This document shows positions 1 to 40,021 of a stretch of DNA of 40,021 nucleotides, piece after piece (the first letter of the stretch is position 1; every line of letters starts with the position of its first letter). The notes under the pieces are model-generated. The model was not told the origin of the DNA, ran no database searches, and was given only the letters and a program-made list of their open reading frames with translations. This stretch comes from Lactobacillaceae bacterium. GTDB lineage: Bacteria > Bacillota > Bacilli > Lactobacillales > Lactobacillaceae. The stretch lies in NCBI GenBank assembly GCA_031289015.1, contig JAITQG010000031.1, positions 1 to 40,021 on the forward strand. Direction: 5' to 3'. A program made the position numbers and the translations under genes.

Positions 1-80
1 GTTCGTGTCGCCCCCTTCAACAGCCCCAATGCGGAGCCCTTCCCCAAACCAAACCCAAACACCGTGGCCCAGCGGGACAC
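1..80 (-). repeat. Structured intergenic repeat, copy B (truncated by window edge)
   Basis: Read on the minus strand, this stretch shares ordered blocks with the element at 39735-39891: a GTCCC/GGG hairpin with a 3-nt loop (64-80), GGTGTTTGGGTT, GGGCTCCGCATTG (27-39) and GGGCGACAC (5-13). The spacing between the last three blocks is the same in both copies (24 and 26 nt between block starts). The element continues beyond position 1, so its second half cannot be seen. It lies just downstream of the ileS terminator. Its function is unknown; it could be a small structured RNA or a miniature repeat. Confidence 0.6.
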
Positions 81-115
81 AAAAAGACCACCCAAACAAA
101 AGAGTCCAAGTGGTC
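81..115 (-). terminator. Rho-independent terminator of ileS
   Basis: On the minus strand a hairpin (GACCACTT paired with GGGTGGTC, two G-U pairs) at 86-115 is followed by TTTTT at 81-85. It sits 15 nt after the ileS stop codon and ends the long dcw/ileS stretch. Confidence 0.65.
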
Positions 116-130
116 AATAAGGTAAAGTTA

Positions 131-2926
131 TTATTCAAGCCCCTCTACAAGTGCCTCAGGGAAGTTCTCACGAATGATCTCAGCCTCATGCGCTGACAAC
201 ATCGGAAAGGCTGCATCAGCCCCCAAATCAGTATGATACATCCGATCACGAGGTGACATCTCACCAGCAGCATGTTCGACCCCAATGACAAAGCCATCGT
301 AGTTTTCCACCCCAGCCGGCGCATCATCCACGCTCGCCAAAGTCAATTGTGAAACCAACAAAGTAATCCGCACATCTTGGTGCAAAGCCGCAATTAAGTC
401 AGCTTGCTCAGCCGTCAAATACAAAGTTACCGCGGCTTCACCAGGCTTACCAATCAACTCGTTATTCCGCGCAACTTCCAGCGCCTTATTAACAGCATCA
501 CGTACGTCCATAAACTTAGTCCAATTGGCAATCAAGTCTGTCGTATCACCCAAATCTTCCACTTCAGCCATCTCTGACAAGTAAGCGAAATCTTCAGTTT
601 CAAATTCAAGATATTCCCACACTTCTTCAGCCGTGTGTGGCAAAACTGGCAATAACAACTTAGTCAAATCACGCACAATCTTGTACAAGACCGTTTGTGC
701 AGAGCGCCGCAAGTGCCCATTGGGTGCTTCAACATACAAAACATCCTTGTTGAAATCCAAGTAGAACGCTGACAAATCAACATTGATAAAGTTGATCAAA
801 GTCTTGTAGATGGTTGTGAAATCAAAGACATCATAAGCCGCCTTGATTTCAGCCACCAAATTGTTAAAGCGTGCATAGAAGTATTGATCAACTGGGGTCA
901 ATTCAGCATATGGTACCGCATCTTGGGCTGGATTGAAGTCAGCCGTATTAGCCAACAAGAAGCGCATCGTGTTGCGAATCTTGCGATAAGTTTCAGATGT
1001 TTGCTTCAACAAATCCATTGAAATCCGGACGTCTTGGGATGAGTCGATTGAAATTACCCACAAACGAATAATTTCAGCCCCCATCTCTTTGACCACTTCA
1101 TTTGGTGAAATGATATTGCCCAATGACTTTGACATCTTTTCGCCATTGCCATCCAACACGAAGCCTTGTGACAAGATAGCTTTGTATGGTGCAATTCCCG
1201 TCGCCGCAACTGAGGTGATCAATGATGAATTGAACCACCCACGATATTGGTCAGACCCTTCCAAATACAAATCAGCTGGGAATTCCAAATCTGGGCGGGT
1301 AGCCATCACCCCTTGATGGGATGAACCAGAGTCAAACCACACGTCCATGATGTCGGTTTCTTTAGTGAAAACGCCATTTGGTGAATGTTCGTTAGTATAC
1401 CCTTCAGGCAACAAATCCTTGGCTTCACGTTCAAACCAGACTGTTGAACCATGTTCGGCAAATAATTGCGCGGCATGTTCGATTGTTTCTGGTTCCATGA
1501 TTGCCGTGCCATCTTCCGCGTAGAAGATTGGCAATGGCACACCCCAAACCCGCTGGCGTGAAATAACCCAATCACCACGGTCGCGAATCATGTTGTACAA
1601 CCGCTTCTTGCCCCATTCAGGAGTGAAATTAACGTTGTCAAGTTCACTCAAAATATCGGCACGGAAGGCTTCAACTGAGGCAAACCATTGTGGCACCGCA
1701 CGGAAGATAACCGGCTTTTTAGTCCGCCAGTCAAATGGATATGAATGTTCCACATCTTCTTGTTGCAACAAAGCGCCCAAATCAGCCAACTTCTTTAATG
1801 ACACCGCATTGGCATCTTCATACAACAAACCTTCAAAGTCAGGGCCCGCTTCAGCCGTCATCTTACCTTGATCATCAACTGGCACGGCAACTTCAAGGCC
1901 GTACTTTTGACCAACAAAGAAGTCATCTTCACCAAAACCAGGCGCCGTATGCACGAGGCCAGTTCCAGCATCCAAAGTAACGAAATCAGCCAACATTACC
2001 AACAATTCAACATCGGCATAAAATGGATGTTGGGCGGTCATGTATTCTAAATCTTTACCTTCAAATTCAGCTAAGATTTCATAGCTATCCCAGCCAAACA
2101 TTTCAGCATCCTTGGCTAACAATTCCGTCGCCACGATGTACTTCTTAGTTGAACCAGCTGGTTGCACTTGTGCATACTTGAAATCAGCATTAACCGTGAT
2201 CCCACGTGATCCAGGAATCGTCCAAGGCGTCGTTGTCCAGACCACAAAGTACGTGTCAGCATCAAACTTACCCTTGCCGTCTTTAACTTGTTCAGCATAA
2301 AAGGCGGTTGGCGACACAACATCATGATATTCGATTTCAGCCATTGCCAACGCTGATTCTGATGACCATGACCAAAAGACTGGCTTCTTACCCTTGTAGA
2401 TATAGCCTTTCTTAGCCATTTCTCCAAAGACACGGACTTGAGCAGCTTCAAATTCTGGTAACAACGTCAAATATGGATGCTCCCAATCACCAGAAATACC
2501 TAAGCGCTTGAAATCAGCCATTTGCGTCTTAACTTGCTTACGGGCAAATTCGTCGGCCATCTTACGCCAGATAACTGGGCCAACCGCTTTACGATCTTTA
2601 CCAGCTTTAGTCAATTGTTGTTCAATTGGCAACCCATGGGTATCCCAGCCAGGTACGTAAGGGGCGCGGAAACCATTCATTGACTTGTAACGAACGACGA
2701 TATCTTTTGAAATCTTGTTCATCGCGTGGCCGATATGGATGTTCCCATTCGCATATGGAGGGCCATCATGCAACATAAAGGTTGGCTTACCGGCATTGAG
2801 CCTTTGACGGGCTTCATAGACTTTGTTTTCAAACCACACGTTTTCACGTTGTAATTCAGTGGTTGGTAAATTACCACGCATTGGGAATTTGGTTTTCCCG
2901 ATGTTGAGGGTTTCCTTCATCTTCAT
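131..2926 (-). CDS. ileS: Isoleucyl-tRNA synthetase, cysteine-free
   Basis: This class I synthetase charges tRNA-Ile in the cytoplasm. The protein has 931 residues. The HIGH motif is at residues 64-67 and KMSKS at about 596-600; an editing domain with [12 protein letters not shown] lies between (about 229-240). I chose the ATG at 2926 (MKMKETLN) because it follows an AAAGGAG site with good spacing; a more upstream ATG at 2971 falls inside the leader terminator. The C-terminal region normally carries a four-cysteine zinc ribbon, but here the aligned segments read GEMSPRDRM and LSAHEA, so all four cysteines are replaced. I find no cysteine anywhere in the protein. It is preceded by a T-box leader and follows divIVA, the usual place in lactic acid bacteria. 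Identification is secure. Confidence 0.98.
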
Positions 2927-2947
2927 GAATCTAGTGCTCCTTTGGTT

Positions 2948-3190
2948 AATAAAATAAAAAGTCCCGCCCAAACTAATTAAAGTTTGCGCGGGACGTTAAT
3001 GACAACGTGGTACCACCCGAATTCACCGGACTTCACATAAAAATGTACATCAACCGGCCTCAAAAAGAGTTATTCAAATGTGTTTTTTGCTGATAAATTA
3101 TTTTGTTGAAATTCCTGGCTCACACCATCTCCAGGTCGCTTGAAAATATCAAAATAATCGTTTGGTCAAAAAACTCTAAGTCAATAATAG
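2948..3190 (-). promoter_or_regulatory. T-box leader of ileS (tRNA-Ile sensing)
   Basis: Reading the minus strand, the stem I distal region has GATGGTGTGAGCC. The T-box bulge TGGTACC sits in GGGTGGTACCACG (3006-3018). The anti-terminator is unusually clear: CGGG and ACGTT pair with AACGT and CCCG (2989-3019), leaving the expected 7-nt bulge. The competing terminator is GTCCCGC.../...GCGGGAC at 2961-2994, followed by TTTTTATTTTATT. A candidate specifier codon ATC is at 3092-3094; its assignment is tentative. Uncharged tRNA-Ile should favour read-through into ileS. TTGAC-like -35 sequences occur near 3160-3185, but I could not pick one promoter with confidence. Confidence 0.95.
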
Positions 3191-3191
3191 C

Positions 3192-3827
3192 TTACTTTTC
3201 GTCGTTATTCAAGAACTTATCTGATTCATCAGTCTTCTCTGGGAAGATGACCACAGTTTCAACTTCTGAACCAGCTTCAGAGGCAGCGGGTGCTTCAACC
3301 GGTGCAGCAGCTGAAGTAGCAGGGGCTGTGGCATCACCAAAGCTTGCCCAATCAGCTGAATTGTTAATCAAATCCATTTGTGAAGCCAACAAACCTGTCA
3401 ACTTAGCCTTGAAGTTACCCATGTCAGTTGACAAGGCAGCCTTTTCATCGACCAACTTTTGGTTTTCTTGTTGTGATTGTGAAATCAAAACATTCGCCTT
3501 GGCATTTGCTTCCATGACAATCTTTTGGGCTTCAACTTGGGCTTGTTGCAAAGTTGCCGCGGTTTCAGCTTCCGTTTGCTTCTTCAAGCGATCAGCAGCT
3601 TCTTGGGCCACCAAGATTGAAGCATTCACTGATTGCTTCATGTCTTCAACTTGCTTGGCATTAGAATCGGCTTCCGTTAACTTAGTTTGCAAAGTCTTGT
3701 TTTCTTCGATCAAAGCTTCATAGTCAACTACGACTTGATCCAAAAACTCATTAACTTCAGCCCGATCGTAGTTACGACCGCGACCTGAAAATTCTTTTGC
3801 GTGGATTTCTTGTGGGGTAAGTGCCAT
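3192..3827 (-). CDS. divIVA: Cell division protein DivIVA
   Basis: DivIVA is a coiled-coil scaffold that binds negatively curved membrane at septa and poles. The 211-residue protein starts with the typical MALTPQEIHAKEFSGRGRNY membrane-binding segment, followed by EVNEFLDQVV and long heptad-rich coiled coil (about residues 35-140), and ends in an Ala/Glu-rich tail. The start has a GGAGA site 8 nt upstream. It follows ylmH by 14 nt, so the two are probably co-transcribed. No terminator is visible before the ileS T-box. Family assignment is secure; partners in this organism are inferred. Confidence 0.95.
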   Translation of the reverse strand: MALTPQEIHAKEFSGRGRNYDRAEVNEFLDQVVVDYEALIEENKTLQTKLTEADSNAKQVEDMKQSVNASILVAQEAADRLKKQTEAETAATLQQAQVEAQKIVMEANAKANVLISQSQQENQKLVDEKAALSTDMGNFKAKLTGLLASQMDLINNSADWASFGDATAPATSAAAPVEAPAASEAGSEVETVVIFPEKTDESDKFLNNDEK

Positions 3828-3841
3828 GATAAGTCTCCATT

Positions 3842-4627
3842 CTATTTCTTAATAACGGCCAGTTCGACGCGCCATTTTTCTTTTTTGGTTAAACCATTCT
3901 CCGATAGTAATTTAATTCGCCCATAACGTCGTACCGAAATTAAATCATTCACCGCAACATTAAAGTCCGGCCGTTCAATTTCAGTCCAATTAACGCGAAC
4001 TAAACCATGTTCAATCATATCTTTTGCATGGGTTCTAGATACATTATACCCATTTGCGACGATTGTATCTAGTCGTAGGGATGATACCGTGGTATTTATT
4101 AACTCTAACTCAACTTCTGGCACAATAATGGCTGCCAAAGCAACTTCATTAAAACGAATTTTCGTCTTCCCTAAATGATCGATTTCAGCTTGGACAAAGC
4201 GGGCCATTGGCTCAGTTAAAATCAACTGCCAAATCCCATTGTCATCGGTCAAAATGTCGCCGATACTACTGCGCTCAATGCCGTTGTGCATCATACTACC
4301 TAAAATCGTACTATGATGTAATTCAGCAAATTTAGTTGGATAATTAATTTCTAAGACCGTGATTTCAAAATCACTTAATTCAGGTTGATAATACGCCGGG
4401 TAAATTAATACGCGCGCGCTTTCGGCATCCGGATAACCACCATTTTCACGAAAGGCCAGTTCAGTGTGTCGATTAATCAACGTGGCTAAAATGTACCTTT
4501 GGCGTGGGTTCAAAAAATTCGTCAAGATTGGACGATACTCATCCAACGCTTGACGAATGTAACCTTCACTCTGGTCAATAAATGGTCGTTCGGAAGCGCG
4601 AAAATGTTGTTCTACATTTTCTGCCAT
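3842..4627 (-). CDS. ylmH: YlmH-type S4-domain RNA-binding protein
   Basis: The protein (261 residues) has the YlmH family start (MAENVEQHF...RPFIDQ) and a C-terminal S4 RNA-binding domain (about residues 180-240: SSLRLDTIVANGYNVSR...GLVRVNW). YlmH homologues associate with ribosomes or tRNA-containing 50S subunits and usually sit between yggT and divIVA, as here. I use the ATG at 4627; a TTG two codons upstream abuts the yggT stop and has no better ribosome site. The upstream ribosome binding site is weak (GTGGGG), so translational coupling with yggT is likely. Confidence 0.9.
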   Translation of the reverse strand: MAENVEQHFRASERPFIDQSEGYIRQALDEYRPILTNFLNPRQRYILATLINRHTELAFRENGGYPDAESARVLIYPAYYQPELSDFEITVLEINYPTKFAELHHSTILGSMMHNGIERSSIGDILTDDNGIWQLILTEPMARFVQAEIDHLGKTKIRFNEVALAAIIVPEVELELINTTVSSLRLDTIVANGYNVSRTHAKDMIEHGLVRVNWTEIERPDFNVAVNDLISVRRYGRIKLLSENGLTKKEKWRVELAVIKK

Positions 4628-4633
4628 GGGCAA

Positions 4634-4912
4634 TTACCCCACAACCAACATTGAGACCAATGCTCGCAAGCCCATTTCAGCCGCACTTAACAATAAAATT
4701 GCTACAATGGGCGAAAAATCAAGCACGCGGGCCGGTGGTAGCATGCGCCGAATTGGATCAACGATTAATCCAGCAATGCGACCAATAAACCGTCCCAATG
4801 GTGATTGTGTTGCTCCGGGTAACCATGACATCAATGCAGATAGCACAATAATTAATTCAAGTGCTTGTAAGACGTAATACGCCAAATTTGAGATGATAAC
4901 GATTATCGCCAT
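4634..4912 (-). CDS. YggT family membrane protein (YlmG)
   Basis: This is a 92-residue membrane protein with two hydrophobic helices (about residues 2-27 and 62-88) around the family motif LSWLPG-like SALMSWLPGATQSPLGRFIGRIAGLI and DPIRRMLP. Proteins of this family lie in Gram-positive division clusters, and their exact role is unsettled. ATG at 4912 begins one base after the sepF stop codon; a TTG four codons earlier overlaps sepF and is less likely. The tight packing sepF-yggT-ylmH argues for one transcript with coupled translation. Confidence 0.88.
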   Translation of the reverse strand: MAIIVIISNLAYYVLQALELIIVLSALMSWLPGATQSPLGRFIGRIAGLIVDPIRRMLPPARVLDFSPIVAILLLSAAEMGLRALVSMLVVG

Positions 4913-4913
4913 A

Positions 4914-5378
4914 TTAATTCTCAAATTGGTGATTTAGGTTGGAAGCAATCGTCCCTGAAATCTCAAAATTGGCTGGTGTCACCAAGAAAATATTGTCGGC
5001 GACCCGTTGTAATTCACCTTCAACGGCATACACAGTCCCTAACAAAAAGTCAACGACACGTTTTGCCAAAGCTGGATCCATGGCATCAAAATTAACGACC
5101 ACGGCTGAACCATCCAAAACTTCTTGGCTAATTTGTTTAGCATCTGAATAGATGCGGGGCTCTAACAAAACAATCTTTGAATTAGAATTGTTATGGCCAC
5201 CCATTGAAATGACATTCTTACGCGAAGTTGCCTTTGGTCGAGTATCATTTTGTTGATAAGTTTGCTGTGAATTTTGCGCAGGTTGGTCTACTTGCTCATC
5301 TTCTTCATAGTACTCATCATCAAATCCACCATCGTCACCCGTCATAAGTTTATAAATGCTACTATCTTTAAATCCCAT
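4914..5378 (-). CDS. sepF: Cell division protein SepF
   Basis: SepF binds FtsZ and the membrane and aligns FtsZ filaments into a septal ring. The protein is 154 residues: an N-terminal segment (MGFKDSSIYKLMTGDD) that in the family is an amphipathic membrane anchor, an acidic Gln-rich linker (20-60), and a SepF core (about 65-145: KIVLLEPRIYSDAKQI, VVVNFDAMD, VVDFLLGTVYAVEGE, FLVTPANFEI). The start has AGGAG 11 nt upstream and follows the ftsZ stop by 13 nt. In many relatives ylmE lies between ftsZ and sepF; it is missing here. Confidence 0.95.
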   Translation of the reverse strand: MGFKDSSIYKLMTGDDGGFDDEYYEEDEQVDQPAQNSQQTYQQNDTRPKATSRKNVISMGGHNNSNSKIVLLEPRIYSDAKQISQEVLDGSAVVVNFDAMDPALAKRVVDFLLGTVYAVEGELQRVADNIFLVTPANFEISGTIASNLNHQFEN

Positions 5379-5391
5379 GATATCTTAGCTC

Positions 5392-6627
5392 CTACTTTTG
5401 ATCGCGGTTCTTAAATGCAAAGAATGGTGGGCGTTCCACATCCTCATCACTTGTTGCGTCATTGCTGATAAATGAATCAAAGGCTTGATCATCAGCTTCG
5501 ACTGGGGCGGCTTGGGCTGGTGCTTGAGCTGGCGTTTCTTCAATCGCATTCCAATCAGCAAATGGATCGTTTGTCGCCGTCGTCTTAGCAACTGGCTTTG
5601 GTGTTGCATTCGTTGAAGTTGCAAAATTTGTAGCTCCAACATGCAAATCACTTACTGGCCGTTGCGTGGCTGGCCGATCAATCCCAGTTGCCACAACAGT
5701 AACTGTGATTTCATCAGTCGTGTTTTCATCAATCGTCGTTCCAAAGATGACATTGACATCATCACCAGCAGCTTCACGCACAGCATCCGCCGCTTCTTCA
5801 GCTGCCCACAATGGCATGTCAATTCCACCCTTAACTGACAACAAGACATCGGTGGCACCCTCGATTTTTGATTCGAGTAATGGTGAGGCAATCGCTTTGC
5901 GTGTCGCATCAGACGCTGCAGTATCACCTGAAGCAATTCCGATCCCCATCAAAGCGGTTCCCTTGTTTTCCATCGTTGTCTTCACATCAGCAAAGTCGAC
6001 GTTGATCAAACCCGGGTTAGTAATCAATTGTGAAATCCCACCAACACCATCAACCAACACGCTATCAACCATGCGGAAAGCATCCAACATTGAGGCCTTC
6101 TTATCAACAATTTGCATTAAGTTGTTATTTGAAATCACGATGAGGGTGTCAACGTTTTCCTTCAACTTAGCCAAACCTTCAGCCGCGGCTTTACCACGAC
6201 GAGGACCTTCAAAGCTAAAGGGCCGGGTAACAACCCCAACCGTCAAAGCACCAGAATCTTTAGCGATTTTGGCCACAACTGGGGCAGCCCCAGTTCCGGT
6301 TCCGCCACCCATTCCAGCTGTAACAAAAACCATATCTGCATCAGCCAAAGCATCTTGCAATTCTTGTTCAGATTCCTTAGCAGAAGCTTCGCCGATTTCT
6401 GGGCGAGCGCCAGCACCTAAACCATGCGTGACTTTTTGACCAATTTGAATTTTAGTTTCTGCAGGTGATGATTCAAGTGCTTGCACATCTGTGTTAGCAA
6501 CAATAAATTCAACACCCGTAATGCCTGAGGCGACCATCTGTTTGATGGCATTGCCACCACCGCCACCGACTCCGATTACTTTAATCGTGGCACCGCTCAC
6601 TTGGTTTAGATCCATTTGAAAATCCAT
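5392..6627 (-). CDS. ftsZ: Cell division GTPase FtsZ
   Basis: FtsZ is the tubulin homologue that polymerises with GTP into the division ring. The 411-residue protein shows [10 protein letters not shown] near residue 18, the tubulin signature GGGTGTG near 105, and the T7-loop region NVDFADV. A long variable linker rich in Ala, Pro and Gln (about 320-390) precedes a conserved C-terminal peptide, here [13 protein letters not shown], which in the family binds FtsA and SepF. An AAAGGAG site precedes the ATG. It follows ftsA by 35 nt. Confidence 0.98.
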
Positions 6628-6662
6628 GCGAAACTCCTTTGTGTATCCATTTTATGATTTTA

Positions 6663-8030
6663 TTAATTAAAGAACATATCCGCAAACCCGGTTCTTAGGC
6701 GTTGCCACAATGGCAATTTGGGTTCTTGGCTTTCAGTATCGACTTGCGTTGTAACTGGTTGTTCTACGACCGATTGGCTTGGCGTGGTTTGCGGCCGTGG
6801 CTTTGGGATGCGTAGATTCAAACTTGGCTTAGTTGTTTGGGTCAAATTAGGGGTAATAAACGTCAATGGCAAGTCATACAAGGCTTGTTTGACGATTAAT
6901 TGGACTTGCGTTTGCTTAGCCGCATAATGTACGACTGACCAAGCCCCAACATAAGCTGGATGGCGCAACCCAATTTCATTTGGGACAAACAAGCGGACCA
7001 TCACGCCAAACTTATCATGAATGGCTTCAGGCAAGCCTCGCAGCGCGGCAGCTCCACCAGTAATGATGACCCCACCTGGCAATTGGAAGCCAGAAACCGA
7101 TTCGAGCCGTTCGCCAACTTGGCTGAGAATTTGATCAACCCGTGCCCCGACAATTTCGGCAAGATACGTTTCAGAAATGCGTTGGGGGGCTTCTTTTCCA
7201 ACAACTTTAATCGTTAATTGGTTATCCGGATTGGCCACACTCGGATTAGCGACCGCTGCATCTAGTTTTAAAATATCACCTTCTTGGGCGGCAATCCCTA
7301 AGACTGCACTAATGTCTTTACTGATATTAGTGCCGCCGGCTGGGAAAGTGGTGATGTATTTGATTAAGTGATTATGTACAATCATTGCGGTGGTTTGCCC
7401 CGCACCCATGTCCATAATAACCGTGCCAAATTCTTGTTCGGCATCGGTGGCCACTGTTTTTGTCAAGGCTAATGGTGCCAATACCATGTCGCGCAATTGC
7501 AAACCAGCTTTTTCAATGGCTGACCGCAAATTTGTCACGAGTTGGCGTGGACCAGTATAGGCAATCCCTTTCATGGTCAAGTGCACCCCGACCATATCGT
7601 TTGGATCTTGCACCCCGTCAAAGTCGTCAACTATGAATTCAGTTGGCGTCAAATCAACAATCGTGCGATCATTGACGAGCGGAATACTCATTGCTTGGAG
7701 CACAGCACTCTGGACATCGGCGTACGAAATATGTTGACTATCTTGAACTGAAACGGTGCCAGTCACTTGCTGCATTTTAATTGCCGTCGCCGGAATGCTA
7801 GCAATCACTTCGGTCACGGGTTCATCAGTTTGTTCAGCCACTTGTTGAAGGGCTTCTAGGATGTCCTTTGCGGTTGCATCAATATCAACCACGACACCAC
7901 GTCTAACGCCATGTGAAACTGCGCGACCAACTGCAATTACATTGACTTGTTGGTCACGAACGTCAGCAACTAACACTTTTACCATGCTTGTTCCAACATC
8001 TAAACCAACAACTACGCCATGATTGGCCAT
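6663..8030 (-). CDS. ftsA: Cell division protein FtsA
   Basis: FtsA is an actin-like ATPase that tethers FtsZ to the membrane. The 455-residue protein begins MANHGVVVGLDVGTSMVK (phosphate-binding loop), contains the 1C/SHS2 region (about 85-165), the second phosphate motif VIMDMGAGQTT and the adenosine motif IITGGAAALRG. It ends in LWQRLRTGFADMFFN, an amphipathic helix typical of the membrane-targeting tail. I chose ATG 8030 because AAGGAGGG lies 6-8 nt upstream; an upstream in-frame start at 8063 has none. An internal promoter seems present just upstream. Confidence 0.96.
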   Translation of the reverse strand: MANHGVVVGLDVGTSMVKVLVADVRDQQVNVIAVGRAVSHGVRRGVVVDIDATAKDILEALQQVAEQTDEPVTEVIASIPATAIKMQQVTGTVSVQDSQHISYADVQSAVLQAMSIPLVNDRTIVDLTPTEFIVDDFDGVQDPNDMVGVHLTMKGIAYTGPRQLVTNLRSAIEKAGLQLRDMVLAPLALTKTVATDAEQEFGTVIMDMGAGQTTAMIVHNHLIKYITTFPAGGTNISKDISAVLGIAAQEGDILKLDAAVANPSVANPDNQLTIKVVGKEAPQRISETYLAEIVGARVDQILSQVGERLESVSGFQLPGGVIITGGAAALRGLPEAIHDKFGVMVRLFVPNEIGLRHPAYVGAWSVVHYAAKQTQVQLIVKQALYDLPLTFITPNLTQTTKPSLNLRIPKPRPQTTPSQSVVEQPVTTQVDTESQEPKLPLWQRLRTGFADMFFN

Positions 8031-8070
8031 ACTAAATCCCTCCTTCAAAATTTTAGCTTGCATTTATTAT

Positions 8071-8104
8071 TGATATTAATATCATTATTATTAAAATAAT
8101 ACCA
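8071..8104 (-). promoter_or_regulatory. Candidate extended -10 promoter and palindrome upstream of ftsAZ
   Basis: On the minus strand TGGTATTAT (8096-8104) matches an extended -10 element, with no good -35. Just downstream is the 14-bp perfect palindrome TGATATTAATATCA (8071-8084), about 40 nt before the ftsA start. The gap between divIB and ftsA (120 nt) is the longest inside this part of the cluster, consistent with a separate ftsAZ promoter. The palindrome could be an operator or chance in AT-rich DNA. Confidence 0.4.
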
Positions 8105-8150
8105 TAAAAACCCTTGATACTACTAGAGACAACTGTGGATATTGTATGAA

Positions 8151-9095
8151 TTATTGACCATAGGGGGTTGCATATGCACCAACTTGTAAATCAACGACCC
8201 CTTTTTTGGTCATTTGTGACGCCATCGCTGGGTAATATTTCATCTTCTTGGTCAATTCATCCGCGGAAACTAAGACTTCGTTGCCATCGTTCATAAATAG
8301 AATCAAGCGATTAGCATTGCCCTTGACTGGCGACCACAAGATTTCAGAAACCGCAGCTCGAATCGCTGGACTCAACGCACTAAATTGTTCACTAGTTTGC
8401 TTGAGTTCAGTTTTACTATTAAAGCCATCATATAACGGCAGCTCAGTGGGCCGCTTTGTACCCACTGGTTGCTTTAGCGTTGAGCCATCAGCCAAGATAA
8501 AATGGAAATTTTTACCAATCAAAGCATAGCCAATTTTATTGACTTCTTTGACCTGGACCACAATTTCATTTGGGCTACTCATGACAATTTGCATTTGCTT
8601 AATTTGTGGATTAGTTTTGGCACGTTGACTAAAATAATTAACCTGGCTAACCACACTTAAAACTGATAAGCCTTTGTGGATTCCAGCGGCACTCAAAACC
8701 TCTTGCTTGGTGAGAGTTGTATTGCCTTCAACTTGGATACTTTTAATTTGGGCTAAGGGCGACAAAAAATAACCTAACCCCACGGCAATCACCGTCAAAA
8801 TAGCAATAACGCGCAAGGCCCGCCGTTCAACCGGATAAAAATATGGCACGTGCGGAAACCACGCCAAAATACTGGCCGCCGTGGGCCAAGTAATGAACGT
8901 TTGGGAGGGGGCATCAATATCAAAGTCATGATCCGCGTTGGCTTCGTCTAAGTCTGGATCACTCGGTGTATCTGCGTCATCTAATAACGCTTGTAAATGG
9001 GCAACCCGTTCCTTAGAAGTCATTGTCGTGGCATGTGCTTGGGTTGCACCATCATCAGCTTGTGATGGTGTGCCGTTTTTTTCATCATCATCCAT
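8151..9095 (-). CDS. divIB: Cell division protein DivIB/FtsQ
   Basis: DivIB is a bitopic protein of the FtsQ-FtsL-FtsB complex that activates septal peptidoglycan synthesis. The 314-residue protein has a long acidic cytoplasmic N-terminus (1-90), one membrane helix (about 95-113), a POTRA domain (about 116-185: IKSIQVEGNTTLTKQEVLSAAGI) and an FtsQ/DivIB beta domain. It starts at an ATG with AAAGGAGGAG upstream. It lies between murG and ftsA, as usual in lactic acid bacteria. Confidence 0.93.
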   Translation of the reverse strand: MDDDEKNGTPSQADDGATQAHATTMTSKERVAHLQALLDDADTPSDPDLDEANADHDFDIDAPSQTFITWPTAASILAWFPHVPYFYPVERRALRVIAILTVIAVGLGYFLSPLAQIKSIQVEGNTTLTKQEVLSAAGIHKGLSVLSVVSQVNYFSQRAKTNPQIKQMQIVMSSPNEIVVQVKEVNKIGYALIGKNFHFILADGSTLKQPVGTKRPTELPLYDGFNSKTELKQTSEQFSALSPAIRAAVSEILWSPVKGNANRLILFMNDGNEVLVSADELTKKMKYYPAMASQMTKKGVVDLQVGAYATPYGQ

Positions 9096-9164
9096 AACCC
9101 CCTCCTCCTTTCATTTTTATTAGCCAATATTTTTAACTCACCGGCATTAACCCGCCAGCCACGG

Positions 9165-10265
9165 TTATAAAGCTGTTTTAATTAAATTAATAAATTCATC
9201 AGCCGCATCACGCACGCCGAGTTGGGCTGAAGCAGTTTCCATGGCTTGACGTTTTTGCTGATTTTTCATCAAACTATCAATCGTGCCGGCCAAAGTCGTC
9301 CCGGTCAATGAATCTTCAGTAATCATCTCAGCAGCCCCGGCTTGCACCAGACTGCGGGCATTTTTGGTTTGATGATCATTAGTCACATACGGGCTCGGAA
9401 TCAAAATCATGGCTTTTCCAAGTGCCGTTTGTTCAGCAATACTCGTAGCCCCAGCGCGCCCAATCACTAGATCAACATTGGGCATTAAAGCTGGCATATT
9501 TTCAATATATGGCACCACTGCGACATTGTTTGCCACCTCAATCGCTTGGGTTGTTAATTGTTCCAAAACCGCACTGTAACGCTTTTTGCCAGTTACAAAA
9601 ATAACCTGATATGATTGATTGTTTAAGACGGTAATCGCATCTGTCACGGCGCTATTAATTTTGGGGGCTCCTTGAGATCCACCAAAAATCAAGACCGTTG
9701 GCACATCAGCTTGCAACCCCAACGCCGCAAAATCAAATGGCGCTTGTTGTTCACCCGCGACCACTTGTTGCGCTCGTGGATTACCTACAATTGTCGCAAT
9801 CCCTGGCTTAAAGGCTTGTAATGCATCGGGGAAGGCCACACCAACTTTAGTCACTTTATGGGCTAAAAATTTATTGGTCACACCCACGACAGAATTTTGT
9901 TCGTGAATCACCGTTGGAATTTTCAATAATTGTGCCGCATATAAAACCGGCCCCGAAACATACCCACCCGTTCCGACAACCACGTCAGGTTGATAGGCTT
10001 TTAAGAGTTTGCGGGCTTTTCGTGTAGCTTGCAAGAACAAATAAACTGTCTTGGCGTTTTCAACCGAGAGTGCGCGGACAAAGCCTTGAATCGCAACGTG
10101 TTCAAAGGGAATCCCAGTGGCGGGGACGATTTCTTTTTCCAAGCCTCGTTCACCACCAATATACAACACATCCAGCGTGGCATCTTGTTTCCGCCACGCT
10201 TCAATGGTTGCTAGGGCCGGATAAATATGCCCCCCGGTTCCACCACCTGAAAAGACTACTTTCAT
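9165..10265 (-). CDS. murG: MurG, lipid II-forming GlcNAc transferase
   Basis: MurG transfers GlcNAc from UDP-GlcNAc to lipid I on the inner face of the membrane, giving lipid II. The protein is about 366 residues, with the N-terminal GGGTGGHIYPALA motif, HEQNSVVGVTNK (acceptor side), the GGSQGA loop near residue 195 and the UDP-GlcNAc site GRAGATSIAEQTALGKAMILIPSP. Two ATGs stand in tandem; the second (10265) has the better spacing to GGAG, and the first (10268) would only add one Met. It follows murD by about 20 nt. Confidence 0.96.
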   Translation of the reverse strand: MKVVFSGGGTGGHIYPALATIEAWRKQDATLDVLYIGGERGLEKEIVPATGIPFEHVAIQGFVRALSVENAKTVYLFLQATRKARKLLKAYQPDVVVGTGGYVSGPVLYAAQLLKIPTVIHEQNSVVGVTNKFLAHKVTKVGVAFPDALQAFKPGIATIVGNPRAQQVVAGEQQAPFDFAALGLQADVPTVLIFGGSQGAPKINSAVTDAITVLNNQSYQVIFVTGKKRYSAVLEQLTTQAIEVANNVAVVPYIENMPALMPNVDLVIGRAGATSIAEQTALGKAMILIPSPYVTNDHQTKNARSLVQAGAAEMITEDSLTGTTLAGTIDSLMKNQQKRQAMETASAQLGVRDAADEFINLIKTAL

Positions 10266-10287
10266 CATTTACTCCTCATCACTCGTG

Positions 10288-11637
10288 TTATTGAGCATTG
10301 TTTGCAATATAATCATCGACGGCTTGAACAAATAAGTCGCCCCGGGTTTCAAAATCGGGGAATTGATCCCATGAAGCCGCTGCAGGTGATAACAAAATAA
10401 TATCACCAGGCTCACTCAATTCCATCGCTGGCCCAAAGGCTTGTGTAGCATCCGGTACTGCCACTGTTTTCAAGCCTAATGAATTAGCTACTTCTGCTAC
10501 CTTGGGACCAGTTTGTCCAAATGTCACGACAGCTCGGACGTGTTGTTGAACTTCTGGAGCTAAGCGCATTTGATCATCCCCACGGTCTAAGCCACCAGCC
10601 AACAAAACCACTGGCGTCTTAAAGCCAGACAAAGCCATTTGGGTCGCTTCAATGTCCGTTGCTTTAGAATCATTATAAACTTTTCGTCCCGCAACTTCGC
10701 GTACTAGCTGCAACCGATGTTCAACACCTGTGAAATTTTTTAACACTTCCACGATTTCAGCAATAGGCACACCTGACAAGCGGCCAACTGCAATCGCCAT
10801 TAGCGCATTATCAATATTGTGATCACCTGGCACACCAATCGTAGCGGCATCCATAATATATTCAGTTTTAAAATAGAGTTTGCCATCAACTTGATAGCCC
10901 CCCGCTTGGCTCAACCCCTGCCGTGAAATTGGGACCACGGTTGCAGGTGATTGCGCCGCCAATTCACGCCATTCGAGATTATCCCAGTTAATCAAAAAAT
11001 AATCCGCTTTGGTTTGATTGCGCGTAATGTTCATTTTGGCATCAATATAATTTTGCCGTGTGCCATGCCAGTCAAGATGTGACGCAAAAATATTGGTCAG
11101 GATAGCAATATGCGGGTGCACAGCTGGCGTGCCGGTTAATTGAAAGCTACTCAATTCCGTCACCAACGTGTCCGTGGCCGTCATTTTTGGTGCGACTTCA
11201 GCCACTGGCGTCCCAATATTACCCGCCACGTAAACACGGTGATTAGGGGTTGCTTGGCGCCGTAAGACAGCGGCGACCATTTCAGTCGTCGTCGTCTTAC
11301 CATTAGAACCAGTAATTGCAATCCACTCACCTTGAATATAGCGTTGGGCAGCAGCCACTTCCACGACAATTTCAATTCCGCGTTTCTGCGCTTCTAATAA
11401 AATTGGAATCGTATATGGAATTCCTGGATTTTTAACAATTAAATCGACATCGGCCAATAAACTAGTGTCTTGGGCATGCGCAAACTTAACACCGGCGGCT
11501 TGCAGAGCAGCAACTGTATCCGCATGGATATCTAAATTCGGATCCGACACGGTAACAACAGCACCCTCATTAATTAACAACTGGGCTACCGCAGCCCCTG
11601 AACGCGCAAATCCAATTACTAATATCCGCTTAACCAT
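10288..11637 (-). CDS. murD: MurD, UDP-MurNAc-L-alanine:D-glutamate ligase
   Basis: MurD adds D-Glu to UDP-MurNAc-L-Ala with ATP hydrolysis in the cytoplasm. The 449-residue protein has an N-terminal nucleotide fold (GFARSGAAVAQLL), the ATP loop GSNGKTTTTEM (about 112-122), the central HLDWHGT motif and the C-terminal domain with YNDSKATD and LLAGGLDRG. Near the end it reads LSPAAASWDQF, where the family typically has SPACAS, so a normally conserved cysteine is Ala here. I use ATG 11637, with AGAAGG upstream; a TTG two codons earlier is weaker. Confidence 0.97.
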   Translation of the reverse strand: MVKRILVIGFARSGAAVAQLLINEGAVVTVSDPNLDIHADTVAALQAAGVKFAHAQDTSLLADVDLIVKNPGIPYTIPILLEAQKRGIEIVVEVAAAQRYIQGEWIAITGSNGKTTTTEMVAAVLRRQATPNHRVYVAGNIGTPVAEVAPKMTATDTLVTELSSFQLTGTPAVHPHIAILTNIFASHLDWHGTRQNYIDAKMNITRNQTKADYFLINWDNLEWRELAAQSPATVVPISRQGLSQAGGYQVDGKLYFKTEYIMDAATIGVPGDHNIDNALMAIAVGRLSGVPIAEIVEVLKNFTGVEHRLQLVREVAGRKVYNDSKATDIEATQMALSGFKTPVVLLAGGLDRGDDQMRLAPEVQQHVRAVVTFGQTGPKVAEVANSLGLKTVAVPDATQAFGPAMELSEPGDIILLSPAAASWDQFPDFETRGDLFVQAVDDYIANNAQ

Positions 11638-11710
11638 GATCAATACCTTCTGTCTTAATTTGATATGTATGCTGTTGGAAAACGCTTCCCAACATGTTAA
11701 TTATGTTTGC

Positions 11711-12700
11711 TTAAAACAAGCTAAAATACAATATTACACCAACCACCCCGACAGCCCAGAAAAGCCCATCAACTTGCCATTCAGACCAAGGCTTATCTAG
11801 ATTCATGGTAATGCCACCCTTTTCAAAAGCGTGATGGATAGGGGTCATCAAAAAGACGCGCTTCCCTCGAAAATGAAATGATAACACTTGAATAATCACG
11901 GTTAAGGTATCAAGCATAAAGACTAACCCGATCAATAACAATGACCATTCAACGTGCAATACTAATGCGTTCATCGCCAAGCCGGCGCCCAGGGCTAATG
12001 AGCCAGTGTCACCCATGAAAATGGAAGCTGGATAATGATTATAGGCAAAGAAGGCGATTAACGCACCGACTAGTAAGGCATCCAGTAAGACAACGGCTTG
12101 ATTACCTTGATAGAGTGCCACGAGCAAGTAGGCAAAATAAGCAATAATGGCCAACCCCGTGGCAAGCCCATCTAACCCATCCGTCAAATTGGTCGCATTT
12201 GACCAGCCAACTAACCAGACAATCGCAAACAAGGCGAACAAAACCACATTGTGAATGGCTGGCAACCCAAATGGTAGATGGATCACAAAGTTAAAACCAC
12301 CCAATGCTAACACGACGACTGCCAACACGGCCGCCCCAATTTGGGCAAACAACTTAGGCAAGAACCGAAAGCCTTCATCCCGGTGATTAAAAATTTTGAT
12401 ACTATCATCAAACGCCCCCACAACGGCATAGGCCACAATGGCTAAGATGGCCGCCCAGCCATCAAAACTACCAACGCCAAAAATCAACGCCAAAACGATG
12501 TACAAAACCACCACCACTGGAATAAAGCCGGCCCCACCCATGGTTGGGGTCCCCACCTTAAACCCATGATCAGGTCCATTGGCATTTTCACGCATCACTA
12601 ACTGTTCGACTTTAATCTTTTTAAACCAATCCCGCAGCACGGGAACCACAATTAATGTGGCCAAAAATGCTGTAATCAAGCCTGCCAACCAAATTGTCAT
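11711..12700 (-). CDS. mraY: MraY, phospho-MurNAc-pentapeptide translocase
   Basis: MraY transfers phospho-MurNAc-pentapeptide to undecaprenyl phosphate, forming lipid I in the membrane. The 329-residue protein has about ten hydrophobic segments and family motifs: GTPTMGG, AFDDSIK (DDxxK), NLTDGLDGLA, FMGDTGSLALG and MTPIHHAFE. The ATG at 12700 has AAGGAGAG 5-9 nt upstream; an in-frame start 15 codons earlier lies within the end of the penicillin-binding protein gene. Spacing to that gene is 19 nt, indicating one operon. Confidence 0.97.
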   Translation of the reverse strand: MTIWLAGLITAFLATLIVVPVLRDWFKKIKVEQLVMRENANGPDHGFKVGTPTMGGAGFIPVVVVLYIVLALIFGVGSFDGWAAILAIVAYAVVGAFDDSIKIFNHRDEGFRFLPKLFAQIGAAVLAVVVLALGGFNFVIHLPFGLPAIHNVVLFALFAIVWLVGWSNATNLTDGLDGLATGLAIIAYFAYLLVALYQGNQAVVLLDALLVGALIAFFAYNHYPASIFMGDTGSLALGAGLAMNALVLHVEWSLLLIGLVFMLDTLTVIIQVLSFHFRGKRVFLMTPIHHAFEKGGITMNLDKPWSEWQVDGLFWAVGVVGVILYFSLF

Positions 12701-12719
12701 AATCTCTCTCCTTGCCAAG

Positions 12720-14852
12720 CTATTCCTTTGGCGTTTTAAATTCAATCGTCAATTCATGAATGCCAGAATCCAAGCGCTTACCTGGCACCACTGACTGTGC
12801 ATACACAAAGCCATTCCCAGTTGAATTGATTTTTATATCAGCGAGTTCTGCCCAACCAAAGACATCCGCTTTTGACCACCCATGCATATCTGGTACATCA
12901 ACATTGCCGCCGGTGTACAAAATCACCCGTTGATTCTTCAATGTTTTAATTCCAGCTTGGGGGAATTGACCCAAAACTATTTTACCATCTCCAACAACCG
13001 TCGCCACTAAATTATTTGCTTCAACTTCATGTTGCGCAGAGCTAGTCGCTTCACCTTTGAGGGTGGGTGTCGTCACGACTTGTGATGAACTGACCACCAC
13101 TTTGTTATCAGCCGCGGTCATCTGTAAGGCTTGTTGCATCATTGGCACAAAGACTTTAGACATTTCAGTCGACACCCCCTGCGTATTGTCTTGGGGTTGC
13201 TTAACCACGATATACATCATATACCGTGGATTATCCGCCGGTGCCATCCCCATCCACGAGTGAATTTCATTGGCATTATCACCCGGCTTACTATAACTAC
13301 CACCCGTTGACACTTGCGCCGTTCCAGACTTACCAGTCGTCCGCACATCAGGGATAGCATACATTGGTGCAATCCCATGTTCTGAATAAATAACGTCTTC
13401 TAATTGCTTACGGGTTGCTTCAGCCGTCTTTTTAGAAATTGGCTTGGCAACTTTTTGGCGTTTAGCCGTATAAATAACCTTACGCGTATTCGGATCAACA
13501 ATCTTTTTGATGTAATGTGGTTGAATCTCATTTCCATCCCCAGCAATCGCCGTATACGCCTGGACCATTTGCATTGGCGTCACCGAAATTCCTTGTCCAA
13601 AGGCCGTATTGGCTTGTTCAATTGGATAACGGAAATTCATTTCGCCGGCTTCTTCACCTGGCAAACCTGACTTAGTTGACTTCAAAAACTGGAAAGCATG
13701 AATATATTTCTCCCAGGTTTCCGCGCCGACTTTTTGTTCAGTCATCGCCATCGCCACGTTTGAAGACTCAGCAATTCCCCAGGCGTACGGAATAATGCCC
13801 CAACCTTGGCCGTTGTTCCAGTCGGTCACCTTCTCATCACCGATTTTCAAGGTTCCCGATTGATAGGTGGCATTTGGATCCCAATTGCCAGTATCAATCG
13901 CAGTCGCCAACATGATCCCCTTCATAACCGAACCTGGTTCATATGATTGTTGCACCAATAAGTCCGGCCAAAAATCACCAAAGCCTTTACCAGTCGTAGC
14001 ATTAAATGTTGGCCGTTGAGTTTCAGCCACAATATCGCCATTTTGGGTGTCGATCATTATTGCAAAAGCTTCTTTGGGTTTCATCTGTGAATTCAGCGCA
14101 TCCATCTTAGTTTCCAACGATGCCTGCAACTTCATATTCAACGTTGTATAAATATCATCCCCGTTCGCCGCGGCGGTAGTCTTTTTGGCAACCGACGTGT
14201 CCTTGTCATCAACACTGGTTGTCCGAATCCCATTTTTACCCTTTAACAGCGTATTTTTACCAAGTTCAATCCCGGCAATCCCTTTGACTTCATCATCTTT
14301 GCGGTTAAAATAACCAATCAAATCAGACGCAAATTGGCCATTTGGGTACAAGCGTGATGGCTGGGTCGTGAAATCGATGCCTTTAATGTCACGCTTCTTC
14401 AAAGCCTTGTATTCATCGATGCTGAGGTTTTGACCATGCGTACCGAATTGCACCTGGAATTTCTTTTCTTTCAGGCCTTTTTGCAAAATTTTGACATAAT
14501 CTTCTTGTTTCCCACCGAGTGCCTCGGCCAACTCCTTGGCAACTGGCCAAACATCGCTTTTCTTTATATAACTTTTTTGATTATCATCTAAAACTGCCAC
14601 GACCGTGTAAGTTGAGGCGTTTTCAGCCAGCACATTCCCAATCGCATCATAAATTTGGCCACGCTTGGCCATCACCACGTTTTGGGATTGATAGAGTTCT
14701 TGTGATTTGGCTTGCAAGTTTTGATTGTCGACTTCATGAGTAAAAGCAATTGAAAAAAAACGGTAACCAATATAGACAACGACTAAAACCATTGCCACTA
14801 GTACCAATAAGGCTGAAATTCGTGACCGCTTGAAGTGTTGTTTATTTGACAT
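12720..14852 (-). CDS. Class B penicillin-binding protein with PASTA domains (PBP2x/FtsI type)
   Basis: This is a septal transpeptidase that cross-links peptidoglycan outside the membrane. The 710-residue protein has an N-terminal membrane helix (about 11-33), a dimerisation domain with AKRGQIYDAIGNVLA, and a transpeptidase domain with SVMK (S308-K311), SSN (363-365) and KSGTAQ (from 508). C-terminal PASTA repeats follow (about 590-705), as in Streptococcus PBP2x. The start has AAGAGGA upstream. It lies between ftsL and mraY, the position of the septal transpeptidase in dcw clusters. The gene is called ftsI, pbp2b or pbp2x in relatives, so I give no symbol. Confidence 0.95.
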   Translation of the reverse strand: MSNKQHFKRSRISALLVLVAMVLVVVYIGYRFFSIAFTHEVDNQNLQAKSQELYQSQNVVMAKRGQIYDAIGNVLAENASTYTVVAVLDDNQKSYIKKSDVWPVAKELAEALGGKQEDYVKILQKGLKEKKFQVQFGTHGQNLSIDEYKALKKRDIKGIDFTTQPSRLYPNGQFASDLIGYFNRKDDEVKGIAGIELGKNTLLKGKNGIRTTSVDDKDTSVAKKTTAAANGDDIYTTLNMKLQASLETKMDALNSQMKPKEAFAIMIDTQNGDIVAETQRPTFNATTGKGFGDFWPDLLVQQSYEPGSVMKGIMLATAIDTGNWDPNATYQSGTLKIGDEKVTDWNNGQGWGIIPYAWGIAESSNVAMAMTEQKVGAETWEKYIHAFQFLKSTKSGLPGEEAGEMNFRYPIEQANTAFGQGISVTPMQMVQAYTAIAGDGNEIQPHYIKKIVDPNTRKVIYTAKRQKVAKPISKKTAEATRKQLEDVIYSEHGIAPMYAIPDVRTTGKSGTAQVSTGGSYSKPGDNANEIHSWMGMAPADNPRYMMYIVVKQPQDNTQGVSTEMSKVFVPMMQQALQMTAADNKVVVSSSQVVTTPTLKGEATSSAQHEVEANNLVATVVGDGKIVLGQFPQAGIKTLKNQRVILYTGGNVDVPDMHGWSKADVFGWAELADIKINSTGNGFVYAQSVVPGKRLDSGIHELTIEFKTPKE

Positions 14853-14892
14853 CCGTTTTTCCTCTTACCTTAATTAGGCCTATTTACCAAAA

Positions 14893-14924
14893 TATAACTT
14901 AGTAGCTTTTGCCACTAAGTTATA
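14893..14924. repeat. Perfect 11-bp inverted repeat between ftsL and the PBP gene
   Basis: TATAACTTAGT (14893-14903) and ACTAAGTTATA (14914-14924) are perfect inverted repeats separated by 10 nt. On the minus-strand transcript this forms a stable hairpin in the 96-nt ftsL-PBP gap, but it is followed only by ATTTTGG, not a real T tract. It may be an mRNA processing or stability element, a weak attenuator or an operator. Confidence 0.6.
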
Positions 14925-14948
14925 CGGTCATAATGCCTAGGCACTTGA

Positions 14949-15323
14949 TTACTTTACATTTTTAATATTTTGATTTTGCATGGTTAGCCCATTTTTAGCG
15001 GCAATGTCATTCATGCGTTGTTGCGTCGTTAATGAACTAATTTGTTCTTTAGCGGTATTATTCAAATCCCGAACTGCTTCGACCTTAGCTGCCGTTGTGG
15101 TCGCCACGTTTTGTTGTTGGTCGATCATGTTCTTCATAGTGACAAAAGCAAACAAAGCCACGCCCACAAGCATCAAAGCCACGACACCATGCATGACGTC
15201 GCTCAATGACCAGAGCACTGGTTGAAATTTAACATGGCGCTTAACTAAGCGCTTCTGCCGAACTTTGGGCTCTAACCGAGGTGCGGCGGTACCATATTGA
15301 GTTGAACGAACTGCTTGTGCCAT
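14949..15323 (-). CDS. ftsL: Cell division protein FtsL
   Basis: FtsL is a small bitopic division protein that forms a complex with DivIB and DivIC. The 124-residue protein has a basic cytoplasmic N-terminus (KVRQKRLVKRHVKF), one membrane helix (about 44-65) and an extracellular coiled coil (about 66-115). Sequence conservation in this family is low; topology and position between rsmH and the PBP gene decide the call. The ribosome site is modest (CAGG). Confidence 0.88.
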   Translation of the reverse strand: MAQAVRSTQYGTAAPRLEPKVRQKRLVKRHVKFQPVLWSLSDVMHGVVALMLVGVALFAFVTMKNMIDQQQNVATTTAAKVEAVRDLNNTAKEQISSLTTQQRMNDIAAKNGLTMQNQNIKNVK

Positions 15324-15371
15324 GCTCGTACCTGCTTTCTATTATCCTTGTTTTTTGTAACTATGTCTACA

Positions 15372-16316
15372 CTATCGAATGCGTTCAATCACACGTAATT
15401 TTGCTGAGTGAGCACGATGATTTTCTGCCATCTCAGTTGTGCCTGGTGTAATTGGCTTGCGCGTGATGGCTTTAAAGTCGGGTTGTAATTCATCTGGAAT
15501 CACCGGCAAGCCAGCGGGTAATTCAGGTAATGACGTCTTTTCTTTAAACATCGTCTTAACTAAGCGATCTTCTAGTGAGTGGAATGTAATGACAGCAATG
15601 CGGCCATGCACATTCAAAATATCCAAAGCTTGTTGCAACGATTCTTCAACGGCTCCCAGTTCATCATTGACGGCAATCCGGATTGCTTGAAATGACTTCT
15701 TGGCGGGATGCCCACCCGTCCGGCGCGCCCCCATCGGAATCGCCGACTTGATGACCTCAACTAATTCAAAAGTCGTTTCAATCGGTTGAACTGCACGCTG
15801 GCGTTCAATCGCGCGGGCAATTTGTTTAGCAAACTTTTCTTCACCATAGCGTGACAAGATCCGCATCAAATCGTTGAATGACCATTCATTAACCACCGTG
15901 TGGGCATTTAATTCCTGGCTTTGATTCATCCGCATATCCAGCGGCGCATCGTAGTTGTATGAGAAACCGCGTTGTCCATCATCAAACTGTGGTGATGAAA
16001 CTCCAAGGTCATATACAATCCCGTCAATCCCAGCCACGCCAACTTCAGTTAAGGCACTAGCCAAATTGCGGAAGTTGTTTTGAATAAAGGCGATTTTACC
16101 AGCGGCTAATTCGCCAGCCAAATGTTCCTTGTTATAATCAATCGCCGTTTGGTCTTGATCAAATGACCACAGCTTCCCAGTCGTCAATTGACTAGCAAGT
16201 AATTGTGAATGGCCACCTCCACCGAGGGTCGCATCGACATACACGCCATCAGGTTGCACGGCTAAGTTTTGAATCGCTTCGTTTAACAAAACAGTCACGT
16301 GATTAAATTCAGCCAT
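15372..16316 (-). CDS. rsmH: RsmH (MraW), 16S rRNA C1402 N4-methyltransferase
   Basis: RsmH uses S-adenosylmethionine to methylate N4 of C1402 in the ribosomal P site. The 314-residue protein has the family start [10 protein letters not shown], the SAM motif [28 protein letters not shown]-like [16 protein letters not shown], and the C-terminal FHSLEDR motif. The start follows a GAGG site. It lies directly downstream of mraZ (33 nt), the usual order. Confidence 0.97.
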
Positions 16317-16349
16317 TTGGTCACCTCATAACATGGTCAGATGCGTGTG

Positions 16350-16781
16350 TTAAATATCAAAGTCAAAGTCATCAACGATTTCGTCAAAATTATTTGCCGT
16401 GTCATCGTTGTAAGCCTTGAAGGTTTGAGCATCCCAAATTTCAAATGAAGCTTCACCACCACCGATAATGACCACGTCTTTATCCAGGGTTGCATAATTC
16501 TTCAAATCACTGGGAATACTGATTCTACCAGCGCGGTCAAATTCGACATCCGCGGCACCCGAGAAGATGAACCGTTTGAATTGACGCGCAGCCTTGTTGG
16601 TTGAAGGCAATTGGTTCAACTGTTCGTTGTAAGCTTCCCACCCTTCGATGGTAAAAGCGTGCAGTGATTTTTCCATCCACTTCACAATGACGAATTTATC
16701 GCCCAATTGATTCCGAAACTTAGCGGGGATAATTAGTCGATTTTTGGTGTCTAGTGAATGTTCGTAAGTTCCCATAAACAT
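16350..16781 (-). CDS. mraZ: MraZ transcriptional regulator
   Basis: MraZ is a ring-forming DNA-binding protein that controls the dcw cluster, usually by binding repeats in its own promoter. The 143-residue protein has the two AbrB/SpoVT-like motifs DTKNRLIIPAKFR and DRAGRISIPSDL. It starts MFMGTYEH at 16781 with AAAGGGGG about 10 nt upstream. Five phased GTGG boxes lie 90-140 bp upstream (16871-16920), which fits autoregulation. Confidence 0.96.
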   Translation of the reverse strand: MFMGTYEHSLDTKNRLIIPAKFRNQLGDKFVIVKWMEKSLHAFTIEGWEAYNEQLNQLPSTNKAARQFKRFIFSGAADVEFDRAGRISIPSDLKNYATLDKDVVIIGGGEASFEIWDAQTFKAYNDDTANNFDEIVDDFDFDI

Positions 16782-16870
16782 GAGCAGTTATCCCCCTTTC
16801 GGATTAATTGCGGCCGTGCTACTTTCAAAAAAGTGCGCACTCGGGCCTTTGCGTAGTTTCCATTACTGAT
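16782..16870 (-). other. mraZ leader, no confident promoter
   Basis: Between the MraZ boxes and the mraZ start I see a GTGCGCAC palindrome followed by TTTTTTG on the minus strand (about 16830-16845) and the ribosome site. AT-rich promoter-like sequence (TTGAAA and TTGTAA hexamers with several possible -10 elements) lies farther upstream, about 16965-17020; I could not select one promoter. Confidence 0.35.
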
Positions 16871-16920
16871 AATTTACCACTTTCCACCACATAGTTCCAC
16901 TATTTACCACTATCCCCCAC
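16871..16920 (-). promoter_or_regulatory. MraZ-binding repeats: five GTGG boxes at exact 10-bp spacing
   Basis: On the plus strand CCAC ends each 10-bp unit at 16880, 16890, 16900, 16910 and 16920, so the minus strand has five GTGG cores in the same helical phase, mostly preceded by A/T-rich ATA or AAA. MraZ of other bacteria binds phased TGGGN or AAAGTGG repeats upstream of mraZ. Position and phasing make these the likely operator; which side of the transcription start they lie on is not clear. Confidence 0.85.
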
Positions 16921-17043
16921 ACCGTCATTTTACCTCAAAACCGCCTAACCCCTTGATATACCTAGAATTATGTATATTTATTTCAATTTAATTACAATTT
17001 TCAATCACGCCAGTTCGCGTCGCAAAAATCAGCCCAGACCAAC

Positions 17044-17078
17044 AAAAAAAGACCGTCAAAATGCGCTTTGACGGTCTT
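17044..17078 (-). terminator. Second terminator closing the prmA-rsmE-DUF3397 unit
   Basis: AAGACCGTCAAA and TTTGACGGTCTT form a perfect 12-bp stem with a 6-nt loop (17049-17078). On the minus strand it is followed by seven T. It isolates the mraZ promoter from upstream transcription. Confidence 0.9.
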
Positions 17079-17135
17079 AATGATTTCTGATTTTGCTGGT
17101 GGGGCGTTGGTGGGAGGTTTTCCCACTTTGCGCGT

Positions 17136-17166
17136 AAAAAAACAGCTAATGCAAGCATTAACTGTT
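17136..17166 (-). terminator. First terminator after the DUF3397 gene
   Basis: ACAG and TAATGC pair with GCATTA and CTGT (17141-17166), then TTTTTTT on the minus strand (17136-17142). A further small hairpin, GTGGGA/TCCCAC, lies at 17110-17126 between the two terminators. Confidence 0.85.
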
Positions 17167-17174
17167 TATCACGT

Positions 17175-17558
17175 CTATAAATTCTTCATCCCACCATCAA
17201 TGGGCAGTTGTTCATCAACATCAATTTCTTCTTCTTGGCCACGTGTGAAAGCAAATAACTCAATCACCAGATACGTCAACGCCATGTAATAGCCATAGTT
17301 AGCGGAATTAATATGCAGCCATACTGAAATCAAGAAAATCAATGGCCAAACAATCAACAAGATCCAAAATGACCCGTGTTTACGGAGATACATTCCCACA
17401 ATCACACTCAAAACCATGTTGACCGCAAAAATCGCCACAACCACTTTGAAGGTAAACCAACTACCTGGCAATAAATTAATGATCAACGGCAAAACAATGC
17501 CCAAAAGCGGTTGCCAAATCCAAAATTTCCAATTAAAAATTTCATTCATGCGTGTCAT
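17175..17558 (-). CDS. DUF3397 family membrane protein
   Basis: The 127-residue protein has four predicted membrane segments (about 12-30, 37-56, 63-82, 86-105) and an acidic cytoplasmic tail (GQEEEIDVDEQ). Its size, layout and position just upstream of mraZ match a DUF3397 protein commonly found there in lactobacilli; no function is established. ATG 17558 has GGAGGAG 8 nt upstream. It follows rsmE by 22 nt and is the last gene before two terminators. Confidence 0.72.
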   Translation of the reverse strand: MTRMNEIFNWKFWIWQPLLGIVLPLIINLLPGSWFTFKVVVAIFAVNMVLSVIVGMYLRKHGSFWILLIVWPLIFLISVWLHINSANYGYYMALTYLVIELFAFTRGQEEEIDVDEQLPIDGGMKNL

Positions 17559-17580
17559 TTTGTCTCCTCCAATGCAAGGC

Positions 17581-18330
17581 TTATTTATTTTCTAATTCTA
17601 AGGCATAACTGAGCGCACTCAACGCATAAAACGGCGCCGTTTCAGCCCGTAAAATGCGTGGCCCAAACCCAGCCGCCACAAAGTTCATGTGCTCAGTTAA
17701 CAAGGTCAGTTCAGCCGGTGATAACCCACCTTCTGGCCCGATCAAAAAGCCAATCGCCGGTGCCGTTTTGGCAGCTTGTAACGCTTGGACCAAATTGGCC
17801 CGTTCACCTTGTTTAGCACTTTCTTCCCATGCAACAACTTTAATCATACTATCAGACAATGTCAACGCTTGTAAACGCTCAACATAAATTATGTCAGGGA
17901 TCATATTCCGATGGCTTTGTTCAGCCGCCGATTGGGCAATTTTTTGCAACCGTTCAATTTTGCGCTCAGCTTTACTACCCCAATGCACAACCGACCACTC
18001 AGTTTCAACGAAAATAAAGTGGTGGGCACCTAATTCCGTGCCTTTTTGCACGACCAATTCAGGCTTATCACCTTTCGCCAAGCCCAATATGAGCGTGGTC
18101 TCAATCGGCAATTCAACATTGACTTGCTCACGCTTGATGACCTGCATCTTGGTGAACTCACCATTCGCCTCAATTACCTTGGCAATTAAGAGCGTTTGAC
18201 GGTCAGGCAAAACGAACTCAGCCGTTGAATCCACCTTCCCACGTAACACCGTCATAAAATGGTGTGCAATATCCGTGGACAAGACAAATTCATCGCCATC
18301 AAAATCTTCAGTTAAAAAATATCGTTGCAT
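17581..18330 (-). CDS. rsmE: RsmE, 16S rRNA U1498 N3-methyltransferase
   Basis: RsmE methylates N3 of U1498 in 16S rRNA. The 249-residue protein begins MQRYFLTED, has an N-terminal PUA-like domain and a C-terminal SPOUT knot with GLAKGDKPELVVQKGTELG, QSHRNMIP and IGPEGGLSPAEL...GFGPRILRAETAP. Its start codon overlaps the prmA stop (TAATG), so translation is coupled. Confidence 0.96.
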   Translation of the reverse strand: MQRYFLTEDFDGDEFVLSTDIAHHFMTVLRGKVDSTAEFVLPDRQTLLIAKVIEANGEFTKMQVIKREQVNVELPIETTLILGLAKGDKPELVVQKGTELGAHHFIFVETEWSVVHWGSKAERKIERLQKIAQSAAEQSHRNMIPDIIYVERLQALTLSDSMIKVVAWEESAKQGERANLVQALQAAKTAPAIGFLIGPEGGLSPAELTLLTEHMNFVAAGFGPRILRAETAPFYALSALSYALELENK

Positions 18331-19283
18331 TATTCATCCTCATTTGGCACATGGGCAATAATTCCATACCAATCACCCAAATGCGTGGCCTGGTCAACTA
18401 CATAATTTTGTGCTTCCAAGGCGCTAGTAATCATCGCTGCTTTGTCATAATAAATCCCCGACAGTAAAATCTTCGTGCCAGGATGGACATACGCTGCCAT
18501 CTGTGGAATCAACGGTACCAAAACCTCTGATAACATATTGGCGACAATCACATCAAATTGTTGCACCGGCACATCGCGCAATAAATCTGACGCTAGGACC
18601 TCAATATTAGTGGCGATAGGATTAAGCGCTAGATTCAACTTGGCTGATGCAACCGCAACTTCATCAATATCAGTCGCCACGACCGATGCAGCTCCCAACA
18701 AACGGGCTTGAATCGACAAGACCCCTGAGCCAGTCCCGACATCCAACACGCGTTCACCACCGCGAATCACAACTTCTTCAGCTTGCACCATTAATTGGGT
18801 CGTTGGGTGTGTTCCTGTACCAAATGCCATCCCCGGGTCCAAGACAATGACTTGCTCGAAAGCATCTGTTGGTTCGTAAGTCTCCCACTTGGGCAAAACC
18901 GTTAAATAACGCGTCAAGCGCACCGGGTGATAATACTTCTGCCATTCTGTTGCCCAAGCTTGCTCAGATACACTATTAACCCGCACTAAACCAGGCTTGG
19001 CATTTAAACCAAACCCAGCCAATTGTCCAACCCGGCTTTTGACATCACTTAGCACCTCAGCCAAATTAATATCTTCAGCAAAATAACCAGCCACGGTTGC
19101 CCCAGTTTCTAAATGCGCCACGGTCGCCCAATCGATTGTCACCGTCGGATCATGCGGTTCAAAATTAGCCACATCATTAGCATCCTCAATTTGAATCCCT
19201 TGGGCCCCGGCCTCCATCAATATATTACTGATTGCTTCAACTGCTTCAGTCTGGGTATCAACAAGTACTTCTTGCCACGCCAT
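18330..19283 (-). CDS. prmA: PrmA, ribosomal protein L11 methyltransferase
   Basis: PrmA trimethylates ribosomal protein L11. The protein is about 317 residues with an N-terminal L11-recognition domain and a C-terminal Rossmann methyltransferase domain showing LDPGMAFGTGTHPTTQL, VLDVGTGSGVLSIQA, ATDIDEVAV and VANMLSEVL. I prefer ATG 19283 (MAWQEV) since a GAGG site lies 9 nt upstream; the ATG at 19289 is too close to it. It is the first gene of a prmA-rsmE-DUF3397 operon. Confidence 0.95.
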   Translation of the reverse strand: MAWQEVLVDTQTEAVEAISNILMEAGAQGIQIEDANDVANFEPHDPTVTIDWATVAHLETGATVAGYFAEDINLAEVLSDVKSRVGQLAGFGLNAKPGLVRVNSVSEQAWATEWQKYYHPVRLTRYLTVLPKWETYEPTDAFEQVIVLDPGMAFGTGTHPTTQLMVQAEEVVIRGGERVLDVGTGSGVLSIQARLLGAASVVATDIDEVAVASAKLNLALNPIATNIEVLASDLLRDVPVQQFDVIVANMLSEVLVPLIPQMAAYVHPGTKILLSGIYYDKAAMITSALEAQNYVVDQATHLGDWYGIIAHVPNEDE

Positions 19284-19367
19284 GCTCATTTGCCTCGCTC
19301 TTAAAATTTAATTCTAGAATACCATAATACCAGTCAACTAGCATGTTTTTGCTTAAGCAATCTACAC

Positions 19368-19406
19368 AAAAAAGCCATGTGGAAGCTTAATTCCCACATG
19401 GCTTTT
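19368..19406. terminator. Strong terminator after the metal-binding protein gene (bidirectional)
   Basis: AAAAAGCCATGTGG and CCACATGGCTTTTT form a 14-bp stem with a short loop. T tracts on both strands suggest bidirectional function; on the minus strand it closes the metal transporter operon. Confidence 0.92.
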
Positions 19407-19412
19407 TAGCAC

Positions 19413-20354
19413 TTAACTATTCATCCCCTCGTGAATCTTATCAAGGTTCCATTTCATCATGTCATAATACGTATCGCCCTTTTGACCACGGGCAGCTAAT
19501 GAATCCGTGTACAACTTGGCATAGATTGGTAAGCCAGTTTCCTTGGCCACCTTTTCCATGGCTTTGGGTGAGACTGAACTTTCCACGAACAAGGCCGGTA
19601 CCTTGGTAGCGCGAATTGTCGTCAAGACCTGTTTCATTTGCTCAGGTGTTCCTTGGGCTTCAGTATTGATTTCCCAGATAAAGGCTGGCTTGATGCCATA
19701 TGCAGCTGAGAAATACTTAAAGGCGCCTTCAGACGTAACCAATAACTTTTTTTCAGTTGGGATATTGGCATACTTAGTTTTGGCCGTCGTATCCAACGCA
19801 GTTAACTTAGCCACATACTTGTCAGTCCGTGCGGCATAATACTTGGCGTTCTTAGGATCTTTGGCCGCCAACACGCGCTCGATATTTTTGACGTACTTAA
19901 TCCCATTTTTCAAATCCAACCAAGCGTGGGGATCTTCCTCATTTTCCTTCCCCGCATCCGTCAAATGCATGGCGTTAACACCCTTTGATGCGGCGAAGAC
20001 TTCAACATCGACCTTCTTATTGGCATTTTGATATAGCTTTTTAAACCAACCTGAACCACCAGTTTCCAGATTTAACCCATTGTGGAACAAAACGTCAGCT
20101 TCTTGGGTGGCTGAGACATCCTTGGGGCGTGGTTCATATTCGTGCGGATCCGTCCCACGCGGTACCACGAAATGAATATCAACTTTGTCGCCCGCCACTT
20201 CTTCGACCATATTCCCGATAATCGAGTTAGTCGCTACCACGTGTAATTTAGCATGTTGCACGGTCTTGCCACCTTGGTGCATCGATGTGAACCACACGAC
20301 CCCACCAATTAACACGGCGATGACTCCCAAAATAACGATTAATTGCTTATGCAT
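19413..20354 (-). CDS. Manganese-type ABC transporter solute-binding protein (PsaA/MntA-like)
   Basis: This cluster A-I binding protein delivers metal to the permease encoded upstream. Motifs are DPHEYEPRPKDV (H71), DPHAWLD (H143), TSEGAFKYF (E209), WEINTEAQGTP and YTDS (D284). The set H-H-E-D and its spacing match the metal site of Streptococcus PsaA (H67, H139, E205, D280). Glu at the third position favours Mn over strictly Zn-binding relatives. The N-terminus has one hydrophobic helix (4-23) but no lipobox cysteine, unlike PsaA, so the protein is probably membrane-anchored by an uncleaved helix or secreted. It overlaps the permease gene by 16 nt. Confidence 0.9.
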   Translation of the reverse strand: MHKQLIVILGVIAVLIGGVVWFTSMHQGGKTVQHAKLHVVATNSIIGNMVEEVAGDKVDIHFVVPRGTDPHEYEPRPKDVSATQEADVLFHNGLNLETGGSGWFKKLYQNANKKVDVEVFAASKGVNAMHLTDAGKENEEDPHAWLDLKNGIKYVKNIERVLAAKDPKNAKYYAARTDKYVAKLTALDTTAKTKYANIPTEKKLLVTSEGAFKYFSAAYGIKPAFIWEINTEAQGTPEQMKQVLTTIRATKVPALFVESSVSPKAMEKVAKETGLPIYAKLYTDSLAARGQKGDTYYDMMKWNLDKIHEGMNS

Positions 20355-21202
20355 TGTACATTCCCCCGTTTTTTAAATAGAATTTCTTGTTTTGGTGAGC
20401 AGATAAACGCAATCGTAAAGAAGATTGCGGCGGTCAACACAATGGCTGGCCCAGATGCCCAATTAAAAGTAAAGCTCAGATATAGCCCAATGACTGAGGC
20501 TGCCACTGAGAACCCAGCAGCAATCATAATCATGTAAGCCATGCGATTCGTCCATAGAAAGGCAGTTGCAGCAGGTGTAATCAACATGGCCACAATCAAG
20601 ATTATGCCGACCGTTTGTAACGCGGTCACAGTGACCAAGGTCAACACCAACATCAAGGCATAATGCACAATTTGTGTCCTTAGCCCATATGCTTGTGCAA
20701 AGGTGTTATCAAATGATGTAATCAATAATTCCTTATAAAAGATCGTCGTAAATAATAACACAATGGCCAAGACGACAGCGGTTGTAATCAAATCACTGTC
20801 TGAAACGGCCAACACATTTCCAAACAATATGTGGTGCAAATTAGTTGATGATTCAGCCAATGAAATCAAAATGAATCCTAAGGCAAAAAATGCTGAAAAG
20901 ACAATTCCAATCGCCGTATCATTTTTCAACTTTGACTTTAATGTCACGGCACCAATTAAGATGGCCGCTAACACTCCAAACAAGGATGCACCAATCAATA
21001 AATTCATTCCCAGCATGTAAGCCACAGCCACCCCTGGCAAAACAGCATGGGAAATCGCATCCCCCATCAAAGACATCCCCCGCAAGATGATAAATGAACC
21101 AACAATCCCTGACATAATGCCGACCATGATCGCGGTAATCAGGGCGGTTTGCAAGAAGTTATATTGCATCAACCCATCAATAAACAAACTAATACTATGC
21201 AT
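20339..21202 (-). CDS. Metal ABC transporter permease (ZnuB/MntB family)
   Basis: This 287-residue membrane protein forms the channel of the metal importer. It has eight to nine hydrophobic segments and the family motifs GDAISHAVLPGVA (about 44-56), NDTAIGIVFS and TPAATA. Start ATG 21202 (MHSISLFIDG) has GAGG upstream and overlaps the ATPase stop by 8 nt; the longer frame to 21304 lies inside the ATPase gene. It carries two cysteines near its C-terminus, rare in this window. Order of translation is ATPase, permease, binding protein, all overlapping. Confidence 0.93.
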   Translation of the reverse strand: MHSISLFIDGLMQYNFLQTALITAIMVGIMSGIVGSFIILRGMSLMGDAISHAVLPGVAVAYMLGMNLLIGASLFGVLAAILIGAVTLKSKLKNDTAIGIVFSAFFALGFILISLAESSTNLHHILFGNVLAVSDSDLITTAVVLAIVLLFTTIFYKELLITSFDNTFAQAYGLRTQIVHYALMLVLTLVTVTALQTVGIILIVAMLITPAATAFLWTNRMAYMIMIAAGFSVAASVIGLYLSFTFNWASGPAIVLTAAIFFTIAFICSPKQEILFKKRGNVQCISN

Positions 21203-21938
21203 CTTGACGTTCCTCACCTTCAAATAAAATTGCTGACAAGTCGCCACTAAAGGCCTTGGTGATATTGGCTTTATTAAATACCTCTTGTGTTGGTCCATGC
21301 GCAATGATGCCGCGATTAATAATCGCTAAATTATCAAAATAACTGGTCACTTTATTGAGGTCATGGTGGACGACAATAATCGTTTTCCCAACGGCTTGCC
21401 ACGCTTTGAACACCGCCATAATTTCCGCTTCAGATTTCATATCAATCCCCACGAACGGCTCATCTAAAATAATGACATCAGCAGCTTGGACAATGGCGCG
21501 CGCCACAAATACTCGTTGCAATTGGCCACCCGATAGCTCACCAATTTGGCGTTCACCAAAATCGGATAGCTTAACGGTATTCAACGCCCCCTCAACAGCC
21601 TTTTTATCCACCATCGTCGGATTTTTAAATAACCCCAACTTGGGATACGTCCCCGTCAACACTGTATCAAACACGTTAATCGGGAAACTTAAATCCAGTG
21701 CCGCCCGTTGTTCAACATAGGCGATATTTTTCAGCCTCGCCGCGATTGGATCCCCGTTCAACTCCACAAGGCCGCCTTGACGCTTGATTAACCCCAAAAT
21801 ACCCTTAATCAGCGTGGACTTCCCAGCGCCATTTGGTCCAATGATGCCGGTAATCTTCCCCGGCTCAAAGTTAATAGTGAGATTTGACAAAATTGGTTGA
21901 CTTGCATAACCAACCGTCAAATCAGTGACTTCAATCAT
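21195..21938 (-). CDS. Metal ABC transporter ATP-binding protein
   Basis: This 247-residue ATPase powers the metal importer. It shows Walker A GPNGAGKST (about 35-43), Q-loop YVEQRAALD, signature LSGGQLQR, Walker B VIILDEPFVGID and the switch His in VVHHDL. ATG 21938 has AAAGGGG with good spacing; a GTG/ATG pair at 21956-21959 lacks a ribosome site. It is the first gene of the operon and has a 200-nt leader with competing RNA structures. Confidence 0.94.
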   Translation of the reverse strand: MIEVTDLTVGYASQPILSNLTINFEPGKITGIIGPNGAGKSTLIKGILGLIKRQGGLVELNGDPIAARLKNIAYVEQRAALDLSFPINVFDTVLTGTYPKLGLFKNPTMVDKKAVEGALNTVKLSDFGERQIGELSGGQLQRVFVARAIVQAADVIILDEPFVGIDMKSEAEIMAVFKAWQAVGKTIIVVHHDLNKVTSYFDNLAIINRGIIAHGPTQEVFNKANITKAFSGDLSAILFEGEERQDA

Positions 21939-21963
21939 GTTAACCCCTTTAAACATCACCGCC

Positions 21964-22153
21964 TAAGTGTTAGATTCACATCTTTAAATGTCTCAGCCAA
22001 AAAACAAAAAAGTGCATAAAAAAGATAGAACTCCCCCAATGTGGTTCTAACACTTATCGCAACATTATTAATTTTTTATTGATGAACTATCACTCGGCTA
22101 CTTCTTGGCTGATGTATCCAAGTGATAATTTATCAACTACTTTATTTATACCA
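21964..22153 (-). promoter_or_regulatory. Promoter and structured leader of the metal transporter operon
   Basis: On the minus strand an extended -10 promoter TGGTATAAAT (22144-22153) should start transcription near 22138. The RNA would begin with a long hairpin, 19 paired positions with one mismatch (arms 22118-22136 and 22079-22097, 20-nt loop). Next comes a terminator-like hairpin TAGAAC/GTTCTA (22026-22031, 22044-22049) followed by TTTTTT (22018-22023). Its 5' side overlaps an 11-nt segment, TAAGTGTTAGA (22046-22056), that pairs perfectly with TCTAACACTTA at 21964-21974. The two pairings exclude each other. It does not match a riboswitch class I know. Confidence 0.55.
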
Positions 22154-22193
22154 AATCAACTGAGCCAAGGCTATTCACTCTTTTTTAAAAAAT

Positions 22194-22231
22194 TTAAAAA
22201 AATAAAAGCGCACCGATATTTCGGCACGCTT
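22194..22231 (-). terminator. Terminator of pyk
   Basis: AAGCGTGCCGA pairs with TCGGTGCGCTT (11 bp, two G-U pairs, 22206-22231), followed on the minus strand by TTTTATTTTTTT. Confidence 0.9.
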
Positions 22232-22251
22232 TCGTTTTAAAAATTTTAATA

Positions 22252-23670
22252 TTAGTCGATCGTTTGGATAGTCATCAAGTTAGTTGAGCCAGCTTCAGTA
22301 GCTACACCAGCAACGACGATAATCTTGTCACCCTTAGCAGCGATACCCTTTTCAACAACCAACTTCTTGGCTGCTGCAATGATTTCGTCAGTGCTTGATG
22401 GGGCTTCAGCGATGATTGGGTTAACGCCCCAATACAACATCAAGTTACGTTCAACCTTCTCATCGTATGTCAAAGCCAAGATATCAGCATTTGGACGGTA
22501 CTTTGAGATCAACTTAGCAGTGTAACCTGACTTAGTTGAAGCAACGATAGCCTTGATGTCGATATTCTTAGTAGCTTCGGCAACTGAGGCCGCAACTGAT
22601 TCAGTAATATCTGATGCATCATAGTTGTTTACGTGACGACCGTTCAATGCCAAAGCAGTTTCTGCCTTTTCATCGATCCGGGCCATTGTAGCAACTGATT
22701 CAACTGGGTAGTCACCGTTGGCTGATTCACCTGACAACATAGTAGCGTCAGTTCCGTCGAATACAGCATTGGCAACGTCAGAAGCTTCGGCACGTGTAGG
22801 ACGTGGGTTTTCTTGCATTGAATCCAACATGTCAGTTGCCGTGATAACTGGCAAACCAGCAGCGTTCATCTTGCGGATCATTTCCTTTTGTACCAATGGC
22901 ACATTTTCAGCAGGAATTTCCACACCCATGTCACCACGAGGAACCATCAAACCATCAGAAACGGCCAAGATTTCATCCATGTTATCGATACCTTCTTGAG
23001 ATTCGATCTTAGGGATGATAGCAACGTGTTCGTTACCAGTTTCAGTCAAGATTGCACGGATGTCCAAAACGTCTTGGGCCTTACGCACGAATGAAGCAGC
23101 GATAAAGTTGATTCCTTGTGTCAAACCAAAACGGATATCATCAGCATCTTTTTCAGTGATACCTGGCAAGTTGATTGAAACACCAGGTGCGTTAACACCC
23201 TTACGTGATCCCAACAAACCATGATTTTGAACTTCAGTAACCAATTCCTTAGTTGCTGCGTCTTTTTCAGTGATAACCATGTCAAGCTTACCATCGTCAA
23301 ACAAAACGTGTCCGCCAACGATAACGTCGTCAAACAAACCAGGGTAAGTAACAGCAATCTTTTCCTTAGTACCTTCAAGTGAACCATCCATTGAGATACG
23401 CACAACGTCACCGATGTTGAACTCAATTTTACCAGTTGATTGAACAGTCGTACGGATTTCGGCACCCTTAGTATCCAACAAGAAACCAACCTTCTTGCCA
23501 GTCAACTTTTCGGCTTCGTGTACAGCGTTCATACGACCCATTTGTTCTTCGTGATCTCCGTGTGAGAAATTAAAACGAACAACGTTGGCCCCGGCTTCGA
23601 TGATCTTTGCAATCGTCTCGACGTCACTTGACGCAGGTCCAAGGGTTGATACAATCTTGGTCTTCTTCAT
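22252..23670 (-). CDS. pyk: Pyruvate kinase
   Basis: Pyruvate kinase converts phosphoenolpyruvate and ADP to pyruvate and ATP. The 472-residue protein begins MKKTKIVSTLGPASSD and shows RFNFSHGDHEEQ, the metal-binding segment IIPKIESQEGIDNMDEIL, and PRGDMGVEIPAE. ITATDMLDSM aligns with the usual QMLESM stretch. It lacks the C-terminal PEP-utiliser domain of Bacillus enzymes. An AAAGGAG site precedes the ATG. It stands alone between its own promoter and terminator. Confidence 0.97.
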   Translation of the reverse strand: MKKTKIVSTLGPASSDVETIAKIIEAGANVVRFNFSHGDHEEQMGRMNAVHEAEKLTGKKVGFLLDTKGAEIRTTVQSTGKIEFNIGDVVRISMDGSLEGTKEKIAVTYPGLFDDVIVGGHVLFDDGKLDMVITEKDAATKELVTEVQNHGLLGSRKGVNAPGVSINLPGITEKDADDIRFGLTQGINFIAASFVRKAQDVLDIRAILTETGNEHVAIIPKIESQEGIDNMDEILAVSDGLMVPRGDMGVEIPAENVPLVQKEMIRKMNAAGLPVITATDMLDSMQENPRPTRAEASDVANAVFDGTDATMLSGESANGDYPVESVATMARIDEKAETALALNGRHVNNYDASDITESVAASVAEATKNIDIKAIVASTKSGYTAKLISKYRPNADILALTYDEKVERNLMLYWGVNPIIAEAPSSTDEIIAAAKKLVVEKGIAAKGDKIIVVAGVATEAGSTNLMTIQTID

Positions 23671-23723
23671 GATTATGAAATCTCCTTTGAATATGTTGGT
23701 ATCTATTTACCTAACTGACAATA

Positions 23724-23752
23724 ATTTTACTCCAATTTATGCAAAAAGTCAT
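23724..23752 (-). promoter_or_regulatory. Candidate pyk promoter
   Basis: On the minus strand ATGACT (23747-23752), a 17-nt spacer and TAAAAT (23724-23729) lie 54 nt before the pyk start. The -35 is a weak match to TTGACA. Confidence 0.45.
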
Positions 23753-23831
23753 CTGTTTAATCCCTTACTTTTTAGCATACCAACCCTGTCTTCAGTCCGC
23801 AAAAATAGTGCAAATTGCATGTTCTCAATGA

Positions 23832-23845
23832 TGAAAACGGATACA
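23832..23845 (+). promoter_or_regulatory. cre-like site upstream of pyk
   Basis: TGAAAACGGATACA matches the CcpA consensus TGWAANCGNTNWCA at all but one fixed position. It lies about 80 bp upstream of the proposed pyk -35, a place compatible with CcpA activation of a glycolytic gene; it is equally near the end of the lysP-like gene. Confidence 0.4.
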
Positions 23846-23860
23846 TACTTTTACTAATCC

Positions 23861-23899
23861 AAATAAAAAATGCAAAAATAAATAATATTTTTACATTTT
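23861..23899 (-). terminator. AT-rich terminator of the LysP-like gene
   Basis: AAAATGTAAAAATA and TATTTTTGCATTTT pair over 14 bp with a 5-nt loop on the minus strand, followed by TTTTTTATTT. The stem is AT-rich, so it may be weak. Confidence 0.6.
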
Positions 23900-23907
23900 A
23901 GTATGTT

Positions 23908-25386
23908 TTATTTAGGGGCAATTTCTGCATCCCGTGATGGAATCAAGTCCACATCCGCTAAATCACGCAACTTACTCTTATGCCTAAACTTATAGACAAA
24001 GTACAAAATCAAGAACAGTGGCACTGACATGTACGTCGTAATAATCGCTTGCCAATTCCAATGTGCAATTGGTCCGCTAAATGAGGCGGTATCTTGTCCA
24101 ATTACGACCACGATACTTAAGATCAGTGCCAAAATTGGGCCGATGGGGAACCACTTGGCATGGTAGCGCAATTCAGAAACTGAGTGCCCCTGTACCACCC
24201 ACGCCCGGCGGAAGCGATAATGTGAGACCGCAATTCCAATCCAGGCAATGAAGCCAGTCAGCCCTGATGCGGCCGTCAAATAATAATAAATTTGGGGTCC
24301 CCAGATACTTGTCAAGAATGACAAAGCACCAACAGCAACCGTCAACAACAAGGCTGGCACCGGAATCCCAGTCCGGCTATTCACCTTACCAAAAACCTTG
24401 GGTGCCATGCCGTTTTTTGCCATCGCCCACAACATCCGTGATGAGGCATAAATACCAGAATTAGCTGATGAAGTGACCGACGTTAAGATCACCGCGTTCA
24501 TCACCGAAGCCGCCAATGCAAAGCCAGCTTGTTTGAAGACCAACACGAATGGTGACACGGCAATATTGCTTTCTGACGCCTTCAACAATGATGGGTCTTT
24601 ATAATAAATAATCGCACCGATGATAAAGATTGAGAAGATATAGAACAGCAAAATTCGCCAAAAGACTTGTGAAATCGCAGCCGGCACTGACTTTTCAGGC
24701 GTTTCTGATTCACCAGCGGTAATTCCGACTAATTCAGTACCTTGGAAAGAGAACCCAGCGACCATGAAGACGGCCAAAATTCCATTCATCCCACCGACAA
24801 AGCCGAAGTGACCATCAGCTGACAGATTCTTGCCCACGTCTGGTTGATGTCCCATAATCCCGACGATGGTCATTAAACCAACAATCAAGAATAAGATAAC
24901 GGCAATCACCTTGATGAGCGCCATCCAAAATTCAGTTTCACCATACGTCTTGGCCGACATCAAATTAATCGCGGTCACTAAGATTAAGACAACTGCAGCC
25001 CAAACCCAGCCTGGGATGCTTGGTAACCAATATTGCATGACCACCCCAACGGTTGCTGCTTCAACTGCCACGGTAATCGCCCAGTTAAACCAATAATTCC
25101 AACCCATGGCAAACCCAAAAGCAGGTTCGACATATTTATCAGCGTACACGGAAAATGAACCAGAAACCGGATCATGTGTCGCCATCTCACCTAAACTCGT
25201 CATCAAGAAGAACACCATCATCCCGATGACCGCATAGGCAAGCAGCGCCCCCATTGGTCCTGCTTGTGAAATTGTGGCACCCGACGTGACAAACAACCCC
25301 GTTCCAATCGTCCCACCTAGGGCAATCATTGAAAGGTGGCGTGTTTTCATCGTCCGCTTCAAGCCAACATTATTACTTTCTGACAT
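23908..25386 (-). CDS. Lysine-type amino acid permease (LysP-like, APC superfamily)
   Basis: This 492-residue secondary transporter has 12 hydrophobic segments. It follows E. coli LysP closely in family motifs: ARHLSMIA-like TRHLSMIALGGTIGTGLFV, FLMTSLGEMA, GWNYWFNWAITVA, GFSFQGTELVGI.AGESE, and FIAWIGIAVSHYRFRRA. Resemblance to LysP and the lysine riboswitch in its leader together point to lysine uptake. The ribosome site is GGAGGAATGTT. It forms a single-gene unit with its own promoter and terminator. Confidence 0.88.
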   Translation of the reverse strand: MSESNNVGLKRTMKTRHLSMIALGGTIGTGLFVTSGATISQAGPMGALLAYAVIGMMVFFLMTSLGEMATHDPVSGSFSVYADKYVEPAFGFAMGWNYWFNWAITVAVEAATVGVVMQYWLPSIPGWVWAAVVLILVTAINLMSAKTYGETEFWMALIKVIAVILFLIVGLMTIVGIMGHQPDVGKNLSADGHFGFVGGMNGILAVFMVAGFSFQGTELVGITAGESETPEKSVPAAISQVFWRILLFYIFSIFIIGAIIYYKDPSLLKASESNIAVSPFVLVFKQAGFALAASVMNAVILTSVTSSANSGIYASSRMLWAMAKNGMAPKVFGKVNSRTGIPVPALLLTVAVGALSFLTSIWGPQIYYYLTAASGLTGFIAWIGIAVSHYRFRRAWVVQGHSVSELRYHAKWFPIGPILALILSIVVVIGQDTASFSGPIAHWNWQAIITTYMSVPLFLILYFVYKFRHKSKLRDLADVDLIPSRDAEIAPK

Positions 25387-25450
25387 AACATTCCTCCATC
25401 TATGAAAGGTCGATGTCTACCGTACAAAGCACAAGCATATTGTTAAATAC

Positions 25451-25679
25451 AAAAAGCCTGTAGTCTGCATACCAACAGACTACAGACTTAAATCAAGTCA
25501 ATAGTTGTGTCGATAGCGCCCCGCAGCCGACAAATTTTGCTGCGACAGTCTAAGCGTTATTCACGCTTAGCCCAACAGATTGATTTGCCAACCAATCCAT
25601 TTCGGCAACCGTCCCTTTCACATCCGTCAATGTCTACCGACTCGAAATGTTACTAATGTTGGTTGCGACCTCTATGTCT
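25451..25679 (-). promoter_or_regulatory. Lysine riboswitch (L box) with terminator
   Basis: On the minus strand the leader has the L-box landmarks in order: AGAGGT (25668-25673), GAAAGGGACGGTTGCCGAA, a TTGGTTGGC arm, CTGTCGCAGC...GCTGCGGGGCGCTATC (to about 25511). A strong terminator follows: CTGTAGTCTG pairs with CAGACTACAG in a 13-bp stem with one mismatch (25455-25488), then TTTTT. In known L boxes lysine binding favours termination, so lysine should repress the permease. Confidence 0.93.
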
Positions 25680-25693
25680 TATTACAAGTTTTT

Positions 25694-25722
25694 ATTGTAC
25701 GCACAATTCTAGTTATCGTCAA
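25694..25722 (-). promoter_or_regulatory. Promoter of the lysine riboswitch unit
   Basis: TTGACG (25717-25722), 17-nt spacer, TACAAT (25694-25699) on the minus strand. It places the transcription start a few bases before the riboswitch. Confidence 0.85.
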
Positions 25723-25756
25723 TGATAAGGGCGGGAGACTTGACGTTTTGCGTTAA

Positions 25757-26128
25757 CTAAACCCCGGAATGACCATACAATATCGCAACGACTAAAATTG
25801 CAAACACCGCCACCGTAATCCAGACATAAATCATGTCATGCACCTTAGCAAACGCAAAAATAGACGCCACCACCCGCAAAACTGGGGTCAAAATCAACAT
25901 CAACAATCCGGCCATTAACCAAGCTAACGGGTGCAGTTGTACCATCCCCGCAAACATCGCATCAAGGTGCGTAAATTGCGTATAAGCATTCATATTCGTG
26001 TTGGGCTTAACTAACACCAACAAAATCCCAACGACCATCAAAGCCACCGCGATAAACACCCCGACGCGCATAATTTGCCCAATTTGGACTTCCATGTGAT
26101 CCATTTCTTGCTTTAATTCTGGTTTCAT
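25757..26128 (-). CDS. DUF1634 family membrane protein
   Basis: The 123-residue protein has three to four hydrophobic helices (about 19-40, 62-80, 84-97, 99-118) preceded by MKPELKQEMDHMEVQIGQIMRVGVFI, typical of DUF1634. DUF1634 genes commonly sit beside TauE/SafE permeases, as here; the start codon overlaps the permease stop (TGATG). A joint role in export or uptake of a sulfur-containing or other small anion is inferred from the neighbour only. I see no clear terminator after it. Confidence 0.8.
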   Translation of the reverse strand: MKPELKQEMDHMEVQIGQIMRVGVFIAVALMVVGILLVLVKPNTNMNAYTQFTHLDAMFAGMVQLHPLAWLMAGLLMLILTPVLRVVASIFAFAKVHDMIYVWITVAVFAILVVAILYGHSGV

Positions 26129-26967
26129 CACAACACCCGCAACCCTTTCAGCAACAATTGCACGGCCATAATCAAGACGACTGGAATAAAGATTTGGCGA
26201 ATCCGTTTAGCTGGCAAATATTGCATAATTCGCGAGCCCAGCGTTGAACCCACTAAAATCCCTAATGCCATGGGCACCGCAATCACGGGTTGAATCATCC
26301 CATGAAAGAAATACACCGTCGCAGATGCAGCAGCCGTAACCCCCATCATCAAATTCGAAGTTGATGACGATGGCTTCAAAGGCATTTTCATCACGCCATC
26401 CATCGCCATGACTTTAAACGCTCCTGAACCAATGCCCAATAAGCCTGAAGCAATCCCAGCGCCAAACATAACCGTTGCGCCACCAGGAACGTTCGTCAAT
26501 GAATAATCAATTTGTTTTTGCAAATTTTTATCATAATATGAACCGTTCAATTGTAGTTTCGTGGCCAGTGTATCCGTTTGCGCATTAACGGTGGCATCTT
26601 TTTTGTTGTGCAACTTTTGCCACATATTCCAGGCTTGGAAAATCAGCAATGAACCAAACAAGAAATATAGCACCGTGCCGTCAAACCACACGGCCAAAAT
26701 TGCGCCAATTAATGCGCCAATCGTCGTGAAAATCTCTAAAAACATCGCCACACGCAAATTCAAGACGTCATCTTTTAAAAACGCAATGGCCGAGCCTGAT
26801 GATGTGGCAATCACAGCAATAATTGAGGCGGCGATTGCATATTTAATATCAACGCCCATCAGCGTTAAAATCGGCGTCACGATAATGCCACCACCTAGGC
26901 CCAAAATCGAACCCAAGATACCCGCAAAGACCCCCGTGACTAACATTAATATAGTTTGCGTCAACAT
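26128..26967 (-). CDS. TauE/SafE (TSUP) family permease
   Basis: The 279-residue membrane protein has about eight hydrophobic segments and the duplicated TSUP glycine motifs: GILGSILGLGGGIIVTPILTLMG-type stretch near residues 15-38 and ASGLLGIGSGAFKVMAM near 173-190. Family members move sulfite, sulfoacetate or related compounds; substrate here is unknown. A charged loop of about 40 residues (NKKDATVNAQ...QKQIDY) separates the halves. A possible -10 (TATAAT, minus strand, 27002-27007) lies just upstream. Confidence 0.87.
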   Translation of the reverse strand: MLTQTILMLVTGVFAGILGSILGLGGGIIVTPILTLMGVDIKYAIAASIIAVIATSSGSAIAFLKDDVLNLRVAMFLEIFTTIGALIGAILAVWFDGTVLYFLFGSLLIFQAWNMWQKLHNKKDATVNAQTDTLATKLQLNGSYYDKNLQKQIDYSLTNVPGGATVMFGAGIASGLLGIGSGAFKVMAMDGVMKMPLKPSSSTSNLMMGVTAAASATVYFFHGMIQPVIAVPMALGILVGSTLGSRIMQYLPAKRIRQIFIPVVLIMAVQLLLKGLRVL

Positions 26968-27010
26968 TGGCAGCTCCCTTGTGAAAATTTAGATTAGTTC
27001 CATTATAACC

Positions 27011-27042
27011 AAAAACGCCAATCCCATGTTAATGGATTGACG
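27011..27042 (-). terminator. Terminator of mreC
   Basis: CGTCAATCC pairs with GGATTGGCG (9 bp, one G-U) on the minus strand, followed by TTTTT. It begins only 18 nt after the mreC stop, so no mreD is transcribed with mreC. Confidence 0.85.
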
Positions 27043-27060
27043 TCATAATGCTTTTATTCA

Positions 27061-27909
27061 TCACTTAGGAATTGCAACTGAGACAACCGGCACATTGTTG
27101 AAATCGGTCGCCGGCGTAATTTGAATGGTCTTTGACAAACCATAATCACCAGTAGATACCTTGGCCACTTTACCAACATATAAGCCAGCCGGGGTAATCC
27201 CACCAAGGCCAGACGTCGTAACCAAGTCACCCTTTTTAACGTCGACATTTGAGGTAATTTCACCCATTTCAATCAAGTTTTTAGCTTGATCAAATGCGGT
27301 AATAATCCCGTCAACCGTTTGCCCACCACTCGTTGAAACGCGAATGGCAAAGCGATTAGCGGTTTGGCTGTCATCAGAAATCAATTCAACCTTTGAATTC
27401 GTGGTATTGACCTGTGAAACGCGTCCCACAAGCCCACCAGAACCCATGACTGGCATGTCTTTTTTGATTCCTGAATTGCTGCCCCGATTGATAATCAATT
27501 GTGATTGCCAATTAACCGGTGACCGCGAAATAACCACGGCATTAACCACGTTATAATCCGTCAAAGTATCACTAATGCCCAGTTGATTCTTTAAGGCCTT
27601 ATTCTCGTTTTTCAAAATTTGGAGTTGCACTTTAGCCTGGGCCAGTTGATCAACTTTTGACGCCATCTTCTGGTTCTCTTGATACGTATCCATCAAGTTT
27701 TCCAAGCTGTTAAACCCATTATGTACCGTTCCAATTGGTACTGAAACAATGTCTGACATCCACCCCGTGACATCAGAAATAATACGGCTCGGCAATGACG
27801 GCTCGCTCTGACTGTTTTTTGATTTGGAACTGACCGTAATGACCCCGATGGTAATAATCACAATCAGGACCGCCACTACCAACCGGCGTGAGGTAAAAAC
27901 GTTCTTCAT
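27061..27909 (-). CDS. mreC: Rod shape-determining protein MreC
   Basis: MreC is a membrane-anchored scaffold of the elongation machinery outside the cell membrane. The 282-residue protein has one N-terminal membrane helix (about 9-26), a coiled coil (about 70-108) and the double beta-barrel domain with VVNAVVISRSPVNWQSQLIINRG-type start and DGIITAFDQ, LVTTSGLGGITPAGLYVG. It follows mreB by 63 nt. mreD, usually next, is absent: a terminator follows at once. Confidence 0.93.
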   Translation of the reverse strand: MKNVFTSRRLVVAVLIVIITIGVITVSSKSKNSQSEPSLPSRIISDVTGWMSDIVSVPIGTVHNGFNSLENLMDTYQENQKMASKVDQLAQAKVQLQILKNENKALKNQLGISDTLTDYNVVNAVVISRSPVNWQSQLIINRGSNSGIKKDMPVMGSGGLVGRVSQVNTTNSKVELISDDSQTANRFAIRVSTSGGQTVDGIITAFDQAKNLIEMGEITSNVDVKKGDLVTTSGLGGITPAGLYVGKVAKVSTGDYGLSKTIQITPATDFNNVPVVSVAIPK

Positions 27910-27972
27910 TATTTAGCTTCCTCTTGAAACGAAAGAACGTCGCCCCAGATATGGTGCGGCGCTCCTTGTTAA

Positions 27973-28977
27973 TTAATTGTTTTTTAATACATCAATTGAC
28001 TTCAATGCTTCACCGGTACCGATAACCACGGCATCCAATGGTTCTGGTGCGATAAAGACCGGCACTTTGGTAGCTTCAGCAATGACATTGTCGATATTCT
28101 TCAACAATGCGCCACCACCCGTCAAGACGATTCCGTGGTCGATTACGTCAGCAGCAATTTCAGGTGACGTTTCTTCCAACGTTTCCTTGATGGCCGTGAT
28201 GATTTCAGCCACGACATCCTTAATGGCAATCGCTACATCTTCAGCTTTAATTTCAACCGTCTTTGGCAAACCAGTTACCAAATCACGCCCACGCGCATTT
28301 GAAGAAGGTAATTCCTTGGCGGCCAAGACATCAGCAGACCCAATTTCCATCTTCAAACGTTCAGCGGTTTGTTCACCAATCAAGACTGAGTACTTTTGGC
28401 GAATGTAAGTCATGATGGCTTCATCAAACTTATCGCCGGCCATCCGGATTGAACGTGATGACACGATCCCACCAAGTGAAATTGTGGCTACATCAGTCGT
28501 TCCACCACCCATGTCAACAACCATTGAGCCGGTTGGTTCCATAACGGGCAAGCCAGCCCCAACGGCAGCCGCAAACGGTTCTTCGATGACATATGCATCA
28601 CGTGCGCCAGCCACCCGAGCAGCGTCAATTACGGCGCGTCGTTCAACAGCCGTAACGCCTGAAGGTACCCCAACTGTCACATATGGCTTTGAACCACGGC
28701 CACCCAAAGCTTTACCAAGGTAATACTTCAACATGGCAACTGTGGTTTCGTAATCAGCAATTACGCCGTCACGCATTGGACGGATCGCCCGGATTGAACC
28801 TGGTGTCCGGCCTAGCATATCTTTGGCAGCAGCTCCCACAGCAACTACTTCGTTAGTCTTAGTATTACGCGCCACAACTGATGGTTCGCGCAAAACGATT
28901 CCCTTACCATCGATGTAAACAAGCGTATTTGCAGTTCCTAAATCAATTCCGACATTTCGAGTTCCAAATGAAAACAC
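27973..28977 (-). CDS. mreB: Rod shape-determining protein MreB
   Basis: MreB is the bacterial actin that guides lateral wall synthesis. The 334-residue protein starts [21 protein letters not shown] from a GTG codon; AAGGGAA lies about 10 nt upstream. Phosphate and adenosine motifs are present: [13 protein letters not shown] and [11 protein letters not shown]. It is full length. The run JAB protein-mreB-mreC matches the radC-mreB-mreC order of many Firmicutes. Confidence 0.97.
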
Positions 28978-28999
28978 GGCACTATTCCCTTTTCTCTCT

Positions 29000-29029
29000 G
29001 TTATATTTCAATTTTTGGTTATTAGTCAC
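29000..29029 (-). promoter_or_regulatory. Candidate mreB promoter
   Basis: GTGACT (29024-29029), 18-nt spacer, TATAAC (29000-29005) on the minus strand, 23 nt before the mreB GTG. Moderate match. Confidence 0.4.
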
Positions 29030-29062
29030 ATGCATTTTTATGATGTGATGCTGTGTTCAAGT

Positions 29063-29491
29063 TTAACACATATTTGCATGAGTAGTCCATAATTCTAAAA
29101 GCGTTTCTAAACGAATTTGGGGCAGTTTTTCCAACTCAAAATAACTCAAATAATCCGTGCGCGTTACCACCAAAAAATCCAACACGTGAATTTGCAAGAG
29201 ACTGCCACACAACACCAATTGGCGGGCGACTTGCACATCCCCATTAGATAAACTCACTTTCCCACTGGGATGATTATGCGCGACCACGATACCATAAGCA
29301 TTGAGTGCAACGCCGCGCCGAAATACATCACGTGGATGAATCATCACCTTATCCAGCGTCCCTTTGGCAATGCAAGCAATGTCTAAAATGCGCAATTGCG
29401 TGTCAAAATACAGCACCCAACATTCTTCTTGCGGCAAATCACCAATCTTTTCTTCAAGCAAGCGTGCAATTTGTTCCGTCGATTCAACCAT
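29063..29491 (-). CDS. JAB-domain protein, short RadC relative
   Basis: This 142-residue protein matches only the C-terminal JAB/MPN domain of RadC (UPF0758): a start at STEQIARLLEEKIGDLPQEE, then the metal motif AHNHPSG...SNGD and VLDFLVVTR. The N-terminal helix-hairpin-helix half of typical RadC (total about 220 residues) is absent. An AGGAGG site sits directly before the ATG, so the short form is a real gene rather than a visible fragment. It holds four cysteines, many for this window. RadC's function is unsettled; it is not a proven repair protein. Confidence 0.85.
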   Translation of the reverse strand: MVESTEQIARLLEEKIGDLPQEECWVLYFDTQLRILDIACIAKGTLDKVMIHPRDVFRRGVALNAYGIVVAHNHPSGKVSLSNGDVQVARQLVLCGSLLQIHVLDFLVVTRTDYLSYFELEKLPQIRLETLLELWTTHANMC

Positions 29492-29559
29492 ATTTTTTCC
29501 TCCTCACCCCTACATAAAGAAAATGCCACCAAACTACCAAAATGTTGTAAATTTAGGCG

Positions 29560-29565
29560 TATAAT
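29560..29565 (+). promoter_or_regulatory. Candidate -10 of the VOC gene
   Basis: TATAAT, 29 nt before the VOC start codon, with no clear -35. It is the only plus-strand promoter candidate I can tie to a gene here. Confidence 0.3.
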
Positions 29566-29594
29566 TTAAAAAAAGATGTTAAAGGAGTAAAAAT

Positions 29595-29924
29595 ATGCGT
29601 GTCAGTCAAATTAAGCCAAGTACGATTGGAGCCCAAAACATCGTCCGCGCCGTGCGCTTCTATCGCGAAGTTTTCGATTTACCGGCTGAGTTTGGGGCAA
29701 ATGAAGCGGCCCACTTGTCATTACATGGTGATCAAATCCATTTCACCTTGAGCGAGACCCCCACGACGGTAGAAGTTTTGGTCAACGACAAGCCGATTGA
29801 CGTGGAAAATCATTTCAAAAATTATTACGTTGAACAAACGCAACCTAGCGAAATTATCGATGGCCACACCGTGTTTCATATCGCCGATTTTGAAGGCAAC
29901 CACATCATGGTGGTGACAAAATAA
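29595..29924 (+). CDS. Small VOC (glyoxalase/bleomycin-resistance fold) protein
   Basis: The 109-residue protein has the VOC start pattern NIVRAVRFYREVFDLPAEFG and ends HTVFHIADFEGNHIMVVTK, like family members that bind small ligands or metal. It is shorter than usual (about 120-130), and the substrate is unknown. It is the only plus-strand gene in the window, with TAAAGGAG upstream, convergent with degV and sharing a bidirectional terminator with it. Confidence 0.8.
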   Translation: MRVSQIKPSTIGAQNIVRAVRFYREVFDLPAEFGANEAAHLSLHGDQIHFTLSETPTTVEVLVNDKPIDVENHFKNYYVEQTQPSEIIDGHTVFHIADFEGNHIMVVTK

Positions 29925-29952
29925 AACCCGTGAGCAACGCGCCCGCGGGTTT
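29924..29952. terminator. Bidirectional terminator between the VOC gene and degV
   Basis: AAACCCGTG and CGCGGGTTT form a 9-bp stem (one G-U) with T runs on both strands, serving the converging genes. Confidence 0.88.
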
Positions 29953-29957
29953 TTAGC

Positions 29958-30830
29958 TTAAATTTGGTTAAAATCAGTACCCCAGATGAAGCCCATGGCC
30001 TTTTCACCAGTATGCACACTGATGAATGCGCCGATTGGTCCACGTTCAACAATGACTTGGTCTGCTGGATATGCAGCCGTAATTTCTTCGGCCCACTTGT
30101 CAGCGATTCCCCCATTGTTCGCATCGATGATCGATACGCGAATTGGCTTGGAAGCATTGGCCACCACTTCAGCAAAGTCTGCTTGGATATGTGCCCAAGC
30201 TTTTTTCATTTGCCGTTCTTTACCGATGGCTTCAATCTTGCCATCCTTGAAAGTCAACATTGGCTTGATATTCAAAAGTGAGCCAACTAATGCGGTCCCA
30301 CCAGAAATCCGGCCCGTGCGTTGTAAGTGCTTGATGTCATCGACCACAAACAAAACTTTGGTACTTTCCCGCAATTCCGTCAACGCCGTGATGATGTCAT
30401 CAAGGGGCGTGTCGGCCAAGGCTAATTTAGCCGCCAACAAGGCTTGATTGCCGGCGCCAGCAGCCGCGATCATTGAATCCCAAGCGGTTACTTGAATATT
30501 TTCAACCGTCAACGCCAAACTTTGCAACGTTGAAAAAGTCCCTGAAATCCCAGCTGATAAACTAACTACAATCACATCAGTGTAGCCAAGTTCAGCGATT
30601 TCATTGAACTTAGCCAACCAAATGCCCGGCTCGACTTGTGAAGTTTGCAACGGTGTCTCAGACGTGCGTTGGAAATCATAAAACTCAGGCAAGGTCGCCC
30701 ACGATTCGTTTTCATGATAAACCTGGTCGCCAACAACAATCGGTGCATTGACGGCAAAAATGTTATATTCAGTTAATTGAGCGGGCGTTAAGTTACTTGA
30801 ACTGTCCACCAAAACGGCAATTTTTGACAT
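29958..30830 (-). CDS. DegV family fatty-acid-binding protein
   Basis: DegV proteins bind a fatty acid and, in several Firmicutes (FakB), present it to fatty acid kinase for phospholipid synthesis. The 290-residue protein has the N-terminal VDSSSNLTP motif, SLSAGISGTFST in the first domain, and the C-terminal DIKHLQRTGRISGGTALVGSLLNIKPML segment. Which fatty acid it binds is not predictable. It has its own promoter and is a single-gene unit. Confidence 0.93.
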   Translation of the reverse strand: MSKIAVLVDSSSNLTPAQLTEYNIFAVNAPIVVGDQVYHENESWATLPEFYDFQRTSETPLQTSQVEPGIWLAKFNEIAELGYTDVIVVSLSAGISGTFSTLQSLALTVENIQVTAWDSMIAAAGAGNQALLAAKLALADTPLDDIITALTELRESTKVLFVVDDIKHLQRTGRISGGTALVGSLLNIKPMLTFKDGKIEAIGKERQMKKAWAHIQADFAEVVANASKPIRVSIIDANNGGIADKWAEEITAAYPADQVIVERGPIGAFISVHTGEKAMGFIWGTDFNQI

Positions 30831-30864
30831 TATAAAAACCCCATATCATCAAATTTATCTGCTA

Positions 30865-30894
30865 AGTATAGCAATTTGAAATGTGGTTTAGCAA
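30865..30894 (-). promoter_or_regulatory. Promoter of degV
   Basis: TTGCTA (30889-30894), 18-nt spacer, TATACT (30865-30870) on the minus strand, 35 nt before the degV start. Confidence 0.65.
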
Positions 30895-30976
30895 ATGATT
30901 GGGTTACTAATTTATAACAAGTTTAACTTTATTGATTTTAATATCGCTATTTTATGTCAAACTCAATTTGAATTAA

Positions 30977-31004
30977 AAAAGCAGCCGTTGAATAGGCTGC
31001 TTTT
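30977..31004. terminator. Terminator of the DUF898-like gene
   Basis: AAAAGCAGCC and GGCTGCTTTT form a 10-bp stem with an 8-nt loop; a TTTTTT tract follows on the minus strand and a shorter T run on the plus strand. Confidence 0.9.
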
Positions 31005-31014
31005 CTTGAAATAT

Positions 31015-31335
31015 TTAATTTACAAACGTTGTGTTTTTAGCTTTCCAGTCTTCCAGCTTGATACCAACCCAGAAACCGTAAATTCCCAGCGTGATAACAA
31101 TCAGTACAAACCACTTAATCCAGTTACCAAACAAGCCGACTGCTGACCCATAAAACTTCATCCGCTTGCCTTCAATGACTGTATGATTGATCTTCCAACC
31201 ATAAATCCAACAAAGTGCCAATGGATAAGCAAGTCCAAGCGTACATACTGTAACAAGTCCGCCTAAAATCGTCCACGCAATCAAACCAAGTAATCCACCA
31301 TCAAAAAATGAATCCCGTCCATATTTTGTTTCCAT
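31015..31335 (-). CDS. DUF898-like small membrane protein
   Basis: The 106-residue protein has hydrophobic helices around residues 15-45 and 70-92. The repeated pattern TLGLAYPLALCWIYGWKINHT and TLGIYGFWVGIKLEDW resembles the YjgN/DUF898 family, in which such ITLGIYxFW segments recur. No function is established. It belongs to the accessory block and may be transcribed alone; two short palindromes (ATCCGGAT and GTAGCCGGCTAC, 31460-31471) lie in the 171-bp gap upstream. Confidence 0.6.
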   Translation of the reverse strand: METKYGRDSFFDGGLLGLIAWTILGGLVTVCTLGLAYPLALCWIYGWKINHTVIEGKRMKFYGSAVGLFGNWIKWFVLIVITLGIYGFWVGIKLEDWKAKNTTFVN

Positions 31336-31506
31336 AATTTTTCTCCCATTATTACTTAATGATTACACATTAAGACCTCGGTTAGTAGTCACATACAATT
31401 CTACCAGCTAGCGGTTAAAATCTGTGATATCCGGATTCTTTGGGAATTTTCCACATATCGTAGCCGGCTACTAAATATTAACAATCAGCCCCTTTGTCTG
31501 TTTGAA

Positions 31507-32091
31507 TTATCGTGCTAGAATGCTAGCCTTTTTCGCCTCGAATTCAGCGTTTGTTAATACACCTACATCTAGCAAGTTTTTTAACTCTTTTAATTCAACA
31601 ATATACGCCGGTGTTACACTTTGTTCATTAGTCGCAATTACCTTTGGTGCATCATTAGTGTTTGTTGTTTCCGCGAGTTTGTTAATCCTCTCAACAACAC
31701 CAATAACCCCACCCTTAGCAATACCTTCAAACGCAACTTTTTTAAAGCCGTTCGTAACAATGATATTCCCAAACAATGGTCCAATGTTATAATTCACGCC
31801 GTTTATGTGGTGCTTAGGAATTTCAGTTACCTTCACCCCAAACACCATGCCTTTGTCAACAAACAGCAAGCGTTGACTAGTCACCACGAAAACACCTGAA
31901 CCAATACTACTATTAGCAGCAGTAGCGTTGCCCGTCGAGGTAACATATGTCATAAATCCAGAAGCCAGCGCAAGAATTTCTTCATCGGCTTTAATTACTT
32001 CTGGTAAAAATTTGTATTCTTTTTTGGTTAATACCCCAGAAACTACATAAGCTGTCTGTAATTTGTCATTAAAATCTTGTGTTGTTATCAT
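31507..32091 (-). CDS. PH-like and SHOCT domain protein
   Basis: The 194-residue protein has a bacterial PH-type domain (about 25-130: LPEVIKADEEILALASGFM, VFVVTSQRLLFVDKG, IPKHHINGVNY) and a C-terminal SHOCT motif (KELKNLLDVGVLTNAEFEAKKASIL). Such proteins are probably soluble and cytoplasmic or peripheral; the SHOCT part is thought to mediate oligomerisation. ATG 32091 has GGAG at proper spacing; the ATG two codons earlier abuts it. It follows the first of the two paralogues described next, probably in one operon. Confidence 0.8.
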   Translation of the reverse strand: MITTQDFNDKLQTAYVVSGVLTKKEYKFLPEVIKADEEILALASGFMTYVTSTGNATAANSSIGSGVFVVTSQRLLFVDKGMVFGVKVTEIPKHHINGVNYNIGPLFGNIIVTNGFKKVAFEGIAKGGVIGVVERINKLAETTNTNDAPKVIATNEQSVTPAYIVELKELKNLLDVGVLTNAEFEAKKASILAR

Positions 32092-32119
32092 GCTCATCTC
32101 CTGTTTTACAACGCATCAG

Positions 32120-32911
32120 TTAGAAATCTTCACCTTGTTTGTAGAGCAAATTTGTTCCCGTCCAAATTGAATATGATTTCAAAGTAACATGATCCGTCCC
32201 GTAGATTGCATTAGTATCATTGGCCGCTTCATTCAATATATCCTTCCAATACTGAGGATTTTTATAAAATTCCTTTTGCGTTGGTAAGGAATTAGAAGCA
32301 AGCAACACCGTGATATAATTTTCAGTTTGTTCGATTGGTTGCTCCTCATATCGTGTTAGGTCATCACCTTTAGCTAATTCATACCCAATACCAATCGTCT
32401 TGAGTTCCTCATTTAGCTTTTTTTGTTTCGGGTCGAGATTTTCAGTTTCGTTAGCAACAGAACTAGCCGCAACAGAACTACTTACCGAACTACTTGTCTT
32501 TTCTACTCTTTCGGGCGCTGCATTTGTAAATACTTCCACATAGTCCAAAATGGTGTGATATTCGATTTCCGTCACTTTAGCTTTGGGATCATGAATCGTA
32601 TCACCGTCAATATTTTTTTCTTTGATGGTGGCCCCTTTATCAATTTTAAAAATCATTTTCTTGACTTGTGCATAGCTTTTGCCATCAACATTCAACTGAT
32701 TATATTGTTCTTTTAACTCATCTGCGTCGCTGAGAGAATCAGTCGTCACTTCAGTATCTGCAGCTTTTGTTGTAGAAGTATCAGACGAGAACCCGCCAGT
32801 CATACCTACCACCACAGCGATAAATATCAAGGCTACGAATTCCACATACCCAACTACAATGACCCAAAACCACCACTTTTTATGCAATGGCTTTTTAACT
32901 ATCCTATACAT
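32120..32911 (-). CDS. Membrane-anchored protein of unknown function, paralogue 1
   Basis: This 263-residue protein has a short basic N-terminus (MYRIVKKPLHKKWWFW), one membrane helix (about 14-36) and an outside part. Residues about 60-130 are closely related to the neighbour encoded at 32953-33759 (GKSYAQVKKMIFKIDKGATIKEKN type stretch, YHTILDYVEVFT). A Ser-rich linker follows (138-155), then a C-terminal half unlike the neighbour's (KKLNEELKTIGIGYELAKG, SYSIWTGTNLLYKQG). I do not recognise the C-terminal domain. Confidence 0.7.
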   Translation of the reverse strand: MYRIVKKPLHKKWWFWVIVVGYVEFVALIFIAVVVGMTGGFSSDTSTTKAADTEVTTDSLSDADELKEQYNQLNVDGKSYAQVKKMIFKIDKGATIKEKNIDGDTIHDPKAKVTEIEYHTILDYVEVFTNAAPERVEKTSSSVSSSVAASSVANETENLDPKQKKLNEELKTIGIGYELAKGDDLTRYEEQPIEQTENYITVLLASNSLPTQKEFYKNPQYWKDILNEAANDTNAIYGTDHVTLKSYSIWTGTNLLYKQGEDF

Positions 32912-32952
32912 ATTTTCACCGTCTACAATCTTTTGATTAACCTGTATCTCAA

Positions 32953-33759
32953 CTATTGATTGATTTTATACTCAGCATCTTTTTTGTAGAAACTACCTTG
33001 CTTAAACTCAATTGTGACTGGCGTGGTTTCGTCCTCCAGTGAAAATGAGTACGTTCCAGAAGTGGTTGCCCCTGGATTTAATTGGTCTGACAAGTGATCA
33101 TCAGCCCCATCCATTTTAATAGCATATTCCAAGGTGTTTGATGTCGTCCCATTGTTTTGAATTACATTAGCGACTTCAAGAAATAGCATTTGAACATCCA
33201 TCACTTTATTTCCAGTGTTAGTAACCGTGAAGTTAATATCCATGACTGGTTTTCCTTCGAAATCTTGGCTTTTTTCGGCACTATCAATCTTTAGGATGGC
33301 GTTTTTGCCAGTGTATGTCTTTGTTGCATCATCCCAAGCACTTGTAGTTGAACCCGCCTTAGTTTCAGAGGTGGTCTTTGTCGGTTTTACATCTGTGAAT
33401 ACTTCCACATAATCCAAAATTTTATGATACGTAATTTCTGTTACCTTCGCATCAGGCATATGAATAGTATCACCAGCGGTATTCTTTTCTTTAATCGTAG
33501 CTAGCTTATCAATTTTGAGAATCATCTCCTTGACTTGCGAATAGCTCTTACCAGTCACATCTAAGGCATTATATTTTTCTGAAATAGCATCACGATCTTT
33601 CGTGGCATTATCAATTTTTGCAGTTGAAACCGTAGCTGTGGCGTCTGCTTCTTCGTCTCCGCCACCAGCTACAGCCGCCATTACCGGCAATACCACAAAT
33701 ACAACAATTACCCAAACCCACCATTTCTTATAAAACGGCTTTTTAACTTTAACTTTCAT
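32953..33759 (-). CDS. Membrane-anchored protein with DUF5067-like C-terminal domain, paralogue 2
   Basis: The 268-residue protein has a basic N-terminus (MKVKVKKPFYKKWWVW), one membrane helix (about 14-32), the shared module (about 58-125: YNALDVTGKSYSQVKEM, YHKILDYVEVFT) and a beta-rich C-terminal domain with DINFTVTNTGNKVMDVQMLF and FKQGSFYKKD, resembling the DUF5067/telokin-like domain of surface proteins in lactic acid bacteria. It is the first gene of the block; a TA-repeat promoter region lies upstream. Confidence 0.72.
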   Translation of the reverse strand: MKVKVKKPFYKKWWVWVIVVFVVLPVMAAVAGGGDEEADATATVSTAKIDNATKDRDAISEKYNALDVTGKSYSQVKEMILKIDKLATIKEKNTAGDTIHMPDAKVTEITYHKILDYVEVFTDVKPTKTTSETKAGSTTSAWDDATKTYTGKNAILKIDSAEKSQDFEGKPVMDINFTVTNTGNKVMDVQMLFLEVANVIQNNGTTSNTLEYAIKMDGADDHLSDQLNPGATTSGTYSFSLEDETTPVTIEFKQGSFYKKDAEYKINQ

Positions 33760-33798
33760 TCCTACTACCTACTTTCAATTTTTACATACTTGACAAAG

Positions 33799-33814
33799 TA
33801 TATATATATATATA
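33799..33814. repeat. (TA)8 tract in the promoter region of the paralogue operon
   Basis: Eight TA dinucleotides sit 40-55 bp upstream of the 33759 start codon. On the minus strand TTACAA followed by about 18 nt reaches TATATA, so the tract could supply the -10 element. Changes in repeat number would alter promoter spacing. No other such tract is seen in the window. Confidence 0.55.
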
Positions 33815-33878
33815 GGGGCGTGCACGTTTTGTAAGTATTGTTTTACGGAATTGTCTCATTTTTATGAATTGTATGAAT

Positions 33879-33904
33879 TAAAAAAATGCAGCCCACAAGG
33901 ACTG
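33879..33904 (-). terminator. Terminator of the TrpXYZ-type operon
   Basis: GCAGTCC pairs with GGGCTGC (7 bp, one T-G) around TTGT on the minus strand (33888-33904), followed by ATTTTTTT. Confidence 0.85.
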
Positions 33905-33919
33905 CGTTTTGCGCTGTTA

Positions 33920-34690
33920 TTAATAAATATGGAAATACTCCAACAAGTCAGGAATCGTCAATTTTGTCTTGTCATCCCCACTCACGTCCAATGAAATCGC
34001 CCCATCATTCATGATCAACAAGCGATTACCATACTTAATGGCATCTTCCAAATGATGCGTAATCATCAAAGCGGTCAAGCCGTCTTCATGAATTCGCTCA
34101 TTGGTCATGGCCATCAGTTGCTCACTCGTCTTTGGATCAAGGGCCGCTGTATGTTCATCTAGTAACAACAAATCTGGCCGGCGCCGTGTGGCCATCAAAA
34201 AACTCAAGGCTTGGCGTTGACCACCCGACAAATCACCCGTTGCCATCTCCAAACGTGAATCCAACCCATTACCCATCGTGGCGGCCACCTGTACGAACTC
34301 GTCGCGCTTTTCAGCATTTAAGCCCCGGTTCTTCAAGCGGCGCGACAACCCACGACGTTCAGCTAACAATAAATTCTCCGCAACGGTCATCCGCGGTGCC
34401 GTTCCTAACTTAGGGTCTTGAAAGACGCGTGCCAAAAATGATGTTCGATCAGTTTCGCTAAGTTTCGAAATATCTTTGCCACTGACCAAAATTTGACCTG
34501 ACGTCAATGGTAGTGTCCCAGCAATCACGTTGAACAACGTCGACTTGCCAGCCCCGTTAGAACCCAACAAGGTCACAAAGTCGCCTTCATGAATTTGCAA
34601 ATTAACTTGCTTTAAAATTGTTTTTTCTTCACTCGTCCCAGCGTTGACCACGACGGTTGCATCGATTAATTCTAAATTCGCATTAGTCAT
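33920..34690 (-). CDS. trpZ: TrpXYZ-type ABC transporter ATP-binding protein
   Basis: The 256-residue ATPase has Walker A GSNGAGKST (about 43-51), Q-loop VFQDPKLG, signature LSGGQRQA, Walker B LLLLDEHTAALDP and switch His in ITHHLEDA. The E in LDEHTAALDP is the catalytic glutamate. It overlaps the permease gene by 8 nt and ends the operon. It would energise uptake of the ligand bound by the protein encoded at 35587-36588, proposed to be tryptophan. Confidence 0.9.
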   Translation of the reverse strand: MTNANLELIDATVVVNAGTSEEKTILKQVNLQIHEGDFVTLLGSNGAGKSTLFNVIAGTLPLTSGQILVSGKDISKLSETDRTSFLARVFQDPKLGTAPRMTVAENLLLAERRGLSRRLKNRGLNAEKRDEFVQVAATMGNGLDSRLEMATGDLSGGQRQALSFLMATRRRPDLLLLDEHTAALDPKTSEQLMAMTNERIHEDGLTALMITHHLEDAIKYGNRLLIMNDGAISLDVSGDDKTKLTIPDLLEYFHIY

Positions 34691-35585
34691 GTGCCTTCAC
34701 CCCGTTTTTCATCACTGAATTCAACTTAAGTCCACTCCGAATCCGTGGCAGCAACAAAGCCAAGCCCAAGATCACGGCGCTAAACAAGTTCAAATCGTTG
34801 GCGTTGAAGCCCAATGCGAGCACAACGACCAAGACGAAACGATACAAGATTGAGCCAATCACAATTGTGATCAACCGGTCAGTCAGCGTCATTTGTTCGC
34901 TAAAGACCACTTCACCAATGATAATGGATGCCAAGGCCACAACGATAATCCCGATCCCCATATTCACATCAGCAAAGCCATTGTTTTGAGCGACCAATGC
35001 ACCACCCAGAGCGATTAAGGCGTTTGAAATCATCAAGCCCATGTTCGTCATCCGATCCGTGTTAATCCCCATCGAGCGGGCCATGGAGGCATTATCCCCG
35101 GTGGCGATAAATGATTGCCCCAGTTCAGTTTGCAAGAAAATCGCCGTCCCCACCGTAATCACGGTGATGATAATCAAGCCGACAATCACCGTTGGAAAAT
35201 TCGTTGGTAAGAAATTCAGCGCCTTGTCGTTAAACATCGTCGTTTTGCCCAGCAATGAGCGATTAGCTTGTCCCATGATCCGCAGATTAATTGAATAAAT
35301 CGCCGTCATGGTCAAAATCCCCGCCAATAAAATTGGAATCTTGCCCTTGGTGTACAACAAGCCTGTCACCAAGCCTGCCAACGCCCCAGCAGCCGCAGCG
35401 ACCAATGACGCGATGATAGGTGAAATCCCCATCGTAATCAACGTCACCGCCACGGCCGCTCCTAAGGGAAACGTTCCTTCAACGGTCATATCTGGGAAGT
35501 CTAAAATCCGAAAGGTCAAGAATAAACCAATTCCTAACGCGGCCCACAAAAGCCCTTGTCCGATTGCTGAACTAACTACGCCCAT
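34683..35585 (-). CDS. trpY: TrpXYZ-type ABC transporter permease
   Basis: The 300-residue membrane protein has eight to nine hydrophobic segments and resembles branched-chain-amino-acid-type permeases (FLTFRILDFPDMTVEGTFPLGAAVA near the start, GLVTGLLYTKGKIPILLAGILT, TGDNASMARSMGINTDRMTNMGLMISN). This is the subunit usually paired with pfam ABC_sub_bind proteins. It begins 1 nt after the binding-protein stop and overlaps the ATPase gene. Confidence 0.9.
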   Translation of the reverse strand: MGVVSSAIGQGLLWAALGIGLFLTFRILDFPDMTVEGTFPLGAAVAVTLITMGISPIIASLVAAAAGALAGLVTGLLYTKGKIPILLAGILTMTAIYSINLRIMGQANRSLLGKTTMFNDKALNFLPTNFPTVIVGLIIITVITVGTAIFLQTELGQSFIATGDNASMARSMGINTDRMTNMGLMISNALIALGGALVAQNNGFADVNMGIGIIVVALASIIIGEVVFSEQMTLTDRLITIVIGSILYRFVLVVVLALGFNANDLNLFSAVILGLALLLPRIRSGLKLNSVMKNGVKAHD

Positions 35586-35586
35586 G

Positions 35587-36588
35587 TTACTTTACCTCAT
35601 TCTCCACATACTTGGCTTTACTTGCATATTCAGCCGGAATCGTAATCCCCAGCTTCTTGGCTTGTGCTTTGTTAATCACCAAATCACCTTGCTTCATAAA
35701 TTCAACTGGCGTATCCGCTGGCTTTGAACCGTCCAAAAGCTTGGCGATCATCTTGCCTGTTTCAACCCCAATCTTCTTTTGATTAATTGATTCAGCAGCC
35801 ACACCACCCTGTTCTACCATTGTATCAACAGTTGGGAAAACTGGCACGCCAGCTTCATCAGTATTTTGAATCAACGTCGTCATCGCCCCAGCAATCGTAT
35901 TGTCAGTTGGGACGAAAACGGCATCGACATTGTGATTTTGCACCAATTGTAATGACGTTTGGTTCAAATCATTGGATGAAGCAATCGACGTCTTCTTAAC
36001 CGTCAATCCAGCTGCTTTAGCTAATTTTTCAAACTTGCTAGCTTCTGTGGTGGCTGAATCATCTGAAGAAGTATAAATAATCCCTACCGTCTTTAAGTTA
36101 GGCATCAAGGCTTGCATCATCTTTAATTGATCCTTCAACGGTGCTTGGTCAGACACACCAGTTACGTTGCCACCAGGGTGCGTATAGCTCTTCACCAACT
36201 TTGCGCCCAGTGGGTTCGTTGAGGCTGAGAAGACGACTGGCGCATCTTTAACGGTATTGGCAACCGCAACCGCTGCCGGTGTGGCGATTCCAACTGAGAC
36301 CGCCGCTTTTTCATCAGCAAACCGCGTTGACATGGTCTTCAAATTTGATTGATCACCTTGGGCATTTTGGAAATCGATTTTCACATCGGTCCCCACTTTA
36401 TAACCACCTTCTTTTAGGCCTTCACGTAAGCCTAGATAGATTTGATCAAGCGCGGGATGCGACATAAATTGCAACACGCCAACCGTTGGCACCTCAGTCT
36501 TTTTATTATCCTTTTGCATTTCCACAAAGCCCGTGAAAACCAATACGCCCGCCAAAACAACTAATGCACCTAATACTTTTTTATTCAT
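35587..36588 (-). CDS. trpX: ABC transporter solute-binding protein, proposed tryptophan-binding (TrpX-like)
   Basis: The 333-residue protein belongs to the ABC_sub_bind family: VGVLQFMSHPALDQIYLGLREGL, AQGDQSNLKTMSTRFAD, PVVFSASTNPLGAKLV, GNVTGVSDQAP and DAVFVPTDNTIAGAM. Members of this group (TrpX) are predicted tryptophan/tyrosine uptake proteins. The leader with tandem Trp codons upstream makes tryptophan the best guess. The N-terminus is one hydrophobic helix (about 5-22) with no lipobox cysteine. The ribosome site is GAGG about 9 nt upstream. It heads the trpXYZ operon. Confidence 0.88.
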   Translation of the reverse strand: MNKKVLGALVVLAGVLVFTGFVEMQKDNKKTEVPTVGVLQFMSHPALDQIYLGLREGLKEGGYKVGTDVKIDFQNAQGDQSNLKTMSTRFADEKAAVSVGIATPAAVAVANTVKDAPVVFSASTNPLGAKLVKSYTHPGGNVTGVSDQAPLKDQLKMMQALMPNLKTVGIIYTSSDDSATTEASKFEKLAKAAGLTVKKTSIASSNDLNQTSLQLVQNHNVDAVFVPTDNTIAGAMTTLIQNTDEAGVPVFPTVDTMVEQGGVAAESINQKKIGVETGKMIAKLLDGSKPADTPVEFMKQGDLVINKAQAKKLGITIPAEYASKAKYVENEVK

Positions 36589-36650
36589 GCTTCATTCCTC
36601 ATTCTCTTTGTTTTTCCCAGGTTTAGTTACCGCGTAGACGTCTTTCTGGG

Positions 36651-36687
36651 AAAAAAAGAAGTCTGCACGATAACCCGTGCAGACTTC
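36651..36687 (-). terminator. Attenuator terminator in the trpX leader
   Basis: GAAGTCTGCACG and CGTGCAGACTTC form a perfect 12-bp stem with a 6-nt loop (36658-36687), followed by seven T (36651-36657) on the minus strand. It lies 63 nt upstream of trpX and downstream of a leader peptide, so it must be bypassed for operon expression. The T tract plus CCCAG can also pair with CTGGGAAAAA at 36611-36620, giving a hairpin near the trpX start. Confidence 0.93.
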
Positions 36688-36699
36688 AACATTTGTTTG

Positions 36700-36784
36700 A
36701 AAGTCGTTAGCACAGATTTGGCTTGCACAATAAAGTGCACGTGCCAAATCTGTTCTAAACAAACAGTTTGGCCGTGTTAACGAC
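36700..36784 (-). promoter_or_regulatory. Competing hairpins between the leader peptide and the attenuator
   Basis: On the minus-strand RNA: GUCGUUAACAC (36774-36784, the end of the leader ORF) pairs with GUGCUAACGAC (36703-36713) at 10 of 11 positions. GCCAAACUGUU (36762-36772) can pair with AACAGAUUUGGC (36743-36755), whose AACAG..GGC strand alternatively pairs with GCCAAAUCUG (36713-36722) in a long hairpin. GACUUU (36700-36705) can pair with GAAGUC (36682-36687), the 5' arm of the terminator. Thus leader-end pairing, anti-terminator and terminator are mutually exclusive. Pairings were found by eye; no energies were computed. Confidence 0.7.
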
Positions 36785-36821
36785 GCCACCAATTATTCAA
36801 TTGTCCGTTTGCCTTTTGCAT
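36777..36821 (-). CDS. Tryptophan leader peptide, MQKANGQLNNWWRR
   Basis: This 14-codon ORF encodes MQKANGQLNNWWRR and stops at TAA. AGGTGG (36830-36835) lies 8 nt before the ATG, a strong ribosome site. Codons 11 and 12 are both TGG for Trp, placed just before the segment that pairs with the downstream leader. It lies between a strong promoter and a strong terminator upstream of a TrpXYZ-type transporter. By analogy with E. coli trpL, a ribosome stalled at the Trp codons when charged tRNA-Trp is scarce would cover the 36774-36784 segment and allow the anti-terminator. The ORF is too short to be found by usual gene callers. Confidence 0.85.
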   Translation of the reverse strand: MQKANGQLNNWWRR

Positions 36822-36865
36822 AACTACTTCCACCTAATGTGTAAATTCTACTTTTAATAATCAAA

Positions 36866-36894
36866 ATAATAGCACGCCACTTTTTTTGCGTCAA
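36866..36894 (-). promoter_or_regulatory. Promoter of the trp leader/trpXYZ operon
   Basis: TTGACG (36889-36894), 17-nt spacer (36872-36888), TATTAT (36866-36871) on the minus strand. A start near 36859 gives a leader of about 270 nt before trpX. Confidence 0.85.
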
Positions 36895-36909
36895 CAAATT
36901 TGTTTAAAC

Positions 36910-37581
36910 TCAATCGTGGTGATGGTGGTGATGGTCCTCTTCGACCGGTTCCACCAAGCTATTAGCTACCATCCACAACTTCGCCGCCTGCAACTCAGCT
37001 TGACTCATGCCATGCGAAGTTTGATACATAAACGTCGACACATGGGCCCCCGCTTTATGAAAATTGTCAGCTAAGGCGTTGAAATTTTCTTCAGTCACAA
37101 TCGGATCAAATTCACCATATGACATAAAAATTTTGGCGTCAGTTAAAGCCACTGGTTGGGCCACGGCTTCAATCAGCATCGGATGAAAAAAGGCCGCCGT
37201 TTTAAACGGTACTTGCGGATTATCCAACATCATCTGCGCCGCAATATTAGAGCCATTTGAATACCCAATCACGATTAAATCAGCGGGTTCAATATCATAG
37301 CGCACCGCCAAATCCATAATGGTTTTAAATAACCAAGCGGCTTCTTCATGCAATGAAGCTAGATTAAAACTGCCATCTTCATAACGTTCAAAAAAGCGGT
37401 TCAAACCATTTTCATTCACCCGCCCCCGCAGCGAAATTTTAGGATTATCGGCACCAAAAAACTCGGCCAATTCAAGCATGTCAGTCTCATCCCCACCTGT
37501 ACCATGCAATAACAACATTGGGGCTAATTCAGGGTCGCCAGAAACATAGGCGTGGCGAATATTTGCAGTCTTTTTTGCCAT
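36910..37581 (-). CDS. Alpha/beta hydrolase (carboxylesterase, MhqD-like) with a native His6 tail
   Basis: The 223-residue protein has LLLHGTGGDETD, the nucleophile elbow GYSNGS (S108), acid D159 in GEFDPIV and H190 in QTSHGM, a complete triad of the phospholipase/carboxylesterase family. B. subtilis MhqD, from the mhqED operon induced by methylhydroquinone, belongs here, and the next gene upstream resembles its partner MhqE. The protein ends EEDHHHHHHD, a natural six-His tail. ATG 37581 has GGAG at 7 nt spacing; an ATG one codon earlier is possible. A terminator separates it from the dioxygenase gene. Confidence 0.82.
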   Translation of the reverse strand: MAKKTANIRHAYVSGDPELAPMLLLHGTGGDETDMLELAEFFGADNPKISLRGRVNENGLNRFFERYEDGSFNLASLHEEAAWLFKTIMDLAVRYDIEPADLIVIGYSNGSNIAAQMMLDNPQVPFKTAAFFHPMLIEAVAQPVALTDAKIFMSYGEFDPIVTEENFNALADNFHKAGAHVSTFMYQTSHGMSQAELQAAKLWMVANSLVEPVEEDHHHHHHD

Positions 37582-37630
37582 CATTTTTCTCCGTTTAGTT
37601 AGTGCTTCCATTGTAGCTGATTTACTTACA

Positions 37631-37660
37631 AAATAAAAGCGGCCGTTTTTGAGCGGTCGC
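37631..37660 (-). terminator. Terminator of the dioxygenase-like gene
   Basis: GCGACCG pairs with CGGCCGC (one A-C mismatch) on the minus strand, followed by TTTTATTTT. A possible -10 for the hydrolase (TACAAT, 37610-37615) follows. Confidence 0.65.
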
Positions 37661-37669
37661 CTATCTTAA

Positions 37670-38653
37670 TTAAAACTCGTGTTCACCATCTTCAGTGCCT
37701 GAGTTAAAGGCTACCAAATTAGCTTCAATGTCTTGGCGTTGATCTTCGAGGAATGGTGGCAATTCCAAATGGTGCCCCGCTTCGTCGTAAGTTTCATCTT
37801 GTAAGAAACCAGGTCCGTTAGTCGCAATTTCAAACAAAATCCCAGGTGTTGGCCGGAAATATTCTGACTTGAAGTAGAAGCGATCCGTCAGCCCAGAATC
37901 TTGGAAGCCCAATTGACGCAAGCGTTCAATCCAATAATCCAACGCGTCAGCATCATCAACCGTAAAGGCCAAGTGATGGGCATTCCCAATCCCTTGCAAA
38001 CCACGTGGCATCAAGCGCGCCAAATGAGTGTGCACTTGTGAACCAAAGCCACCATTATCAAATTCATACAAGGTGTCATCACCATCTTGGGCCACTAACT
38101 TAGCGCCCATGACATTGGTCAAAATCAAATTCAAGGCGTTCTCGTTGTTAGTCGTCAATAATTGAGGCCCCAACCCGCGAATCGCAAACTCAGGGTCAAC
38201 GGGTGAATTCCGCCAAGGCGTGCCAACCGCAAAGTCACCATGATTTTTTTCATCTGAAACCAAAGCATACCGTTGCTCATCAAAGTCTTCAAAGTTCAAA
38301 TATTGAACGCCAAATTCTTCATGTAAATCAGCATCATGCTTGATCCCAAATTCATCAAATCGCTTAATCCAATAAGCAAATGCGGCATCGTTTGGAATTC
38401 GAAAAGCGGTCCGCGTAATTTCATCAGTCCCATGAATCGCCTTTTGGATGCCTGGGAAGTCAAAGAATGTAATATCGGTTCCGGCTGAACCCATATCGTC
38501 GGTGAAGTACAGATGATACGTGCGGACATCGTCTTGATTGACGGTTTTCTTAATCAAATGCAAGCCCAAGACGCCTGAAATAAAATCAAAAATCTTAGGT
38601 GAACTTGATGTGATAGTCGTCAAATGGTGCAAGCCACGAATTGTATTTGCCAT
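37670..38653 (-). CDS. Ring-cleaving dioxygenase-like VOC protein (MhqE/MhqO type)
   Basis: The 327-residue protein consists of two VOC domains: the first starts GLHHLTTITSSSPKIFDFISGVLGLHL, the second has NAHHLAFTVDDADALDYWIERL. Likely metal ligands are H9 or H10, the HH of NAHHLAF (about 224-225) and E of LFEIATNGPGF (about 275). The family (MhqA/E/O) is linked to thiol-dependent removal of hydroquinones in Bacillus and Staphylococcus, in operons with an MhqD hydrolase. No MhqR-type repressor gene is adjacent. It has its own promoter. Confidence 0.86.
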   Translation of the reverse strand: MANTIRGLHHLTTITSSSPKIFDFISGVLGLHLIKKTVNQDDVRTYHLYFTDDMGSAGTDITFFDFPGIQKAIHGTDEITRTAFRIPNDAAFAYWIKRFDEFGIKHDADLHEEFGVQYLNFEDFDEQRYALVSDEKNHGDFAVGTPWRNSPVDPEFAIRGLGPQLLTTNNENALNLILTNVMGAKLVAQDGDDTLYEFDNGGFGSQVHTHLARLMPRGLQGIGNAHHLAFTVDDADALDYWIERLRQLGFQDSGLTDRFYFKSEYFRPTPGILFEIATNGPGFLQDETYDEAGHHLELPPFLEDQRQDIEANLVAFNSGTEDGEHEF

Positions 38654-38673
38654 GCTTAATACCCTCTTTTGTT

Positions 38674-38709
38674 GTGTTAATTAATACTCAAAATATATCA
38701 CTGACACAA
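38674..38709 (-). promoter_or_regulatory. Promoter of the dioxygenase gene with overlapping palindrome
   Basis: TTGTGT (38704-38709), 17-nt spacer, TATTAA (38681-38686) on the minus strand. The near-palindrome GTGTTAATTAATAC (38674-38687; 12 of 14 positions symmetric) overlaps the -10, a usual place for a MarR-type repressor site. The regulator is not encoded here. Confidence 0.5.
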
Positions 38710-38738
38710 GGTAAGTACTAGCAAAAAGGGCGTCTTTT

Positions 38739-39707
38739 TTAATCATCAACAAACTCGATTCCAGCCGCTTGGCGCATCGCAAAGAGTGTTTCACCAACCA
38801 GGCGACTAAGGGCGAATTTGGCTTGCATCAACGCCGTATCCTTGTGTTGAATTGCCTGCAAGATGGCAGTCACTTCGTTTAACATCGTATTTTCAGCTTC
38901 GGGCAAATTCAAATGTTGTGCCCACGCCCCATCATTGAGCATTAATTCAACTTGGTCAAAATGGGTAATATGATTCATGCACAGCGTTCCTTTTGACCCA
39001 TAGATTTCAGAACCCACATCGCTTCCATTTTGGTTGCCGATTTGAATGTGCAGATCAAAGTCGGCAAAATGAAGCGTTCCCAACCCAAAATAATCGGCCC
39101 CACCAGACAAACAATGCGCGCGATAATCCACAGATGTAGGTGCCCCAAACCAACTGATTGCATCATAAACAGCATAGACGCCCAAGTCATACAAAACGCC
39201 ACGGCCATATTTAGTGGACCATAGTGTCGAAGTGGCTGGGTCATCAGTCGCGTATTCCATATAGGTCAAGGTCCCACCGTAAATGTCGCCTAATAAACCT
39301 AAGTTGTTTTCGATATTTTTAAAAGTGTTCAGATACGTATGTTTGGCCGCTTCAAAGACCATCACGTCAGGGTGCGTTTCTAAAAATTCAGCGACTATTG
39401 CATATTGCTTGGGATTGATAAAGGCTGGCTTTTCGACAATCACGTGTTTACCTTGTCGCAAGGCTGCCATGGTTTGCTCAAAATGCAGACTGTTGGGGGA
39501 AGCGATATATACTACCTCGATGTCAGTGTGCAGGAATTCTGCTAGATCCGCGTACGTTTTGCCTGGTGTTTTGGTGGCGGCTAGAAATTCATTGCCGGCT
39601 TTTTCGGTTCTTGATAAGACTGCTGTTATCGTTGAGCTCTTTGTTAGTTGGATTGCTTGGGCAAATTTTTTACTGATCCAGTTTGTACCAATTATGCCTA
39701 TGTTCAT
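38739..39707 (-). CDS. Gfo/Idh/MocA family NAD(P)-dependent oxidoreductase
   Basis: The 322-residue protein has an N-terminal Rossmann fold (GIIGTNWISKKFAQAI) and the family motif VIVEKPAF (about residues 90-97; catalytic-type Lys in EKP). The C-terminal domain has YGRGVLYDLGVYAVYDAISWFG, where members place DxGxY/H residues near the substrate. It oxidises or reduces a sugar-like substrate that cannot be named. AAGAGGA precedes the ATG. Two cysteines are present. Only a weak hairpin (AAAAAG/CTTTTT, 38722-38740) follows the stop codon. Confidence 0.88.
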   Translation of the reverse strand: MNIGIIGTNWISKKFAQAIQLTKSSTITAVLSRTEKAGNEFLAATKTPGKTYADLAEFLHTDIEVVYIASPNSLHFEQTMAALRQGKHVIVEKPAFINPKQYAIVAEFLETHPDVMVFEAAKHTYLNTFKNIENNLGLLGDIYGGTLTYMEYATDDPATSTLWSTKYGRGVLYDLGVYAVYDAISWFGAPTSVDYRAHCLSGGADYFGLGTLHFADFDLHIQIGNQNGSDVGSEIYGSKGTLCMNHITHFDQVELMLNDGAWAQHLNLPEAENTMLNEVTAILQAIQHKDTALMQAKFALSRLVGETLFAMRQAAGIEFVDD

Positions 39708-39734
39708 GTTTTTGTCCTCTTTAATTTGGTTTCT

Positions 39735-39891
39735 TTGTCCCTTTCAGGGACAAGGTGTTTTGGGTTGGTGGGTTCAAGGGCTCCGCATTGCTGGCGTAGA
39801 GGTGGGCGACACGGTCCCACTAGTCTAAGGGATTCGGCTCCGTGCAAGCACGAAACCAACTCCCTAAGACCGCGTTGGTGCCGCTTCTACG
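39735..39891 (+). repeat. Structured intergenic repeat, copy A (possible non-coding RNA)
   Basis: Blocks in order: hairpin TTGTCCCT/AGGGACAA with a 3-nt loop (39735-39753), GGTGTTTTGGGTT (39754-39766), GGGCTCCGCATTG (39778-39790), GGGCGACAC (39804-39812). The second half folds into nested stems: CGTAGAGGTGG with CCGCTTCTACG (11 bp, two G-U; 39795-39805/39881-39891), GTCTAAGGGA with TCCCTAAGAC (9 of 10; 39823-39832/39861-39870) and CGTGC with GCACG (39841-39852). No ORF is evident. The other copy is inverted at 1-80. It lies upstream of the oxidoreductase gene, pointing away from it. Confidence 0.65.
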
Positions 39892-40021
39892 ATTAGTCAA
39901 GTGTTTCAACGCTTTTCTCTATATTTTAGTTAAAATACTTAGTTTGTTTTAGCACTGTTTCTGCCTTTGGAAGCTTAAATCTCGATATGTTTCCATTCTT
40001 AAAAAGCCACAGGTCTTATTT
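39892..40021. other. AT-rich end of window, nothing recognised
   Basis: I see no ORF with a ribosome site, no convincing promoter pair and no hairpin terminator in this stretch. It may carry the end of a gene or a promoter that continues outside the window. Confidence 0.4.

Follow-up and report, generated by a model that had tools for sequence, protein, structure and literature searches.

The trpXYZ-type operon in the window (the whole 40,021-nucleotide stretch of contig JAITQG010000031.1 that was analyzed) raises the question of how a lactic acid bacterium controls the uptake of tryptophan. The initial annotation had placed a tryptophan leader-peptide attenuator in front of this operon, and we found that this core reading is strongly supported by conservation, covariation, and a test of ribosome position. 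Evidence for it is all computational, and it makes it highly probable that trpXYZ is controlled by a Trp leader peptide through ribosome-mediated attenuation of transcription.

The operon and its host

The gene trpX (positions 35,587 to 36,588, minus strand) encodes the substrate-binding protein of a tryptophan ABC transporter. Its proposed identity downstream of the leader is borne out by a score of 448 bits, over the cut-off of 390, against the equivalog model NF041285, with PF04392 also matching, and the best match of TrpX among solved structures is PDB 3lft (1.6e−80). On the same strand lie genes for a TrpY-like permease (34,683 to 35,585; PF02653) and a TrpZ-like ATPase (33,920 to 34,690; PF00005), both of which are named by position. 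We take the host genus to be Weissella. Because 26 of 28 genomes of the genus, that of the host among them, have no trpB gene, Trp uptake matters to these bacteria, and the cell probably depends on it; the host, having no trpB, is a likely Trp auxotroph. The trpB genes of genomes G001 and G023 have no credible leader within 800 nt upstream.

Upstream of the leader is a gene for an MhqD-like hydrolase (36,910 to 37,611, minus strand; 149.9 bits, under the model cut-off of 325), the C-terminal end of which is a natural six-histidine run (EEDHHHHHHD). Of the Rfam families, one alone reaches its gathering score in the window, a lysine riboswitch aptamer (25,506 to 25,682, minus strand; 116.7 bits).

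Anatomy of the leader

All parts named in the initial annotation (a promoter-like site, a Shine-Dalgarno sequence, an ORF, hairpins, and a terminator) were found on the minus strand. The sigma-70-like promoter TTGACG-17-TATTAT (36,866 to 36,894) has a 10/12 match, with TG before the −10 element. Sites of this pattern occur in the region about as often as chance predicts (5 versus 5.9 expected); a promoter-like 9-of-12 site is present in 18 of 26 leaders of the genus (88 nt searched) versus 19.6% of mononucleotide shuffles. The 14-codon leader ORF MQKANGQLNNWWRR (36,821 to 36,777) and its Shine-Dalgarno sequence AGGTGG (36,830 to 36,835) are present as described, with the adjacent TGG codons at 36,791 to 36,786 and the stop codon TAA at 36,779 to 36,777.

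We numbered the segments of the leader that can pair with each other from 0 to 6. Region 0 (36,805 to 36,814, minus strand), which lies inside the ORF, is predicted to pair with 36,766 to 36,757 when no ribosome is present; on its own, the 0:1 duplex of the window is unremarkable (equalled by 47 of 500 shuffles). Just 3′ of the stop codon, region 1 (36,761 to 36,775, minus strand) is predicted to pair with region 2 (36,755 to 36,739) in the stalled state. Region 2 (36,743 to 36,754, minus strand) is the 5′ arm of hairpin P1 and has either region 1 or region 3 as its partner. Region 3 (36,697 to 36,722, minus strand), which consists of the 3′ arm and shoulder of P1, has two possible partners, region 2 and, as an antiterminator, region 4; its duplex with region 4 is equalled by 4 of 500 shuffles. 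The pairing of 36,705 to 36,700 with 36,687 to 36,682 that had been noted earlier belongs to this predicted antiterminator. Regions 4 and 5 make up the intrinsic terminator T1 (36,658 to 36,687, minus strand), which, as claimed, stands before trpX with a tract of seven T (36,651 to 36,657, minus strand), and whose stem, first given as 12 bp, we count as 13 pairs including one G-U and 7 G-C. Region 6 (36,630 to 36,646, minus strand) is complementary to region 5 (36,670 to 36,651) in the predicted fold, and beside it a second hairpin without a U-tract pairs 36,655 to 36,646 with 36,620 to 36,611 on the same strand. The 211-nt leader folds much more stably than its shuffles, with a z score of −7.3.

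From these elements, we propose the following mechanism, of which we infer the translation of the ORF, the response to Trp, and the kinetics. Transcription of the leader by RNA polymerase would be accompanied by translation of MQKANGQLNNWWRR by a ribosome. If charged tRNA-Trp is scarce, the ribosome would stall on UGG-UGG and strip region 0 off region 1; region 1 would then pair with region 2, freeing region 3 to take region 4, and the antiterminator 3:4 would block T1 and allow trpXYZ to be transcribed. If Trp is plentiful, the ribosome at the stop codon would cover region 1, P1 (2:3) would form, and region 4 would be free to enter T1 (4:5) and terminate transcription. If the leader is not translated, the ORF would pair with region 1 (0:1), and the formation of 2:3 and 4:5 would again leave the operon off.

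Conservation of the leader peptide

The leader ORF and its Trp codons are kept in relatives, both within the genus and across the family. In the genus set of 27 main trpX loci (L001, L002, and L004 to L028), 26 have the leader ORF, and all 26 leaders have 14 codons, TGG at codons 11 and 12, and a stop at codon 15 (codon positions of L004 were counted from its second ATG). A purine-rich, Shine-Dalgarno-like stretch, as judged by eye, stands in front of these ORFs. Within the peptide, N9 is invariant in the genus, while Q7 and L8 vary, with the changes at L8 being mostly synonymous. L017, whose TrpX is the closest among the relatives (79%), has no leader ORF, and its upstream gene reaches a terminator remnant, which looks like a natural deletion of the ORF. 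The second copies of trpX found in two members of the genus (L030 and L031) are each preceded by their own leader with one Trp, SLNMAWQSRHLRS and NLNMAWQSRHTRS. At another locus (L029), a broken-up trpX match was found, and an intact leader nearby adjoins a different stretch; because the genome (G008) is 66% complete, this oddity is possibly an assembly fault.

In the family sample of 72 Lactobacillaceae trpX loci (L046 to L117), a Trp leader is present at 69, of which 64 were identified by a script that requires a terminator and 5 by eye. Those recognized by eye are L078, L075 (with a CTG start), L107 (MKIVFKNNSAWWWLG, whose Shine-Dalgarno sequence is not clear), and L047 and L086, where the leader is located farther upstream. 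At L090, the script chose the wrong frame, and the leader reads MRNSLSTVVLTWQSQQ. No leader was seen at L083, L084, and L085 of the family sample or at the separately fetched L042; at L042 and L083, trpX starts directly behind another reading frame. Common forms of the peptide tail are QLNxxWQSR and QLNNAWWRR. Eight loci under the TrpX cut-off (L118 to L125) stand outside the family count; seven have no credible leader, and L122 is a repeat of L117. The family and RF04312 sets overlap at two loci (L132 is L079, and L138 is L076), and L069 is a repeat of L038.

Mutually exclusive helices covary

To the anatomy and conservation computed above, the alignment of 23 of the 26 genus leaders (L010, L011, and L012 were omitted as near-identical to L009) adds covariation of helices 1:2, 2:3, and 4:5. 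P1 (2:3) is paired in 96.9% of cells, has double changes at 7 of 10 pairs, and has a covariation score reached by no shuffle. The covariation score of helix 1:2 (90.2% paired, double changes at 5 of 8 pairs) is likewise reached by no shuffle, although its number of pair types is not exceptional (as high in 118 of 500 shuffles). Helices 1:2 and 2:3 share region 2 and are therefore mutually exclusive, and both covary. T1 (4:5) is 93.6% paired, with double changes at 8 of 11 pairs; its lesser measures are not exceptional (doubly changed pairs and pair types as high in 58 and 74 of 500 shuffles, respectively). The GUGC:GCAC part of helix 3:4 is weak in this alignment (83.7% paired, with the doubly changed pairs matched by 170 of 500 shuffles), because its register slips between species. 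Covariation, folding, and the duplex test together agree with a mutually exclusive antiterminator and terminator, with the 3:4 columns themselves being weak.

The initial annotation had also proposed a pairing of 36,784 to 36,774 with 36,713 to 36,703 and a switch in which a ribosome stalled at the Trp codons covers the first of these arms. This pairing exists in the window, but the genus keeps only 65.2% of its cells paired, versus 96.9% for 2:3 and 90.2% for 1:2, and we dropped it as a general switch. The conserved switch is instead the chain of helices 0:1, 1:2, 2:3, 3:4, and 4:5.

Predicted folding depends on the position of the ribosome

Given the weak column covariation of 3:4, we used an energy test that does not rely on an alignment. 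The transcript was folded up to the T1 loop, and the cost of keeping the 5′ arm of T1 (region 4) unpaired was calculated, with the ribosome represented by removal of the sequence up to 13 nt beyond the start of the A-site codon. We located 136 leaders, placed T1 at 60 to 105 nt from the stop codon in 98 of them, and retained the 90 that were non-identical. The 38 unused leaders include those in which the terminator finder gave no result, the wrong hairpin, or the second hairpin, and a few wrong placements of T1 are probably left among the 90 (e.g., L049, L051, and L100). In all energy tests, kinship among the loci is uncorrected.

The mean cost across the 90 leaders is 3.9 kcal/mol with no ribosome, 6.9 kcal/mol with the ribosome at the first Trp codon, and 4.6 kcal/mol with the ribosome at the stop codon, versus 4.9, 5.1, and 5.3 kcal/mol, respectively, when the stretch from the stop codon to T1 is shuffled. 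The difference in cost between stall and stop is 2.29 in the real leaders and −0.17 in the shuffled ones (the means of six sets range from −0.34 to 0.03). In 56 of the 90 leaders, the stalled state costs over 1 kcal more than either other state, whereas the six shuffled sets contain 8, 9, 8, 11, 12, and 9 such leaders. This three-state pattern is found in 14 of 21 leaders from Weissella, 16 of 36 from Lactobacillaceae, and 26 of 33 from the RF04312 loci; under the 1-kcal rule, 34 of the 90 leaders do not have it. With the leader ORF shuffled, the no-ribosome cost is 5.70 instead of 3.85, and in 44 of the 90 leaders (about 13 expected) the unshuffled ORF gives a lower cost than all six shuffles. 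The folding model thus gives a no-ribosome state that depends on the ORF itself, and a predicted off/on/off pattern for no translation, stall, and completion.

The dependence of folding on ribosome position holds in silico across the 90 leaders in comparison with shuffles, and in the window the costs are 1.6 with no ribosome, 8.7 at the first Trp codon, and 5.1 at the stop codon. When the blocked stretch is extended past region 2, the cost climbs again to 11 to 15, as the chain of helices predicts. At a cost of 5.1, the stop state of the window is only partly switched, and its minimum-energy fold retains 3:4; therefore, termination with the ribosome at the stop codon would require help from kinetics or from a larger ribosome shadow.

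The leader is related to the trpB motif

Narunsky et al. (2024) described the trpB motif (Rfam RF04312, SRC-39-1) as a strong candidate for a riboswitch; they report over 900 representatives from Firmicutes and Fusobacteria, which most often precede an uncharacterized ABC transporter, and state that a classic attenuator is still possible (PMC11109978). The excerpted text of that paper on the motif mentions no leader ORF. The leader of the window has no match to RF04312 at E up to 1 and stays below the gathering score of 59 bits, and the model has no match in the host genome or the other Weissella genomes listed. One leader of the family sample (L079) reaches 60.1 bits. At E up to 1e−3, RF04312 has matches in 44 of the 121 genomes of Lactobacillaceae, 5 of them over the cut-off, and in 87 of the 148 genomes of the order, 35 of them over it; at E up to 1e−4, it matches 1 of 348 genomes across the phylum, a member of Lactobacillales. 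These large searches, confined to the phylum of the host, used stricter filters, by which weak matches are lost.

We opened the 38 best-scoring RF04312 loci (L130 to L167), some of which are close relatives. A Trp leader ORF, defined as an ORF of 8 to 30 codons that is preceded by a Shine-Dalgarno sequence, has Trp within its last nine codons, and ends near the motif start, is present beside RF04312 at 38 of these 38 loci versus 1.8% of 3,800 dinucleotide shuffles; under a stricter Shine-Dalgarno rule, the leader at L161 is missed. Judged by eye, the downstream genes include trpX, trpB-like genes (L133, L135, L136, L144, L148, and L167), and, at L131, a gene for an oligopeptide-type binding protein. 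The strongest RF04312 match (L130, 86.6 bits) has an apparent group II intron reverse transcriptase downstream, also by eye.

To a search in the opposite direction, with a model (R1) built from 23 Weissella leaders, we offered 22 of the 38 RF04312 loci. R1 finds 13 of the 22 at E < 0.01 (best 1.4e−7, the E-values being rough), while its best E on eight trpX loci with a T-box is 0.36. By these matches, the Weissella leaders and RF04312 are relatives, and the window holds a divergent member missed by the Rfam model. In the host genome, R1 has 16 matches at E up to 10, with the leader first and its terminator, read on the other strand, second. Of the remaining 14 (E of 0.007 to 8.8), three were opened as candidates for further copies of the leader (L190, L191, and L192); each lies where a coding region ends, lacks a leader ORF, and appears to be a chance match.

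Like the leader in the window, RF04312 has P1, a terminator, and an antiterminator in the right shoulder of P1, and it lies upstream of amino-acid ABC transporters or trpB, according to the excerpts of its description (PMC11109978). It differs in that the Rfam model begins 3′ of the leader ORF and that the class is filed as a riboswitch candidate. The claim that such a system is undescribed in lactic acid bacteria therefore holds only in part: the related RNA is published as RF04312, but the leader ORF is absent from the excerpted description. Judging from these sequence comparisons, a Trp leader attenuator is the likely identity of the trpB motif.

A possible relay of two terminators

Among 87 leaders with a readable downstream stretch, 63 have a second terminator, T2, between T1 and the gene (14 of 21 in Weissella, 27 of 36 in Lactobacillaceae, and 22 of 30 in RF04312). 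Unpairing the 5′ arm of T2 costs 10.48 when region 5 is free, 3.19 when region 5 is removed (as if locked in T1), and 6.50 when region 5 is taken from other loci. A leader's own region 5 has a mean rank of 0.86 (0.5 expected) and, for 41 of 63 leaders, is among the top 10% (Wilcoxon P of about 2e−11, with kinship uncorrected). In the shuffle version of this test, performed on those leaders of a set of 57 that have T2 (41), the cost is 10.55 versus 6.25, and the real value exceeds all six shuffles in 24 of 41. We also considered whether T2 arose by duplication of T1. The two 5′ arms of one leader have a longest common substring of 3.89, versus 3.33 for arms paired from other leaders, and simple duplication therefore does not explain the 5:6 pairing. 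In the window, the 5:6 pairing is kept (−16.4 kcal, equalled in 4 of 500 shuffles), but no U-tract follows the second hairpin, and a U-tailed second terminator is lacking.

These data suggest a two-stage relay attenuator, with two terminators in series, in most of the related leaders examined, a reading for which we see the chances as evenly balanced. In such a relay, formation of 3:4 would release region 5, the 3′ arm of T1, which would then pair with region 6, the 5′ arm of T2, and switch T2 off as well. If T1 forms, region 6 would be free, and T2 would stop polymerases that leak past T1. A single stalled ribosome would in this way open the two terminators together, and leakage without a stall would be caught by T2. 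The window may represent a form that retains 5:6, with a second hairpin that lacks the U-tract. The relay is the part of the system that could be new in kind; excerpts of the open-licence PMC literature contain no recognizable description of one. If real, it would be a simple route to a leak-proof RNA switch.

Other explanations of the leader

The leader might instead be a riboswitch of the trpB-motif type, with Trp or a similar small molecule as its direct ligand and the ORF being incidental. The listing of the related RF04312 as a strong candidate (PMC11109978) and the covariation of P1 and the terminator would fit this explanation, yet it is very unlikely, given the Trp leader ORF at every one of the 38 best-scoring RF04312 loci, a P1 sequence that varies widely among genera while the Trp codons are retained, and covariation of 1:2 even though region 1 is upstream of P1. 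Still less probable is a TnaC-like arrest peptide that senses free Trp at the stop codon. Q7, L8, and N9 before the Trp codons are conserved, L8 partly through synonymous codons, and the Trp codons are near the stop codon; however, an importer would be expected to be induced by shortage rather than excess, and the fold test favors read-through with the ribosome at the Trp codons over the stop codon. Short ORFs are common, and the ORF could in principle be an unselected frame next to a terminator that serves as a plain end or as leak control. We give this explanation even less weight because the Trp codons are invariant in 26 of 26 leaders, the exclusive helices covary, and the ribosome-position wiring vanishes on shuffling.

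Control of trpXYZ by a T-box or TRAP element, as in other Firmicutes, has precedents: trpXYZ of S. suis is under T-box control (PMC9382623), and in genus g43, from which we fetched the 2 trpX upstream regions that match RF04312 and 12 that do not, a T-box stands in 8 of the 14 regions and RF04312 in 2, with the remaining 4 showing neither element at gathering score. The leader of the window, however, has no Rfam match at gathering score, and no T-box (RF00230) at that score was found upstream of trpX in the window, at L001 and 19 further loci, or at 20 more Lactobacillaceae trpX loci. The TRAP gene is present in 0 of 28 genus genomes, and the longest array of KAG repeats in the leader is 2. 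We regard control by either element as hardly credible, the least probable of these alternatives to attenuation by the Trp leader peptide. Elsewhere in the host genome, there are 17 T-box matches at E up to 1e−3, 6 of them over the cut-off, and the contig of the window has one far from trpX (2,986 to 3,178, minus strand) that, at 47.9 bits, is under the gathering score. The g43 loci suggest that one operon type is read by two Trp sensors in one genus. Nine of the 14 (L168 to L172 and L174 to L177) also have a very short ORF with KRWR or KRWH (e.g., MKKRWRLIL) about 80 to 115 nt upstream of trpX, 7 of which share the leader with a T-box; this ORF is possibly a second Trp sensor.

Comparison with known systems and significance

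In the trp and his attenuators of E. coli, a short ORF contains cognate codons, and stalling or completion of translation selects the antiterminator or the terminator. The leader in the window appears analogous in its cognate-codon ORF and its predicted choice between stall and completion; its chain of six segments is reminiscent of the E. coli his attenuator, and the WWR tail of its peptide is reminiscent of E. coli TrpL. It differs in its Gram-positive host and transporter operon, and its relatives differ in often having a second terminator in series. By these computational signs, the system is the same kind of machine as the proteobacterial attenuators, in another lineage and operon.

Histidine leader peptides are known in bacilli (PMC2965389), and His attenuators are known in Firmicutes (PMC9413887). 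According to excerpts of these papers, they are similar to the system proposed here in that leader-peptide attenuation replaces other regulators, and they differ in amino acid, genes, and lineages. The Trp T-box of streptococcal trpXYZ, as excerpted, shares the operon type, the signal (charging of tRNA-Trp), and the outcome (antitermination) with the system in the window, but it senses the tRNA directly (PMC9382623), and no T-box at gathering score was found in the window. Excerpts of the open-licence PMC literature hold no recognizable account of a Trp leader peptide for trpXYZ or the trpB motif.

A Trp leader attenuator would give a function to RF04312, an orphan RNA class with more than 900 representatives (PMC11109978, in excerpt). 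It would also show two distinct Trp sensors before one operon type inside one genus (g43), and that leader-peptide sensing in the proteobacterial style is widespread among lactic acid bacteria in the control of Trp uptake, a role in which T-boxes were expected. For the host, a likely Trp auxotroph, the leader switch would be a controlled gate for the entry of Trp.
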